Source of the DNA: Limnochordales bacterium
GTDB lineage: Bacteria > Bacillota > Limnochordia > Limnochordales > DUMU01
Reading direction: 5' to 3'
Length of the DNA: 64,000 nt
Assembly (NCBI GenBank): GCA_014896315.1
Contig: JADBKP010000002.1
Coordinates: 103,509-167,508 of the forward strand
The notes under the pieces are model-generated. The model had not been told where the DNA came from, did not search any database, and was given only the letters and a program-made list of their open reading frames with translations. Position numbers and translations under genes: made by a program. Position 1 is the stretch's first letter, and each line of letters opens with the position of its first letter. Shown piece by piece: positions 1-64,000 of this stretch.

Positions 1-1259
1 CCGGCACCGATCTTGTCATCATCACCGCGGCTCTTGGGGACTACCGCCATGGTGATCACCGGGGCGGGGAAGACGATAGGCGGTAGCCGCAGCGGCTTCT
101 CTCTGTTCGTAAGTGTATCGTTGGTGAGCGTCTCCGCCAGCTTGGCCACACCACCAATGTCGCCGGCTTCCAGGCTATCGACCGGGATCTGCTCTTTGCC
201 CCGCATGAGGAAGAGCTGGCCAATTCTCTCGTCATGATCCCGGTTGACGTTATAGGCCGTGCTGTTGGATGTGAGGGTACCGCTCACCACCCGCAGCAGG
301 GTGATCTTACCCACATACGGATCCGAGATGGTCTTGAAGGCGAGCGCGGCCAGAGGTCCATCAGCCCTGGACTCGAGCTCAACCTCCTGGCCTTGCTTAT
401 CGGTTGCCTTGTATTTGCGGGATGCCGGTGACGGCACCAGACGGACGAGATAGTCGAGGAGAGTGGAGGTGCCGGCGTTCTTCAGGGCTGAACCGCACAG
501 GACCGGAATGATCTGCCGGCTTGCCACTCCCTGAGCCAAGCCCCGCTCAATCTCCTCCTGGGTCAACTCCTCACCTTCCAGATACTTCTCGGTCAGAGTG
601 TCGTCAGCCGCCGCCACCGCTTCTACCAGAGCCTCCCGGGCCGCCTGGACGGTAGAGGCCAGTTCAGCAGGAATATCCGCAACCTTCTCCTTGCCGGCGG
701 CGTCGTAAGTGAGCATCTTGCCGCGCACCACATCGATGATCCCCCGGAAACTATCTGCTTGCCCTACGGGGATTTCGATGGGGGCGATTCCCGGTCCCAT
801 GGCCGTCCGCAATTCGCTTACGCAGCGCTCGAAGTTCGCGTTTTCGCGGTCCATCTTGTTAATAAAAACGAGGCAGGGAATGCCCGCCTCCTGTGCATAC
901 TTCCACACCTTTTCGGTGCCGACTGCTACTCCGGCCGACGCGTCAAGAAGCACCAGGGCTCCCTCGACCACTCGCAGGCTGCTGATCACCTCGCCCACGA
1001 AGTCGAAGTATCCCGGCGTGTCGAGAAGGTTGATCCGGCAGTCCTGCCACTCAAGCGGTGCCAGTGCCGTACTCAGGCTGATCTTGCGGCGGACTTCCTC
1101 GGGGTCGTAATCGGTCACCGCCGTGCCATCATCAACCCGTCCCAGGCGGCTCGTAGCACCAGCTGTGAACAACATGGCCTCGGCGAGTGAGGTCTTCCCC
1201 GCTCCACCATGAGAAACCAGGGCGATGTTACGCAGATGCTGGACATCTACCTTTTTCAA
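1..1259 (-). CDS. Elongation factor G-like GTPase (N-terminal part; gene runs off the window)
   Basis: Minus-strand translation from a TTG at 1259 reads LKKVDVQHLRNIALVSHGGAGKTSLAEAML...INLLDTPGYFDFVGEV...FINKMDRENANFERC. P-loop, G3 and NKMD motifs of the EF-G family. Not in the ORF track because there is no stop in the window. Confidence 0.88.
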   Translation of the reverse strand, partial: MKKVDVQHLRNIALVSHGGAGKTSLAEAMLFTAGATSRLGRVDDGTAVTDYDPEEVRRKISLSTALAPLEWQDCRINLLDTPGYFDFVGEVISSLRVVEGALVLLDASAGVAVGTEKVWKYAQEAGIPCLVFINKMDRENANFERCVSELRTAMGPGIAPIEIPVGQADSFRGIIDVVRGKMLTYDAAGKEKVADIPAELASTVQAAREALVEAVAAADDTLTEKYLEGEELTQEEIERGLAQGVASRQIIPVLCGSALKNAGTSTLLDYLVRLVPSPASRKYKATDKQGQEVELESRADGPLAALAFKTISDPYVGKITLLRVVSGTLTSNSTAYNVNRDHDERIGQLFLMRGKEQIPVDSLEAGDIGGVAKLAETLTNDTLTNREKPLRLPPIVFPAPVITMAVVPKSRGDDDKIGA

Positions 1260-2176
1260 CCGGATCTCCTCCCCACATGCGCAGTTTGGCTTTGGCTTTG
1301 CTCTGCTGCGGCGTCACCGGTATCAGGCGTCACCCCGCTCCGCGTCTTTTGTCCCTCCGCGCCTCTCAGACCGTGAAAATGTCCCCCGATCTCGATAAAC
1401 TTCCGGCGCAGTTCAAGCAGGTCTTGCCACGCGAGAGGCTTCTTGCTCGGATCACGCAGGAGAGCTGCGGGATGAAAGGTGGCAATAACTGGTACCCCCC
1501 TCCAGTTGAACCACTTGCCATGATCCCTGGTAATCCGTGCTTCCGGCCCCACCAGCGTCTGCAGCGAAGGAGATCCCAGGCACAGGATCATCCTCGGGCG
1601 AATCATCGCGATCTGCGCCTGCAGGTAGGGGAAGCACGTCTCCCGCTCGTCAGGGGCCGGAACACGGTTATCGGGCGGACGGCACTTGACCGTGTTGGTA
1701 ATGTACACCTCCTCCCGGGTAAAGCCCGTCGCCGCCAACATCCTGTCCAAGAGCTGGCCAGCACGACCTACAAACGGACGCCCGAGCTCGTCTTCAGTGG
1801 CGCCCGGCGCTTCGCCCACAACCATCAACTCTGCGTGCGGGTTACCTTCTCCAAAGACCACCTGCTTGCAGCCGGCCCGCAGCCGGCAGCGCCGGCACTG
1901 CCGAGCAATGCTGGATATTTCATCCAGCCCCTGGCAGGAAGCAAGTTGAGCGGCCAGTGGGTCTTCCCGGTTTGCGGACGAGAACAGATCGGCGGCAACA
2001 AAAGACGCGGAAGCAGCCGCTATTTCAGAGGTGACAGGAGAGGCTGTACCTTCCCGCACACCACCGGAATCTTTGCTCTCTTGAACTGCCGGTGCAGACT
2101 CCAGCAGGGGGAAGAGTTCGAGTTGCTGATTGGTGGCGGCGGGAGTCTCCCCCCGCCGTCGGTGAGGGCGGTCCAT
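1256..2176 (-). CDS. Uracil-DNA glycosylase, family 4 (Fe-S type)
   Basis: CRRCRLRAGCKQVVFGEGNPHAELMVVGEAPGATEDELGRPFVGRAGQLLDRML...NTVKCRPPDNRVP...ATFHPAALLRDP. Stop overlaps the EF-G-like start. Confidence 0.92.
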   Translation of the reverse strand: MDRPHRRRGETPAATNQQLELFPLLESAPAVQESKDSGGVREGTASPVTSEIAAASASFVAADLFSSANREDPLAAQLASCQGLDEISSIARQCRRCRLRAGCKQVVFGEGNPHAELMVVGEAPGATEDELGRPFVGRAGQLLDRMLAATGFTREEVYITNTVKCRPPDNRVPAPDERETCFPYLQAQIAMIRPRMILCLGSPSLQTLVGPEARITRDHGKWFNWRGVPVIATFHPAALLRDPSKKPLAWQDLLELRRKFIEIGGHFHGLRGAEGQKTRSGVTPDTGDAAAEQSQSQTAHVGRRSG

Positions 2177-2233
2177 TCACCAGACCTCCTCAGCCCGTCA
2201 CGGACTGGACTCGGCAAACGGATTACACGTTAT

Positions 2234-2557
2234 TCAATACCGGATGTGAAAACCGTGAAAATTTCCGCTGGGCGGCCCCCATTCGACTTTAACGTCGCGA
2301 ACCTCAGCCCCCAGCGGTCCTACCCGAAGCCTGGCCAGGTATTCCTCCAGGGCTGCACGCGGCCCTTCCACCACGGTTTCCACAGCCCCGTCGTCAAGGT
2401 TGCGGACATATCCGCTCAAGCCCCGGCGCACCGCCTCGCGCTGGGCAAACATCCGAAAACCCACTCCCTGCACCACGCCGGAAACCACGGCGTACAGGCG
2501 CAGCGGCTCCCCGGCGGCGCCTGCAGCCATACGCGAATCTTCTCCCACCGCAACCAC
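2234..2557 (-). CDS. acyP: Acylphosphatase
   Basis: LRLYAVVSGVVQGVGFRMFAQREAVRRGLSGYVRNLDDGAVETVVEG; acylphosphatase signature. Confidence 0.93.
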   Translation of the reverse strand: MVAVGEDSRMAAGAAGEPLRLYAVVSGVVQGVGFRMFAQREAVRRGLSGYVRNLDDGAVETVVEGPRAALEEYLARLRVGPLGAEVRDVKVEWGPPSGNFHGFHIRY

Positions 2558-2863
2558 CAGTCTACCAGGAGTAAAAAACTAGTGTTAGTATTCCGCAGAC
2601 CGGAACAAATTCCTCTTTCACACACAACGAGCCCGCCCGGGTTCACCGGCGTCCCAGACATGTACCCGCCGGTGACTGGTCGAGTCGAATACCATAGGCA
2701 TCTGGCGATCCACACCTGGGGAATGGACCGAACCACTCCGGTTCCACTATGGTGGCCGCGGCTGTCCCGAACGCTATGAGCGTCCGGCCTTCTCCGCACA
2801 TGTCCTCGACCGCTGCTTCATCCGGGGTCGCCCCCCAACAGTACCTGATGGACAAACAAAACA

Positions 2864-2891
2864 GCCCACCAGGAACCGCTCCTGGTGGGCT
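2864..2891 (-). terminator. Rho-independent terminator downstream of tRNA-Pro
   Basis: Perfect 11-bp stem GCCCACCAGGA/TCCTGGTGGGC followed on the minus strand by TGTTTTGTTT. Confidence 0.85.
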
Positions 2892-2899
2892 TTAAAACT

Positions 2900-2976
2900 G
2901 GTCGGGGCGACTGGATTTGAACCAGCGACCTCTACCACCCCAAGGTAGCGCGCTAGCCAAGCTGCGCCACGCCCCG
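2900..2976 (-). tRNA. tRNA-Pro (anticodon GGG), CCA encoded
   Basis: CGGGGCGTGGCGCAGCTTGGCTAGCGCGCTACCTTGGGGTGGTAGAGGTCGCTGGTTCAAATCCAGTCGCCCCGACCA folds as a cloverleaf; 7-nt anticodon loop TTGGGGT; T-arm GGTTCAAATCC. Confidence 0.95.
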
Positions 2977-3075
2977 ATTGCACCAACCACTATATCACCG
3001 GCGGGGATTCAGCGTCAACCCACCTGCTCTCCCACCTGGCCCGGCCGCTCCCATCGGCAACCAGCACACCCGTCC

Positions 3076-4413
3076 TCAGCCGGCCCGGCTGATCATCCCA
3101 GTGCCGCTATTGCCGCTCCCGGCCCCGGCATTAACCTCGGCCTCACCGGCAGTTCTCGTCTGGCCCTCATCCGCAGGAGACAACGTATCTTCCAGGAAGC
3201 GGCGGTGGATGGCCCGAACCGCCTCAACCACGCGGCTCTCATCGATCAGGCAGGAAACCTTGATCTCCGAAGTGCTGATAACCTGAATGTTGATCCCGCA
3301 CTCCGCCAGCGCCTCGAACATCGCCGCCGCCACGCCCGGGTTCATCATCATTCCGGCTCCGACGATGGAGACCTTGGCCACCGTCTGATCCTCGAGCACA
3401 TCCTTGGCCCCTAGCTCCTGTGCTACCTTGCGCACCACCTGGCTGGCCCGAGCCAGGTCATCCCGGGAGATGGTGAAAAGCAGGTCCGTCGACTTCTCTT
3501 CCTTGGTCGTTTGCACGATCATGTCTACGTTGATCCGTTCTGCCGCCAGCGCCCCGAAAATGCGGGCCGCCACCCCCGGCCGGTCGGGTACGCCTACCAG
3601 GACCACCTTGGCCACGTTGGTGTCATGGGTGACACCAGTTACGACGACTTCTTTCTCGCCCGTATCCATCACCGTCAACTCCTTTACGATCGTCCCCGGT
3701 TCATCGCTAAAGCTGGACCGAACATGAATAGGAACACCGTACACCGCCGCAAACTCCACCGCGCGCGGCTGCAGCACCACCGCACCCAGACTTGCCATCT
3801 CCAGCATCTCCCCATACGAGATGGCCGCAAGCTTGCGAGCGTTGGGAACAATACGCGGATCGGCGGTGAAAACGCCGGTAACATCAGTGTAAATCTCACA
3901 CATGTCGGCTTTCAGTGCTGCCGCCAGCGCTACGGCCGTGGTGTCAGATCCGCCCCGTCCCAGGGTGGTGATCTCGTAATCTTCGCCGCTGACTGTAATA
4001 CCCTGAAAGCCGGCCACGATCACGATCTTGCCAGCTCCCAGTTCTCGCAAAACCCGGTCGGCACTCACCCGTGTAATGCGTGCTTTCGTGTGCACATTAT
4101 CCGTATATATCCCGCCCTGCGCCCCGGTGAGGCTTACCACCGGCTCGCCCAGGCAATCGATGGCAATGGCAAGCAGTGCGATGGAAACCTGTTCACCGGT
4201 GGCGAGGAGCATGTCCATCTCCCGGCGCGGCGGATTCGGTGTTAACTCCTTCGCTTTCCTGATCAGATCATCGGTGGTGTCTCCCTGAGCCGAGACCACC
4301 ACAACTACCTGGTTTCCCGCTCGCCGGGTGCGCACCACCCTTTCGGCCACCCGGCGCAATCTTTCCGTATTGGCAACCGAAGAACCACCAAACTTCTGAA
4401 CTATCAGCGCCAC
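3076..4413 (-). CDS. lysC: Aspartate kinase
   Basis: [26 protein letters not shown]...[14 protein letters not shown]...; C-terminal tandem ACT domains. Confidence 0.95.
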
Positions 4414-4449
4414 CCTGCCGTGCCTCCCGTCGTCTCAGACGCAGATATT

Positions 4450-5568
4450 TCAACCTGATGCCAGTGGCAGCAAACCCGTGATCGGCCGGAAAAGTGCGAG
4501 TGCTCCCGGCACCCCCGCCCGGACCGCTAGTCCCGTGGCCTTGACCCCCGCGGCGGCAAACGCCTCCTGCATCGCCCCGGCCACTCTTTCCGCCGTCGCC
4601 CGGTCCGGCGCCAGGGCCACCACCGAAGGTCCCGACCCGCTCAAGGCCGCCCCCCAGGCTCCCGCCGCCCGGCTGGCGGCCAGAACCTGCTCCAGCCCGG
4701 GCACGAGCGGCACCCGGTACGGCTGGTGGAGGCGGTCGTTCATAGCCGCTCCCACCTCCTGCCAGTCACCCGCGGCGGCGGCGAGTAAAAGCCAGGAGAG
4801 CTGCGCCATATTGAAGACCGCATCCTTCCAGCTTACCTGTTTCGGCAGTACGGAACGGGAGACGGAAGTGCGCAGCACAAACCGAGGCGTCACCACTGCC
4901 GCCCAGACTTCGCCTGCCGGTGCGACCCGTGCCACGGACCACTCTCGTACCCCTTGCCGCTCAATCTCGGCGGCCGCGGTCAACCCGCCAAACAGGGCCG
5001 CCGCCAGGTTGTCCGGATGGCCTTCCAGGGCTATACCAAGGTCGAGGAGATCCCGGAAAACTCCCTCAGGTCGCAACAAGAACAGCAGCGAGTCGCTCCG
5101 TTTACTACTCCCGCCCGGCCTGCTCCAACCGTCCTCTGCCGGACCTGCCGGATTCACCGGCAACCGGCCCGCCAACCAGGCGGCGGCAACAAGTCCGGCC
5201 ACGACCGCCGTGGAACTGCTTCCCAGCCCCGATCCTGGCGGCACTCTGTTGGTACACACAAGCCGCACCGCCGGCAGCGAGACACCCGGTTGCCAAAGCT
5301 GCCAGCCGGCAAGAAGTGCCTGTACCAGCAGGTTGTCCGCGCCGCGGGGAAGCTGATCGGCCCCCCCCGCTGCGCCCACTCCCCTGATTTCGATCTCGAC
5401 AGGCAAGGAGTCGGAATCAGGCATGCCGCCCGAGGTGAGGCCACGGGCCAGCCGTTCGACTACCACCTCATTATAAAGATCGAGGGTCAGGCCCAGGATG
5501 TCGAAACCGGGGCCAAGGTTGGCCGTGGTAGCCGGAACCTTGATGAGACAGGCCCTGGCCCGCTCCAT
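4450..5568 (-). CDS. thrB: Homoserine kinase
   Basis: KVPATTANLGPGFDILGLTLDLYNEVVVE...RVPPGSGLGSSSTAVVAGLVAA...; start placed at MERARACLIKV because the longer ORF overlaps hom. Confidence 0.9.
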   Translation of the reverse strand: MERARACLIKVPATTANLGPGFDILGLTLDLYNEVVVERLARGLTSGGMPDSDSLPVEIEIRGVGAAGGADQLPRGADNLLVQALLAGWQLWQPGVSLPAVRLVCTNRVPPGSGLGSSSTAVVAGLVAAAWLAGRLPVNPAGPAEDGWSRPGGSSKRSDSLLFLLRPEGVFRDLLDLGIALEGHPDNLAAALFGGLTAAAEIERQGVREWSVARVAPAGEVWAAVVTPRFVLRTSVSRSVLPKQVSWKDAVFNMAQLSWLLLAAAAGDWQEVGAAMNDRLHQPYRVPLVPGLEQVLAASRAAGAWGAALSGSGPSVVALAPDRATAERVAGAMQEAFAAAGVKATGLAVRAGVPGALALFRPITGLLPLASG

Positions 5569-5602
5569 CTCTTGTGCGTCGGCCCCGCAGGCCGCGTTTG
5601 GT

Positions 5603-6973
5603 TCAACCACGGGCACTGCCTCCGCTCTCGCATTTATCTCCGGCCGTCCCATCCTCAACGCGGATGACACTGGCCACCTGGTGGACCGCCGCGAGGGGTT
5701 CGATCTCCCGCAACGCCTGCCGAACGTCGGCCTCCCGGGCATCGTGGGTTACAAAGACCACATCGACCGGGGACTTGCCCCGACTCTTCTGGATGACCGA
5801 CTCGATGCTGACGCCGTTACGTCCGAAGGATGCGGCCATAGCGGCCAGGACTCCCGGTTCATCGCAGACCGACAAGCGGATGTAAAAACGGGTGCGGGTT
5901 TCGGTGATGGGCTGTACCGGCTTAACCGGCCACTCTCCAGGATTGCGCCGCACCAGGAGCGGCAGCTGCCCCCGCAGCAGGTCATCGGCAGCCTCGATCA
6001 GGTCCGCAGCAACCGCCGACGCCGTCGGCAGCGAGCCAGCCCCCCGCCCGTAGAACATCAACTCTCCGACTGCGTCTGCGGAGATGAAAATGGCATTGAA
6101 AACATCCCGGACTGCCGCCAGCGGATGGTGTTGCGGCACCAGGGTCGGATGCACCCGCGCCTCGATACTGCCGTTGACGTTCTTGGCAACGGCCAGAAGC
6201 TTGATGGTGAAACCCAGATCCCGGCTGTAGGCGATGTCTACCGGTGTCACCCGGCGGATGCCTTCGACATGAATCGACTCCACAGGAATGTAGGTTTCAA
6301 AGGCCAGGGAGGCCAGGATCGCCAGCTTGTAGGCGGCGTCCCAACCGTCCACATCCGAACTGGGATCAGCCTCCGCATAACCGGCCGCTTGGGCCTGCTC
6401 CAGTGCAACCGAGAAGTCAGTACCATCTTCAACCATCCGCGTCAGGATGTAGTTGGTCGTGCCGTTGATGATTCCCATCAGGGTCTGCACCTGGTTGGCA
6501 GCCAGCCCGTCGACAATGCTTCTGATCACCGGAATCCCCGCCGCGACGCTAGCCTCGAAGTACAACCCCGCCCTGTGCTCGCAGGCTGCGCGGAAAAGCT
6601 CCGGTCCGTGCTGGGCCAGCACAGCCTTGTTGGCCGTCACTACCGGCCGCCCGCGCCCTAAAGCCGCGAGAATATACTCTCGCGCCGGCTCGACCCCACC
6701 CATCACTTCCACGATGATGTCGATATCCGGATCTTCGAGAATGTCACGCGGGTTGGTCGTCAACCGCTCCTCGGGCAACGAGACCATGCGGGGCTTGTCC
6801 AGAGAACGTACCAGTGCACGCCTGATCTCCAGCCCGACCCCCAGCCGGTTGCCGATAATCTCACCATTTTCCTGGAGCACGCGTACCAGGCCGCTACCTA
6901 CTACCCCCAAGCCCAGCAGTCCCACCTGCAGCGGGTTTCCCACCGATTCCACCCCCACCGCCGCCCGGGTCAT
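5603..6973 (-). CDS. hom: Homoserine dehydrogenase with C-terminal ACT domain
   Basis: LQVGLLGLGVVGSGLVRVLQENGEIIG...TANKAVLAQHGPELF...GIINGTTNYILTRM...; ACT-like C-terminus. Confidence 0.95.
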   Translation of the reverse strand: MTRAAVGVESVGNPLQVGLLGLGVVGSGLVRVLQENGEIIGNRLGVGLEIRRALVRSLDKPRMVSLPEERLTTNPRDILEDPDIDIIVEVMGGVEPAREYILAALGRGRPVVTANKAVLAQHGPELFRAACEHRAGLYFEASVAAGIPVIRSIVDGLAANQVQTLMGIINGTTNYILTRMVEDGTDFSVALEQAQAAGYAEADPSSDVDGWDAAYKLAILASLAFETYIPVESIHVEGIRRVTPVDIAYSRDLGFTIKLLAVAKNVNGSIEARVHPTLVPQHHPLAAVRDVFNAIFISADAVGELMFYGRGAGSLPTASAVAADLIEAADDLLRGQLPLLVRRNPGEWPVKPVQPITETRTRFYIRLSVCDEPGVLAAMAASFGRNGVSIESVIQKSRGKSPVDVVFVTHDAREADVRQALREIEPLAAVHQVASVIRVEDGTAGDKCESGGSARG

Positions 6974-7045
6974 CGACTGGCCACAGGTCGATTGGCCATA
7001 CGTCCCGGGCACTGCCCAAAGCTGCTTGTCGGATTTACTCGCAAG

Positions 7046-7086
7046 ATTATAGCAGAACCGGCTCCGCTCTGGAAACGGAGCCGGTT
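7046..7086 (-). promoter_or_regulatory. TATAAT-like -10 box plus adjacent 11-bp inverted repeat upstream of hom
   Basis: Minus strand TATAAT at 7051-7046. AACCGGCTCCG/CGGAGCCGGTT arms at 7056-7066 and 7076-7086. No good -35 seen. Confidence 0.45.
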
Positions 7087-7194
7087 TACCAGCACTGGGG
7101 AGTATCGGTCACGGCAAGCCGGGCACAAGCAGGGCGAGGGTGGCAGGCAGAACGCAGGGAGTGTCGCCCCGGGCGCTGCATGCGGCCGGGAAAA

Positions 7195-8673
7195 CTAAAG
7201 CAGGATGCAGATGAGCCCGCCGCTTCCTTCGTTGACAATCTTGGTGAGGGTCTCTTGCAGCTTGACCTGGGCGTTTTCCGGCATCCGATGTAACTTGCTA
7301 TCGATCCCCTCCCGGACCAGGTCGGGCAGGGACTTGCCCAGGAAGTCCGCCTGCCAGATCCGTTCAGGCTGGCGCTCGTACTGTTCCAGCAGATAGCGGG
7401 CGAACTCCTCGCCCTGGCGCTCGGCCCCGATAAAAGGTGTGACCTCGGTCGTTATGTCCGCCCGGATCATGTGAATGGCGGTAGCGGTTGCCCGCAACCG
7501 GATACCAAAACGGTTGCCGCGCCGGATCAGTTCCGGCTCTTCATAGACAATCTCCTCCTCCGCCGGAGGGACGATGCCGTACCCGGTCTCCCGGACCTGA
7601 GCCAGGGCTGCCGCTACCTTGTCATACTCCCGCTTGGCCGCGGCCAGCTCCTTCATGGCCCGCATCAGGCCGCGGTCACCCTCCAGCTCCATGCCGGTTA
7701 CCTCCTGCAAGATCTGGAAGAAGAGGCCTTCGGCCATCTCGAGCCGGATATCTGCCAGCCCCTGTCCAAGATCGAGCAGACTCAGCTCGGCGCCGGCCAG
7801 AAACTCAACGCGGGAGAAAGCGTCGACCGCCTCGTTCACATCTCGCAGCCGTACTATGCGCTCCACAACTTCGGCCACGCTCTCCTCGCAGCGCTGGCGC
7901 AGCCAGTGATCCTCGTCTAGCTCCTCCACCCATCCCGGCAGGCGGAAGGCAATCTCCCGGATCGGAAACGAGTAGAGCAACTCGCCAAGCAGCCGCAGAA
8001 GCTCGCTTTCCGTCAGATGCAGGCAGTCGAGGGGAAGCACCATCACATCGTACTTCTCGGTCAGCTTCTGGGCCAACCGGCGGGTCTCCTCGGCACCCGG
8101 ATGAACAGAGTTCAACACGACTACAAAGGGTTTGCCAAGCTCCTGCAACTCCCGGATCACACGCTCTTCCGCCGGTTCATAGGCAGCACGGGGAATGTCG
8201 GTTATTGAACCGTCGGTGGTGACAACCAGCCCCATGGTGGAATGTTCGGCGATGACCTTGCGGGTGCCGATCTCGGCCGCCTGCTGAAAGGCGATCTCTT
8301 CCTCAAGCCAGGGGGTTCGCACCCGCCGCGGCCCGTGTTCGTCCATGTATCCCAGCGCGCCTTCCACGGTATAGCCCACGCAGTCGACCAGCCGCACCTT
8401 GATACGCAGATGCTCACCGACGGAAACCTCTACTGGTTCATCAGGGACGAATTTGGGCTCGGTGGTCATGATGCTGCGCCCCGCGCCGCTTTGGGGGAGC
8501 GCATCACTGGTACGCTGCCGCACGTAGACGTCCTCGATTTCCGGGAGGACCAGAAGGTCCATGAACCGCCGGATCAGGGTGGACTTGCCCGTTCTGACCG
8601 GCCCGACCACACCGATGTAGACGCTCCCGTTGGTCCTTTCGGCAATGTCGGCAAAAAGGTCAAACTTCTCCAT
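7195..8673 (-). CDS. spoIVA: Stage IV sporulation protein A
   Basis: MEKFDLFADIAERTNGSVYIGVVGPVRTGKSTLIRRFMDLLVLPEI...; ends ...IVNEGSGGLICILL. Full-length match to the remembered SpoIVA pattern. Confidence 0.97.
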   Translation of the reverse strand: MEKFDLFADIAERTNGSVYIGVVGPVRTGKSTLIRRFMDLLVLPEIEDVYVRQRTSDALPQSGAGRSIMTTEPKFVPDEPVEVSVGEHLRIKVRLVDCVGYTVEGALGYMDEHGPRRVRTPWLEEEIAFQQAAEIGTRKVIAEHSTMGLVVTTDGSITDIPRAAYEPAEERVIRELQELGKPFVVVLNSVHPGAEETRRLAQKLTEKYDVMVLPLDCLHLTESELLRLLGELLYSFPIREIAFRLPGWVEELDEDHWLRQRCEESVAEVVERIVRLRDVNEAVDAFSRVEFLAGAELSLLDLGQGLADIRLEMAEGLFFQILQEVTGMELEGDRGLMRAMKELAAAKREYDKVAAALAQVRETGYGIVPPAEEEIVYEEPELIRRGNRFGIRLRATATAIHMIRADITTEVTPFIGAERQGEEFARYLLEQYERQPERIWQADFLGKSLPDLVREGIDSKLHRMPENAQVKLQETLTKIVNEGSGGLICILL

Positions 8674-8848
8674 CTACCGCACCCTCCTTGCAGGGTGGAA
8701 AGCCGCAGCGGAGCCGCTACCAGGCCGGGGTGGCACAGGACTTGCCCGGGATCTCTGCCGGGCCAGAGCCTGCTTGCGGCTGGTTAGGTCCTGGCTGGGT
8801 CTGTAGATCTATATGAACGGGGGCACGGGGATAGTACAAGAGTGCAGT

Positions 8849-10189
8849 CTAGGAGCTGCGCGCACGTGCCTTCAGCCGCCAAGCGATGGGCGTCCCTGTC
8901 AGGGGATAAGCCCGGCGGACGAAATTTTCCAGGTACCGGAGGTAGGAGAAGTGCACCCTCTCAGGATCGTTGACTTCGAGAAGTACGGTGGGGGGTCTCA
9001 CCTGCACCTGAGAGGCGGAGTAGATCTCAAGCGGGCGGCCTTTGCGGGCGGGTGGCTGATGGAAGGAGAGTGCGTCGTTGAGCAGCGCCTGCCATGTGGC
9101 CGGCGAAAGCCGGGTGGCAAAGTTCTCGGCCACCACCAGGAGCTGGTCAAGCAGGCGGCCGATCCCGCGGCCGGTGCGTGCGGAGATGAAAACAAGGGGG
9201 GCGAAATGCAAGAAGTCCAGTTCACGTCGGACCTGCTCTTCGAGGCGCCGCGCCGCATCCGCATCGCCCGGTGCAGTAAGATCCCACTTGTTGGCAGCAA
9301 GCACCACCGCCCGCCGGGATTCCTGAATCAAGCCGGCTACGTACAGATCCTGGTGAACGATCCCTTCCGCTGCATCCAGCACGAGTACGGCGACGTCGGA
9401 GCGCTCCAGCGCCCGCCTGGCCCGCTCTGCCACCTGCTTCTCCACAGGTTCCTCAACTCTCCCCGGCCGGCGCAGACCGGCGGTGTCGACCAGAACCAGA
9501 TCGCGCCCCTGGTAGCGGAAGGGCGTGTCCACCGGGTCCCGGGTCGTCCCGGGGATGTTGCTGACCACCACCCGTTCCTCGCCGAGAATCCGGTTGACCA
9601 GCGAGGATTTGCCCACATTGGGTCTTCCCACTATCGCCACCCGGATGACATCGGCCTGGTCCTCGTCAACCGGGGCTGGCTGCACAGCTTTGAGCTCCTT
9701 CAACCTTTCTACCACCGCGTCCAGCAGGTCGCCCAGCCCGCGCCGGTGCTCGGCAGCAACCGGCAGCGGTTCGCCGAGGCCCAGCCGGAGGAACTCCCAG
9801 ACCCCCGGCTCCACCTCGGGCCCGTCCACCTTGTTTGCCACCAGCAGTACGGGTTTGCCCGCGGTGCGCAAGGTCTTGGCAATATCCTGGTCTTCGGATA
9901 CCACTCCGGTCCGGGCATCAACTACGAACAGTATCAGATCCGCTTCTTCGATAGCCTTCTGCGCCTGGCGCAACACCTGCTGCGGGATCTCGCCCGTGGC
10001 CGCCGGATCGATGCCCCCTGTATCAACCAGCGCAAAGCGGAACCCATTCCAGTCGGTCTCGGCATAGAGCCGGTCGCGCGTGATCCCAGGTTCAGCCCGC
10101 ACCACGGCTACCGGTCGGGCGATAATCTGGTTGAACAATGTCGACTTCCCAACGTTGGGGCGCCCCACAATGGCAACAAGCGGGAGCAT
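8849..10189 (-). CDS. der: Ribosome biogenesis GTPase Der (EngA), two G domains
   Basis: MLPLVAIVGRPNVGKSTLFNQII... and second VAIVGRPNVGKSSLVNRILGEERVVVSNIPGTTRDPVDT. Confidence 0.96.
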   Translation of the reverse strand: MLPLVAIVGRPNVGKSTLFNQIIARPVAVVRAEPGITRDRLYAETDWNGFRFALVDTGGIDPAATGEIPQQVLRQAQKAIEEADLILFVVDARTGVVSEDQDIAKTLRTAGKPVLLVANKVDGPEVEPGVWEFLRLGLGEPLPVAAEHRRGLGDLLDAVVERLKELKAVQPAPVDEDQADVIRVAIVGRPNVGKSSLVNRILGEERVVVSNIPGTTRDPVDTPFRYQGRDLVLVDTAGLRRPGRVEEPVEKQVAERARRALERSDVAVLVLDAAEGIVHQDLYVAGLIQESRRAVVLAANKWDLTAPGDADAARRLEEQVRRELDFLHFAPLVFISARTGRGIGRLLDQLLVVAENFATRLSPATWQALLNDALSFHQPPARKGRPLEIYSASQVQVRPPTVLLEVNDPERVHFSYLRYLENFVRRAYPLTGTPIAWRLKARARSS

Positions 10190-10288
10190 CCTGGCGAGCC
10201 TCCTCCGTGAGCGGTCAGTCCACCCACCGAGCATAAGCCTGATCCCGCCGGCAGGCAAGGCCGGGGTCTGCCATGCCCGCGCCCGCCA

Positions 10289-11401
10289 TCAGCGCCGCTG
10301 TGGTAGCCGGTTGAGCCAGTAGAAGAAGAGAAGGCCGCCCCCAACCACTGCCAGCAGAATCAACGCGACCCAGGCATAACGTTGGCCGGCAGGGGCTTTC
10401 CGCGTCTGCCCCACCTGAGCCAGTCCGGCCGCCGCCGGGATCACCTTGCTGAAGAGCTCGGCAGCGACCATAGCCTGATCCAGCGAATTGTGGGTCGTCC
10501 CGAACTCAAGCAGTACAGACTGGGGCGCTACGTCCTGATTGTAGTTGCCGTGTCCGAAGAAGACGTCCAGCACCAGACCGGGAAAGAGCCGGTCGGCCAC
10601 CGCCTTAAGGCGCCGGGCGAGGTCGAAGTTGGCTTCGGCCTGAGGGTTCTGCCTCCCCACCACGATCCGCACCCGCGCTGTCTTGCGCCCATTTATATCC
10701 GCTAGATAGATGTTGGCGGGCACCGCATCCCGATGGATATCGATGAGCAGGGCGGGCATCTCGGCCAGCAGCTTGCGCACGGTGGCACGGGAGCGGTGGT
10801 AAGCCAGCCCATCGTGGGGAACATGAGTTTCTTCTCGCACCTCAACCCGTATGCCTTGCCGGCGTAAGCCTCTTGCCAGCGCCTCTCCTACCTGGTAGAC
10901 ATCGCCACGTGGCGTCTCCATCGGTGTGCCACTGGTGGGGCGGTACGATTCGGCGCTGTGGGTGAAGTAGATTCCGACCAGCGGCGATTGGCGGGTGATC
11001 GGACGGCTAACTTCTGCTTTCAGTTCGGTGCGCAGCCGCTCTATCAACCCGTCGTCGACAGGAGGGAGCTGTGCGTTCCCTTTTTTGATCATGAAGATCT
11101 CGTCACCCACCACGCGCTCCACTTCGTACTCTACGTTGTCACTGCTTACGTAGATGTCACCAGGGCGCAGCTCGAGCGTGGTATAGGTCAGAACCTGGCC
11201 GCCTGTCCCATCCCGGACTGTGTAATATCCGCCCTCACGCCTCTCCCACCACTCATCCGGAATCTGGCGTTCATCCTCGCTCTCCCTGCCGGAAGTCCCA
11301 TTCCCGCCAGACGCTGCGCTGCCGGCAGCTGGCCGGAGGACTGCTCCCGCCAGCGTAACAACAAGCAGGGAAAGTATCAGGCCAAACCTGGCTGGCTTCA
11401 T
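10289..11401 (-). CDS. spoIIP: Stage II sporulation protein P
   Basis: VGIYFTHSAESYRPTSGTPMETPRGDVYQVGEALARGLRRQGIRVEVREETHVPHDGLAYHRSR...DIHRDAVP...VLLEFGTTHNSLDQA. ATG at 11401 overlaps the upstream stop (ATGA). Confidence 0.9.
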   Translation of the reverse strand: MKPARFGLILSLLVVTLAGAVLRPAAGSAASGGNGTSGRESEDERQIPDEWWERREGGYYTVRDGTGGQVLTYTTLELRPGDIYVSSDNVEYEVERVVGDEIFMIKKGNAQLPPVDDGLIERLRTELKAEVSRPITRQSPLVGIYFTHSAESYRPTSGTPMETPRGDVYQVGEALARGLRRQGIRVEVREETHVPHDGLAYHRSRATVRKLLAEMPALLIDIHRDAVPANIYLADINGRKTARVRIVVGRQNPQAEANFDLARRLKAVADRLFPGLVLDVFFGHGNYNQDVAPQSVLLEFGTTHNSLDQAMVAAELFSKVIPAAAGLAQVGQTRKAPAGQRYAWVALILLAVVGGGLLFFYWLNRLPQRR

Positions 11402-12027
11402 TCGTTCTGCCCCCCGGTCCGAATCCGCTCCCGCACTTCGCCCACCCACTCCGCCAACCCCAAAGCGACCACTCCGCCGATTACCGACGCGTCGAAAATC
11501 CCCGCTCCGCCCAGCGTTACCGATACGTCCATACCCGCCCTGCGGGCGAGCAGGCCATCGGCAAGGAGTGCCAGCAAGACACCGACGCTTCCTCCCAGAA
11601 AGGCAGACCGGCGGGAACGACCGGCTATGTAGGCAACGAGCCCGGCAACCAGTCCAAACAACCAGAGCGGGTCGAGGTACGCCCAGGGACTGCGGCCGGC
11701 ATCGAAGTCCGTAAAGTGGCTGAGCGTCCAGATGATCCCGGCTGTAACCAGAACCGTAAAGAGCCCCCGCCACCGCTCAAGCGCCGTGTCGGCCCGGGCC
11801 CACACGTAAGCAGACAACAGCAACGGGATAAGACCGCCACCCAGGTTGATTTCCCAGGGAACGCGGGCAAACTCAAAGCGCAAATCAATGAACGAACCGG
11901 CGGCCATGGCTGCTATCAACACCAGCGCCTGCCGGTCCGTAAGATGGAGCCGATCCAGGGCCCGTTCGGTCAGACCGAAGGCAATCAGTATGGTCACTAC
12001 CGAGAGCAGCAGAAGTCCCAGTGGCAT
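11398..12027 (-). CDS. DUF1614-like multi-pass membrane protein
   Basis: Hydrophobic 209-aa ORF translationally coupled to spoIIP; family name is from memory. Confidence 0.6.
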   Translation of the reverse strand: MPLGLLLLSVVTILIAFGLTERALDRLHLTDRQALVLIAAMAAGSFIDLRFEFARVPWEINLGGGLIPLLLSAYVWARADTALERWRGLFTVLVTAGIIWTLSHFTDFDAGRSPWAYLDPLWLFGLVAGLVAYIAGRSRRSAFLGGSVGVLLALLADGLLARRAGMDVSVTLGGAGIFDASVIGGVVALGLAEWVGEVRERIRTGGQNE

Positions 12028-12175
12028 ACTCCGTCCCTCGTTTCAGACTACCGGTAGCGTACCTCCCAAGCGGCGTCATTATCCGGTCTAGCACCCGGCT
12101 GACCTCCGCCCCGCTCTTTATTTTGCCGGAATATCCTGTTGTGGCCCGGAACGAGGAGTGGTAGACTGCTATTGG

Positions 12176-12209
12176 CGAACATTTTCGTGGTTTTCGCCCA
12201 GGATGTTCG
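12176..12209 (+). promoter_or_regulatory. PurBox-like inverted pair (candidate PurR site)
   Basis: CGAACAT (12176-12182) and ATGTTCG (12203-12209), inverted, 24 nt between CGAAC and GTTCG, just upstream of the permease start. Confidence 0.5.
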
Positions 12210-12230
12210 GAATCCGAGAAAGGGAGCTGA

Positions 12231-13595
12231 TTGAGGTTGGGCACAGTAGCCGAGCGTTCGCAGGATCTGACTGCAGGTGCCTCCGGCCGCTGGTCGTGGG
12301 CGGGACTCCTGGATCGGTTTTTCCGCATCAGTGAACGGGGTTCGACAATTGGGAGAGAAGTAGTTGCCGGCGTTACCACCTTCATGACAATGGCCTATAT
12401 CCTCTTCGTGAACCCGGACATTCTGTCCAGCGCCGGCGTTCCTGTTGAAGGTGCGGCCGTGGCGACCGCACTGGCTGCCGCTCTCACCACACTGGCCATG
12501 GGACTGTACGCCAACTATCCTTTCGCTCTCGCTTCGGGAATGGGTCTCAACGCTGCCCTGGCTTTCGGCCTCGTGCTCGGGCAGGGTGTCTCCTGGCAAA
12601 CGGCCATGGGCGTCGTGGTTGTCGAGGGCCTGATTGTAACACTTCTGGTACTCACCAACGTGCGTGAGGCAGTGATGGATGCCATTCCACTCACCCTGAA
12701 GCAGGCTATCGGGGCGGGGATAGGGCTTTTCATTGCGTTTATCGGCCTGCAGAATGCAGGGCTGGTCGTCAACAGCGACGCCACTCTGGTAACTTTTGGT
12801 TCGATTACAGACAAAGGACCGCTCCTGGCCATCATCGGCCTGTTGCTCACGGCAGTACTGATGAGCCGGCGAGTACCGGGAGCTATTCTGCTCGGTATCT
12901 TGATCACCACGGTGATCGGCGTCCCCCTGGGGCTGACCAAAGCTCCTTCAGCCTGGATCCGTTGGCCGACGGCGGAATCATTCAGCACCTTCTTCCAGGC
13001 GGACATCAGGGGAGTCCTCAACCTTGCGATGCTGTCCTCCGTATTTGCCTTCCTTATGACTGACTTCTTTGACACGATGGGGACTGTGGTCGCGGTAGGT
13101 ACCGAGGGCGGCCTGATGAAAGATGGAAAACTGCCCGGGCTTAAGCGGGTGCTGCTGGTTGACTCGCTGGCTGCAGCCCTGGGCGGTTTGCTGGGAGCAA
13201 GCTCTGTGACGACTTACGTTGAAAGCGCCTCGGGCGTGGGCCAGGGCGGCCGCACGGGGCTTACTTCTGTCGTTACCGGTCTTCTCTTCCTGGTCGCAGT
13301 CCTCTTTGCTCCTTTGATGGGTATAGTACCCAGTCAGGCCACCGCACCTGCCTTGATCCTTGTCGGCTTTCTGATGCTGGCCACCATCAAGGATATCCCC
13401 TTCCATGATTTCCCCGAAAGCTTCCCGGCCTTTATCACCCTCCTCAGCATTCCGCTGACCTACAGCATTGCCCGCGGCATTGGCTACGGCTTCGTCACCT
13501 ACGTGGTGGTCAAACTGCTCTCGGGTCGCTCCCGGGAGATCCACCCGCTCATGTGGGCGGTTGCTGTTCTTTTCCTGATCAGTTTCCTCGTCTGA
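12231..13595 (+). CDS. NCS2-family purine (adenine/hypoxanthine/guanine type) permease
   Basis: RFFRISERGSTIGREVVAGVTTFMTMAYILFVNPDILSSAGVP...FDTMGTVVAVGTEGG...SSVTTYVESASGVGQGGRTGLTSVVTGLLF. Confidence 0.93.
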   Translation: MRLGTVAERSQDLTAGASGRWSWAGLLDRFFRISERGSTIGREVVAGVTTFMTMAYILFVNPDILSSAGVPVEGAAVATALAAALTTLAMGLYANYPFALASGMGLNAALAFGLVLGQGVSWQTAMGVVVVEGLIVTLLVLTNVREAVMDAIPLTLKQAIGAGIGLFIAFIGLQNAGLVVNSDATLVTFGSITDKGPLLAIIGLLLTAVLMSRRVPGAILLGILITTVIGVPLGLTKAPSAWIRWPTAESFSTFFQADIRGVLNLAMLSSVFAFLMTDFFDTMGTVVAVGTEGGLMKDGKLPGLKRVLLVDSLAAALGGLLGASSVTTYVESASGVGQGGRTGLTSVVTGLLFLVAVLFAPLMGIVPSQATAPALILVGFLMLATIKDIPFHDFPESFPAFITLLSIPLTYSIARGIGYGFVTYVVVKLLSGRSREIHPLMWAVAVLFLISFLV

Positions 13596-13597
13596 AG

Positions 13598-13622
13598 AGC
13601 AGGAGGGGCTCCCCCTCCTGCT
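13598..13622. terminator. Likely bidirectional terminator between permease and Spo0E-like gene
   Basis: AGCAGGAGGGG ... CCCCTCCTGCT inverted repeat directly after the stop. Confidence 0.6.
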
Positions 13623-13623
13623 T

Positions 13624-13839
13624 CTACCTCCCCTGATCCGCATCGCTGGCTCTGTGCGGCTCGGTCAGTCGCATGTATTCGACCAACAATTGGTCAAACT
13701 CCGCAGACATTTGCTGAACTTTGGGATCTTGTTGATCTCCCTGAGCAGCATCGAGTGCTGCAAAAAGCCGCGAACGTACGTCGGATAACCTTGAACTCAG
13801 GACCTCGATTTGCCTGTTTCGTACGTAATCCATCTTCAT
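13624..13839 (-). CDS. Spo0E-like aspartyl-phosphate phosphatase
   Basis: 71-aa helical-hairpin protein: IEVLSSRLSDVRSRLFAALDAAQGDQQDPKVQQMSAEFDQLLVEYMRL. Resembles Spo0E family; the SQELD motif reads SAEFD. Confidence 0.7.
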   Translation of the reverse strand: MKMDYVRNRQIEVLSSRLSDVRSRLFAALDAAQGDQQDPKVQQMSAEFDQLLVEYMRLTEPHRASDADQGR

Positions 13840-13922
13840 TCTTCATTACCACCAAAAGACTGGTGAGAATGTCCATAGCGACCGCTGCCAGGCTGGCCAG
13901 GTCACCCATGATAAAGGCCGTC

Positions 13923-14063
13923 GTTACCAGTTACACCCTTACTGTACGTACTCATACGTCACTTTGAGTAACTTGTCAACACCCGGCGTTACTTTTGCCA
14001 ACAATCCGCCGCAGCTAAAGCACTTGCTCTAGACTGAAACAGGAGGGGGTTACCCGTGGTAAC
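13923..14063. promoter_or_regulatory. Cluster of GTTAC/GTAAC half-sites (candidate operators)
   Basis: GTTAC at 13923, 13930, 13988, 14049; GTAAC at 13968, 14059. Perfect palindrome GTTAC-N5-GTAAC at 14049-14063 spans the XRE start codon. Confidence 0.5.
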
Positions 14064-14508
14064 GCCGGACGCTTACGACACTGACAGGAATCGGCCCTAC
14101 TGGGCCGCTCAAATACGAAGATTTCGCCTGATGCGTAAGCTCAAGCAGAGTGACCTGGCCAGACTGGTTAACAAGAGCCGCTCAGCGGTGGCGGCCTGGG
14201 AATCGGGTCGCAACCGTCCTGACCTGGAGACTCTGAGCACTCTCTGCCGTATATTTGGCTGCCGTATGGAACAGCTTATCGGCAACCCCATCGAAAGCGA
14301 CGCTGTCAGTGAAACCGGGAGGGAACCGCACAAGGAGGAGACTCTGGTTTCGTCCGGCGAGACGGCAAAGGGTCACCACACCCGCCAGGAGTTTCACATG
14401 CCTCCCGATCTGCCGCCTGAGGCCCGCGAGGAGTATCAGTTGCTTCTCGATTTTCTACGCGCCAAGTACAGGTCGGCCGACCGGAAGAGTGAGGACAGCC
14501 ACAAATAA
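14056..14508 (+). CDS. XRE-family HTH transcriptional regulator
   Basis: IRRFRLMRKLKQSDLARLVNKSRSAVAAWESGRNRPDLETLSTLCRIFGCRMEQLIG; Cro/CI-type HTH. AGGAGGGGG RBS. Confidence 0.9.
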   Translation: MVTPDAYDTDRNRPYWAAQIRRFRLMRKLKQSDLARLVNKSRSAVAAWESGRNRPDLETLSTLCRIFGCRMEQLIGNPIESDAVSETGREPHKEETLVSSGETAKGHHTRQEFHMPPDLPPEAREEYQLLLDFLRAKYRSADRKSEDSHK

Positions 14509-14509
14509 A

Positions 14510-14532
14510 GGCGAGCCCGCAAAGAGCTCGCC
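14510..14532. terminator. Probable convergent-gene terminator
   Basis: GGCGAGC...GCTCGCC inverted repeat between convergent XRE and rpsA genes. Confidence 0.5.
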
Positions 14533-14563
14533 CTCTTCTCGCGAAAATCTCACCCACTCAGGT

Positions 14564-16210
14564 TTAGCTGCTTTGTCCCTGCCGCGAACCGGTCTCGAGC
14601 AGTTCGTGGAGGTCTATGTCACCCAGACGTTCGCCGATAGTCATACCACCGACATCGCCGGCAGTGTAGGAACCGGGCTCTTCCTCGTCGTAATCGCGCC
14701 GACTACGCTCTCGTTCCCGGCGGCGGGCCCTTTCACCCCGCTCGGCACGTTCAGAACGCTCACTCCGCTCGCTCGGTTCGCGCCGGCTCTCGCCCCCCTC
14801 GTTCTCAGGTGCCGCCTCCGCTGGCGGTTCCTCCGCCTGACGAATGGAGAGAGAAATCCGGCGATTTTCCGGGTCAATGGCCAAGATCTTAACTTTAACT
14901 TCCTGGCCGGGCGAGACCACATCGGTACTGCGGGCAACACGGTAGGGAGCAAGCTGTGAGATGTGGACCAACCCTTCAAGTCCATCCTCCAGCTTGACGA
15001 AGGCGCCGAAGTCGACCACCCGGGTTACCTGGCCGGTTACAATCTGGCCCGCCTGGTAGCGCTCGGTCACCCTGGCCCAGGGGTCGCCCTTGGCCTGTTT
15101 GAGACTGAGCGACACCCGCCCCCGCTCGCGATCTACCTTGAGAATCAAAACTTGGACCTGGTCACCCTCGTGCAGCACATCCGACGGATGACGCACGCGG
15201 CTCCAAGCCATCTCCGAGATGTGCAGCAGGCCTTCGACACCGTTACCGATGTCCACGAAAGCACCAAAGTCAGCCAGGCGGCGTACCGTCCCGGTAACGA
15301 TGGTGCCTTCCTGCAGGCTTGCCAGGGTCTCCTCCCGGAGCTTTTTGGCTTCCTCTTCCAGGACCTGTCGGTGCGAAAGGACGACGTTGCGGCGGTCCTT
15401 TTCCAGTTCAATAACCTTCAAACGCAAAGTCTGTCCCACATATTGGTCAAGGTTCTCGACGAAGCCCCGCCCTACCTGGGAGGCAGGAATGAAACCGCGA
15501 ACGCCCACGTCGGCCAGGAGTCCGCCTTTGACTCGCTCGGTGACCTTAGCCTCAATCACTTCGCCCGTCTCATACGCCTTCTGCAGACGCTTCCAGGCAG
15601 AATGGGCCAGGGCCCGCCGGCGTGAGAGGATAATCGTACCCTCTCCTTCGTCCACCCGCAGGATGGTTACGTCAATCCTGTCGCCGGGATGCAGCACGTC
15701 TGCCGGGTTCGTGTCCGCAGGTATTCCCAGCTCGGACCGGGGGATTACCCCGTCTGACTTATAGCCGACGTCAACCAGGACCTCGTCCTGCCGGACCTGC
15801 ACCACTCTACCCTCGACAATCTGTCCGGGATTAAAGGTGCGAAAAGTCTCGGCATACGGGCCGTTGTCAGCTGCCGTCTCCGCCTGCGTACCAGCTCCCT
15901 CGGCCGGGGTAGAGGGTGTCTGCTGCGCACCGGGCTCAGCACCGATAGCTGCCGGAGGGGTTGCCGCCTCCCCTGCCTTGCCCTCCTCGCGGTCGGCAAC
16001 TACCTCTGTTGAACCCGCCCGGGCACCCTGGCCCGCCTGCTCCTCCGCCCGGGGTGCGGTAGCTATCTGGTCGGTGCCGGCTGCCACTTCCTTCGCCGCC
16101 TGCTCCCAGCCCGGTTGCACCGCCTCTGATCTTCCCGGCGACTCCGCCTGCGCGGCATCGGAGGACAGATTCTCACCATTGGCCATATTTTCCCTCTCCT
16201 CGGCTGACAT
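14564..16210 (-). CDS. rpsA: S1 domain RNA-binding protein (30S ribosomal protein S1 homolog, 4 S1 repeats)
   Basis: Four S1 repeats (e.g. GQIVEGRVVQVRQDEVLVDVGYKSDGVIP; GTIVTGTVRRLADFGAFVDIGNGVEGLLHISEM; GQIVTGQVTRVVDFGAFVKLEDGLEGLVHISQL). Confidence 0.92.
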   Translation of the reverse strand: MSAEERENMANGENLSSDAAQAESPGRSEAVQPGWEQAAKEVAAGTDQIATAPRAEEQAGQGARAGSTEVVADREEGKAGEAATPPAAIGAEPGAQQTPSTPAEGAGTQAETAADNGPYAETFRTFNPGQIVEGRVVQVRQDEVLVDVGYKSDGVIPRSELGIPADTNPADVLHPGDRIDVTILRVDEGEGTIILSRRRALAHSAWKRLQKAYETGEVIEAKVTERVKGGLLADVGVRGFIPASQVGRGFVENLDQYVGQTLRLKVIELEKDRRNVVLSHRQVLEEEAKKLREETLASLQEGTIVTGTVRRLADFGAFVDIGNGVEGLLHISEMAWSRVRHPSDVLHEGDQVQVLILKVDRERGRVSLSLKQAKGDPWARVTERYQAGQIVTGQVTRVVDFGAFVKLEDGLEGLVHISQLAPYRVARSTDVVSPGQEVKVKILAIDPENRRISLSIRQAEEPPAEAAPENEGGESRREPSERSERSERAERGERARRRERERSRRDYDEEEPGSYTAGDVGGMTIGERLGDIDLHELLETGSRQGQSS

Positions 16211-16338
16211 CGTATAACCCCCTCATCCCGCCCACCAGTCAAAGGGCGGTGAGCACTTCCCCCATCTCTTGCGCCCCACCGCACCAACCCTCTGGCCCTT
16301 CATGGCGGAATGAGGCCAGTGCTAGTATGGCGTGACGC

Positions 16339-16363
16339 AACGGAATCATAACGCGATTCCGTT
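16339..16363. repeat. Perfect 9-bp inverted repeat upstream of rpsA
   Basis: AACGGAATC-N7-GATTCCGTT in the plsC-rpsA intergenic region. Confidence 0.6.
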
Positions 16364-16441
16364 CCCGTATGTTTGACACAGCACAGGCAATTCCTTCCCC
16401 CAAAAACCAACGTTCCAAGAAAAATATATGCTGCCGGAGGT

Positions 16442-17065
16442 CTAGTGGGCCAAAAGTGTCTGCAAGGCGTGGGCCAGTCCCCCGGAGAGCGCCTCTAGCG
16501 CTTCACGGTCAGCGTGGGTTGATACTACTGCACTTATGGGCTTCCCAAACGTTATACGCACCCTGCCCCGACGGGGAAACCAGCGCCCCTTCGGCCAAAG
16601 CTCCCAGCTGCCGGCTACCGCCACAGGTACGATAGGCGCTCCCGCATGCAACGCAATCAGCGCCGCGCCACCCCGTAAGGCCTGGAGCTGACCATCACTG
16701 GAACGTGTGCCTTCCGGGAATATCCCCACGATCTTCCCGCTACGAACCCGCTCAATGGCAATACGAAGGGCAGACCGGTCCGGTCTTCCCCGGCGCAACG
16801 GGATGGCGTAAATCCTGGGTAGCACCCAACGCAAGATGGGGTACTGGAATAGCTCGTACTTGGCAAGAAAGTGGATGGGGCGATCAAGAACCAGAGCGAT
16901 CAAGATGGGATCGAGGGCCGAGGCATGATTGGCTGCGAGGATGTATCCACCCGCTGGGGGTAAGTTCTCCTTTCCTTCTATTATCAAGTCAAAATAGCGA
17001 AAGGCCAGCGGCCTCAACAACTTCCAGGCGATCCGATATAACAGGGCAAGCCCCTCCTCTTGCAC
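16442..17065 (-). CDS. plsC: 1-acyl-sn-glycerol-3-phosphate acyltransferase
   Basis: GYILAANHASALDPILIALVL (NHxxxxD) ... GIFPEGTRSSDG. Confidence 0.92.
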   Translation of the reverse strand: MQEEGLALLYRIAWKLLRPLAFRYFDLIIEGKENLPPAGGYILAANHASALDPILIALVLDRPIHFLAKYELFQYPILRWVLPRIYAIPLRRGRPDRSALRIAIERVRSGKIVGIFPEGTRSSDGQLQALRGGAALIALHAGAPIVPVAVAGSWELWPKGRWFPRRGRVRITFGKPISAVVSTHADREALEALSGGLAHALQTLLAH

Positions 17066-17754
17066 TCCAGCATGACGCGCTCGATCGCCGCCTCCACCGA
17101 GATGCCCGTGGTATCAATCACGATGGCATCTGCCGCGCGTCGCAGGGGCGCAACTTCCCGGCTGGAGTCTATCTCGTCGCGACGCCGGATTTGCTCCTCC
17201 AGCTCGGCAAGGTTTACGTCAAACCCGCGGTCGCGCAACTCTGTCCAGCGACGACGCGCCCGCTCGTGAAGGCTGGCAGTCACATATATCTTGAGGTCGG
17301 CATCAGGAAGCACTACCGTCCCGATGTCGCGGCCATCGACGACGATACCCCCGGAGGCTGCCAGCTCCCGCTGCCGAGAAGCCAGCACCTCGCGCACCCC
17401 CGGCACCCTGGCAACCAGCGAGACTTTCTCGCTCACCACGGGACTCCGAATGGCATCGGTCACATCGTTCCCGTCGAGAAAGACCCGCCCCCGGTCAAGT
17501 GCAGTGCAATCCGCACCCTCCCGGGCTGCCTCGAGATCGATACGGGCAAAACGAGCTACTTCCACCAGCTCGCCCGGGTCGGCCCGGGCCGGATCGATAC
17601 CTTGCGTTAGGGCCCGCCACGTAACAGCGCGGTACATTGCTCCGGTATCCAGGTACCGGTAGCGTAACACTTTTGCCAGCCGCCGTGCAATGGTGCTCTT
17701 TCCGGCCCCCGCCGGCCCGTCCACGGCAATGGTCCATTGCGAACCCTCTGCCAA
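17014..17754 (-). CDS. cmk: Cytidylate kinase
   Basis: WTIAVDGPAGAGKSTIARRLAKVLRYRYLDTGAMYRAVTWRAL...VVDGRDIGTVVLPDADLKIYVTAS. Confidence 0.95.
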   Translation of the reverse strand: MAEGSQWTIAVDGPAGAGKSTIARRLAKVLRYRYLDTGAMYRAVTWRALTQGIDPARADPGELVEVARFARIDLEAAREGADCTALDRGRVFLDGNDVTDAIRSPVVSEKVSLVARVPGVREVLASRQRELAASGGIVVDGRDIGTVVLPDADLKIYVTASLHERARRRWTELRDRGFDVNLAELEEQIRRRDEIDSSREVAPLRRAADAIVIDTTGISVEAAIERVMLECKRRGLPCYIGSPGSC

Positions 17755-17755
17755 C

Positions 17756-19090
17756 TCAAGCCCTTCTTTCTTCTTGCTCCACTCGCGTTACACGTGCCAG
17801 TGTCGAGAAGAATCCGGGATACGACGTATCCACCCAACCTGCGCCTTCGATGCTGACCGGCCCCTCCGCCCAGAGGGCAGCTGTCGCCATGGCCATGGCA
17901 ATCCGGTGATCTCCCCGGCTGTCAACCTCGCCTGACCGAATTCTTTGTGGACCGGGAATGATCAGGCCGTCAGGAGTCTTCTCCACCTTCACTCCCAGTC
18001 TTCCGAGGCAGTCCGCCAGGACCTCAATCCGATCGGACTCCTTCACCCGCAGTTCCGCCGCATCCTTGATCACCGTGACGCCGCGAGCTTGCGTCGCAAC
18101 CACGGAAAGAACCGGCAGTTCATCTATGAGGAGAGGGATCTCCGCCCCGCCGATCTCCGTCGCCTTCAGATTTCCGCCTACGAGGCGAATATCGGCCCGC
18201 GGCTCACCACCCTCCTCAACCAGGTTGGCCACCTCGACCCGCGCCCCCATGCGCTGCAACACCTGAAGAATGCCGGTGCGCGTCGGGTTTACCCCTACTT
18301 TTTCTACCACGATTTCGGCTCCGGGAACCGGTGCGTAAGCGGAAAGAAAGAAGGCTGCCGAGGAGATGTCCCCGGGGATGCGCAGGTGGAAAGAACGCAG
18401 GCGCTGCCCGCCTGCCACCGCTACCCTCCCGCGCCCAGCTTCTTGCCTCATCTCTACCCCGAGGTAGCGGAAGAGCCGCTCTGTATGGTCACGGGAGAGC
18501 GCCGGTTCCTCCACCACCGTCCACCCGTCGGCAGACAGCCCTGCCAGCAGCAGAGCGGTCTTGACCTGCGCGCTGGCAACGGCCAGTTTGAACTCCCTGC
18601 CACGCAAGCTCGCACCGTTGCCATCAACAACCAGCGGTGCCAGCTCCCCCTGACGCCGACCGGAGATCTTCGCCCCCATATCCTGTAGCGGGCGAACGAT
18701 CCTCCCCATGGGCCGCCGGCGCAGGGAGGCGTCACCTGTAAGAATGCTTACACCCGGTACCCGGCAGACGGCCGCGGCAAGAAGCCGCAAACCGGTGCCA
18801 GAATTGCCCAGGTCGAGGATATCATCGGGTTCTTGCCACCCCGCCACGCCCGAGCTGGCGATGCGCACCCTCTCGCCCTGCCTTTCGATCTTAACCCCCA
18901 GCTGCGAGAGGGCCTTGAGGGTGGCCAGGCAATCGGCGCTGTTCAAATACCCTTCCAGTACCGTCTCCCCCGCCGCCATCGCTCCCAGGATCGCCGCCCG
19001 GTGCGAGATCGACTTGTCACCGGGAACCCTCATGGTGAGTGACGGTAGTCCCGGCTGGGGAAAGACTTTCACCACATCGGTGCGATGCAT
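17756..19090 (-). CDS. aroA: 3-phosphoshikimate 1-carboxyvinyltransferase
   Basis: RVPGDKSISHRAAILGAMAAGETVLEGYLNSADCLATL...LGNSGTGLRLL...; ends with SRGDHRIAMAMA. Confidence 0.95.
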   Translation of the reverse strand: MHRTDVVKVFPQPGLPSLTMRVPGDKSISHRAAILGAMAAGETVLEGYLNSADCLATLKALSQLGVKIERQGERVRIASSGVAGWQEPDDILDLGNSGTGLRLLAAAVCRVPGVSILTGDASLRRRPMGRIVRPLQDMGAKISGRRQGELAPLVVDGNGASLRGREFKLAVASAQVKTALLLAGLSADGWTVVEEPALSRDHTERLFRYLGVEMRQEAGRGRVAVAGGQRLRSFHLRIPGDISSAAFFLSAYAPVPGAEIVVEKVGVNPTRTGILQVLQRMGARVEVANLVEEGGEPRADIRLVGGNLKATEIGGAEIPLLIDELPVLSVVATQARGVTVIKDAAELRVKESDRIEVLADCLGRLGVKVEKTPDGLIIPGPQRIRSGEVDSRGDHRIAMAMATAALWAEGPVSIEGAGWVDTSYPGFFSTLARVTRVEQEERRA

Positions 19091-19103
19091 CTGACCTTTC
19101 CTC

Positions 19104-20234
19104 CTACCTCTGGCGACAGGTGAACCCGCGGGCGGCCAGGAGCAGGAGAGCCTCATCTCGCGCGGCTTCCGATTCTACAGCGAGCCGCAAGGTGCCGCCA
19201 AAACCCTCCCTGGCCCGCAGGATCTCAATGTCCGCCAGGTTGATGCCCGCTTCGCCCAGAATGCTGGTAACCTGGGCGATGGCGCCGGGCCGGTCCTGCA
19301 ATTCAACAACAAGTTCGTAAAAGGGCTGGACATACCCCTTGTGCCGCACCGGAAGGCTGCGGCGCACCTCGCAGGCAGAAGATAGCAGGCGCACTAGCTG
19401 ATCCCGGTCGCGATTGGCCACAGCCTCGAGCAACTCGTGCCAGCAGTTTTCCAGTACTTGAGCCGAAGCTAGCAACGGTTCCGCATTGGCAAGCATAATG
19501 TCCGCCCAGAGGTTGGGATCCCCGGCGGCAATGCGGGTGGTATCCCGGAAACCGCCTGCCGCCAGCGAGAGGGTGAGGGGCAAGTCGGCATTGACACGAT
19601 CGGCAGCCCGCACCAACGCCGCTGCCAGAAGATGGGGCAGGTGGCTTACCGCCGCCACCATCCGATCATGGGCATCAGGGTCGACAGTCACGGGAAGCGC
19701 GCCAATCGCCCTGATCCAGCGGGTCAGCCGGGAGATGGCCGGGCCGTTTTCGCCCTCTGCCGTCATCAGCAGGTAGATGGCATTTTCGAAGAGGTAGGGA
19801 TCGGCCGCGTCGACCCCAGGCCGCTCCGATCCGGTCATGGGATGCCCGCCGACAAATTGTGCCCTGCGACCACAGGCGGCCACCGCCTCCATCACGGGCC
19901 GCTTTACGCTGGCCACGTCGGTGACAACCGCATCGGGGTCAGCCAGCTGCAGAACCTGCAGGGTAACCTCGACCACCTGGGCCACCGGAACGGCCACGAT
20001 GACCAGCTCCGCCCCGCGAACGGCCGCCTCCAGCGACCGGGCCGCCTGCGTGATCGCCCCCAGGGCAACGGCCCGATCGAGGCTGCGGGCATCCACGTCG
20101 AAGCCGCTCACCTCCCGGGCCACTCCCCGGCGCAACAGCGCCATCCCAAAAGAGCCCCCGATCAGCCCAACCCCGATCACTGCCACCCGGTTTATCGGCG
20201 TAAGGCTTGTTGCCGCGTCCTCCGGGACCATCAC
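19104..20234 (-). CDS. tyrA: Prephenate dehydrogenase with C-terminal ACT domain
   Basis: VAVIGVGLIGGSFGMALLRRGVAREVSGFD...VTDVASVKRPVMEAV...GGHPMTGSERPGVDAADPYLFENAIYLL; ACT-type C-terminus. Confidence 0.93.
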   Translation of the reverse strand: MMVPEDAATSLTPINRVAVIGVGLIGGSFGMALLRRGVAREVSGFDVDARSLDRAVALGAITQAARSLEAAVRGAELVIVAVPVAQVVEVTLQVLQLADPDAVVTDVASVKRPVMEAVAACGRRAQFVGGHPMTGSERPGVDAADPYLFENAIYLLMTAEGENGPAISRLTRWIRAIGALPVTVDPDAHDRMVAAVSHLPHLLAAALVRAADRVNADLPLTLSLAAGGFRDTTRIAAGDPNLWADIMLANAEPLLASAQVLENCWHELLEAVANRDRDQLVRLLSSACEVRRSLPVRHKGYVQPFYELVVELQDRPGAIAQVTSILGEAGINLADIEILRAREGFGGTLRLAVESEAARDEALLLLAARGFTCRQR

Positions 20235-20258
20235 TTGCCCCCCGCTTCCTTGGTATAT

Positions 20259-21296
20259 TTACCACTTCACGGGGGCCGGACTGGCCATTCGCCGACCCAC
20301 CGCAGCGGCAACAGCGGCCAGTTCCTGCATGAGCTGGCTGAATTGCGCGGGCGTGAGCGACTGCGGCCCATCGGAAAGAGCCTCTTCCGGCCGGGGATGA
20401 ACTTCTATGATCAGCCCGTCCGCTCCCGCGGCACAGGCGGCGCGAGACATTGCGGGAACATACTGCCGTTTGCCCGTTCCATGGCTTGGATCTACGATGA
20501 TTGGAAGATGAGAAAGCTCCTTTACCACCGGCACGGCATTAAGGTCAAGAGTGTTGCGGGTCGCCGTCTCAAAGGTCCTAATGCCCCGTTCACACAGCAT
20601 GACCTGGTAGTTTCCGCCTGAAAGAATGTACTCCGCGGCCATCAGCCATTCCTCCACGGTGTTTGCCAATCCCCGCTTGAGAAGGACGGGTTTGCGGGTG
20701 ACGGCTACCTCCCGCAACAGGCTGAAGTTTTGCATATTACGGGCTCCGATCTGCAGAATGTCTGCGTACTCAGCCACCAGTTCCACATCTTTGGGGCTGA
20801 GAACCTCGGTGACGATGGGCAACCCGGTCTCCTCCCGGGCAAGACGCAGGAGCTTGAGGCCTTCCTCGGCCAGCCCCTGGAAACTATAAGGAGAGGTACG
20901 CGGCTTGTACGCCCCTCCCCGCAGGATACGCGCCCCGGCCGCCTTCACCTGGCGAGCCGTCTCGACCACCTGTTCCTCTGACTCGACGGCGCACGGCCCG
21001 GCCATCACCACGAATTCGTCACTGCCCACCCTCACGTCGCCGACCTGGACGACGGTCGGCTCGGGCTTAAACTCCCTTCCGGCCAGCTTGAAAGGGTGCA
21101 GGATCGGAACGATCCGCTCTACACCGGGCATGGCCTCGATGTTTTCAAGGACAGCCGGTTTCTTGTCCCCAATCGCACCGATCACTGTCCTTTCCACACC
21201 CGCGGAGAGGTGGATATCGAAACCGAAATGCCGCAACCTGGCGGCTACGTCTTCGATCTGTCGGGGAGTCGCATCTTTTTTCATCACCACGATCAT
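20259..21296 (-). CDS. aroF: 3-deoxy-7-phosphoheptulonate synthase (AroF/AroG-like type with N-terminal regulatory domain)
   Basis: [21 protein letters not shown]...[45 protein letters not shown]...[11 protein letters not shown]. Confidence 0.95.
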
Positions 21297-21336
21297 TCTC
21301 GTTCACCTTCCTCGCCCTCTCGGCTTCCCTTTGCGG

Positions 21337-22917
21337 CTAGCCGTCTTTTGAACGGACCGCTGCCAGAACACGATCCAGCGCTGCAAGGAAGCGGCGGTTC
21401 TGTTCCGGCAATCCCACCGTCACCCGCAGAAAGGTCGGATTGCCGAAGATGTCACCCGTCCGCACGATAACCCCCTCCTGCAGGAGTCTCCGGAAAACCT
21501 CGCGGCCGTCGCAACCCAGGTCGAAATACAAGAAATTGGCCTGGGAGGGGATAACCCGCATTCCCCGGGCGGTCAGCTCTCGCGTCAGCTCCTCCCGGCC
21601 CTCCCGCACCAGCTGCCGGGAGCGGGCGACATGGTCGGTGTCTTCAAGAGCCGCCAGGGCTGCTTCCTGAGCCAGGCTGTTGACGTTGAAGGGCTCCCGC
21701 ACCCGCTGCACCAGCGCGACCAGCTCGGCCGGGGCAACTCCATACCCCACCCGCAGGCCGGCCAGTCCGTAGATCTTGGAGAAAGTTCGCAAGACCACCA
21801 CTGGACGTCCCTCGGCCACCCAGAGCAGCCCCGGGGTGTAGGCTGGGTCGTCCACGAACTCATAATAGGCCTCATCCAGGACCAGGATGGTCTCCGGCGG
21901 TAGCTGATCGATCAGCCATTCCAGTTCGGGGCGAGAGATGAGCGTACCGGTGGGATTGTTGGGATTGGCGATAAAGACAAGAGGAGTGCGGGGTACGCGT
22001 GCCGCCGCAGCGATGGCTTCCACATCTACGCGGAAATCCTTAAGAGGAACCGCCACCGGCGTCCCGTCCGCTACCCTGCAGGCAAACTCGTACTCGCTGA
22101 AACTGGGAGTGGGAAAGACCACCCGGTCACCGGGATGTACAAACGTCTCGGCCAGCATCTTGATGAGCTCATCCGAACCGTTGCCCACCATCACCTGCTC
22201 CGCGGAGATGATCAGCGAGCGCCCCTTACCGGCCGGATCATCTCCAACCTGGGCGCTGAGGTGGGCGGCCAGCGCGTGGCGCAGGCGGAAAGCGTTGCCG
22301 TCCGGATAGATGTGCACCTGACCTGCGGCCGCCCGAATAGCCGCCTGCGCGCGCGGCGAGGGACCGAGCGGGTTTTCGTTGCTGGCAAGCTTGATCACAT
22401 CCGTCAGCCCTAATTCCCGTTTCACCTCTTCTATCGGCTTTCCGGGAACGTAGGGAGCGATCTGTAAGATGTTGGGCCGCGGAACTATTCGGCCGCAGCG
22501 GTTGCCCCGCTCGCCACTCCGGCTACTTACCGCGGCTTCCAACGGCTCCGCCTCTGCCTGGCGACCCGCCCAGTCCGGACGCAAGCGAGCAGCCTCACCG
22601 AGGTACACATGAACGGGCGCACCGCTCGGCCGGGGAGCATCCACAAGCAGCATGGCGCGTATACAGCGAGCCAATCCTCCCGGTACGGCCACCTCCTGGG
22701 CGGAGAGGAGCGGCACCTCCTGCAACCCGGCCAGCCTTCCTCCCTCAGCAGGAAAGGCCGCATCCAGATCGGGAGTGCTGGTATAAAAGCCGGCGACAAT
22801 ATCCTCGGGCCCCAATCTGTTGGCCGCCAGGAGGGCCTGCGTCAGCTCACAGGCCGCTCTTAAGATCGCCTGGCGGTTGTTCTCGTTCACTGTAACTGCC
22901 CCGCGTAATGCCCACAA
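21337..22917 (-). CDS. Fusion protein: AroH-type chorismate mutase + HisC-type histidinol-phosphate/aromatic aminotransferase
   Basis: N-term LWALRGAVTVNENNRQAILRAACELTQALLAANRL...FYTSTPDLDAAFPAEGGR...PVHVYLGEAARLRPD (AroH). C-term PRPNILQIAPYVPGKPIEEVKRELGLTDVIKLASNENPLGPSP...LRTFSKIYGLAGLRVGYG (HisC). One uninterrupted frame; TTG start at 22917 inferred. Confidence 0.9.
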   Translation of the reverse strand: MWALRGAVTVNENNRQAILRAACELTQALLAANRLGPEDIVAGFYTSTPDLDAAFPAEGGRLAGLQEVPLLSAQEVAVPGGLARCIRAMLLVDAPRPSGAPVHVYLGEAARLRPDWAGRQAEAEPLEAAVSSRSGERGNRCGRIVPRPNILQIAPYVPGKPIEEVKRELGLTDVIKLASNENPLGPSPRAQAAIRAAAGQVHIYPDGNAFRLRHALAAHLSAQVGDDPAGKGRSLIISAEQVMVGNGSDELIKMLAETFVHPGDRVVFPTPSFSEYEFACRVADGTPVAVPLKDFRVDVEAIAAAARVPRTPLVFIANPNNPTGTLISRPELEWLIDQLPPETILVLDEAYYEFVDDPAYTPGLLWVAEGRPVVVLRTFSKIYGLAGLRVGYGVAPAELVALVQRVREPFNVNSLAQEAALAALEDTDHVARSRQLVREGREELTRELTARGMRVIPSQANFLYFDLGCDGREVFRRLLQEGVIVRTGDIFGNPTFLRVTVGLPEQNRRFLAALDRVLAAVRSKDG

Positions 22918-22982
22918 GAATACCACCTCACCTTGACCTGCTTTTGCTGCACCGCTCTGCCAAAACCGCGAGAGTCCCGGCA

Positions 22983-23420
22983 TCATGGCGGTGACATGCA
23001 GCCTGATACCGCCACCCGATGGCCAAGACCGACGGCAACGTCGTCGAGATGGACAAGGCCCACGCTGGCAACCACTGCAACGACGAGGTGATCGCCCTGG
23101 CGACAGATGGCGGCCTTACCACCTACGTTGAGGCCGACCGCCTTGGCGCTCAACTGCGACATAGCCTCGTGGGCTGCGCCGGCCACTGCCCCAAGCTCCC
23201 CGTGGGAGTCACCGATCACTCCTTCGCGTCGCGCGGCCACGATCGCCCGTTCAATCACCTTGGGAACCTGGCTTTCAAAAGGTCCACCAAAATCGACCGC
23301 CGCAGCCGCTACACCCTGCCTCTGCCACTTTGCCCGGCACTCGGCCTCTTCGTCACGGTCCCACGTAAGGGCCATCTCGAGCGCAGCCCTGGCCACCACG
23401 CGGCTGGCCGTCTGGCTCAT
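22983..23420 (-). CDS. HutP-family regulatory protein
   Basis: AAVDFGGPFESQVPKVIERAIVAARREGVIGDSHGELGAVAGAAHEAMSQLSAKAVGLNVGGKAAICRQGDHLVVAVVASVGLVHLDDVAVGLGHR. Confidence 0.8.
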   Translation of the reverse strand: MSQTASRVVARAALEMALTWDRDEEAECRAKWQRQGVAAAAVDFGGPFESQVPKVIERAIVAARREGVIGDSHGELGAVAGAAHEAMSQLSAKAVGLNVGGKAAICRQGDHLVVAVVASVGLVHLDDVAVGLGHRVAVSGCMSPP

Positions 23421-23702
23421 TGTGACTACCCCCGAAGTACTAGGGTGGATTTGCGGACGCTTGGCGCCTGCACTCACGGTGATTTGAAAACATGAGGTGG
23501 ATGGAGTGGATGGAGAAGAGGGAACGGACACCCCAAATTGGGGTGGGAGTTCAGCCCCTGCCTGCCGTCCTGCCATCCTACCTGCTCGGGCTGCCAACGT
23601 CTGCTATACGGGTGGTTGTAGCTTTAGTGAAGTATATACCTCGCACGACTCAACCTGTAAAGATGTCACAGACAAAAGGTGAGTGTCAAGTACTTGTGGG
23701 CG

Positions 23703-25182
23703 AACCTCCGATCGCCTTAAAAACTGGAAGCTGATAATGCCAACTCGAAAAGGACTCGTGAGAGACCTCCGGGCGTCCGCCCAGCGTCAAGGATGGGCGG
23801 GTGGCTTTCTATTTGACTCCAGGGCTCTCTGCCCCACGTTTCTTTTCCACCACTTCTCGTTTCGCTTCTTCGATTCGCTCTTCGACATCCGCGGCTCCAC
23901 CCCAATACTCCTTGCTCGATTGAATGACGGCCTCGAGCTTCCTGCCAGCTTTGCACAGAGCGAGACTGCATCGGTGACGCTAACCCACACTGCGACTCCA
24001 ACTGCCGCCGGTGCTTTGTCCGATCCAGCCAGGCGGCTCATCTGCGTTCGGCTGCTTTGCATACCATACAGCCCTTCGGTCGATTGCGTAAACTCCGCAA
24101 GCGAAACCCGGTGATATCCGCGCACACACGCACTCGGCTATCGGCCTCCGGATCATTCACAGAGCCTCGAATTCCATGGCTTCTCCTTGGGCAGCTATTC
24201 CCGATGGCGCTCAAGAAACGCCGAACCTGCCCGTCGGTCCTTTATCAAATGACCCGGAAGATCTCCATAACACCTTCTTGTTTCCACTGCAAATATCCAC
24301 CCGCTCCCGGGCTAGATGAAACCTGTCCACCTGGTGGGGGCATTCGGGAAATACTTCTGCCCTTGCCGAATCCAACCGGCGATCACCGTTGATAATCACC
24401 AACGTCTGTTCGTCCAAGTCATAGAGGCTGTACAGATGCTCACTTGCCACTTCCCAAAACTCCTCGCCAGAAGCAGCTTGGCTGCGGAAAGTGTCTTGTT
24501 CCGCAACCGCTGGCCGCAGCTTACCGTCCGCGCCATCCTCTGTGTCCGGTCGGCGCCGCTCGCTCAACGAACTTTTGGCGATCCTTTTTGCGGGTGCTCA
24601 TATATCCATCCACCTCGAAAGAGCATCCGGTACACGCCGAGTCACTGCTAGTGGCCCGTTGCCGTTCTTCTGCTGCCGCAGCTATTTGACCCACCGCTAT
24701 CACCGACCGGCGGATTGTCTCGTGGCTAACGACAGGGTGCTGGTAGATACCGGCCAACGCCTTCGCAGCTTGGCGATAGGAACTGCATTCTACACCCAGC
24801 GTAACAACTGCCTCCCGCAACCCCGGGCTGATGGTTTCATTCGGCTCAAGTCCCAGCACCTCGTCCAGGAGGTATACGTATCTCCTCTCTTCCCGATCGT
24901 AGTAAAGCCGCCGCTGGTAAACCACCGGAACCCCCAGCAGCGTCTCAATGGTGCGAGACCGCACCTGCTTGACCTGAAAGCGCTCGGGCCTTCTTTCCAT
25001 GATCAGGCAATCGTATTGCCACAAGACCTCTGCCAACACTTGGGCAAAGGCCTCTCCCAGTTTCCGCAGCAACATATACTCCAACTGCTTGAAGGAATAC
25101 GGGCACAGGGAGCGAAACTCTTTCATGACGAGAAGCCACCTCCGGTTGGTTGGTTTTTGTGCAGATTGACGATTCGGAGGTT
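23703..25182 (-). mobile_element. Decayed ISLre2-like (UPF0236) insertion sequence, approximate bounds
   Basis: Transposase fragments in different frames, bounded by AACCTCCGA (23703-23711) and its reverse complement TCGGAGGTT (25174-25182). Confidence 0.6.
24211..25126 (-). pseudogene. ISLre2/UPF0236-family transposase, frameshifted
   Basis: 24521..25126: FVERAAP... preceded by RTIETLLGVPVVYQRRLYYDREERRYVYLLDEVLGLEPNETISPGLREAVVTLGVECSSYRQAAKAL. 24211..24567 in another frame: EVASEHLYSLYDLDEQTLVIINGDRR...CPHQVDRFHLARE. Confidence 0.8.
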
Positions 25183-25390
25183 GAGCTTCTCGTTCCTGCT
25201 ATTTAGCCCCAAAACCGGTCTTTCCGGCTGGCGAGTTGCCCGCTTTAGGGATCCACACCGAGAGGCTTCGGCCATTCACGATCCCTCACCCTCTACCCCC
25301 TACCAAGGAACTGGGAGGGAGAGGAACCTACGCGCGGAGTCGCAGTCCCGGAGGGCTACTGCAGGAACCCATCAGGTACCCCTCAAGTAC

Positions 25391-25410
25391 CTACCACCCA
25401 CTACCACCCA
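25391..25410. repeat. Two tandem copies of CTACCACCCA
   Basis: Direct reading of 25391-25400 and 25401-25410. Confidence 0.8.
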
Positions 25411-25444
25411 CAAATCTTTTACTCATAGAGACAAAAGACCTGAA

Positions 25445-26227
25445 TCAGCGGATGGGCTCAAGCCCCACCGCCCGGCGGAGGGCGGCGACTTCCCTGGCGC
25501 TGAGCGGGCGCAACGCGCCGCTGGCAAGCCCGCCCAGGCGCACCGGCCCTTCGGCGATCCGCACCAGGCGAACGACCCGGTGGCCCACCGCCGCACACAT
25601 CCGGCGAACCTGACGGTTGCGCCCCTCGCCGATCCCGATCAGAAACTCCCGTTCACCGAGGCGGCGAACTTCGGCCGGCCCGGTCGGTCCGTCGTCGAGC
25701 ATCACCCCGCGGCGCAACATTTCTAGCTCCCCATCCTCAATTGGCCGTTCAACCGTAACCCTGTACGTCTTTTGAATCTGGTACCGCGGGTGGGTGAGGC
25801 GATAGGCCAGTTCGCCATCGTTGGTAAGCAGAAGCAAGCCTTCCGAGTCCCAGTCGAGCCGCCCCACAGGAAAGAGACGGGGTAGCCCGTGCGGCAGCAG
25901 ATCCTTGATGGTCGGCCGTCCCCGATCATCCCGCAGCGTCGTCAGGACATTTCTCGGCTTGTTAAGGATGAAATAGACGAGCTTCGGTGGTGGAGGTAGA
26001 GGCTTGCCATTCACCTCCACCCTGTCGCGCTCGGGATCGACCTTTATCCCTACTTCCCTGACTACTTCGCCGTTAACCCGTACCTTGCCGGACCGGATCA
26101 GCTCTTCACCGTGTCTTCGCGAGCAGACACCGCGAAGGGCCAGCAATTTGTGGAGCCTGACCCGCCCTGCCTCCTCTGCATCAGCTTGAACCCGGAGGCT
26201 CCTTCTCTCCCTTTCGCTTTCGCTCAA
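25445..26227 (-). CDS. Pseudouridine synthase, RsuA/RluB family
   Basis: RLHKLLALRGVCSRRHGEELIRSGKVRVNGEVV (S4) ... VGRLDWDSEGLLLLTNDGELAYRLTHPRYQIQKTYRV. Confidence 0.94.
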   Translation of the reverse strand: MSESERERRSLRVQADAEEAGRVRLHKLLALRGVCSRRHGEELIRSGKVRVNGEVVREVGIKVDPERDRVEVNGKPLPPPPKLVYFILNKPRNVLTTLRDDRGRPTIKDLLPHGLPRLFPVGRLDWDSEGLLLLTNDGELAYRLTHPRYQIQKTYRVTVERPIEDGELEMLRRGVMLDDGPTGPAEVRRLGEREFLIGIGEGRNRQVRRMCAAVGHRVVRLVRIAEGPVRLGGLASGALRPLSAREVAALRRAVGLEPIR

Positions 26228-26320
26228 CCCCGGCTGCCACTCCTTTCCCCGACGGGGGAATTATACAACCGGGACCTGACGTTGGAGGTGGAACCCCTGA
26301 TCCCGGCTTTCCTGACCACA

Positions 26321-27163
26321 ATGCTGGTAGCCCTGGGACTTACCGCAGCCATCCTGTTTATGTTGCTCTTTCTCTTACTGCTTCTCCTCCTTCTCTTCCC
26401 GTTCCGATTTGGTCTGCGGGTCTGCGGGAGCACCGAATCGCAGAGAATCTCCTGGCAGCTCCGCCTGCGCCTCCCCTTCGCCGGCTACCTCAGTTACGGG
26501 CGAAGTTACAGAATAGGCGATCTACTCTCAGGCCTGGGACGAGACCTGCAGCCCGCCCCTGCATCCGCAGCCCTGACACCTTCACCGTCTTCATCCCCGG
26601 CAGCCATTCCCCACCGTGCCCACCCCCTCCGCCGCCGCGCAGGGGAAGTGCTGCGCCGGCTGGCTCGCCGGGCGAGAGGATGGGCCGGAACGCAGGTCAC
26701 AAAGCCCCCCGGACTTGCATTCGGCTTGCAGACGGCAGCAAAAGGTTGGGAGATAGCCAGACTCGTTCTGGGCAGCTTCGACCGCCTGCACTTGCGCATC
26801 CGCTTCGGGACGGGCGATGCAGCCTCCACCGGCCTGCTTTACGGAACGGTGTGGGCTGTGTTGGGACAACTACCCATAAACTGGAAGGCCAGTGGGCCGC
26901 GGCGATCCCTTTTCCCCCTTTTCCGTCATGGGAAAAGAGACCAGCCGGCCGATCTGGCGGTAGAGCTGATACCGGATTTCTCCGCCCGCGGAGGGATCCT
27001 GGTTCTGTCCTGTATAGGAAAAGTGCGACCCGGCCAGATTATCCTTGCGCTCGCACAATACTGGGCCAAAGCCCGCCGCATCGGCCGCGGCCAGCACCGC
27101 CGTCATTCTTGCAGAGCCGGTAGCCGGGCGGTGGGGTATCGGGGGGAAACGAGCCATGGCTGA
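26321..27163 (+). CDS. DUF2953-like membrane protein (start uncertain)
   Basis: N-terminal TM, C-terminal ...STGLLYGTVWAVLGQLPINW...ADLAVELIPDFSARGGILVLSCIGKVRPGQIILAL; position directly upstream of ytfJ supports the family. Confidence 0.7.
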   Translation: MLVALGLTAAILFMLLFLLLLLLLLFPFRFGLRVCGSTESQRISWQLRLRLPFAGYLSYGRSYRIGDLLSGLGRDLQPAPASAALTPSPSSSPAAIPHRAHPLRRRAGEVLRRLARRARGWAGTQVTKPPGLAFGLQTAAKGWEIARLVLGSFDRLHLRIRFGTGDAASTGLLYGTVWAVLGQLPINWKASGPRRSLFPLFRHGKRDQPADLAVELIPDFSARGGILVLSCIGKVRPGQIILALAQYWAKARRIGRGQHRRHSCRAGSRAVGYRGETSHG

Positions 27164-27794
27164 ACCGCATCCCATCGAGGGGCTGCTGGCAACCGCAATG
27201 GAAAGCATTCGCAGCATGGTGGATGTCAATACCATACTGGGCGAGCCGGTCGAAACGCCAAACGGCACTGTCATTCTGCCGATCTCCCGCGTCTCCTTTG
27301 GTTTTGCCGCCGGAGGCCGTGAGTACGGCGGGGACGGGATAGCAGCCGCCGGGCAGGCTGAGGGGGAGTACTCCGAGCAGAACAATGAGGACGGGTACGA
27401 CCAGGAGTACGAGCAAGGATACGCCGGGGCAGCCCGCAGTCGCTCGGCCCGTCGTGCCCGCTTCCCCTTTGCCGGAGGTAGCGGCGCCGGTATCAGCCTC
27501 TCTCCGGTCGGCTTCCTCGTCGTTCAGCGCGAGGAGGTTCGGTTGGTCTCCGTACACGACCGCAACGCCCTCTACGACCGGCTGATCGATCTCATACCCC
27601 GGCTCGCAGAATGGATCAGTGGTCGCCGCCAGCAGGTGGCACAAGCAGGGGCGGCCACCGGCTATCAGGCGACGGGACAGGGAACGCCACCGACCGCTGC
27701 GGCCGGCACAAGCAGGCCCCAGGCAGGTAACGGTGCGTACGTTGAATCGGCAGCCAGGCCGTCACAAGCAGGCATGATCCCGCTTCTGGACTGA
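27156..27794 (+). CDS. ytfJ: GerW/YtfJ-family sporulation protein
   Basis: HPIEGLLATAMESIRSMVDVNTILGEPVETPNGTVILPISRVSFGFAAGG...GISLSPVGFLVVQREEVRLVSV. Confidence 0.9.
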   Translation: MAEPHPIEGLLATAMESIRSMVDVNTILGEPVETPNGTVILPISRVSFGFAAGGREYGGDGIAAAGQAEGEYSEQNNEDGYDQEYEQGYAGAARSRSARRARFPFAGGSGAGISLSPVGFLVVQREEVRLVSVHDRNALYDRLIDLIPRLAEWISGRRQQVAQAGAATGYQATGQGTPPTAAAGTSRPQAGNGAYVESAARPSQAGMIPLLD

Positions 27795-28028
27795 AGGCCA
27801 AGGGCTCGGGATGGGCGAGCCGAGCCGGAAACTCCCGAGGCGGAGCTCGGGGTCCTCGCTCCGCCCCGCTCCACTGGTCCGCGGGAAGCTGCGGCGCAGA
27901 CACGATCCCGAGGGTCTTGTCCTCAGGCAGGACCGGGGCACAAGCCAGGGCAAAGGCTGAGACTAAGGCGCGGATCAGGCCCAGGTACTCGATCTTGGGC
28001 TCAACTGAACCGGGGGCTTGGTCAGAGG

Positions 28029-28766
28029 CTACGGCTCAGACTGAGACTGTGACTGAGACTGAGACCGCGACTGAGGCCGAAACCGAGGCTGAGGCCGAAG
28101 CTGAGACCGAGGCTTGTGCCCGGCCCGCAGCCGGTCCGTCGCCTCCCCCTCCGCCTCCCCCTCTGCCTTCACCTCTGTCTGGGAGGCCTCTGCCTCGCCG
28201 TCGATCTTGACAGGGGGCAGGTCGGCGAGGCTGCGCAGGCCAAACTCCAAAAGAAAGCGGCGGGTGGTCCTGTACAGGACTGGATGGCCGATCGTATCCG
28301 CCCTCCCGGCCTCTTCAATCAGCCCACGCTCGAGCAAGGAATTGATAGCACTTTCCGACCGTACCCCCCGCAGCTGGTCGATCTCCGGCCGGGAGATCGG
28401 TTGCCGATAGGCAATGATCGCCAGAGTCTCCAGGGCAGCCCGGCTCAGGCCGGTGCGATCCGGGACCACATGAACCTTGGCCACCAGGTCGCGGTACTGC
28501 GGCGCCGTGGCCAGGCGGTAGCCGCCGGCCACTTCCTGTAATTCAACCCCGTGCGGTCGCGCCGAACGATCCGCCCACCAGCGCTCGAGCTCGACCCGGA
28601 CTGTTTCGGCGGGAACCCCAAGGATATACGAGAGTCTTTCCAGGGAGAGCGGCTCGTCCGTGGCAAAGAGCAACGCCTCCAGCGCTCCCCAGTCAACCCG
28701 AAAGGGAGGCAGCGGCTCCTGGCGAACGGTCTCTCGCAACTCTCCGCCGGCCTCCTTCTCCTGCAC
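28029..28766 (-). CDS. scpB: Segregation and condensation protein B
   Basis: LEALLFATDEPLSLERLSYILGVP...ALETLAIIAYRQPISRPEIDQLRGVRSESAINSLLERGLIEEAGR...GHPVLYRTTRRFLLEFGLRSLADLPPV. Confidence 0.94.
   Translation of the reverse strand: MQEKEAGGELRETVRQEPLPPFRVDWGALEALLFATDEPLSLERLSYILGVPAETVRVELERWWADRSARPHGVELQEVAGGYRLATAPQYRDLVAKVHVVPDRTGLSRAALETLAIIAYRQPISRPEIDQLRGVRSESAINSLLERGLIEEAGRADTIGHPVLYRTTRRFLLEFGLRSLADLPPVKIDGEAEASQTEVKAEGEAEGEATDRLRAGHKPRSQLRPQPRFRPQSRSQSQSQSQSEP
28032..28115. repeat. Degenerate hexanucleotide (GAGACT/GAGGCC-like) tract encoding the ScpB tail
   Basis: ctcagactgagactgtgactgagactgagaccgcgactgaggccgaaaccgaggctgaggccgaagctgagaccgagg. Confidence 0.75.
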
Positions 28767-28767
28767 C

Positions 28768-29718
28768 TCAGCTCACCTCTTGCTCAGCCCCGGGCGGTTT
28801 TGGCAACGTGAGATTGCGGTCAGGAGTTCTGGCAGCCCAGACCAGCCGTATGGGGCGACCTGGTCCCTCCTGCACCCCTATCACCCTGCCCCGGCGCACC
28901 AGTTCTAGAAAGGCCAGAAAGGCAGCAACTTGTTGCGGCTTGTCCAGGCGACGAGCCCACTCCTCCAGAATCGCCTCCCGGCGTTCCCGCAGCCAGCGCA
29001 CCAGCTGGGGCAGAATCAGCCGCCAGGAGGGCTCGCTGCGATAGGCTGGCATCCTTGCAGGGGCAATGCGAGCAGCCACGCGCCGCCAGGCAGCAGCAAG
29101 TTCAGCAACATGCGCACGTCCCACCGGACGCAGATATTCACGCTGAACGGGGTGGTTCTCCAATCCTCCCCGCGGAAAGCGGAGTGCCGCTTGTTCACGG
29201 CAGGCGGCAAGCGCCTGCGCGGCCGCCTGGATCTCCCGGGCTCCCTCAACCCACCGCCGCCAGGCGGCCGGATCAAACCCGGCCTCGTGATCCTCCGCCT
29301 CGCCTTCCTCGTCCTCTTCAGCCCGCGCTGCCATCGCCGGGTCCGCGTCATCCTCTGCTGGCATCCCCGGCCTGCTTGCCGCCGGCAACAGGCTTTCCGC
29401 CTTCAGCTGGATAAGTGTTGCCCACACCACCAGCTCTTCCCCGGGGTCATAGGGGTTAAGCGGGTCATACGGGCCATATGCCTTACCCGCCGGCTCTGCG
29501 AGCCTGGCTTCGACGGCACGCACCTCTCCTTCCTCCGCCCGGCCGCCTACCCCGACCGGCTCGGCCTGGCAGGCGATCCGCCGTTGCCTGATCAACTCCG
29601 CCAGAGAGATACCGGCCAGAGAGAAACGGCGTTTTCGTACCCACTCCCGCAGCTGGTAGATGGTGCCCTCCCAGCCGATAAGGGAGAGCAGATATTTAAC
29701 GAGCCAATCCGTCTTCAT
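28768..29718 (-). CDS. scpA: Segregation and condensation protein A, divergent
   Basis: IGWEGTIYQLREWVRKRRFSLAGISLAELIRQ...PGEELVVWATLIQLKAESLLP; C-terminal winged-helix-like VAAFLAFLELVRRGRVIGVQEGPGRPIRL; adjacent to scpB. Confidence 0.82.
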   Translation of the reverse strand: MKTDWLVKYLLSLIGWEGTIYQLREWVRKRRFSLAGISLAELIRQRRIACQAEPVGVGGRAEEGEVRAVEARLAEPAGKAYGPYDPLNPYDPGEELVVWATLIQLKAESLLPAASRPGMPAEDDADPAMAARAEEDEEGEAEDHEAGFDPAAWRRWVEGAREIQAAAQALAACREQAALRFPRGGLENHPVQREYLRPVGRAHVAELAAAWRRVAARIAPARMPAYRSEPSWRLILPQLVRWLRERREAILEEWARRLDKPQQVAAFLAFLELVRRGRVIGVQEGPGRPIRLVWAARTPDRNLTLPKPPGAEQEVS

Positions 29719-31108
29719 TCCGATACGAACCGGAAGCCGCCGCTTCGGCCGCCGCCCATTTGCGGTAACGGGCGGGTATCCGGTCAAGACGGGTCAGATC
29801 TTCGTAGGTCTCTCTTTCCACCAGAAGATCTGCTTCACCTTCGTACACCGTCACCATGGCCGGGCGCGGCACGCGGTTATAGTTGCTTGCCATCGAGTAG
29901 TGGTACGCTCCGGTGGAGAAAACGACCAGGATATCACCCCTCCGGGCGCGCGGCAGTCGCACATCCTTGATCAGGATATCACCCGACTCGCAGAAACGGC
30001 CGGCAATGGTCACCGTCTCCTCCGGCTCATCCAACATCCGGTTGGCCAGAGCACAGGTGTACTCAGCCTGGTAGAGGGCGACTCGCGGATTGTCGGCCAT
30101 GCCCCCGTCGACCGACACATAAGTCCTTACTCCGGGGATCTCTTTGCGGGTGCCGACGGTGTAAAGGGTCAGGCCCGCTTCTCCTACCAGGCTCCGTCCC
30201 GGCTCCAGAACCAGCTGCGGCAGCGGCAGCTCCCTTTCCTTGCATTCCCTTTCCAGAGCGGTGGCGATAACCTGCACCATATCGGAGGGAGCCGGCGGGT
30301 CGTCCGCCTCGGTGTAGCGGATACCCAATCCCCCACCCAGGTCGAGCTCGGACAGGACCTGGCCTGTGCTCGCCCGCACCGTAGCCAGGAACTCGGCGAG
30401 TACCCCTACCAGCAGACGAAAAGGTTCGGTCTCCAGAATCTGCGAGCCGATATGGGCGTGGATTCCCCTCAACCGTAGATGCGGTAGCACCAGCGCCCGC
30501 TGCACCGCGGCCAGTGCTTGTCCGTTCACCAGAGGAAACCCAAACTTGGAATCGATCTGACCCGTCTGAATGTGTGAATGGGTATGGGCTTCAATCCCCG
30601 GAGTCACCCGCAACCAGATCTCGGCGGTCGTGTTGAAGCGGGCGGCCATCTGCTCCAGCAGGTCCAGCTCATCGAAGCTGTCCACCACGAAGCGCCCCAC
30701 ACCGCTGGTGAGCGCCAATTCCAGCTCCTCAGGAGTCTTGTTGTTGCCGTGCATCACGATATTGGCCGCCGGGAAGCCGGCTTTCAGGGCGGTGTAAAGC
30801 TCGCCGCCGGAGACCACGTCAAGGCCCAACCCCTCCTGTAGGAGCAGGCGAACAAGGCCTGTCGTGAGACACGCCTTGCCCGCGTAGAGCAGACGGCTCT
30901 GGGGATAGAAACGGGCCAGCGCCGCGCGATATTCACGGCAGCGACTGCGAAAATGAGCCTCGTCGAAAACGTAGAGCGGAGTGCCAAAGCGCTGGACCAG
31001 GTTGGTGACTTCCACACCGCCAACCACCAGTGTCCCTTGTTCGTTAACCCGGCAGGTGCCGGGAAGCCGAAATCCTGCCACGTGGTAACTCCTCTCCAGG
31101 TTGACCAT
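29696..31108 (-). CDS. lysA: Diaminopimelate decarboxylase
   Basis: QRFGTPLYVFDEAHFRSRCREYRAAL...IVMHGNNKTPEELELAL...LDLGGGLGIRY...RFCESGDILIKDVRLP. Confidence 0.95.
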   Translation of the reverse strand: MVNLERSYHVAGFRLPGTCRVNEQGTLVVGGVEVTNLVQRFGTPLYVFDEAHFRSRCREYRAALARFYPQSRLLYAGKACLTTGLVRLLLQEGLGLDVVSGGELYTALKAGFPAANIVMHGNNKTPEELELALTSGVGRFVVDSFDELDLLEQMAARFNTTAEIWLRVTPGIEAHTHSHIQTGQIDSKFGFPLVNGQALAAVQRALVLPHLRLRGIHAHIGSQILETEPFRLLVGVLAEFLATVRASTGQVLSELDLGGGLGIRYTEADDPPAPSDMVQVIATALERECKERELPLPQLVLEPGRSLVGEAGLTLYTVGTRKEIPGVRTYVSVDGGMADNPRVALYQAEYTCALANRMLDEPEETVTIAGRFCESGDILIKDVRLPRARRGDILVVFSTGAYHYSMASNYNRVPRPAMVTVYEGEADLLVERETYEDLTRLDRIPARYRKWAAAEAAASGSYRNEDGLAR

Positions 31109-31184
31109 GAACTCATGGTACGTCACACCGAGAGGAGCGTCAATCGGAACCCCGTTCACCGGAGAGTGAACTGCGCGAACGTAC

Positions 31185-32795
31185 CTACCTCGGAGGTTTG
31201 GTGCGGCGGTCGGTCACGCCCTGCAGCGTGCGGGTTCCCACTACGGGAACGGGCGGGCGCAGCAGTGCCCGAACCAGAGCAGTCTTATTGAACGGAATAA
31301 GCGGCCACAGATAAGGCAGCCCGAAAGAGCGAGTGAAAGCGAAGATGACCAGGATCAGTGCCAGACCTCCCAGAACTCCGGGGATTCCCCAGATCCCCGC
31401 CGGGATAATGGCCAGATAACGCAGAAGGCGCATCGCCAGGGCAAATTCGAGGTTGGGAATGGCAAAGAAACCGATGGCGGCAATGGCCGAATAGAGGATC
31501 ACCTCGTTGGTTACCAGCCCCACCTCAACCGCAAACTGGCCAAGCAGCACGGCGGCGATGACACCCAGGGAGGAGGCAAGCGGCGAAGGGGTATGGACGA
31601 AAGCCTGGCGGGTAACGTCAATGCCTATTTCAATCGTCAGGAACTGCCAGAGCAGGGGCACTATCCCCACCTCTCCCTTCGGACCGATCCAGCCCAGGGA
31701 GGGAGGCGGGCCGGAAGTGACCACTCCCAGCCAGACGGGAACCAAAAGAAAGCTCAGCAAGTACCCCAGTACCCGTATCCAGCGCAGGTACGTCCCTACC
31801 GACGGACTCTGGTAGTACTCCTCCGAGTGCTGCAGGAAATGAAAGGCGGTGGCGGGGAGGATCATGGCCTGGGGAGTGGTATCCACTAGCACCGCGATAT
31901 GTCCCTCAAGCAGGTGAGAGGCTACGACGTCCGGTCTCTCCGAATACCGCACAATGGGTAGCGGGTTTATCCGCATCCCCGTTATGTACTCTTCCAGGCT
32001 CTTGCTGCCCATAGGCAGGCCATCCGCATCGACTTCCTCGATGCGCTTCTTCAGCTGCTCCACCAGCTGTTGCGGTGCGATCCCTTCGATGTAGCAAAGC
32101 AGGATATCGGTCTTGGACCGGCGGCCGGCCGTCAACGCCTCAATGCGCAGCCGCGGGTCGCGGATGCGCCGCCGGATCAAGGCGGAGTTGAAGAGGACCG
32201 TCTCAACAAATCCGTCACGTGCCCCGCGAGTGACCCGTTCAAGATCGGGCTCTTCTACCGAGCGGACCGGATACGCCCGCATATCGATGATCAGGGCGCG
32301 GGCGTCACCGTCCAGGAGCAGGGCAATCTGTCCCGAGAGGACCTTGTCCACTACCTCGTCGAGGCTTTCAACCTGTTCCGTCTCGTAGTACCCGACCACG
32401 GCCTGGCGCATGTAAGCAAGAGGACCGCCCTCGGCCCTCTCGAGAGCCGCAGGATCCGTCCGGCTTACCAGCGCCATGATCAGGCGTTGAACCATCAGCC
32501 CGTTGACCAGGCCATCGATGACGATAACAGCGGCCCGGCGATGGGAGATCAGGATGTCCTGTATGCAGATATCGAAAGAGACGCCGAATCCCAACCGTTG
32601 CCGCAGCACCTGCAGATTCTTGTCCAGGCTGGGCGTGAGCGGATAGCGAGCGCTCTCCGCTGCCGACCCGCCGAAACCGCCGGAACGGGAGGGCCGGCCA
32701 CCAGCCGGCCCACCACCCAGGTCACCCTCTTCCAGCTCCATCTGCGCATCCTCTGCGCCTCCGGCGACGCCGGCGCTATACTCAGCTCGGTCCAT
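31185..32795 (-). CDS. spoVAF: Stage V sporulation protein AF (GerA-family)
   Basis: GERA-type core: LLDGDARALIIDMRAYPVRSVEEPDLERVTRGARDGFVETVLFNSALIRRRIRDPRLRIEAL; adjacent to lysA and spoVA genes. Confidence 0.9.
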   Translation of the reverse strand: MDRAEYSAGVAGGAEDAQMELEEGDLGGGPAGGRPSRSGGFGGSAAESARYPLTPSLDKNLQVLRQRLGFGVSFDICIQDILISHRRAAVIVIDGLVNGLMVQRLIMALVSRTDPAALERAEGGPLAYMRQAVVGYYETEQVESLDEVVDKVLSGQIALLLDGDARALIIDMRAYPVRSVEEPDLERVTRGARDGFVETVLFNSALIRRRIRDPRLRIEALTAGRRSKTDILLCYIEGIAPQQLVEQLKKRIEEVDADGLPMGSKSLEEYITGMRINPLPIVRYSERPDVVASHLLEGHIAVLVDTTPQAMILPATAFHFLQHSEEYYQSPSVGTYLRWIRVLGYLLSFLLVPVWLGVVTSGPPPSLGWIGPKGEVGIVPLLWQFLTIEIGIDVTRQAFVHTPSPLASSLGVIAAVLLGQFAVEVGLVTNEVILYSAIAAIGFFAIPNLEFALAMRLLRYLAIIPAGIWGIPGVLGGLALILVIFAFTRSFGLPYLWPLIPFNKTALVRALLRPPVPVVGTRTLQGVTDRRTKPPR

Positions 32796-32885
32796 TTCAC
32801 TAACGCCCACCCCGAACAGCAAAATCACCAGCCGTTCTCCCTGGTCTCTCGTCCGTCATCGGGCTATCCCGCCCCGCCCGCGCTG

Positions 32886-33224
32886 CTAGCGAAGGGCGGT
32901 GGGAACGAACAGGTCGATCACGCCAATGATGAAGGCGGCCAGCAACGCCCCAAGTACACTGACCTGTAGTCCGGGGACCACAAACTGTGCGACCCAGATC
33001 ACTACGGCCGAGACGAGGAAGCCAACAATGCCCCTCCCGTAGGGCGATACCCGCCGGCCCATAATGGCCTCGATGATCCATCCGAGAGCGGCGATGACCA
33101 CCGCCGCAACCAACGCCTGCACGAACCCAAGCTGGCTGAAGCCAGGAACGATAGCTCCCACCAGCATCAACGCCAACGCTGAAACCACGAATCTGACTAT
33201 CACGCCCAGCCATTCCACGGCCAA
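32886..33224 (-). CDS. Small phage-holin-like / YvlD-like membrane protein
   Basis: 112 aa, multiple TM; located within the spoVA cluster. Confidence 0.6.
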   Translation of the reverse strand: MAVEWLGVIVRFVVSALALMLVGAIVPGFSQLGFVQALVAAVVIAALGWIIEAIMGRRVSPYGRGIVGFLVSAVVIWVAQFVVPGLQVSVLGALLAAFIIGVIDLFVPTALR

Positions 33225-33311
33225 AGCACCCCCTGAAGACGTAACGTACGCAGCTAGTCTTTCTCCCCCATGTCCCGCCTATACCAGCAGGAGTCCTCTT
33301 ACTGCGCGGTG

Positions 33312-33689
33312 CTATCCCCGCGGGCGAAAGACGAGGGCGGCGATGAAACCAAAGACCACTGCCGCGGCCAGGGCGCCGCCGGCGATCTCGAAGACACCCG
33401 TGAGCAGGCCGAACCATCCTTCACGCCGCAAGGCGTCGAGAACACCACGCGTCAGCACATAACCGAAGTTGGAGAGGGGGACCGTCGCCCCCGCCCCGGC
33501 CACTCTGATAAAGGGTTCGTAAAGCCCCAGGCCCGCCAGGACCGCCCCCGCCACCACTAAGAGAACCATTACGTGCGCCGGGGGTATGCGAAATACGTCG
33601 ATCAGTACCTGCCCAATCAGGCAGATCGTGCCACCGATCAGAAATGCCCAGACTACGGACACAGCTGCCTCCCCCCAAGCCAGCGTCAT
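33312..33689 (-). CDS. spoVAE: Stage V sporulation protein AE
   Basis: FLIGGTICLIGQVLIDVFRIPPAHVMVLLVVAGAVLAGLGLYEPFIRVAGAGATVPLSNFGYVLTRG. Confidence 0.92.
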   Translation of the reverse strand: MTLAWGEAAVSVVWAFLIGGTICLIGQVLIDVFRIPPAHVMVLLVVAGAVLAGLGLYEPFIRVAGAGATVPLSNFGYVLTRGVLDALRREGWFGLLTGVFEIAGGALAAAVVFGFIAALVFRPRG

Positions 33690-34783
33690 GCCTCGATGGC
33701 CACGGCGTGGGCAATGGTTGGTATCGGTTCACCCTGTTGGATGGAGACCGGGTTGTGCAGTGAACCGGTCCCGACAAAGAGCACGCGCCGGAAGCGTCCT
33801 TTCCGCATCTCTTTCAGGATGTAGCTGGCCAGCACGGATGCCGCGCAGCCAGCCCCACTTCCCCCCGCGTGTACGTCTTGCTCGGGCCGGTAAAGGAGGA
33901 CCCCGCAGTCCATGTGCCGGCTCGACACGTCAAGCCCACGCCGGCGCATCCCCTCCCGAAAGATCTCGCTGCCGATCCGCGCCAGATCACCTGTGAGGAT
34001 CAGGTCGTAATAGGCCGGATCGCGACCCGTCTCCCGAAAGTGGGCCAGCAGTGTATCCCAGGCCGCGGGCACTTCGGCGGTTCCCATGTCGTAAGGATCC
34101 TTCTGCCCCATCTCTACCACCTTACCCACGGTGGCAAAGGTTATCCTGGGTAGCAACTGGGCCTCGCCGGTACTGCCGTCGGCCGCCGCTCCCCATCCCG
34201 CGCCTCCGCCCCCGTCGGCCGGAAGGCCGAGCGCAATAGCCCCGGCTGCCGTCGCCGTCCATTGGGCTGTCATCGGCCGCTGAGCCCCAAACTCGTTGGG
34301 ATAGCGAAACTGGCGCTCGGCCGCCTCATGGTGGCTGGAGGCGGCGGCGATCACCCGTGCAGCCACTCCCGCCTCGAGGAGCGTTGCGGCCAGCAGCAGG
34401 CCTTCAGCAATGGTGGCACAGGCAGAAAAGATGCCGAGAAAGGGCATCTGCGTGTTGCGAGAGGCAAAGTTGCTGGCTGAGATCTGATTGAGCAGATCCC
34501 CGCTTATCAGCGCATCCAGTTCATCCTCTTTCCATCCGGCCAGTCCAAGGGCGGTGTTGACCGCTTCTTTCAGAATCCGGCTTTCCGCCTGCTCCCAGCA
34601 TCTCTCCCCGTACCGTTCGTCCTCAAGAATAGTCTCAAAATACCGGCCCAGTGGCCCCTGGCCCTCACGCAGACCGACCACCGACGCTGAGGCTACCACG
34701 GCCGGAGCAGTCTCGAACCGCATGGTCTGGTGTCCCAGTCGTTTGGACGCCTGCCGGATTGCGATCGCATTCCCCGTCACCAT
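33686..34783 (-). CDS. spoVAD: Stage V sporulation protein AD
   Basis: Thiolase-fold SpoVAD: LGIFSACATIAEGLLLAATLLEAGVAARVIAAASSHHEAAERQFRYPNEFGAQRPMTAQWTATAAGA. Confidence 0.95.
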   Translation of the reverse strand: MVTGNAIAIRQASKRLGHQTMRFETAPAVVASASVVGLREGQGPLGRYFETILEDERYGERCWEQAESRILKEAVNTALGLAGWKEDELDALISGDLLNQISASNFASRNTQMPFLGIFSACATIAEGLLLAATLLEAGVAARVIAAASSHHEAAERQFRYPNEFGAQRPMTAQWTATAAGAIALGLPADGGGGAGWGAAADGSTGEAQLLPRITFATVGKVVEMGQKDPYDMGTAEVPAAWDTLLAHFRETGRDPAYYDLILTGDLARIGSEIFREGMRRRGLDVSSRHMDCGVLLYRPEQDVHAGGSGAGCAASVLASYILKEMRKGRFRRVLFVGTGSLHNPVSIQQGEPIPTIAHAVAIEA

Positions 34784-34825
34784 TGACCGGTCACCTTCCC
34801 CTGTCCCCCAAGCTCTCGTCTGCGT

Positions 34826-35359
34826 CTAGCCGGTCACCAGGAAGCGGATGAGCGCGCTGGCCATTGCGGCCAGAATTCCGAAAGTGACAACCGGACCGGC
34901 AATGGAGAAAAGGCGGGCGGCAAAGCCGAAGACCAGCCCTTCAGTGCGATATTCCATGGCCGGCGAGACAATCGAGTTGGCAAAGCCGGTGATAGGTATC
35001 GCGGCGCCGGCACCGCCCACCCGGCCGATCTCGTCATAAACTCCCAGCCCGGTCAGGAGCGAGCCGAGGGCAAGCAGGGTGATGGAAGCCCTAGCGCTTG
35101 CTTGCACATCGGTCATACCCAGAGATTGAAACAAGGCGATGAAAAGCTGGCCGATGGCGCAGATACTCCCTCCCACAAGGAAGGCAAATATCAGGTTGCG
35201 TGCCAGAGGCGGATGAGGATGATACTGAGCAGCCAGAGCTGCAAACTCAGCCGCCTGGCGCTTCCGTTCCTCTTCTGGATCGGGCAAACCGGCCACCTCC
35301 CACGTAACTTGTGCCAGCAACTCCGCAGACTTAGTATGAAAACGTCCGCCCCGCTCCAT
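34826..35359 (-). CDS. spoVAC: Stage V sporulation protein AC
   Basis: NLIFAFLVGGSICAIGQLFIALFQSLGMTDVQASARASITLLALGSLLTGLGVYDEIGRVGGAGAAIPITGFANSIVSPAMEYRTEG. Confidence 0.95.
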   Translation of the reverse strand: MERGGRFHTKSAELLAQVTWEVAGLPDPEEERKRQAAEFAALAAQYHPHPPLARNLIFAFLVGGSICAIGQLFIALFQSLGMTDVQASARASITLLALGSLLTGLGVYDEIGRVGGAGAAIPITGFANSIVSPAMEYRTEGLVFGFAARLFSIAGPVVTFGILAAMASALIRFLVTG

Positions 35360-35406
35360 GCGGAGCGGGGCGGACTTCCACTTCCCGACAGTAAGTTACC
35401 ACCGGG

Positions 35407-36222
35407 TCAGGTAGTTGCCGCCGTCGCAGATGGCGACGATGGCGGCAGGACCTCGTATATCCGTCTTATAAGGAGCGCCCTCCCTGATTCCGGATCGACC
35501 TCGATGAGCACACCGCTTACCACCGTCGGACCGGAGCGTGCAATCTCATGACGGACAGGTAACTGCGTTACGAAAGCACGCAGGATGACCTCTGTCTCTA
35601 CGCCAAGGACAGAGTCGAGCGGACCGCACATGCCGGCATCCGTAAGGTAAGCTGTTCCCCCGGGCAGGATCCGCTCGTCAGCCGTCGGTATGTGGGTGTG
35701 AGTCCCAATAACCGCCGAGACCCGCCCGTTGAGATACCAGCCCATTGCCACCTTTTCCGAGGTTGCTTCCGCATGGAAATCCACGAGGATGACCCTCACG
35801 TCCTCCGGAAGAGAACTGAGACACTGATCGACCACGCGGAAGGGCGAGTCAATCGGCTCCATGAAAGTACGTCCCTGAAGGTTAATAACGGCCACCGGCC
35901 ACTTTTCCCCCACCCGGGTAACATAAACACCGCGTCCGGGCGTCCCGGGGGGGTAGTTGGCAGGACGAAGCAGGGGCCGATAATCCTGATCCAGGAACGG
36001 GATGATCTCCTTCTTGGACCAAATATGGTTACCACTGGTCAGAACATCGACCCCCGACCGCCACAGCTCTTCAGCAACGGGGGGTGTCAGACCAACTCCC
36101 CCGGCGGCGTTCTCGCCATTGGCCACTACCAGCTCGCAGCCGAACTCCGCCCGCCATTTGGGCACGAGCTCGGCTACAGCCCTCCGGCCGGGCCGGCCGA
36201 CTATATCCCCCAGGAAGAGCAA
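35407..36222 (-). CDS. ymdB: YmdB-family metallophosphoesterase
   Basis: MLFLGDIVGRPGRRAV...VVANGENAAGGVGLTP...DVLTSGNHIWSKKEI. Confidence 0.94.
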   Translation of the reverse strand: MLFLGDIVGRPGRRAVAELVPKWRAEFGCELVVANGENAAGGVGLTPPVAEELWRSGVDVLTSGNHIWSKKEIIPFLDQDYRPLLRPANYPPGTPGRGVYVTRVGEKWPVAVINLQGRTFMEPIDSPFRVVDQCLSSLPEDVRVILVDFHAEATSEKVAMGWYLNGRVSAVIGTHTHIPTADERILPGGTAYLTDAGMCGPLDSVLGVETEVILRAFVTQLPVRHEIARSGPTVVSGVLIEVDPESGRALLIRRIYEVLPPSSPSATAATT

Positions 36223-36246
36223 TCTCAGGGCAATCTCACTCCTGTC

Positions 36247-37788
36247 TCAACGGGCATACTCCACGGCCCTGGTTTCCCGTATTACGGTCACCTTGATCTG
36301 GCCGGGGTACTCCAGCTCTTTTTCGATACGCCGGGCGATCTCACGAGCAATCCGGGCCGCTTCCGCATCATCAACCTTGTCCGGTTTCACCATGATGCGA
36401 ATCTCCCGGCCTGCCTGGATGGCATAGGCTTTCTCGACCCCTTCGAACGAGTCGGCAATCGCCTCCAGCTTCTCCAGACGGCGGAGATAGAGCTCGAGGC
36501 TTTCCCGTCTGGCCCCCGGCCGGGCCGCTGACAGCGCATCGGCAGCGGTGACCAGGACTGCCTCGACCGAATGCGGCTCGTACTCGCCATGATGGCAACT
36601 CATGGCGTGAATCACCGCCTCGGACTCACGATACCGACGCAGGAGCTCCATGCCGATCTGCACATGCGTTCCCTCGACATCGTGATCGATCGCCTTACCG
36701 ATGTCATGAAGAAGACCGGCCCGGCGGGCCAGCTTCTCATCAGCCCCCAGCTCTGCCGCCATCATGCCCGCCAGGTGCGATACCTCTAGTGAGTGCCGCA
36801 GGACATTCTGCCCGTAGCTCGTACGGAACTTCAGCCGGCCAAGCATCTTGATAAGCTCGGGATGTAAGCCGTGTACACCCGCATCGAGGGCCGCGGCTTC
36901 CCCCTCCTCGCGGATGATCTGCTCCACGTCGCGACGGGCCTTCTCCACCATCTCCTCGATGCGGGCGGGATGGATCCGGCCGTCTGCTACCAGCCTTTCC
37001 AGAGCTATGCGGGCCACCTCACGACGGATGGGGTCGAAGGCCGAGATCAGCACCGCCTCGGGCGTGTCGTCGATTATCAGATCGACGCCGGTCAATGTCT
37101 CGAAGGTCCGTATGTTTCGTCCCTCTCGCCCGATAATCCTCCCCTTCATCTCGTCGCTGGGGAGTGAGACCACCGAAACCGTCGTTTCGGCCACGTGGTC
37201 GGCAGCATACCGTTGGATAGCGGTGGAAATGATCTCCCGAGCCCGCCGCTCGGCCTCTTCCCTGGCTTCATTCTCAATGTCCTTAATCATTAGGGCCGCT
37301 TCATGGCGGGCCTGTTCGGCCGCCTCCTCCAGGACGATGCGACGGGCTTCCTCCGGCGTCAGTCCAGCAATACGCGTCAGCTCCGCCTGGACTTTCTCCC
37401 GCAGAGCCTCAACCTCCCGGCGAGCTTCCGCCAGCTCCGCATCCTTGCGCTGTAGGGCCTCCTCCTTGTGCTGAAGGGCGGCCGCCCGTCGTTCCAGCGC
37501 CTCCTCCCGCTGATCCAGCCGCCGCTCTAACTGGAGGAGTTCACTTCTCCTTTCCCGTGTTTCACGGTCCAGCTGCTCCCGCAGCCGCTGCTCCTCTTCT
37601 TTGATACTGATCTGCGCTTCCCGCTTCAGGCGGGCTGCTTCTTCCTCACTCTTGCGCAGGATTTCGGCGGCCCGCTGCTGGACCGAGCCTATCCTCTTCT
37701 CATCGAGCCGACCCCGCATCCAGTAGCCCAGGCCCAACCCACCTAATACTGCCGCTACGGAAGCAAATAGAAGATATGCGGTCTCCAT
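36247..37788 (-). CDS. rny: Ribonuclease Y
   Basis: N-terminal TM + coiled coil, KH ([55 protein letters not shown]), HD ([12 protein letters not shown]...[19 protein letters not shown]). Confidence 0.97.
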
Positions 37789-37845
37789 GGAGTCCACCTC
37801 CTTCCCCTTGTGCAAACTTTTCGCCCATCACTCAGCTGCACAGAA

Positions 37846-37870
37846 AAAGCCGAGTGCAGCACTCGGCTTT
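37846..37870 (-). terminator. Rho-independent terminator between recX and rny
   Basis: AAAGCCGAGT-GCAGC-ACTCGGCTTT followed on the minus strand by a T-run (TTTTTCTG). Confidence 0.8.
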
Positions 37871-37966
37871 GCGGCGAGAGATAATCAGACCTTTTTTGAG
37901 TCTGATATTGATGGCACGGTAGTATGTTACCCTGCAACTAGGGCAGCGGTCAAGCAAAGCAGGCGG

Positions 37967-38485
37967 TCAGGAGGGCAGCAGGTGATCTACTACCGCCCGC
38001 GCTATCTCCCCGGTATATCCACGCCGAATGAGAAAAGCCCACAGCCGTCGACGCAATCCTGCCAAGGCTTCTTGTGAACCGGACCCCGGGTCTACCCGCG
38101 CTGTCCGACCCAACCAACGCTCTGCGGCCGCCAGTGCCGCCTCGCCTTCCATCTCTGCCGAGATCGCTGCCAGCGCCTCTTCGACGGTGGCAGCTGCTAT
38201 ACCTCGACGGTATAGTTCGTGGCGCAGGCGTTCCTTTCCTGCCTGGCCCCGGGCAAGACGGGTAGTTATCCATTCCTCCGCCAGCCGTCTATCGTTAAGA
38301 TATCCCCAGTTTACCAGACGCGCCACCACTTCTGCGATTACGCTGGCGGAGAAACCAGCCCGTGCCAGGTAGTGGCGGACCTCCTGTTCGCTACGATCCC
38401 GCCGACCCAGGTAACGGAGCGCCCGCACCAGAGCCGCCCGTGCGTCGCACGGATCAGTTGCCTGCCGTGCCATTACCGCCTCCAC
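37967..38485 (-). CDS. recX: Regulatory protein RecX
   Basis: [52 protein letters not shown]; overlaps recA 3' end. Confidence 0.9.
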
Positions 38486-39635
38486 GCACCGTGCCAGCGC
38501 GCAGCCGCCCGCTACTCCGCTCCTCGGCTGCTGAACTTCCCTCTTCCGTGCCTTCCTGAGCCACCTCCACTACCGCGCTCTGCCCCGACTGGTTTACCCC
38601 CCCGGCCGGCCGTCCCGGCCACAGCCGCGGAACCGGCCGCAACGGTATACCCAGCTGCTCGCGGCAGCGATTCTCCAGCTCCAGGCAGAGCTCGGGATTC
38701 TGGCTGAGGAACTCCCGCGCATTATCCCGTCCCTGTCCGAGCCGGACATCCCCGTAGCTGAACCAGGTACCCGTCCGCTGCACAATTCCCAGGCTGCTCG
38801 CCACATCAAGCACGCTGGCCTCCCAGGAGATGCCCTTGCCGTAGAAGATGTCAAACTCAGCTTCGCGGAAGGGAGGGGCAAGTTTGTTCTTGACCACCTT
38901 TACCTTCGTGCGGGCGCCCGTGGTCTCCGCGCCCTGCTTCAGGGCTTCGGTCTTCCTGATCTCCATGCGGATGGAGGCATAAAACTTGAGCGCCCGGCCT
39001 CCGGGGGTTACCTCCGGGTTGCCGAACATGACGCCTACTTTCTCCCTGATCTGGTTGGTAAAGATCATGGTGGTCCGAGACTTGGAAATGGCGCCGGTTA
39101 GCTTGCGCAGCGCCTGCGACATCAACCGGGCCTGCAGGCCTACGTGCGCATCTCCCATCTCGCCTTCCAGCTCAGCACGGGGCACCAGGGCCGCCACCGA
39201 GTCGACAACGATCACGTCCACGGCTCCGCTCCGGACCAGCGCCTCGGCAATCTCCAGCGCCTGCTCAGCACTATCCGGCTGGGATATGAGGAGGTTGTCC
39301 ACATCAACGCCAAGATTCCTGGCATAGACAGGGTCCTGGGCATGTTCGGCATCGATGAAGGCCGCTATCCCCCCCATGCGCTGTGCCTCAGCGATCACAT
39401 GCAGGCAAAGAGTGGTCTTCCCCGAGGACTCCGGCCCGTAGACCTCAATGACCCGGCCACGCGGCACCCCGCCCACACCCAAAGCAATGTCCAGCGAGAG
39501 TGCCCCGGTAGGTATAACCTCTACGTTAAGCTGGGCTGCGGCCTCTCCCAGACGCATTATCGCGCCCTTGCCAAACTGCTTCTCAATCTGAAGCACCGCC
39601 AGCTCCAGCGCTTTTTCTCTTTCCATGGTCGCCAT
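38454..39635 (-). CDS. recA: Recombinase RecA
   Basis: [15 protein letters not shown]...[24 protein letters not shown]...[48 protein letters not shown]. Confidence 0.97.
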
Positions 39636-39698
39636 CTGCCTACCCCCTTCTTATGCGATTGCCGGCCCCTTGCAAGACACCACAGCTACCATCCACAA

Positions 39699-40283
39699 TC
39701 AACTACCACTACTGCCGTCCAGTTTCGCCTGAGCGAGAGGCAGGTACTCCGGCCCGCCCGGATGCAACCGGCTTTCATACAGAACCAATCGATCGGCCCG
39801 CCACGCACCTGCCGGTCCCTCCTCGCTTCCATCCATCAACCTCTGCCAGAGAGAAAGAAAAGCAGGCGACGGACGTGAACCGCGGCGCACCCGCGCCACG
39901 GTAAGATGGGCCGAGAACGGTTCCTCCCGGTCTCCCCAGCCAACCTCCGCCAGCCGGCTATCGAGGTGGGACGCCAACGCCGGCAGCCGCTCTGCCGAGC
40001 TGAGTCCCAACCAGAAAACTTGCGGCCGGGAGAGCGAAGGGAAAACCCCGGCTCCCTTCAAGGAAATGTCAAAGGGCTCAACCTCTCGGCCGGTCTCCTC
40101 AAGAACCTGTTCCAGTGTGGAAAGGAGAGAACGGTCGACCTCCCCCAGAAAACGCAACGTCACATGCAAAAGAGAAGGGTTGACCCACTTGAGCTCATGA
40201 TCCAATTGCCGCCACTTTGCCAGGAATCCGGCCACTCGAACGCGCAGCTGATCATCGAGGGGCAGCGCGATGAAAGTGCGCAC
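39699..40283 (-). CDS. thpR: RNA 2',3'-cyclic phosphodiesterase (2H family)
   Basis: MRTFIALPLDD...LLHVTLRFLGEV (HxTxxF) ... FSAHLTVARVRRG. Confidence 0.92.
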   Translation of the reverse strand: MRTFIALPLDDQLRVRVAGFLAKWRQLDHELKWVNPSLLHVTLRFLGEVDRSLLSTLEQVLEETGREVEPFDISLKGAGVFPSLSRPQVFWLGLSSAERLPALASHLDSRLAEVGWGDREEPFSAHLTVARVRRGSRPSPAFLSLWQRLMDGSEEGPAGAWRADRLVLYESRLHPGGPEYLPLAQAKLDGSSGS

Positions 40284-40289
40284 GGCGGT

Positions 40290-40460
40290 CTACTCCTTTC
40301 CTTCGGCACCTGCCTGCCGATTCCTTGTCTGCTGCCGAGCCACCAGCGCGACTTCCCGTTCAATCTGGTGCAGCCTGCTCCCCAGCCAGGCTACATACGC
40401 AAAAAAAGCGGCGAGACTCAGAAAGAGAGCAACCCACACCCAGCTCAACCCAGAGTTCAC
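40290..40460 (-). CDS. ccmD: CcmD-like small membrane protein
   Basis: GTG at 40460 overlaps ccmC stop; VNSGLSWVWVALFLSLAAFFAYVAWLGSRLHQIEREVALVARQQ, single TM plus basic tail. Confidence 0.65.
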   Translation of the reverse strand: MNSGLSWVWVALFLSLAAFFAYVAWLGSRLHQIEREVALVARQQTRNRQAGAEGKE

Positions 40461-41152
40461 CCCCCGCGTTCGTGAACACGCCGCAACGCTGCTTTCGTCC
40501 GTTCCCAGCGCCTTTCGATCTCTTCCACCCGGAAGGTCAGATACCACAGTATTCCAGCAAGCAGGCTCACCCCGCCTACCATCGCCAGCAGAGCCACCAG
40601 CATCGGCGGAGCAATCTCCACCCTTGTAAGGTGCACTACCTGCGGATGAAGCGAGTACCACCAACGAACGGAGAGAAAGATCACCGGCAGGTCAATCGCC
40701 CCCATCAGGCTCAGTCCGGCAGAAAGGCGCGCGCGTCGCTCCTCTTCGGCGAGACTCCGCCGCAAAAGCAGGTACCCCGTCTCCACCCAGAAAAGGAGCA
40801 GCGTGCTGATGAGCCTGGCATCCCAGACCCAGGCTGCTCCCCAGGTCGGCCGGGCAAACAACATACCAGTTAGCAGTGTGAGTCCCCCAAACAGCCAGGA
40901 GACTGAACCGGTAGCCGCCGCCCGGCGATCCCAATCGATACTCCGCCGCGAGAGGTAAAGCAGGCCGAAGAGGGATTGCAGAGCATACAGAACCAGTCCT
41001 ATCCAGGCAAAGGAGACATGCAGATAGAAAAGACGCTGGACCTCGCCCAGCTGGCGGTCGACAGGAGAAGAAGCAAGGGCCAGGTAGAAAGCGACAGCAA
41101 GGCTGACGAAAGCCGCTGCCAACCCGGAAGCTTTGCGGCGCTCCCGCCACAC
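40457..41152 (-). CDS. ccmC: Heme exporter / cytochrome c biogenesis protein CcmC
   Basis: VQRLFYLHVSFAWIGLVLY...TGMLFARPTWGAAWVWDARLISTLLLFWVETGYL; WGAxWxWD motif. Confidence 0.93.
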   Translation of the reverse strand: MWRERRKASGLAAAFVSLAVAFYLALASSPVDRQLGEVQRLFYLHVSFAWIGLVLYALQSLFGLLYLSRRSIDWDRRAAATGSVSWLFGGLTLLTGMLFARPTWGAAWVWDARLISTLLLFWVETGYLLLRRSLAEEERRARLSAGLSLMGAIDLPVIFLSVRWWYSLHPQVVHLTRVEIAPPMLVALLAMVGGVSLLAGILWYLTFRVEEIERRWERTKAALRRVHERGG

Positions 41153-41158
41153 CTTTCC

Positions 41159-41839
41159 TTACCCCTCCTCGACCAGGGCCCCGAAGATCAGCCACCCAAA
41201 GGCAAGCATAACACCATCATACACGACAAGGAGACGCCACCACGGCCCGGTGTGAAGGAGGCTGCCGGTCGTCAACGCGGTGCGCGCCAGCTCTGTTCCT
41301 GCCACCAGTACCGGCGCGGCCAGCGGCAGAAAAACCAGGGGAAAGAGCTGCTCCCGCCCCCGTGCGTGAACTGCCAGATAGGCAAGGAGTATACCGGCCG
41401 CCGTCACTCCCAGAAGCCCGAGGGCCACGGAAGCGACCAGCGTGAAAGGTCCGGGGGGCCAACCATCCCCTAGCAGAAAGAGGAGCAGGAGAACCAGCAA
41501 CAGGGCAGGCGGCAGAGTACGCGCCCACTGTACCAGGGTGCGGGCAAGGAAGATATTCCCCGGATCGACCGGGGCATGCAAGAGACCGCGGATCGCCCCA
41601 TCTTCCAGCTCGAGCTGCACGCCCTGCCAGATAGACCAGCCGCTGCCAACCGCCACCGCGGTCCACATGAGCCCGGCAAGCAGGGACGACTGGCGCAACG
41701 TATCCGGGCCGGCTACCAAACCGAGCAGCAAGAGTATGACAAGGCTCATAAACAAGAAAGACAAGCTTCCCGCCCGCGCCCGCCGCGCCAACCAGCTGTC
41801 CCGCTGCCAGATCACGGCCAACAGAACCCGGAAACTCAC
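41159..41839 (-). CDS. ccmB: Heme exporter CcmB
   Basis: Six-TM-like protein; LELEDGAIRGLLHAPVDPGNIFLARTL...FLPLAAPVLVAGTELAR; between ccmA and ccmC. Confidence 0.88.
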   Translation of the reverse strand: MSFRVLLAVIWQRDSWLARRARAGSLSFLFMSLVILLLLGLVAGPDTLRQSSLLAGLMWTAVAVGSGWSIWQGVQLELEDGAIRGLLHAPVDPGNIFLARTLVQWARTLPPALLLVLLLLFLLGDGWPPGPFTLVASVALGLLGVTAAGILLAYLAVHARGREQLFPLVFLPLAAPVLVAGTELARTALTTGSLLHTGPWWRLLVVYDGVMLAFGWLIFGALVEEG

Positions 41840-42663
41840 ACTTTCTCCTCCTCATCACCGTTACTCTCGCCCACACCGCCGCCCGAATCGGCGATGAGCC
41901 GGCCGGACCGTATTCTCACCTGCCGGTCCGCCAGGACTGTCAACGGGCCCGGACGGGCCGCCGTCAACAGGATGCTTTGCTGGCGCGGTCGCTCTGCCAA
42001 CCTGGTCGCCAACCAGTCGATGCCAGCCGTGTCTAGAGTAGCTTCCGGTTCGTCCAGCAGCAACAGAGGGAGGTCACGCAAGAACAGCCTGGCCAGGGCC
42101 ACCCGCCGTCGCATACCCCGGGAAAGCCGACGCACCGGCTCGTGAGCCATCAGGATTAAACCCAGCTCTTCCAGCAACATCTCCGTGCGCAACCTGGCCT
42201 GGCCATGGTCAAGGCCCATGAGGCGACCGTAGAAGTACAGGTTCTCCCAGGGAGAAAGATCTACGTAAAGGTAGTCTTCATGGGCCAGCATCCCCACAAG
42301 GCCCGCACCACCTCCCAGGCCTCCCCCCCTCCGGCCGTAGGTGCCGCGACGATCACCGCTACGACCAACGAGGTCTGGGCCACCGCCGCTGTCGAAGACC
42401 AGCGTCCCGTTGCGCCAGACCTCACCCCGGGATGGTCGCCACACTCCCCCCGCCACCCGCAGCAGGCTGCTCTTGCCGGCGCCGTTCGGCCCGAGGACCA
42501 GTACGAGCTCGCCCGGGTCGAGCCACAGGTTCACATTCTCGAGAATCTCGACGCCTGACCGTTCCAGGAAGACTCCTCGCAGCAGAAGAGCAGGAGCATC
42601 GTCAGTGCTTCTCGCGCTCCCCTCATATCTGTTAAGTCCCTGACTCTTCGCCACCCTTCTCAT
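41836..42663 (-). CDS. ccmA: Heme exporter ATPase CcmA (ABC)
   Basis: LVLVLGPNGAGKSSLLRVAGGVWRPSRGEVWRNG...HEDYLYVDLSPWENLYFYGRLMGL...VRRLSRGMRRRVALARLFLRDLPLLLLDEPEATLD. Confidence 0.9.
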   Translation of the reverse strand: MRRVAKSQGLNRYEGSARSTDDAPALLLRGVFLERSGVEILENVNLWLDPGELVLVLGPNGAGKSSLLRVAGGVWRPSRGEVWRNGTLVFDSGGGPDLVGRSGDRRGTYGRRGGGLGGGAGLVGMLAHEDYLYVDLSPWENLYFYGRLMGLDHGQARLRTEMLLEELGLILMAHEPVRRLSRGMRRRVALARLFLRDLPLLLLDEPEATLDTAGIDWLATRLAERPRQQSILLTAARPGPLTVLADRQVRIRSGRLIADSGGGVGESNGDEEEKV

Positions 42664-43051
42664 CCTCTTCCAGGTCCGGAATGTATCGGGACGGGCACTC
42701 CACCAGTATCCTCTCGGCCCGGAGAACGCCGTCGGCCGCCAGCCGTCCCTCCGCCACGAGCTGGTCGCCTAGCTCGATCTTTGTGGGAAGCTCCCCCCGG
42801 TAATGAGCGACCAGTTCGGCCCCGCCGTCACGCAGGACCATCACTATCAAGCCGGACCGGCTGTCCTCACGGTGGCTGAGATTCTGGGCCACCAACTCGC
42901 CGCGAACCCTCACCAGTCGCTCCTGCCAGCGCTCCGGGGTCGCAACCAACTGACTTACGCTCATATACGGCACACTCTGCCAGCCGGTTGCCACCAGGTA
43001 TAGTAGCGCTACCACCATGAAGACGAGGACCACCCAACGCTTTGTCTCCAT
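42632..43051 (-). CDS. ccmE: Cytochrome c maturation protein CcmE, CxxxY variant
   Basis: N-terminal TM, OB-fold (VRVRGELVAQNLSHREDSRSGLIVMVLRDGGAELVAHYRGELPTKIELGDQLVAEGRL), heme-site region ILVECPSRYIPD. Confidence 0.85.
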   Translation of the reverse strand: METKRWVVLVFMVVALLYLVATGWQSVPYMSVSQLVATPERWQERLVRVRGELVAQNLSHREDSRSGLIVMVLRDGGAELVAHYRGELPTKIELGDQLVAEGRLAADGVLRAERILVECPSRYIPDLEEDEKGGEESGT

Positions 43052-43088
43052 CTAAGGCTCCTCACATCACATACTCTTGCCGTGCCGT

Positions 43089-43769
43089 TCAATTTGGCAG
43101 GAGATCGAGCCGGCGGGCTTCCCGCAAGAGCTCGGCAGTATTGTGAGCTCTTAACTTGTTCATGATGTTCCCCCGATGCGTTTGAACCGTCTTCTCGCTG
43201 ATCGAGAGCAACCTGGCGATCTCCCGGTTGGTGTACCCTTCGGCGATCAGCTGCAACACCTCCCGCTCCCGCTCGCTCAGGGGGGAGGGAGGTACCGGCG
43301 GTTCATTCTGCGCGTGCAAAGAACGGCGCAAGACATAACCGGTGGCCATCTCCGGGTCGAGTGCCACCTCGCCCCGGCAGACCCGCCTGATGGCGGCGAC
43401 CAGATCAAGGGCGGCCGCCTTCTTCAATACGTAGCCGGATGCTCCCGAGCGCAGCATCTCTTCCATGTACTCGTCCTTTTCATGAACTGTCAGCGCCAGC
43501 ACCCGGACTCCGGGAAGCTTCGCCCGCAACTGGCGGGTAACCTCAATGCCATTCATATCCGGCAGGCCAATGTCCATAACCACTACGTCTGGAGCGACCT
43601 CTTCCGCCAGGCGCAGCGCGGTCTTACCATCTGCTGCCTCACCCACCACTTCCAGGTCGGGTTCCTCTCGCAGCAGGGCTGCGACCCCCTCACGTACCAA
43701 AGCATGGTCGTCTACAACCAGCACCCGGAGTGGTTGCGACGTTCTCTCCACCGACTTTCCCCCTTTCAC
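43089..43769 (-). CDS. NarL/LuxR-type response regulator
   Basis: LRVLVVDDHALVREGVAALLREEP...DVVVMDIGLPDMNG...LSEREREVLQLIAEGYTNREIARLLSISEKTVQTHRGNIMNKL. Confidence 0.95.
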   Translation of the reverse strand: MKGGKSVERTSQPLRVLVVDDHALVREGVAALLREEPDLEVVGEAADGKTALRLAEEVAPDVVVMDIGLPDMNGIEVTRQLRAKLPGVRVLALTVHEKDEYMEEMLRSGASGYVLKKAAALDLVAAIRRVCRGEVALDPEMATGYVLRRSLHAQNEPPVPPSPLSEREREVLQLIAEGYTNREIARLLSISEKTVQTHRGNIMNKLRAHNTAELLREARRLDLLPN

Positions 43770-43817
43770 GCGATCTCCTTCCAGATCGCCAGCAATAGAT
43801 CATGTCTGCTTGACCCC

Positions 43818-45161
43818 TCACTCCTTGTCCGCAACCCTATCGTAGGGCAATACTACGGTCACGCGGCAGCCGCTGCCCGGGTGAGAATCGATAATCAGCG
43901 TGCCACCGATCAGACCGACCCGCTCCTCCATTCCCAGGATTCCAAGCGCCTGGGTGTTCTGCCGCCGCGTGCGCCAAACGGTCTCGGTGTCAAACCCGCG
44001 CCCGTTATCTATCACTTCCATGCGCAGCTGCTGCCCTTCTCGCTGGAAACGAAGCCAAACCCGGGTGGCCCGGGCATGCCGGATGACATTGCGCACCGCC
44101 TCCTGCAACACCCGGTAGAGCTCGGTTTCTGTCTCCCGGGGCAGGCGGGGCCAGGCGGGGTCAGCAGTGACAGACGGCTCGACCCCTGTCTCCCGGCAGG
44201 CAGCCCGGACAAAAGAGGCTGAAGCAGCCACCAGACCGAGATCATCGAGGAGTGCCGGTCGCAGGTCGAAGCCCAGCCGGTGAACTCCCTGCAGCGCCCG
44301 GTCAGCCAGCTCCCGCAAACGAGCCAGGGATTCGCAAAGCTCGCCACCCAGCTCGCCCGCGACCTTCTCCTTGATGCGCCCCTGCAGCAAATCCAGGCGC
44401 ATAATAAAGGCGCTCAGCAACTGCCCGGTCTCGTCGTGCAGTTCACGGGCGATCCTTTCCCGTTCTTCCTCCTGGCTGGCCACCACCTGGTGGAGGAGTC
44501 GGCGGTGTAACTCGTCGCGATGGCGTTCAGCTTCGAGCAGCCGCCGTTGTCTCTCCTCCGCCAGCCCGGACAGATAGGCGGAGAGCACGGCAAAGCCGCC
44601 TGTGAGCACAAGCACAAGCGCAACTGCACCTGCCACCTGCCCGGGGCTTCGCCGATCCGGCCCGAAGTGACGCCAGATATCAGCCACATGAAAACCCGGA
44701 AGCACTCCCGCCGCCTCGAGGAACAACATCAGGAGCAAGAAGATGAAACTGAAAAGGGCGGACAAATAGCTCAAGCGGCGGCCGAGAAGCGCCCCTGCCG
44801 CCAGGATAATCATACCGTAGCCGAAAAGCAGCGGGCTCTCCCTTCCGCCGGTCAGGTAAACCAGACCAGTCAAGCCGGCCGTATCCAGGAATATCTCCAA
44901 TACGGCCAATTCCTGTAACCGGACGCCCCGGCGAAACCAGAGAAGCCAGATGGTGTTAGCGATCAGGCCGAGCGCAACCAGGACCGTAAGGAGAAAAGCA
45001 GGATAAAAGCCGATGATCCACGGGTAGGTCGTTACCACCGCCAGGACCAGCAGCGCAAGCGCCCCCAGGACAAACCAGCGCAGGTTGGTGTAGACGGCGA
45101 TCCCGGAGGGCTCACGCTCTCGTGACGCATGGTGGGGGTCTCTCTCCGTCTCCATGCTCAC
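43818..45161 (-). CDS. Membrane sensor histidine kinase (HisKA_3/NarX type)
   Basis: Multi-TM N-terminus; EERERIARELHDETGQLLSAFIMRLDLL; HATPase motif VIDNGRGFD. Confidence 0.93.
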   Translation of the reverse strand: MSMETERDPHHASREREPSGIAVYTNLRWFVLGALALLVLAVVTTYPWIIGFYPAFLLTVLVALGLIANTIWLLWFRRGVRLQELAVLEIFLDTAGLTGLVYLTGGRESPLLFGYGMIILAAGALLGRRLSYLSALFSFIFLLLMLFLEAAGVLPGFHVADIWRHFGPDRRSPGQVAGAVALVLVLTGGFAVLSAYLSGLAEERQRRLLEAERHRDELHRRLLHQVVASQEEERERIARELHDETGQLLSAFIMRLDLLQGRIKEKVAGELGGELCESLARLRELADRALQGVHRLGFDLRPALLDDLGLVAASASFVRAACRETGVEPSVTADPAWPRLPRETETELYRVLQEAVRNVIRHARATRVWLRFQREGQQLRMEVIDNGRGFDTETVWRTRRQNTQALGILGMEERVGLIGGTLIIDSHPGSGCRVTVVLPYDRVADKE

Positions 45162-45826
45162 TCACCTGCCAAACGGTGGCGGACGGCAAACGCCGCCGCC
45201 TCCGCCCGGTTGTTCAACCCCAGCTTGTTGAGAATGCTGCTTACGTAGTTGCGGACCGTCTTCTCGGAAAGCCGCAGCCGGGCTGCTATCTCCCGGTTGG
45301 TCAACCCGGAGGCTATCAGCTGCAGAATCCTGCGTTCGTGGGGAGTTAGTTCGGAAAGCAGCTGGCTTTCCCCGGCAGGGGCGCCGGCCATGCCCTCCCG
45401 CAGGTGCGCCAGAAGACGAGTGGTAACTTCAGGGGCAAGAAACGAGTTGCCGGCAGCTACCGCCCGCACGGCCTCCACCAGCTGGCTGCTGCCTATCTGC
45501 TTGAGAAGGTAGCCGCTTGCGCCCGCCCGCACCGCCCCCATGATCTCCTCGTCGTCGGCAAAGGAGGTCAGTATAACCACCGCCACTTGGGGATGCTCCT
45601 GCTTGATCCGCCGGCAGGTTTCCAGCCCGCTCATCCCCGGCAGCCGCAGGTCGAGCAAGACCACCTGCGGTTTGAGCTCCGCGATCCGGGCGAGCGCCTC
45701 TTCCCCCGAACCCGCTTCCCCCACAACGCGGATATCATCCGTCCGGGAGAGGACGGAACGCAGACCTACCCGCACCAGCTCATGGTCATCGACGATCAGG
45801 ACTGTGACTGGCGGCTTGCCGCTCAT
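45158..45826 (-). CDS. NarL/LuxR-type response regulator
   Basis: VTVLIVDDHELVRVGLRSVLSRTDD...QVVLLDLRLPGMSG...LTPHERRILQLIASGLTNREIAARLRLSEKTVRNYVSSILNKLGLNNRAEAAAFAVRH. Confidence 0.95.
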   Translation of the reverse strand: MSGKPPVTVLIVDDHELVRVGLRSVLSRTDDIRVVGEAGSGEEALARIAELKPQVVLLDLRLPGMSGLETCRRIKQEHPQVAVVILTSFADDEEIMGAVRAGASGYLLKQIGSSQLVEAVRAVAAGNSFLAPEVTTRLLAHLREGMAGAPAGESQLLSELTPHERRILQLIASGLTNREIAARLRLSEKTVRNYVSSILNKLGLNNRAEAAAFAVRHRLAGE

Positions 45827-47325
45827 TCCCCGTACACCGCCCCATCTCCGCCCGCAACTCCGGCCGCGCCCTGACGGTACGGAAATGTCACCCGGACCGC
45901 CGCACCCCGGCCCGGCGCACTCTCAAACCGGAACTCGCCTCCCAAAAGGCGCGCCCGCTCTCTCATGGTGCGCAACCCAAGCCCTCGCTCTGCCGCTCGC
46001 CGGCCGAGAAGGGTTTCCGGCGCTACTCCCCGGCCATTGTCTCTTATTTCGAGGCGGGCCCGGCCTCTTCTGTCTGCCACCAATTCTACAACCACCTCAG
46101 ATGCCCGCCCGTGCTCGCACCCGTTGCGGATCGCCTCCCGGGCGATCTGCACAAGCTCCCGGCGGATAGAGCCCGGCAGCTCATGCCACAACCGGAGATC
46201 AACATCCAGTTGTAGTTGAACCGGGAAACTCTGCTCGAATTCGGCCGCCAGCTCCTCCCAAGCCAGCCGCGGTTCGTCTTCGCTTTCACCCCGGTACAAA
46301 CCTGCCACGTGAGCGCGAATCTCCTGGCTGATGCGACCTAGCCTTGCCACCAGTTCATCCACCTGACGCCGCTGCGGCTCAAGCTCCGGCAGCGTCAGAT
46401 CAGCTTTCAGGCTCTCAAGCCCCAGCCCGACGCTGAAGAGGGACTGGAGCACCCCATCGTGCAACTCCCGGGCAATTCGCGACCTTTCCTGGACGACCGC
46501 ACGCAGGCGGCGGCGTTCCTCATCGCGCCGCTCCGATTCCACATCGTAAAGCTCCAGCAGCCGCACCATGGACCACGCCAGCACCAACCCCAGCCCCGCC
46601 CGGACCATCTCGACCGGAACGAGCGTTACTTTGAAGAACCAGGTGGAATTCCAGACCCGGGCCGGCCAGATAGGTGCAGCATCCACCAGGAGCCCGCCAA
46701 CAATTACATAAAGGAAGAGCGCCCGGCCTCCCCGGTCCGTATGAATTGTCAGATGCTCCATTCCCGCCCGCCGCAGACTCTCACGCTGGCGGATAAGTCC
46801 GAGGCCGGATACGACCGCTCCCGGCACTCCCAGAAGGTAGCGGGCCAGCGCTTCGGCGATGCGCGGCCAGGCAGGGTCGGCCGAAGCAGCCAGACCCCGG
46901 AAGTGAGCCCCCAGAAACAGGCTGAGCAGTGTCCAGCCAGCCAGGAGCAGCAACGGCAGCATAGGCAAGAGTCGGCGCGTACGTACCGGGCCGGGCCACA
47001 GTTTCAGCCCGAAACTGAAGAGGAGGGCAAAGGCGGCGGGAAAGAGCGCTGCATCCACCAGCCATAGAGCTTCACTGACAGGTGGAGGTAGGAACGCGGC
47101 CTGGATGGGGATGAAAACCTTACCCCAGATGGCGACCGCGTAGATCACGCCAAACAGGCCGAGAAACCGCAGATGGTGAGCCAGAGGAAGCTGGCTGGGA
47201 CGACGGGACTCAAGTAAGAGGGAGAAGCCCATGAGTAAGAAGGCGAGGGCGTAGGCAAAGTGGATGACTACCTGATTGGCCGTTAGCAATGCCTGCCAGG
47301 ATAACAGCGCCTCCCGCACCGTCAC
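45823..47325 (-). CDS. Multi-TM sensor histidine kinase (HisKA_3 type)
   Basis: ~7 TM N-terminus; RSRIARELHDGVLQSLFSVGLGLESLKADL; EIRDNGRGVAPETL. Confidence 0.93.
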   Translation of the reverse strand: MTVREALLSWQALLTANQVVIHFAYALAFLLMGFSLLLESRRPSQLPLAHHLRFLGLFGVIYAVAIWGKVFIPIQAAFLPPPVSEALWLVDAALFPAAFALLFSFGLKLWPGPVRTRRLLPMLPLLLLAGWTLLSLFLGAHFRGLAASADPAWPRIAEALARYLLGVPGAVVSGLGLIRQRESLRRAGMEHLTIHTDRGGRALFLYVIVGGLLVDAAPIWPARVWNSTWFFKVTLVPVEMVRAGLGLVLAWSMVRLLELYDVESERRDEERRRLRAVVQERSRIARELHDGVLQSLFSVGLGLESLKADLTLPELEPQRRQVDELVARLGRISQEIRAHVAGLYRGESEDEPRLAWEELAAEFEQSFPVQLQLDVDLRLWHELPGSIRRELVQIAREAIRNGCEHGRASEVVVELVADRRGRARLEIRDNGRGVAPETLLGRRAAERGLGLRTMRERARLLGGEFRFESAPGRGAAVRVTFPYRQGAAGVAGGDGAVYGE

Positions 47326-48560
47326 CGCCCCGCCTCCTCGGCCAGCAACCGGCGGCGCAGCGCATCCAATGCGGCAGCAGTCGTCCGGCGCTGAACGGTT
47401 CGCCGGTCGCCCCGGAAGAGATGACGCTGGCAGAGTGTGACGTTATCGGGACCTGATACAGCAATATACACCAGACCCACCGGCTTCTCCGCAGTACCCC
47501 CTCCCGGTCCGGCGATGCCTGTGGTGGCAACCGCCCACTCCACACCGGCAGCGCGCCGCGCCCCTTCCGCCATCGCCCGCGCCACAGGTTCGCTGACCGC
47601 GCCGTAGGTGACCAGCAACGCTGCGGGCACGCCCAGGCACTCCTGCTTGGCACGGTTGCTATAGGTGACGTAACCCCGTTCGAAGTAATCTGAACTACCC
47701 GGCACACTGGTTAGATAGTGTGCGATCATACCTCCTGTGCAACTCTCGGCAACCGCCAAACGCTCACCCCGCCGCCGGAGCAACTCTCCCACTACCGATT
47801 CCAGCCGGTCGGCGTCGGCTCCGTAGATCCACTCACCGAGGCGCCGGCGAATCTCCGCCTCGACCGGGGCGATGAGTGCTTCAGCCTTGCTCCTATCAGC
47901 TGCTTTTGCTGTCAAGCGCAAGCGGCATTCTCCATCGCCCGCATAAGGGGCAACCGTAGGGTTAACGCTTCCTTCTACCAGGTCACGCACCCGGGCTTCC
48001 ATGGCCGCCTCCCCAATGCCGACCAGACGTATGGTCCGGGAGAGGATCACTCCTGTCTCGCCCGTCTCCTCCAGCCGCTTTTGCAGTCGAGGAAGCACCT
48101 CCTGCCTCCACATGGCCTCAAGCTCTGCCGGCGGTCCGGGCAGGGCCACGAAGATCACCCGTTTCGCTTCGGCGAAAGGCAAGCCGAAAAGCTCGCGAAG
48201 CACAGGTTCGGGCCGGATGTCGGCCTCGACCCAAAGACCCGGGGCGGTACCGACCGGGTTGGCCAGCGCATAGGGGGCGACCGGGTCAGCTGCGAGCGTG
48301 CGACCCACAACGGCGGCGATGGCCGCCCGGGTCAGATCATCGGCCGTCGGACCAAGCCCTCCGCTCGCGATGACCAGATCGGCCCGGGCCGCAGCCAACC
48401 GCAGGGCGGCCGCGATCCGGCCCAGGTTATCACCTACCGTCTGCCGGAAACGGCAGCCGATGCCCAGATCGGCTAGCTGGTTCGCAAGGAAGACCGCATT
48501 GGTGTCGGCAATCTCGCCCAGCAGCAGCTCAGTTCCGACAGAGATTATCTCTGCTTCCAC
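47322..48560 (-). CDS. cinA: Competence/damage-inducible protein CinA
   Basis: VEAEIISVGTELLLGEIADTNAVFLANQLADLGI...ASGGLGPTADDLTR...LAVAESCTGGMIAHYLTSVPGSSDYFERGYVTYSN...TTGIAGPGGGT. Confidence 0.96.
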   Translation of the reverse strand: MEAEIISVGTELLLGEIADTNAVFLANQLADLGIGCRFRQTVGDNLGRIAAALRLAAARADLVIASGGLGPTADDLTRAAIAAVVGRTLAADPVAPYALANPVGTAPGLWVEADIRPEPVLRELFGLPFAEAKRVIFVALPGPPAELEAMWRQEVLPRLQKRLEETGETGVILSRTIRLVGIGEAAMEARVRDLVEGSVNPTVAPYAGDGECRLRLTAKAADRSKAEALIAPVEAEIRRRLGEWIYGADADRLESVVGELLRRRGERLAVAESCTGGMIAHYLTSVPGSSDYFERGYVTYSNRAKQECLGVPAALLVTYGAVSEPVARAMAEGARRAAGVEWAVATTGIAGPGGGTAEKPVGLVYIAVSGPDNVTLCQRHLFRGDRRTVQRRTTAAALDALRRRLLAEEAGR

Positions 48561-48585
48561 GACCGACTCCGCCTCCTGTTGCGCC

Positions 48586-50115
48586 TCAGGCCGGGATCCT
48601 CGCTTGCAGACGATGCTTAAGAAGCTCACGGAACCGCTCACCTGAGATACGTTCCTGCTCAAGGAGCAGTTCTGCCACTTCCCGGATGAACTCCTGATGC
48701 GGCGCCAGCTTCTCTCGAACTTCCTTCTCAACCTGTTGCAGCACTTCTTGAACCGCCGCGCTCAACTGCTCGTGGCTCAGCAACTCCCTGCTAACAATAC
48801 CCAGTGACGACATGCCACACCAGACCAACTTCTTGGCCAGCTCGCTCCCTTGTTCGAAGTCCCCGGCCGCGCCGGTACTCCGTTCACCCAGCACCAGTTC
48901 TTCGGCGCAGGTTCCCCCGAGGGTGACCGCTATCTGGCGAAGCAGTTCCTGTCGCGTCCACAGATATTGATCATCGGGGGGCGTTTGGCGGGTATAGCCC
49001 AGCGCCTGGCCGCGTGAGGTGACAGTCACCGCTGCCACCGAGCCAGGGTTCTCGAGCTCGCTGATGAGCGCATGGCCCACCTCGTGCACCGCCACCCGCA
49101 GACGCTCTTCCGGCGTAGGCCGCCGGTCGAGCTTCTCGCCCATCATCACCTTCTCCAGCGCCTCGAAGAAATCCGCCCGGGTGATCTCACGGCGCCTGGC
49201 CCGCAAAGCAAAGATGGCCGCCTCGTTGACGAGACTCTCCAGGTGTGCACCGCTGAAGCCATAGCTCTCCCGGGCCAGTTCGTCCAGATCGACATCGGCT
49301 GCAAGCGGCTTGCCCCGGGTATGGATCTCGAGGATCCGCCGCCTTCCCTCACGGTCGGGCAGTTCCACCCGGACCACCCGGTCAAAGCGGCCTGGTCGCA
49401 GCAGAGCCGGATCGAGCAGGTCGGCCCGGTTTGTCGCCCCCAGGACCAGCAGCCGTACCGGGTCTTCGCTGCGGATGCCGTCCATCTCCACCAGCAGCTG
49501 GTTGAGGGTCTGATCGTACTCCAGGTGGCTGGAATGGCGCCCCCGCTGGCCGCCGATCACTTCAAGCTCATCCAGGAAGATTATGGCGTTATTGCGACCG
49601 CACTCCCGGGCCACCCTTCGCGCCTCGGCAAACAACTGACGAACCCGCTGGGCCCCGACACCGGCGAACATCTCTACAAATTCGGAGCCGCTGGCGGCCA
49701 CGAAGACTGAGTCAGTGTAATTGGCGGCCGCTTTGGCCAGCAGCGTCTTGCCCGTCCCGGGCGGCCCGGCGAGAAGAATTCCCTTGATCGGCCGGATGCC
49801 GAGGTGCGCGGCCTTCTCGTACTCCTTTACAAACTCCAGGGCCTCCATCAGTTCCCGTTTGGCCGTCTCCTGGCCGCCAATGTCATCAAAACAGACGGCT
49901 GGAATCCGCTGGCCGGCGCCTGCCCCGCCCACGACGGTGGCAAAACGTCGTCCCGTTCCCGGCAAGATCCCTCTGTTTATCATGAGGATCAATGCCAGGA
50001 TACCAGCAAAGCCGATGTACGGGAGAAGATTGAGACCGCGAATGTATAAGACGACGGCCGCGGCCAGTATCGCTCCGAGGACCATCTCACGTTTCCACAC
50101 GGGCTGCACCCCCAT
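48586..50115 (-). CDS. FtsH-like AAA+ zinc metalloprotease
   Basis: FDDIGGQETAKRELMEALEFVKEYEKAAHLGIRPIKGILLAGPPGTGKTLLAKAAAN...FVEMFAGVGAQRVRQLF...GATNRADLLDPALLRPGRFDR...HEVGHALI. Confidence 0.92.
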   Translation of the reverse strand: MGVQPVWKREMVLGAILAAAVVLYIRGLNLLPYIGFAGILALILMINRGILPGTGRRFATVVGGAGAGQRIPAVCFDDIGGQETAKRELMEALEFVKEYEKAAHLGIRPIKGILLAGPPGTGKTLLAKAAANYTDSVFVAASGSEFVEMFAGVGAQRVRQLFAEARRVARECGRNNAIIFLDELEVIGGQRGRHSSHLEYDQTLNQLLVEMDGIRSEDPVRLLVLGATNRADLLDPALLRPGRFDRVVRVELPDREGRRRILEIHTRGKPLAADVDLDELARESYGFSGAHLESLVNEAAIFALRARRREITRADFFEALEKVMMGEKLDRRPTPEERLRVAVHEVGHALISELENPGSVAAVTVTSRGQALGYTRQTPPDDQYLWTRQELLRQIAVTLGGTCAEELVLGERSTGAAGDFEQGSELAKKLVWCGMSSLGIVSRELLSHEQLSAAVQEVLQQVEKEVREKLAPHQEFIREVAELLLEQERISGERFRELLKHRLQARIPA

Positions 50116-50680
50116 CGCCCATCCCCGCTATCCCCATCTGGTTAGGAACCGGCGCACGGGGGATTACCGCATAAAGCCAGCCCCGTCCGTCCTGGAGATA
50201 CAGGTAGACATTCTGGCGGTCGACCCAGAGCTCGGCCCGGGACAGACTCGCTTCCTCTTTGGCCCGCACTACCCAGTCGGAGAGTTCGGTAAAGCGTCCT
50301 GTAGCAATCGCTTCCTCCACCGCCAGCCGGAGCTGGTTGTAAGCAGAGATCAGTCGCGGTGTACGCCGGTCAGCAATGGCGATCATGTATCCGGGAAGAT
50401 CGCCGCCATCGGCAGGGCCCAGACGCCGGCTGGCCAGAGTTTCAAGCTGCTGGTAGACTTGCGGCAGATCCACTCCGGCCCGTAGCCGAACCTCGATCAG
50501 TGGGGGTCGCAACTCCCTCTGTACCTCCACGCGTTCCACCCCGGGAACCCTTGCCATCTCCGCTGCCAGAGGCTGCCAGACCCAGCGTTCTTCATAAACC
50601 CACTGCCCTGCTACGGCCAGGGAAAGGAATATAAGGAAGAAACCGCCCACAACGGGCAGGCGCAATTGCTTCCAGGCCAC
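50087..50680 (-). CDS. Uncharacterised single-TM protein overlapping the FtsH-like gene
   Basis: 197 aa: N-terminal hydrophobic segment VVGGFFLIFLSLAVAGQWVYEE then ~170 aa soluble domain; 29-bp overlap with 48586..50115. Confidence 0.65.
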   Translation of the reverse strand: MAWKQLRLPVVGGFFLIFLSLAVAGQWVYEERWVWQPLAAEMARVPGVERVEVQRELRPPLIEVRLRAGVDLPQVYQQLETLASRRLGPADGGDLPGYMIAIADRRTPRLISAYNQLRLAVEEAIATGRFTELSDWVVRAKEEASLSRAELWVDRQNVYLYLQDGRGWLYAVIPRAPVPNQMGIAGMGDGGAARVET

Positions 50681-50819
50681 TTTTTCACCTCTTCCCCGGT
50701 TGAACCGCGGACAGACATCGATACCAGTCTAATTCTAGCGCGGCTCGGGCCGGCTGTCACGCAAATAATCACAATAATCGCAATTTCTCAGCAATTTACT
50801 CTTGCGCCTGCCCGCACTC

Positions 50820-52196
50820 TTAGCACCCTACAACGTCGAGCGGTTCACCCACCCAGTCATAGGGTCGGGCGCCGGTCAGACGGACGCGGGCAAACCGGCC
50901 CGGCAGCAGCTTCTCTGCCATGTCGCCCCGCGCCAGCGGCCTGCGTACCAGTACGTTGCCATCAACCTCCGGCGCCTGCCCCTCCGTCCGGCCCACCAGC
51001 ACCCGCGATGAACGTTCACCCTCAAGCAATACCAGCACTTCCTGCCCGACCCGGGCGAGCCGCCGACGGTAGCTGATCTCTTGTTGCACCCGCATCGCCT
51101 CGGCACGCCGCTCCCGCTTCACCCGTTCGGGAATCTGATCCGGATAGCGAGCGGAAAGGGTCCCCTCCTCCCGCGAGTACGTGAAGATACCGGTATGGTC
51201 GAACTCCATCTCTTGCAGGAAGGAAATGAGGTTGGCAAATTCCTCGTCCGTCTCCCCCGGAAAGCCGACAATGAACGCACTGCGAAGGGTGACACCTGGT
51301 ACGCGCTCCCGGATCCGGGCCACCAACCGCTCAAGGTCGGCCCGTCCGCCCGGTCGCCGCATGCGGGCCAGCACCCGGTCATCCGCATGTTGCAGGGGTA
51401 GGTCGACGTACTTGCAGACATGTGGCAGTTCCGCAATCGCCTCCAGCAGCTGATCGGAGATGGAGGCGGGATATGTGTAAAGGATGCGGATCCAGCGCAC
51501 GCCGTCGATGGCATCGAGCTGGCGCAGGAGGTCTGCAAGCCGCGGTTCCCCGTAAATGTCCGTGCCGTAAGCGCTGGTATCCTGGGCCACCAGAATCAGT
51601 TCTCGCGCTCCGTCTTCCACCAGCCTGCGCGCCTCGGCGACCACCGACTCGATCGGGCGGCTGCGGAGGCGCCCCCGCAGCCTTGGAATGATGCAGAACG
51701 TGCACGGATGGTTGCAGCCCTCCGCCAGTTTGATGTAGGCGGTCGGACGCGGGGTGGAGACAACTCTCGGGAGCTCTTCGGTATAGAGGAAGCTTGGTGA
51801 ACGGCTGGTCAAGACAGGGCGTTCCCCGCTCAAGGTTCGTTCCACTACCTCGACTACCTTGTCCACCTCGTTCGTACCAAAGAACCCATCCACTTCCGGA
51901 AGCTCTGCTGCCAGCTCAGCCGGGTAACGCTGGGCAAGACATCCGGCGACCAGGAGCGCCCGAGCCCTACCTTCTTCTTTGTAGCGGGCCATCTCCAGAA
52001 TGGTATCGATCGACTCTTTCTTGGCCGGGCCGATGAAGGCGCAGGTGTTGATGATGATCACCTCCGCCTGGCCCGGATCTGCTGTTATCTCATAGCCGGC
52101 AGCCCGGAGTAGCCCCAGCATTACTTCGCTGTCTACCGTGTTCTTCGCACAGCCCAGGGAGACTATCCCAACTTTGGCCTTACCCATGACAATCAC
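50820..52196 (-). CDS. rimO: Ribosomal protein S12 methylthiotransferase RimO
   Basis: VGIVSLGCAKNTVDSEVMLGLL...IINTCAFIGPAKKESIDTI...AEGCNHPCTFCIIPRLRGRLRSRP; TRAM-like C-terminus. Confidence 0.96.
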   Translation of the reverse strand: MIVMGKAKVGIVSLGCAKNTVDSEVMLGLLRAAGYEITADPGQAEVIIINTCAFIGPAKKESIDTILEMARYKEEGRARALLVAGCLAQRYPAELAAELPEVDGFFGTNEVDKVVEVVERTLSGERPVLTSRSPSFLYTEELPRVVSTPRPTAYIKLAEGCNHPCTFCIIPRLRGRLRSRPIESVVAEARRLVEDGARELILVAQDTSAYGTDIYGEPRLADLLRQLDAIDGVRWIRILYTYPASISDQLLEAIAELPHVCKYVDLPLQHADDRVLARMRRPGGRADLERLVARIRERVPGVTLRSAFIVGFPGETDEEFANLISFLQEMEFDHTGIFTYSREEGTLSARYPDQIPERVKRERRAEAMRVQQEISYRRRLARVGQEVLVLLEGERSSRVLVGRTEGQAPEVDGNVLVRRPLARGDMAEKLLPGRFARVRLTGARPYDWVGEPLDVVGC

Positions 52197-52219
52197 GTCC
52201 CAACCAACTATAATACGAT

Positions 52220-52256
52220 CAGCGCCCTAGCCTAATATCATTACCCTAGGGCGCTG
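52220..52256. repeat. Perfect 11-bp inverted repeat between rimO and nuoA
   Basis: CAGCGCCCTAG (52220-52230) - 15 nt - CTAGGGCGCTG (52246-52256). Confidence 0.8.
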
Positions 52257-52334
52257 TGCTCCCGCCGGGTCAGCCACCGCGATGATACCCGCACGGAGCA
52301 CGAGGGACAAGGGTGCCGGCAAGCAGAGCTTGGT

Positions 52335-52363
52335 TTGACACCCCCCCGGGCCGGAAGTATAAT
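52335..52363 (+). promoter_or_regulatory. Consensus sigma-A (sigma-70 type) promoter for nuo operon
   Basis: TTGACA (52335-52340), 17-bp spacer, TATAAT (52358-52363); nuoA ATG at 52404. Confidence 0.9.
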
Positions 52364-52403
52364 AACTTTAGATAGAAGTAACTTCATCAAGGGAGCACCA
52401 CCG

Positions 52404-52760
52404 ATGCTCAACGCTTATACTGACATAGCCGTCTTTATGACAGTCGCCATCCTTTTCATTATGATCAGCCTGCTGTTGAGCCGCCTGTTGCGACCGCACC
52501 ACCCTGAAAGCGGAAAACTCGCCACGTATGAATGCGGTAAGACACCCTTTGGAGATGCCCGGGTGCGATTCAAGATTCGCTATTACATTTTTGCGCTGGT
52601 ATTCCTGGTTTTTGACGTTGAGCTCCTCTTTTTATATCCCTGGGCTGTAACCCTCGATGATCTGGGGATTGTCGCTCTGGCGGAAGCAGCTGTCTTCCTT
52701 GCCTTGTTGTTTGGTGGTCTCCTCTACGCCTGGAGAAAGAAGGTGCTCGAATGGCAGTGA
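52404..52760 (+). CDS. nuoA: NADH-quinone oxidoreductase subunit A
   Basis: [41 protein letters not shown]. Confidence 0.95.
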
Positions 52761-53254
52761 TCAGGCTGGACAGCGATGTTGATGGTGCTCCGATACTTCC
52801 TGGCGTAGTAACTACCAGCCTGCAGCGGGTCATAAACTGGAGCCGCAAGTCATCATTGTGGTACATGCTCTTCGGTATTGCTTGCTGTGCCATCGAGATG
52901 ATGGCTACCGGCGCGTCTCGACATGACTTTGACCGTTTCGGTATGATCTTCCGTGCCTCACCTCGCCAATCCGATCTTATGATCGTGGCAGGCACGGTCA
53001 ACGAGAAGATGGCCGATGTCATCCGTACGCTTTACGCGCAAATGGCCGAGCCCCGTTACGTTCTGGCTATGGGTGCATGTGCTACGAACGGCGGTCCATA
53101 CCATGATCTCTACAACGTGGTGGACGGGGTCGACCGGGTTGTACCGGTTGACATATACGTCCCCGGCTGCCCGCCCCGGCCCGAGGCGCTGTTGCACGCG
53201 GTTCTCCGGCTTCAGGAGAAGATCTCGCAGGAGGGGATCAGGCGCACAGCCTGA
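52751..53254 (+). CDS. nuoB: NADH-quinone oxidoreductase subunit B
   Basis: [31 protein letters not shown]...[17 protein letters not shown]...[13 protein letters not shown]. Confidence 0.97.
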
Positions 53255-53336
53255 AGTACGGCGCCCGCCCGGCGGGATCTGATTCTGTCTTGCCAAACAA
53301 CCGTATAAGCGGGCATCCGCTAGGAGGTTTTGGAGC

Positions 53337-53891
53337 ATGAGTTTACGAAAGATCAGCAGCGGGTCGGGGAGCAGTCAGCCAGTGCCCGCCCTGATGCCCG
53401 CCCGGGTGGTAGGGGGGGCAGCGCTCGCGGAAAGTGCCGAGCGCCTGCGCCAGGAGCTGCCGCAACTTGAGCCCAGGATCAGACCGGACGGGTGGCTGGA
53501 AATAGCGGTCCCGCGCGACTCGTTGCTTGAAGTGAGCAGCATCCTGCGCGACCGGCTCGGGTATGATTACCTGCTGCTACTCAGCGCTGTTGATTGGAAA
53601 GAGAAGGGGTTTCAGGTTGTGCTCCATCTGCAGAACCTTGCACGGGGCGAAAGGCTCATCGCTACTGTTGACGTACCCCGGGAGGATCCGCGCTGCCCGT
53701 CCGTCGTCTCCCTCTGGCCTACTGCCAACTGGCACGAGCGGGAGGCCTGGGACCTCATGGGCATCCGCTTCGACGGGCATCCGGACCTGCGCCGCATTCT
53801 GTTGAAAGAGGGCTGGCAGGGTCATCCGCTCCGCAAGGATTACGAAGACCACCGCCCGCCTCGCGACCGCCTCCCGCGGCCGGTCCGTTGA
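53337..53891 (+). CDS. nuoC: NADH-quinone oxidoreductase subunit C
   Basis: [40 protein letters not shown]. Confidence 0.94.
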
Positions 53892-55102
53892 GCGTTGCGA
53901 AGGAGGTGTTGATTGTGCCTGATGCTGCTGCAACGGTTTCCGGCGCGACGCGGGAGCAGGACGGGGAGGAAGTCCGGCCGACTGCCCCGGACTCGGAAGT
54001 CGGAGACCTGCACACCGAAGAGATGATGATAAACATGGGCCCGCAGCACCCCAGCACGCACGGGGTTTTGCGGGCGGTGGTAACCATCGACGGCGAGCGT
54101 GTCGTCGACGTGGACAGCGATGTGGGCTACCTACACCGCTGTTTCGAGAAGATCTGTGAAAAGCTGACGTATCATCAGATCATTCCTTACACTGACAGAA
54201 CCGACTACCTGGCCGGCATGACCAATGAGCTGGCCCTTGTGCTTACGGTGGAGAAAGCGCTCGGTCTGGAAGTGCCGCGGCGCGCTCAGTTCATCCGGAC
54301 CATAATGAGTGAACTGCAGCGTATTCACAGCCATCTCCTCTGGTTTGGTACGTTCGGGCTGGACCTGGGCGCGACCACTCCTTTCCTGTACGCGTTTCGC
54401 GACCGGGAAACCATCAGCGACCTTTTCGAAGAGATCACCGGCGCCCGCATGATGTACAACTACATGCGTGTCGGAGGAGTTCGTAACGACGTATCCGCTG
54501 CCTGGGTCAAGAAAGTACGAACCTTTCTTCGGCAATTCCCGGCTGCCTTGCGTGAGTACGACGACCTTCTCACCGGTAACCCAATCCTGAAGGCGCGCAC
54601 CCGTGGGGTGGGCAAGATCAATGCCAGGACCGCGATCGCCTACGGCGCTTCTGGTCCGGTCCTGCGTGCTTCGGGAGTACCATACGACCTGCGCAAGCAC
54701 GATCCCTACCTGGTATACGACGAGCTGGAGTTCGACGTCGCCTGGGCGAGCGAAGGTGATGTACTCGCCCGCTATCAGGTTCGCCTGGAGGAGATGAGGC
54801 AGAGTCTCCGCATCCTGGAACAGGCTCTGGAAGGATTGCCGGAGGGCGAATACCTGGGCAAGGCCCCCCGCATCATCAAGCTTCCGCCCGGCCACTATTA
54901 TGGCCACGTGGAGGGTCCCCGGGGTGAGGTGGGCTGCTACATCGTAAGCGACGGCGACCGCAAACCGTACCGTCTCCACTGGAGGGCGCCTTCCTTCGTT
55001 CACCTGCAATTGCTGCCTCTTATGGCCAGGGGACACCTGATGGGTGACATGGTGGCCATAATTGGGAGCATCGACATCGTTATGGGGGAGGTGGACCGAT
55101 AG
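53888..55102 (+). CDS. nuoD: NADH-quinone oxidoreductase subunit D
   Basis: [63 protein letters not shown]. Confidence 0.97.
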
Positions 55103-56139
55103 TGTACCTTGCAGCAACCTCATCCCTCCCCTTGCGGCTCTACCAGTGGACGGAGCAGCTCTTCACCGATCTGGGGCTGCCGCTCTGGTTGCTGGCTGTT
55201 CTCGTCGCAACAGTAAAGGCGGCGCTGATAATTGGTTTCATCCTCATCAACGTGATCTTCCTTATCTGGCTTGAGCGGAAGCTGGGCGGGCACATCCAGA
55301 ATCGCCTCGGCCCCGTCTACACAGGACCATTCGGCCTGTTGCAGACGGTGGCCGATGCCCTCAAGGTGCTGGTCAAGGAGGACATCATCCCTGCTGCCGC
55401 CGACCGGTGGGTCTTCATGGCCGCCCCCCTCGTCGCTTTCGTCCCGTCCGTCATGATCTGGCTTGTTGTCCCCTTCGCCCCCGGAGTGCAGGCCCGGGAC
55501 CTTAATATTGGCACCCTGTATGTGGCCGCCATGACCGGCTGCACCGTACCGGCTCTCCTGATGGCCGGCTGGTCGTCGGGCAATAAATGGTCACTTCTTG
55601 GAGCATTCCGGGCCGGGGCTCAGCTGGTCAGCTATGAAGTTCCGCTCATTCTGGCAACGCTGGCCGTGGTGATGCTGGCCGGCTCTCTCAGCCTGAACGA
55701 CATCATCAGAGCGCAGCAGGAGAGTACCTGGTTTATCTTCCTGCAACCGCTTGGTTTCGTGGTTTATCTGATCTCTGCCATCGCCGAACTTAACCGGACT
55801 CCCTTCGACCTGCCTGAGGCCGAATCGGAACTGGTAGCCGGATTCAATACGGAATACTCCGGATTCCGATTCGCCATCTTTTTCCTGACAGAGTACGCCA
55901 ACTTGCTTGGTTCGTCGGCGATTGCCGCAACGCTCTTTCTGGGAGGCTGGAGTGGCCCATTCCTGCCTCCGTTCGTCTGGTTCCTATTGAAGACGTACCT
56001 GTTTGTTTTCCTGGCGATGTGGATAAGGTTCACGCTGCCCCGCCTGCGGGTCGACCAGTTGATGAACCTGAGCTGGAAGTTCTTGCTCCCGGTGGCACTG
56101 ATAAATGTGCTCGGTACCGGGGTGTTCGTGGCGCTTTGA
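55102..56139 (+). CDS. nuoH: NADH-quinone oxidoreductase subunit H
   Basis: WLERKLGGHIQNRLGPVYTGPFGLLQTVADALKVLVKEDIIP...AELNRTPFDLPEAESELVAGFNTEYSGFRFAIFFLTEYAN. Confidence 0.97.
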   Translation: MYLAATSSLPLRLYQWTEQLFTDLGLPLWLLAVLVATVKAALIIGFILINVIFLIWLERKLGGHIQNRLGPVYTGPFGLLQTVADALKVLVKEDIIPAAADRWVFMAAPLVAFVPSVMIWLVVPFAPGVQARDLNIGTLYVAAMTGCTVPALLMAGWSSGNKWSLLGAFRAGAQLVSYEVPLILATLAVVMLAGSLSLNDIIRAQQESTWFIFLQPLGFVVYLISAIAELNRTPFDLPEAESELVAGFNTEYSGFRFAIFFLTEYANLLGSSAIAATLFLGGWSGPFLPPFVWFLLKTYLFVFLAMWIRFTLPRLRVDQLMNLSWKFLLPVALINVLGTGVFVAL

Positions 56140-56168
56140 GCATCCGTAAAAGGCAGGAGGTGTAACTG

Positions 56169-56750
56169 ATGGGTCTGTGGCAGCAAGTAGCCGATGGGGT
56201 AACCGGGGTGGTAAAAGGGCACCTGGTCACCTTCCGCAACCTCTTTCGCCGCCCGGTAACCTACCGTTACCCGGAAGTCCGGCCCAACCTGCCCGTAGGC
56301 ACCCGGGGCATGCCGGTTCTGCTCAGCGACGATGAAGGAAACCTGCTCTGCACCGCTTGCGAGGTGTGTGCCCGTGAATGCCCGGTGCAGGTGATTCATA
56401 TCACAGCCCACCGGGACGAAAACAAGAAGAAGGTACTGGATGAGTTCGACATCGATATGAGCCGGTGCATGTTCTGCGGCATCTGCGCCGAAGTCTGCGC
56501 CTTCGGGGCAATCGCCATGTCAGATATCTACGAGCTCGCCGACTTTGAGCAGGAGAATCTGATCTATAACAAGGAACGCCTGGCCGAGCTGGGCCGGCGC
56601 CGTAAGGGCCCGATCATCAATTACGGAATCAAGACCGAGGGTAATCCCTATCAGAGCCCGGCGGAAGAGGCGGAAGGATCAGCAGGGACGGCGGATAAGC
56701 CTGCTCAATCCGCCCCGGCTACACCAACCGCAGGAGGAACAAGCAGATGA
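56169..56750 (+). CDS. nuoI: NADH-quinone oxidoreductase subunit I (2x 4Fe-4S)
   Basis: LLCTACEVCARECPVQVIHI and SRCMFCGICAEVCAFGAIAMS. Confidence 0.95.
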   Translation: MGLWQQVADGVTGVVKGHLVTFRNLFRRPVTYRYPEVRPNLPVGTRGMPVLLSDDEGNLLCTACEVCARECPVQVIHITAHRDENKKKVLDEFDIDMSRCMFCGICAEVCAFGAIAMSDIYELADFEQENLIYNKERLAELGRRRKGPIINYGIKTEGNPYQSPAEEAEGSAGTADKPAQSAPATPTAGGTSR

Positions 56751-57427
56751 GTACAACTCTGCTGGTTTTCTTCGCGCTGGCAGCTATCAGCCTCCTTGCC
56801 GCCTGGCGAGTGGTGACCGATCCGCAGATCATGCATGCCGGTCTTTGGATGGGTCTCTGCTTTGTGGGGGTAGCCGGCATCTTCCTGCTTCTCACCGCCG
56901 AGTTCCTGGCCGGCGTCCAGATCCTTGTGTATGTTGGCGCGATCACTACCATCATTCTCTTCGGCATCATGCTCTCCGATGTCGAGGAGGTCCAGCCGCA
57001 GGAGCCGCCCTTTTACCGCTTTCGCCGGCGCTTCGGTCGCTGGTGGCAGCCTGCCCTGCCCCTTCTTGTAGCGGCAGCTTTCCTGGTGGCCCTCTTCACT
57101 ATCTACGGCCAGGCCGGTTGGAGTGACTTGCAGCCCGTTGGACCGGCAGCCTCGACGCCTGCAGGTCTGGACATCCCGGCTATCGGCCACGCTCTGTTTG
57201 GTCCTTATGCTCTTCCGGCCGAGGCGGCGTCGGTTCTACTGCTCTCAGCGCTCCTGGGAGCATTGGTTCTGGCCATGCGCGAAGAGACCTTGCGCGTCTT
57301 TCGGGGATCGCCGGGCAGTTCTCGAGTGTTGCAGCCCGGGTCGGGAATGGCGGGAAGGGAAGTTAACGCAGGTGAGACAGACCACCCCGGTCAGGACGAG
57401 AAGAAGGAGGTTGGAGCGGGCACATGA
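56747..57427 (+). CDS. nuoJ: NADH-quinone oxidoreductase subunit J
   Basis: GVAGIFLLLTAEFLAGVQILVYVGAITTIILFGIML; position. Confidence 0.94.
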   Translation: MSTTLLVFFALAAISLLAAWRVVTDPQIMHAGLWMGLCFVGVAGIFLLLTAEFLAGVQILVYVGAITTIILFGIMLSDVEEVQPQEPPFYRFRRRFGRWWQPALPLLVAAAFLVALFTIYGQAGWSDLQPVGPAASTPAGLDIPAIGHALFGPYALPAEAASVLLLSALLGALVLAMREETLRVFRGSPGSSRVLQPGSGMAGREVNAGETDHPGQDEKKEVGAGT

Positions 57428-57732
57428 TTCCCCTCGGCTACTTTCTTGGCTTCGGCGTTCTACTCTTCGCTCTCGGGCTCTACGGGGTGCTGACCCAGCG
57501 AAGTGCAATCCGCATGGTGATGGCGATCGAGCTGATGTTAAATGCGGCCAACATCAACTTCCTTGCCTTCACCCGCTATCTCTATCCGGATGATCCGCGG
57601 GGTGCGATCTGGGCGATCTTCGTCATGACGGTGGCAGCCGCCGAGGTGGCCGTGGGTCTGGCCGTCATACTGGTGCTCTCCCGTCGTCGCCAAACTATCG
57701 ACGTCGATGCGGCAGAGGAGATGAAACACTGA
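57424..57732 (+). CDS. nuoK: NADH-quinone oxidoreductase subunit K
   Basis: GVLTQRSAIRMVMAIELMLNAANINFLAFTRY...VMTVAAAEVAVGLAVILVL. Confidence 0.96.
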   Translation: MIPLGYFLGFGVLLFALGLYGVLTQRSAIRMVMAIELMLNAANINFLAFTRYLYPDDPRGAIWAIFVMTVAAAEVAVGLAVILVLSRRRQTIDVDAAEEMKH

Positions 57733-57861
57733 CGACCCTTTTGACGGAGTGACCATGCAGGTACTGGCCGGCCTTCGCCGGTTGCCAACATTTTGAACCA
57801 GATAGCAAAGCCCTGCATGAAGCTGGCTCAGATGTTGTCCGCAATGAAAGGATGATGTGGC

Positions 57862-59808
57862 GTGGCGGAGCTTGCCTGGGTGGCGGCCGCCCTACCGTTC
57901 TTTTCATTCTTAATTCAGGTATTCATCACCGGCCCGACCCGCCGCCGTGGAGATTGGGTGGGTATCATCGCAACGGCCGCAAGCTTCATCCTCAGCATTG
58001 GGGTTCTGCTCGAAACCACCGCGGGAGTGAGGACCGGCTCTTCCTTCCTGTGGGCAACCATGGGCGACCGGACCTTCCGCTTCGGCTACCACGTCGATGC
58101 TTTGACTGGAGTTATGCTCGTGGTAGTCGCCCTGGTCAGCCTGATGGTGCACCTGTTTTCCCTGGGATACATGGAGGGTGACGTTCGCTACGGCCGTTAC
58201 TACACGATTCTCTCGCTTTTCACTTTCTCCATGCTGGGGCTTTTGCTGGCCGACAACTTCCTGCAGCTCTTCGTCTTCTGGGAGCTGGTCGGTCTCTGTT
58301 CTTTCCTGCTGATCGGCCACTGGTATGAGGAGAAAGCTAACAGCAATGCGGCTATGAAAGCCTTCCTGACCACCCGTGTCGGGGATATCGGGATGGCGAT
58401 CGGCATCTTCTTGCTCTATAGCGCCACGGGCACATTGCAGTTTGAGGAAGTCTGGCACTCCGTCTCCGCCGGTCTGCTGACTCCCGCAACCATCACCGCC
58501 GTCAGCCTGCTTCTCTTTGCGGGGGCGGTCGGCAAGTCGGCGCAGTTTCCCCTGCACGTCTGGCTGCCGGACGCCATGGCCGGCCCGACTCCTGTCAGCG
58601 CCCTGATCCACGCGGCGACCATGGTGGCTGCAGGAGTATATCTTGTGGCGCGCTCCTTCCCGCTCTTCTCGGCCTCACCCACCGCCATGTACTGGGTGGC
58701 GGCGATCGGCGGCTTCACCGCGTTCTTTGCGGCTACCATCGCCCTTGTTCAGGAAGACATAAAGAAAGTGCTGGCCTACTCCACCATCAGTCAGCTGGGG
58801 TACATGTTCCTGGGATTGGGCTCAGGGTCGCTGGTAGCCGGGACCTTTCACTTGATGACGCAGGCTTTCTTCAAATCCCTACTCTTCCTGGCCTCCGGAA
58901 GTGTGATCCACGCTTTGCACACCCAAAACCTCCACGAGATGGGCGGCCTCTACCGCCGCATGCGCTGGACGGCCTGGACCTGGATCATTGGGTCCCTGGC
59001 CATGGCGGGTGTACCGCCGCTCTCCGGTTTCTGGAGCAAAGACGAGGTGCTGCTTGCCGCCTACCACAGTGGCCGGCCGCTTCTCTTCTGGCTCGGGTTG
59101 ATTACGGCGCTCCTCACCGCGTTCTACATCACCCGGGCAACCTGGCTGGCCTTCTTTGGCAGACCCCGGGATGAAGAGAAGTTCCGTCACGCCCATGAAG
59201 GTGATTGGCGCTTCAAGCTGCCTCTTGGGGTGCTGGCCATCATGGCGGCCTTCTCCGGGTTCGTTGGTTCAAGCTGGTTCGGCCATCCGTTCACCCACTG
59301 GATGGAGACGACGCTGCCTTCCGGTTTCCACCTTGTCGAACTTGAGCCTGCGGGCATAGTGCAGTTGCTGGCCTTGGCAGCAGCGGTGCTCGGGATTCTC
59401 CTCGGCTGGCTGGTCTATGGTGCGGGAGTGGTCTCCCGTTCGGCATTGATTCGGGCAGCCGGGCCCGTTTACACACTGCTCAAGCGGAAGTACTACCTGG
59501 ATGAACTGTACGGGTGGCTTTTCGTACGCACGACAGTGGCACTCTCCTGGGTTGTCAGCGTCTTCGATCGCTACATCGTCGACGGCATCGTAAACCTCAT
59601 CGCATGGTTTAGCACCCAGCTCAGCTTTGCCACTGGTGACTTCGATCGTTCCGTCATCGATGGCGCGGTCAACGGGGTTGGAGCTGCTTTCAGCGCCGGC
59701 AGTCAGGTGCTGCGTCGGGCCCAGACAGGTTACGTCGGCGCTTATCTGCTCGTGCTGCTGGGGGCTATGGCCGCCGGACTGCTCGTACTCGCATTCATCG
59801 TGGATTAG
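57862..59808 (+). CDS. nuoL: NADH-quinone oxidoreductase subunit L
   Basis: FWELVGLCSFLLIGHWYEEKANSNAAMKAFLTTRVGDIGM...GKSAQFPLHVWLPDAMAGPTPVSALIHAATMVAAGVYL. Confidence 0.97.
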   Translation: MAELAWVAAALPFFSFLIQVFITGPTRRRGDWVGIIATAASFILSIGVLLETTAGVRTGSSFLWATMGDRTFRFGYHVDALTGVMLVVVALVSLMVHLFSLGYMEGDVRYGRYYTILSLFTFSMLGLLLADNFLQLFVFWELVGLCSFLLIGHWYEEKANSNAAMKAFLTTRVGDIGMAIGIFLLYSATGTLQFEEVWHSVSAGLLTPATITAVSLLLFAGAVGKSAQFPLHVWLPDAMAGPTPVSALIHAATMVAAGVYLVARSFPLFSASPTAMYWVAAIGGFTAFFAATIALVQEDIKKVLAYSTISQLGYMFLGLGSGSLVAGTFHLMTQAFFKSLLFLASGSVIHALHTQNLHEMGGLYRRMRWTAWTWIIGSLAMAGVPPLSGFWSKDEVLLAAYHSGRPLLFWLGLITALLTAFYITRATWLAFFGRPRDEEKFRHAHEGDWRFKLPLGVLAIMAAFSGFVGSSWFGHPFTHWMETTLPSGFHLVELEPAGIVQLLALAAAVLGILLGWLVYGAGVVSRSALIRAAGPVYTLLKRKYYLDELYGWLFVRTTVALSWVVSVFDRYIVDGIVNLIAWFSTQLSFATGDFDRSVIDGAVNGVGAAFSAGSQVLRRAQTGYVGAYLLVLLGAMAAGLLVLAFIVD

Positions 59809-59825
59809 AGAAGAGGAGGCATGGC

Positions 59826-61313
59826 ATGCTTACCGCACTAGTCTTCTTACCGCTTGTCGGAAGCCTGCTCCTGCTGCTCCTGCCGCAGGAGAACAAACCG
59901 GCGCTGCGGGGAGTAGCTACTTTCTTTGCCGCCGTTGAACTTCTGCTCAGCCTGGTCTTGCTGGCACGCTTTGCCCCGTCCCAGGCGGAAATGCAGTTCG
60001 TGGAGAAGTACGCCTGGATCCCGTCCCTGGGTATCAGCTACCACCTGGGCGTCGACGGGGTCTCGCTGGCGCTGGTGGTAATGACTGCTCTGGTGACGCT
60101 TCTGGCCGCGGTGGCCTCCTACTCTATTCAGGAGCGGGTAAAGCTTTTCTACTCCCTGCTCCTGCTCCTTGAGACCGGGATGCTCGGGGTCTTCGTGGCG
60201 CTGGACTATATTCTCTTTTATGTCTTCTGGGAACTGGTCCTAGTTCCCATGTACTTCCTGATCGGCATCTGGGGCGGGCCACGCCGGCAGTACGCCGCCA
60301 TCAAGTTCTTCATCTACACCCTGGCCGGTTCCGTAATCATGCTGGTCGGCATCATCGCCCTCTACTTCAGCGCTGGCATGGGTACCTTCGACATCATAGA
60401 ATTGCAGCAGGCCGGAGCTACCCTGGGCAGCCGCCTGCAGTGGTGGATCTTCCTCGCCTTCTTCCTTGGCTTTGCGGTCAAAGTGCCTATCTTCCCCTTC
60501 CACACCTGGCTGCCCGACGCCCACGTGGAAGCGCCGACCGGTGGCTCCATGATCCTGGCGGGAGTGCTGCTCAAGATGGGCACGTACGGTTTTTACCGTA
60601 TCAGCCTGCCCACCCTTCCGGACGGGGCCCAGGCTTTCGCCCTGCTGCTGGCCACACTGGGTGTTATCAACATCATCTACGGTGCGCTGGCGGCCATGGC
60701 TCAGAAGGATCTCAAGCGGATGGTCGCCTACTCCTCCATCAGCCACATGGGTTTCGTCATGCTGGGGTTGGCGGCGATGACCCCCCGCAGCATCAGTGGT
60801 GCGGTCTTCGTCATGCTTTCCCACGGCCTGATCTCGCCGCTTTTGTTCTTCCTGGTGGGATCTGTCTTCTATGAGCGCACCCATACCCGCATGATCGACG
60901 AACTGGGCGGGCTCTACAACAAGATGCCGCTTGCCTCTGTCGTGATGGCCTTCGGTATCTTCGCCAATCTCGGCTTGCCGGGATTGTCAGGATTTGTAGG
61001 CGAATTTGCGACGCTGCTGGGCTCGTTTGATGTCTTCCGGACGCTGGTGATCGTCGGCTCCCTCGGCCTGATAATCACCGCCGCCTACCACCTGTGGATG
61101 ATGCAGCGGGTGCTCATGGGCGAAGCCTCATCTGCGGGCGGCCTGGGTAAGCTGCCCGATATCAACCGGCGTGAACTTCTTGTTGCCGTTCCACTGATGG
61201 CACTGGTGCTCTTTCTGGGTGTCTATCCTGCTCCCACCTTTGAACTCTTCAACACGGCCGTGCTCAGGCTGCAGAACCTGATGCAGCTGGCCAGTCTGGG
61301 AGGGGGCATCTAG
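59826..61313 (+). CDS. nuoM: NADH-quinone oxidoreductase subunit M
   Basis: FWELVLVPMYFLIGIWGGPRRQYAAIKFFIYTLAGSVIML...VKVPIFPFHTWLPDAHVEAPTGGSMILAGVLLKMGTYGF. Confidence 0.97.
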   Translation: MLTALVFLPLVGSLLLLLLPQENKPALRGVATFFAAVELLLSLVLLARFAPSQAEMQFVEKYAWIPSLGISYHLGVDGVSLALVVMTALVTLLAAVASYSIQERVKLFYSLLLLLETGMLGVFVALDYILFYVFWELVLVPMYFLIGIWGGPRRQYAAIKFFIYTLAGSVIMLVGIIALYFSAGMGTFDIIELQQAGATLGSRLQWWIFLAFFLGFAVKVPIFPFHTWLPDAHVEAPTGGSMILAGVLLKMGTYGFYRISLPTLPDGAQAFALLLATLGVINIIYGALAAMAQKDLKRMVAYSSISHMGFVMLGLAAMTPRSISGAVFVMLSHGLISPLLFFLVGSVFYERTHTRMIDELGGLYNKMPLASVVMAFGIFANLGLPGLSGFVGEFATLLGSFDVFRTLVIVGSLGLIITAAYHLWMMQRVLMGEASSAGGLGKLPDINRRELLVAVPLMALVLFLGVYPAPTFELFNTAVLRLQNLMQLASLGGGI

Positions 61314-61315
61314 GC

Positions 61316-62800
61316 GTGGAAAGAAACATTCTGGTCCTTCTGCCGCAGCTGGTCCTGATCGCCACCTCCTTCCTGGTGCTGGCCGTCGATTTGCGAACGG
61401 GTGACCGCAAGAACAGAGAAGCTGAGCTGATCCCCTGGCTGGTCGCCCTGCTCGGAACGGTGGCCGCCCTGGTAACGCTGCCCCTTTGGGTCGGGCAGGG
61501 CGAGTTTTGGGGGCGCATGTGGCAAAGCGACAGGTTCAGCCTCTTCTTCCAGGTCCTCGTCTTCAGCGTTATGATCCTGGTCCTGCTCGAATCGGCCGAG
61601 TACGTACGTTCGCGGGAGATTCAAAGCGGAGTTTTCTACGCCCTCATCTTGCTTGCGGGTGTAGGCATGACAATGATGGCAAGCTCCCGTGAGCTACTCA
61701 CCATCTATGTCGGGCTTGAGCTCATGTCGGTCTCCTTCTACGCCCTGGTCGGTATGATGAAGAACGACGACCGTTCCAATGAGGCTGCCATCAAGTATTA
61801 CTTGCTGGGGGCGGCCTCCTCCGCGGTGCTGCTCTTTGGCATCTCACTCCTCTTCGGTCTGACGGGCAGCACGTATCTGCCCGAGATAAGCAGCAAACTG
61901 TCCGGCCTGCAGGGAACGGCGGCGCTGCCGGTCGCCTGGGCGGCCGTCCTGCTGCTTTTTGTGGCCCTGGGCTTCAAGGTGGCGGCCGTACCTTTTCACA
62001 TGTGGACACCCGATACCTACCAGGGTGCACCGACGCCGGTCACGGCCTATCTTGCCGCCGGGTCTAAGGCGGCAGCCTTTGCCGCGCTGATCCGGGCGTT
62101 CAGCCTAGGGCTGCCGACTCTCGCCGACCTGTGGCAGCCGGCTCTCACCGCGGTGGCCGTGGCGACCATGACCTACGGTAACGTGGTCGCCCTCTCCCAA
62201 ACGGACGTGAAGCGGATGATGGGCTACTCTTCGATCGCCCATGCCGGCTACGTCCTGACGGGGCTCGCCATCTTCACCCCGGAAAGCCTGTCGGCCACCC
62301 TCTACTACCTGCTGGCCTACGCCTTTACCAATCTGGGCGTCTTTGCCGTCATCGTGCTGGTGGCGGGCCGCCGGGGCAACGAAGAGATCTCGAGCTTCCG
62401 GGGGCTGGGGCAGATTTCGCCGGCCTATGCTGCCGCCCTGACCCTCTTCTTCCTCTCCCTGGTGGGCATTCCGCCCACCGCCGGCTTCCTGGGGAAGTTC
62501 TATCTTTTCTTTGCCATGATCGAGGCGGATTACACGTGGCTTGCAGTGGTGATGGTGATCAACTCGGTCATCTCCCTACCGTACTACTACAATGTGGTGC
62601 GCCAGATGTGGCTTGAACCGCCGGAGGAGGCAAACGTGCTCCCGGCCGGTACTGCCGCGGGTCAAACCGCTGCCACGATTGCCCATCGTGCTCTGCTGGG
62701 TATTGGGCCTGCGGTAGCCGTTACCGCCCTGGCGGTGTTGCTGCTTGGCCTCTATCCGCAGCCCTTTATCGAGTGGGTACGGCAGGTGACTCTGCTATAA
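61316..62800 (+). CDS. nuoN: NADH-quinone oxidoreductase subunit N
   Basis: YVGLELMSVSFYALVGMMKNDDRSNEAAIKYYLLGAASSAVLLFG...FKVAAVPFHMWTPDTYQGAPTPVTAYLAAGSKAAAFAAL. Confidence 0.96.
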   Translation: MERNILVLLPQLVLIATSFLVLAVDLRTGDRKNREAELIPWLVALLGTVAALVTLPLWVGQGEFWGRMWQSDRFSLFFQVLVFSVMILVLLESAEYVRSREIQSGVFYALILLAGVGMTMMASSRELLTIYVGLELMSVSFYALVGMMKNDDRSNEAAIKYYLLGAASSAVLLFGISLLFGLTGSTYLPEISSKLSGLQGTAALPVAWAAVLLLFVALGFKVAAVPFHMWTPDTYQGAPTPVTAYLAAGSKAAAFAALIRAFSLGLPTLADLWQPALTAVAVATMTYGNVVALSQTDVKRMMGYSSIAHAGYVLTGLAIFTPESLSATLYYLLAYAFTNLGVFAVIVLVAGRRGNEEISSFRGLGQISPAYAAALTLFFLSLVGIPPTAGFLGKFYLFFAMIEADYTWLAVVMVINSVISLPYYYNVVRQMWLEPPEEANVLPAGTAAGQTAATIAHRALLGIGPAVAVTALAVLLLGLYPQPFIEWVRQVTLL

Positions 62801-62822
62801 GCAAAGAAAAAGCACGTGGAAA

Positions 62823-62852
62823 TAGAGGTGTAGGGGTTAGAGGTGTAGGGGT
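62823..62852. repeat. Two perfect tandem copies of TAGAGGTGTAGGGGT
   Basis: Direct reading of 62823-62837 and 62838-62852. Confidence 0.85.
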
Positions 62853-62906
62853 AACAGCGCAGGAGACAGCTCCAAGCTGAGCAAACCCGTAAACCGGAGG
62901 CAGAAC

Positions 62907-63893
62907 ATGAGCCGCGTTTATGTTCTCGGGCTGTGCGGCGTCGGCTACCTGTTCAATCTGCCAAGATTACCGGTTGTCGGCGAAACCCTCCAGGCAGAAC
63001 ATGTGACGATCGAGCCCGGGGGAAAAGGGGCCAATCAGGCGGTCGCCTTGGCCCGTCTCGGCAACCAGGTCGAGTTTGTGACAGCACTGGGGCGAGATAC
63101 CAACGGTGACGCGTGCCTCAACTTCCTTGCCCACGAACACGTGGGGACACAGTATTGCGTCCGGGTGGACGCCCCGACCGCTCTCGGCGTAGTCGCCACC
63201 GCCGCTACTCCGAGCGACGCCTCCAGCAGTTGCCGGAGCGGCGTCTCCGGCAGCAACGGCAACTTGGTCATCGTCTATCCGGGGGCGGTCTCCGCTCTGC
63301 GCGCCGAGCACGTGCTGGCCAGTGCCCTCGCCCTCGACTGGGCCGATGCCGTCCTCCTGCAACTGGAGGCGCCGCTCGAAGCAAACCTGACGGCTGCCAG
63401 GGAAGCTACCCGGCGGGGAAAGCCCGTCTTCCTCAACCCTGCCCCTGCGCCGACCTACGAGAAGCTAGCTGATCCACGTTTCCGTGAATTGCTTTCCCTC
63501 GCCACCCTCATCACGCCCAATGCAGTGGAAGCCCAACAGCTGCTCGGCATACCCCCTGTGCCGGATCTGCCCCTGTCTCGGGCTGCCGATCTCGCCTCCG
63601 CCCTCACAACCCTCGGTCCCCGCCAAGTCGTAATCACGCTGGGAGCGCAAGGCGCGATTGCCTGCGAAGGCGGGCGCGTCTGTCACGTTCCCGCTCAACC
63701 GGTCCGAGTGGTCGACACAACGGGCGCAGGCGACTGCTTCACCGCAGCACTGACCAGCGAGATTCTCAACGGCAAGCCATTGCTGGCAGCGGTTGAATAT
63801 GCCGTACGGGCAGCAGCAATCTCTGTCAGCCGTGCTGGCGTGATGGCATCCTTCCCGACTGCTACCGAGCTCGTGGAACAGCAAACAGGATAA
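62907..63893 (+). CDS. PfkB-family carbohydrate kinase (ribokinase-like)
   Basis: EPGGKGANQAVALARLGNQVEFVTALGRDTNGD...VFLNPAPAP...VVDTTGAGDCFTAALTSEILNG. Confidence 0.92.
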   Translation: MSRVYVLGLCGVGYLFNLPRLPVVGETLQAEHVTIEPGGKGANQAVALARLGNQVEFVTALGRDTNGDACLNFLAHEHVGTQYCVRVDAPTALGVVATAATPSDASSSCRSGVSGSNGNLVIVYPGAVSALRAEHVLASALALDWADAVLLQLEAPLEANLTAAREATRRGKPVFLNPAPAPTYEKLADPRFRELLSLATLITPNAVEAQQLLGIPPVPDLPLSRAADLASALTTLGPRQVVITLGAQGAIACEGGRVCHVPAQPVRVVDTTGAGDCFTAALTSEILNGKPLLAAVEYAVRAAAISVSRAGVMASFPTATELVEQQTG

Positions 63894-64000
63894 GGAAGGA
63901 GATTCGGATGCATTGAGATACCCTCAAAAGGTGTTGAAATGTGCTTAGGCGGTGTACCCTCCTGTTGAGAGAACCAACCGGGGCAATGGGCCCCAGTAAG

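Follow-up and report, generated by a model that had tools for sequence, protein, structure and literature searches.

The window (the whole stretch of 64,000 nucleotides of Limnochordales DNA analysed here) contains a gene in which an AroH-type chorismate mutase and a HisC-type aminotransferase are joined in one uninterrupted frame, with both domains matched in Pfam and NCBIfam, as an earlier note on this DNA had proposed. Quite probably, the gene gives rise to one chain carrying two active enzymes tethered to each other, the HisC part serving phenylalanine and tyrosine synthesis and also that of histidine, and it arose from operon neighbours, through what were probably several fusions in the class. 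The earlier note was right about the fusion and the two protein families, but its interpretation overlooked that the fusion recurs and that the protein probably has a role in histidine synthesis.

The fused gene and its product

On the minus strand, the frame has no stop from 22986 down to the stop codon at 21337. The TTG at 22917 is most likely the start of the gene (Table 1), a choice well supported since AGGTGAGGTGG precedes it and since, in the two closest relatives, the equivalent codon is a GTG or ATG standing before the Trp codon (xTG-TGG), with GGAGG upstream. Starting there, the protein would have 526 residues, and the coordinates given in the earlier note would be right.

Table 1. 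Features of the aroH-hisC region, in window coordinates
Feature	Position	Strand	Basis or remark
HutP-family gene, directly upstream of aroH	22983..23420	-	PF09021, E 1.2e-40
AGGTGAGGTGG, Shine-Dalgarno-like	22923..22933	-	5 nt before TTG start; direct reading
aroH-hisC fused gene	21337..22917	-	526 aa + stop, TTG start at 22917 (most likely); ORF, Pfam, NCBIfam
AroH chorismate mutase domain (PF07736 / TIGR01796)	22570..22911	-	Pfam, NCBIfam
Inter-domain linker	22480..22569	-	About 30 aa; poorly conserved, predicted disordered
In-frame linker TTG	22540..22542	-	Preceded by GAGG at 8 nt; perhaps a weak internal start
HisC-type PLP aminotransferase domain (TIGR01141)	21370..22479	-	Pfam, NCBIfam, sequence and structure searches
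DAHP synthase with ferredoxin-like domain	20259..21296	-	Pfam, NCBIfam; same operon, order conserved
TyrA prephenate/arogenate dehydrogenase with ACT domain	19104..20234	-	Pfam, NCBIfam, relatives
AroA (EPSP synthase) reading frame	17756..19156	-	Recognised from translation; start codon provisional

In the 549-codon frame, the Pfam domains are CM_1 (residues 26-139, E 1.9e-34) and Aminotran_1_2 (residues 195-536, E 4.5e-70). The match to PF07736 scores 119 bits against a cut-off of 27 and covers profile positions 3-116 of 116. The family assignments made earlier are borne out by NCBIfam, where TIGR01796 (AroH) is matched with 108 bits against a cut-off of 82 and TIGR01141 (HisC) with 342.6 bits against an equivalog cut-off of 276.55. 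The first domain has its nearest solved relatives among AroH structures, 4zk7 and 1ode for example. Those nearest to the second, according to Foldseek, are HisC enzymes and Rv3772, deposited as a putative phenylalanine aminotransferase, and the sequence search agrees.

The residues needed for catalysis in AroH (which we take to be R7, R63, E78, R90, Y108, and R116 in B. subtilis numbering) are all kept in the window copy, and these active-site Arg, Glu, and Tyr residues do not vary among the 21 fused copies found in the class. In the window copy, the position of C75 is occupied by Ser, which is also found there in solved AroH enzymes. The HisC domain of the window copy retains the PLP lysine in TFSK, the motifs DEAY and NPNNPTG, and the C-terminal arginines; its PLP-site residues are likewise invariant in 21 of 21. 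Both domains are under purifying selection (dN/dS 0.05-0.24 in each).

In the AlphaFold model (526 residues), the HisC domain is mostly confident and the AroH domain less so, while pLDDT lies mostly below 50 over residues 114-161 and near 25 in the linker. Among the fused copies, the linker is 14-44 residues long and its sequence varies. The earlier note saw no ATG, GTG, or TTG at the beginning of the HisC part, but the linker does contain one in-frame TTG, 22 codons ahead of the HisC motif, which, with its GAGG, could give some free HisC in this species. Perhaps, then, one open frame encodes two proteins, starting at TTG 22917 and TTG 22540, and the fused form is incidental or just one product. 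Besides the GAGG placed 8 nt before the linker TTG, it favours this idea that TTG is also the likely start of the whole gene. However, the linker lacks an in-frame ATG, GTG, or TTG in 6 of the 21 distinct fused frames (that of a sister genome of the same genus and five others), and in these the fused protein must therefore be the product. We regard two separate products as improbable.

Roles in aromatic and histidine synthesis

Downstream of the fused gene, where the earlier note had placed tyrA, aroF, and aroA, the order reads DAHP synthase, tyrA, aroA. DAHP synthase followed by tyrA is also found behind aroH and hisC in relatives, whether the two are fused or separate. On the other side, a HutP homologue lies some 30-150 bases 5' of aroH in about 50 other loci across Bacillota. 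HutP is the histidine-responsive RNA-binding antiterminator of hut, and the conserved hutP > aroH pair is for that reason unexpected; a search of the literature found nothing that links HutP with chorismate mutase.

The genome from which the window comes has one AroH and one prephenate dehydratase. The earlier note had called for a check for a separate hisC, and there is none: the fused protein is the only match to TIGR01141 above the cut-off in the genome. The his operon, on another contig, reads hisZ-G-D-B-HA-F-IE, complete except for hisC. The three best of the other class I/II aminotransferases have their highest scores with the aspartate-type, LL-diaminopimelate, and MocR-like families. 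With no other HisC in the genome and none in the his operon, the fused protein probably serves the synthesis of histidine as well as that of phenylalanine and tyrosine, and a single polypeptide may thus sit in three pathways. The HisC of B. subtilis takes part in histidine and aromatic synthesis and is encoded outside a his operon.

The same his operon contains a further fusion, HisH and HisA in one frame (GATase + His_biosynth; L072:7763-9253, + strand). Elsewhere in the class, a second HisC is present in 9 of the 11 fused genomes of one family (f9). In the two of these that were inspected (L184 and L185), it is a stand-alone gene outside any his operon, beside a substrate-binding ABC transporter of the nitrate/sulfonate type. 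For annotation, the fusion carries a warning, as an AroH can hide inside a protein named HisC.

How might the protein work? According to the model that we favour, it would be a single polypeptide with two active enzymes linked flexibly. Its N-terminal AroH domain would convert chorismate to prephenate, and the C-terminal HisC (HisHb-type) PLP domain would transaminate 4-hydroxyphenylpyruvate and phenylpyruvate at the ends of the tyrosine and phenylalanine branches. As the only HisC of the genome, it would also act on imidazole-acetol phosphate in the synthesis of histidine. AroH forms trimers, and HisC forms dimers. We infer this catalysis, these substrates, and a fusion that mainly fixes stoichiometry and co-assembly instead of handing over an intermediate directly, which is the simplest role to propose for it.

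The earlier note suggested that the fusion could couple prephenate formation to transamination. As an idea, coupling is plausible, but the AroH and HisC steps would follow directly on each other only with a HisC domain that takes prephenate as substrate; if it does not, PheA or TyrA comes in between. The usual substrates of HisC-type enzymes are phenylpyruvate, hydroxyphenylpyruvate, and imidazole-acetol phosphate; prephenate is not one of them. If the HisC domain nonetheless turned prephenate into arogenate, the unstable prephenate could pass directly from one active site to the other. Two catalytic domains on one chain would suit such a channel, there are known cases of fused enzymes with a shared unstable intermediate, also prephenate (PMC4921024), and a similar idea was put forward for a hisHb-tyrA fusion (PMC1173090). 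Against it, the domain is nearest to HisC enzymes and Rv3772, whereas prephenate aminotransferases of known structure stand much further away, those of plants coming far down both the sequence and the structure lists. The disordered linker of the AlphaFold model, moreover, shows no sign of a channel, and the sequence of the HisC domain offers no support for its accepting prephenate. We regard direct transfer as improbable. A little less likely still is the bolder idea that the fusion recurred because the HisC domain transaminates prephenate, making AroH-HisC an arogenate synthase and providing an arogenate route to tyrosine built of unrelated parts. In any event, the fused protein is a natural bifunctional enzyme with which to ask whether fusion brings coupling or co-assembly only.

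Spread and origin of the fusion

The earlier note did not consider the fusion common and proposed a search by domain architecture. AroH is encoded by 45 of the 73 genomes of the class, and 21 of those 45 have AroH and HisC in one frame, Bacillota MAGs among them. In most of the unfused AroH-bearing members, aroH and hisC are adjacent yet separate, a few bases apart or overlapping. Outside the class, the samples searched gave no AroH-HisC fusion among the matches listed, nor was there an NCBIfam model for the fusion among the matches listed, and no description of a fusion between an AroH-type mutase and HisC was found in the literature searched. The fusion may be uncommon beyond the class; within it, it recurs.

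The class is represented mostly by draft assemblies, in which a sequencing or assembly error might have deleted a stop or start codon. However, the same fusion occurs in 21 genomes with differing linkers, one of the carriers (G004) being a 3.8 Mb single-contig genome. An artefact, to which we would grant next to no probability, is effectively ruled out on these grounds.

A tree was built from both domains of 50 loci. On it, the fused or separate state needs four changes, a number stable over bootstrap trees, although only two of the four are forced by strongly supported branches. The groups with the fusion are families f9 and f2, a single member of f12, and the pair of f1 and f3 (joined with moderate support). 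Since the fused state needs four changes, the fusion probably arose more than once in the class. In family f4, of the same order, aroH has no hisC next to it, and a HisC over the cut-off is encoded elsewhere in 3 of the 4 genomes. The ancestral operon was probably aroH > hisC > DAHP synthase > tyrA, with the two neighbours already side by side; aroH and hisC would have become joined when a stop codon was lost or a short stretch between them was deleted, probably several times. That the same two operon neighbours were joined recurrently, and apparently independently, suggests selection for joining them.

Comparison with known operons and fusions

The AroH-HisC fusion is a modest variation on what is already known. 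Fusions described before join PheA or TyrA to an AroQ-type mutase, and TyrA to HisHb or AroF (PMC1173090). Other partners of AroH were also met. An Anaerolineales MAG has AroH with prephenate dehydratase and ACT in one frame (L159:3881-5200, + strand), which corresponds to the AroQ-PheA P-protein with AroH in place of AroQ; DAHP synthase and tyrA come next. Within the same phylum as the window, AroH is joined with cytidylate kinase (L088:1917-3158, - strand), and a type II dehydroquinase with AroH (L089:1997-2881, + strand).

The fusions of AroQ with PheA or TyrA resemble the window's in joining a chorismate mutase to a later step of phenylalanine or tyrosine synthesis, but AroQ is an unrelated, all-helical mutase, whereas the window's AroH has a different fold and its partner is an aminotransferase. 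HisHb-TyrA of Rhodobacter sphaeroides (PMC1173090), like the window's protein, unites a HisHb-type aminotransferase with an aromatic-pathway neighbour; there, however, HisHb stands at the N-terminus and is joined to TyrA, while in the window's protein HisC stands at the C-terminus, behind AroH. The aromatic string described for Gram-positive Bacillota runs aroG > aroB > aroH > hisHb > tyrA > aroF (PMC1173090). This operon of Bacillus and Listeria has the same neighbours as the window's, in nearly the same order, but keeps aroH and hisC separate, whereas in the window they are one gene, with the DAHP synthase gene standing between hisC and tyrA.
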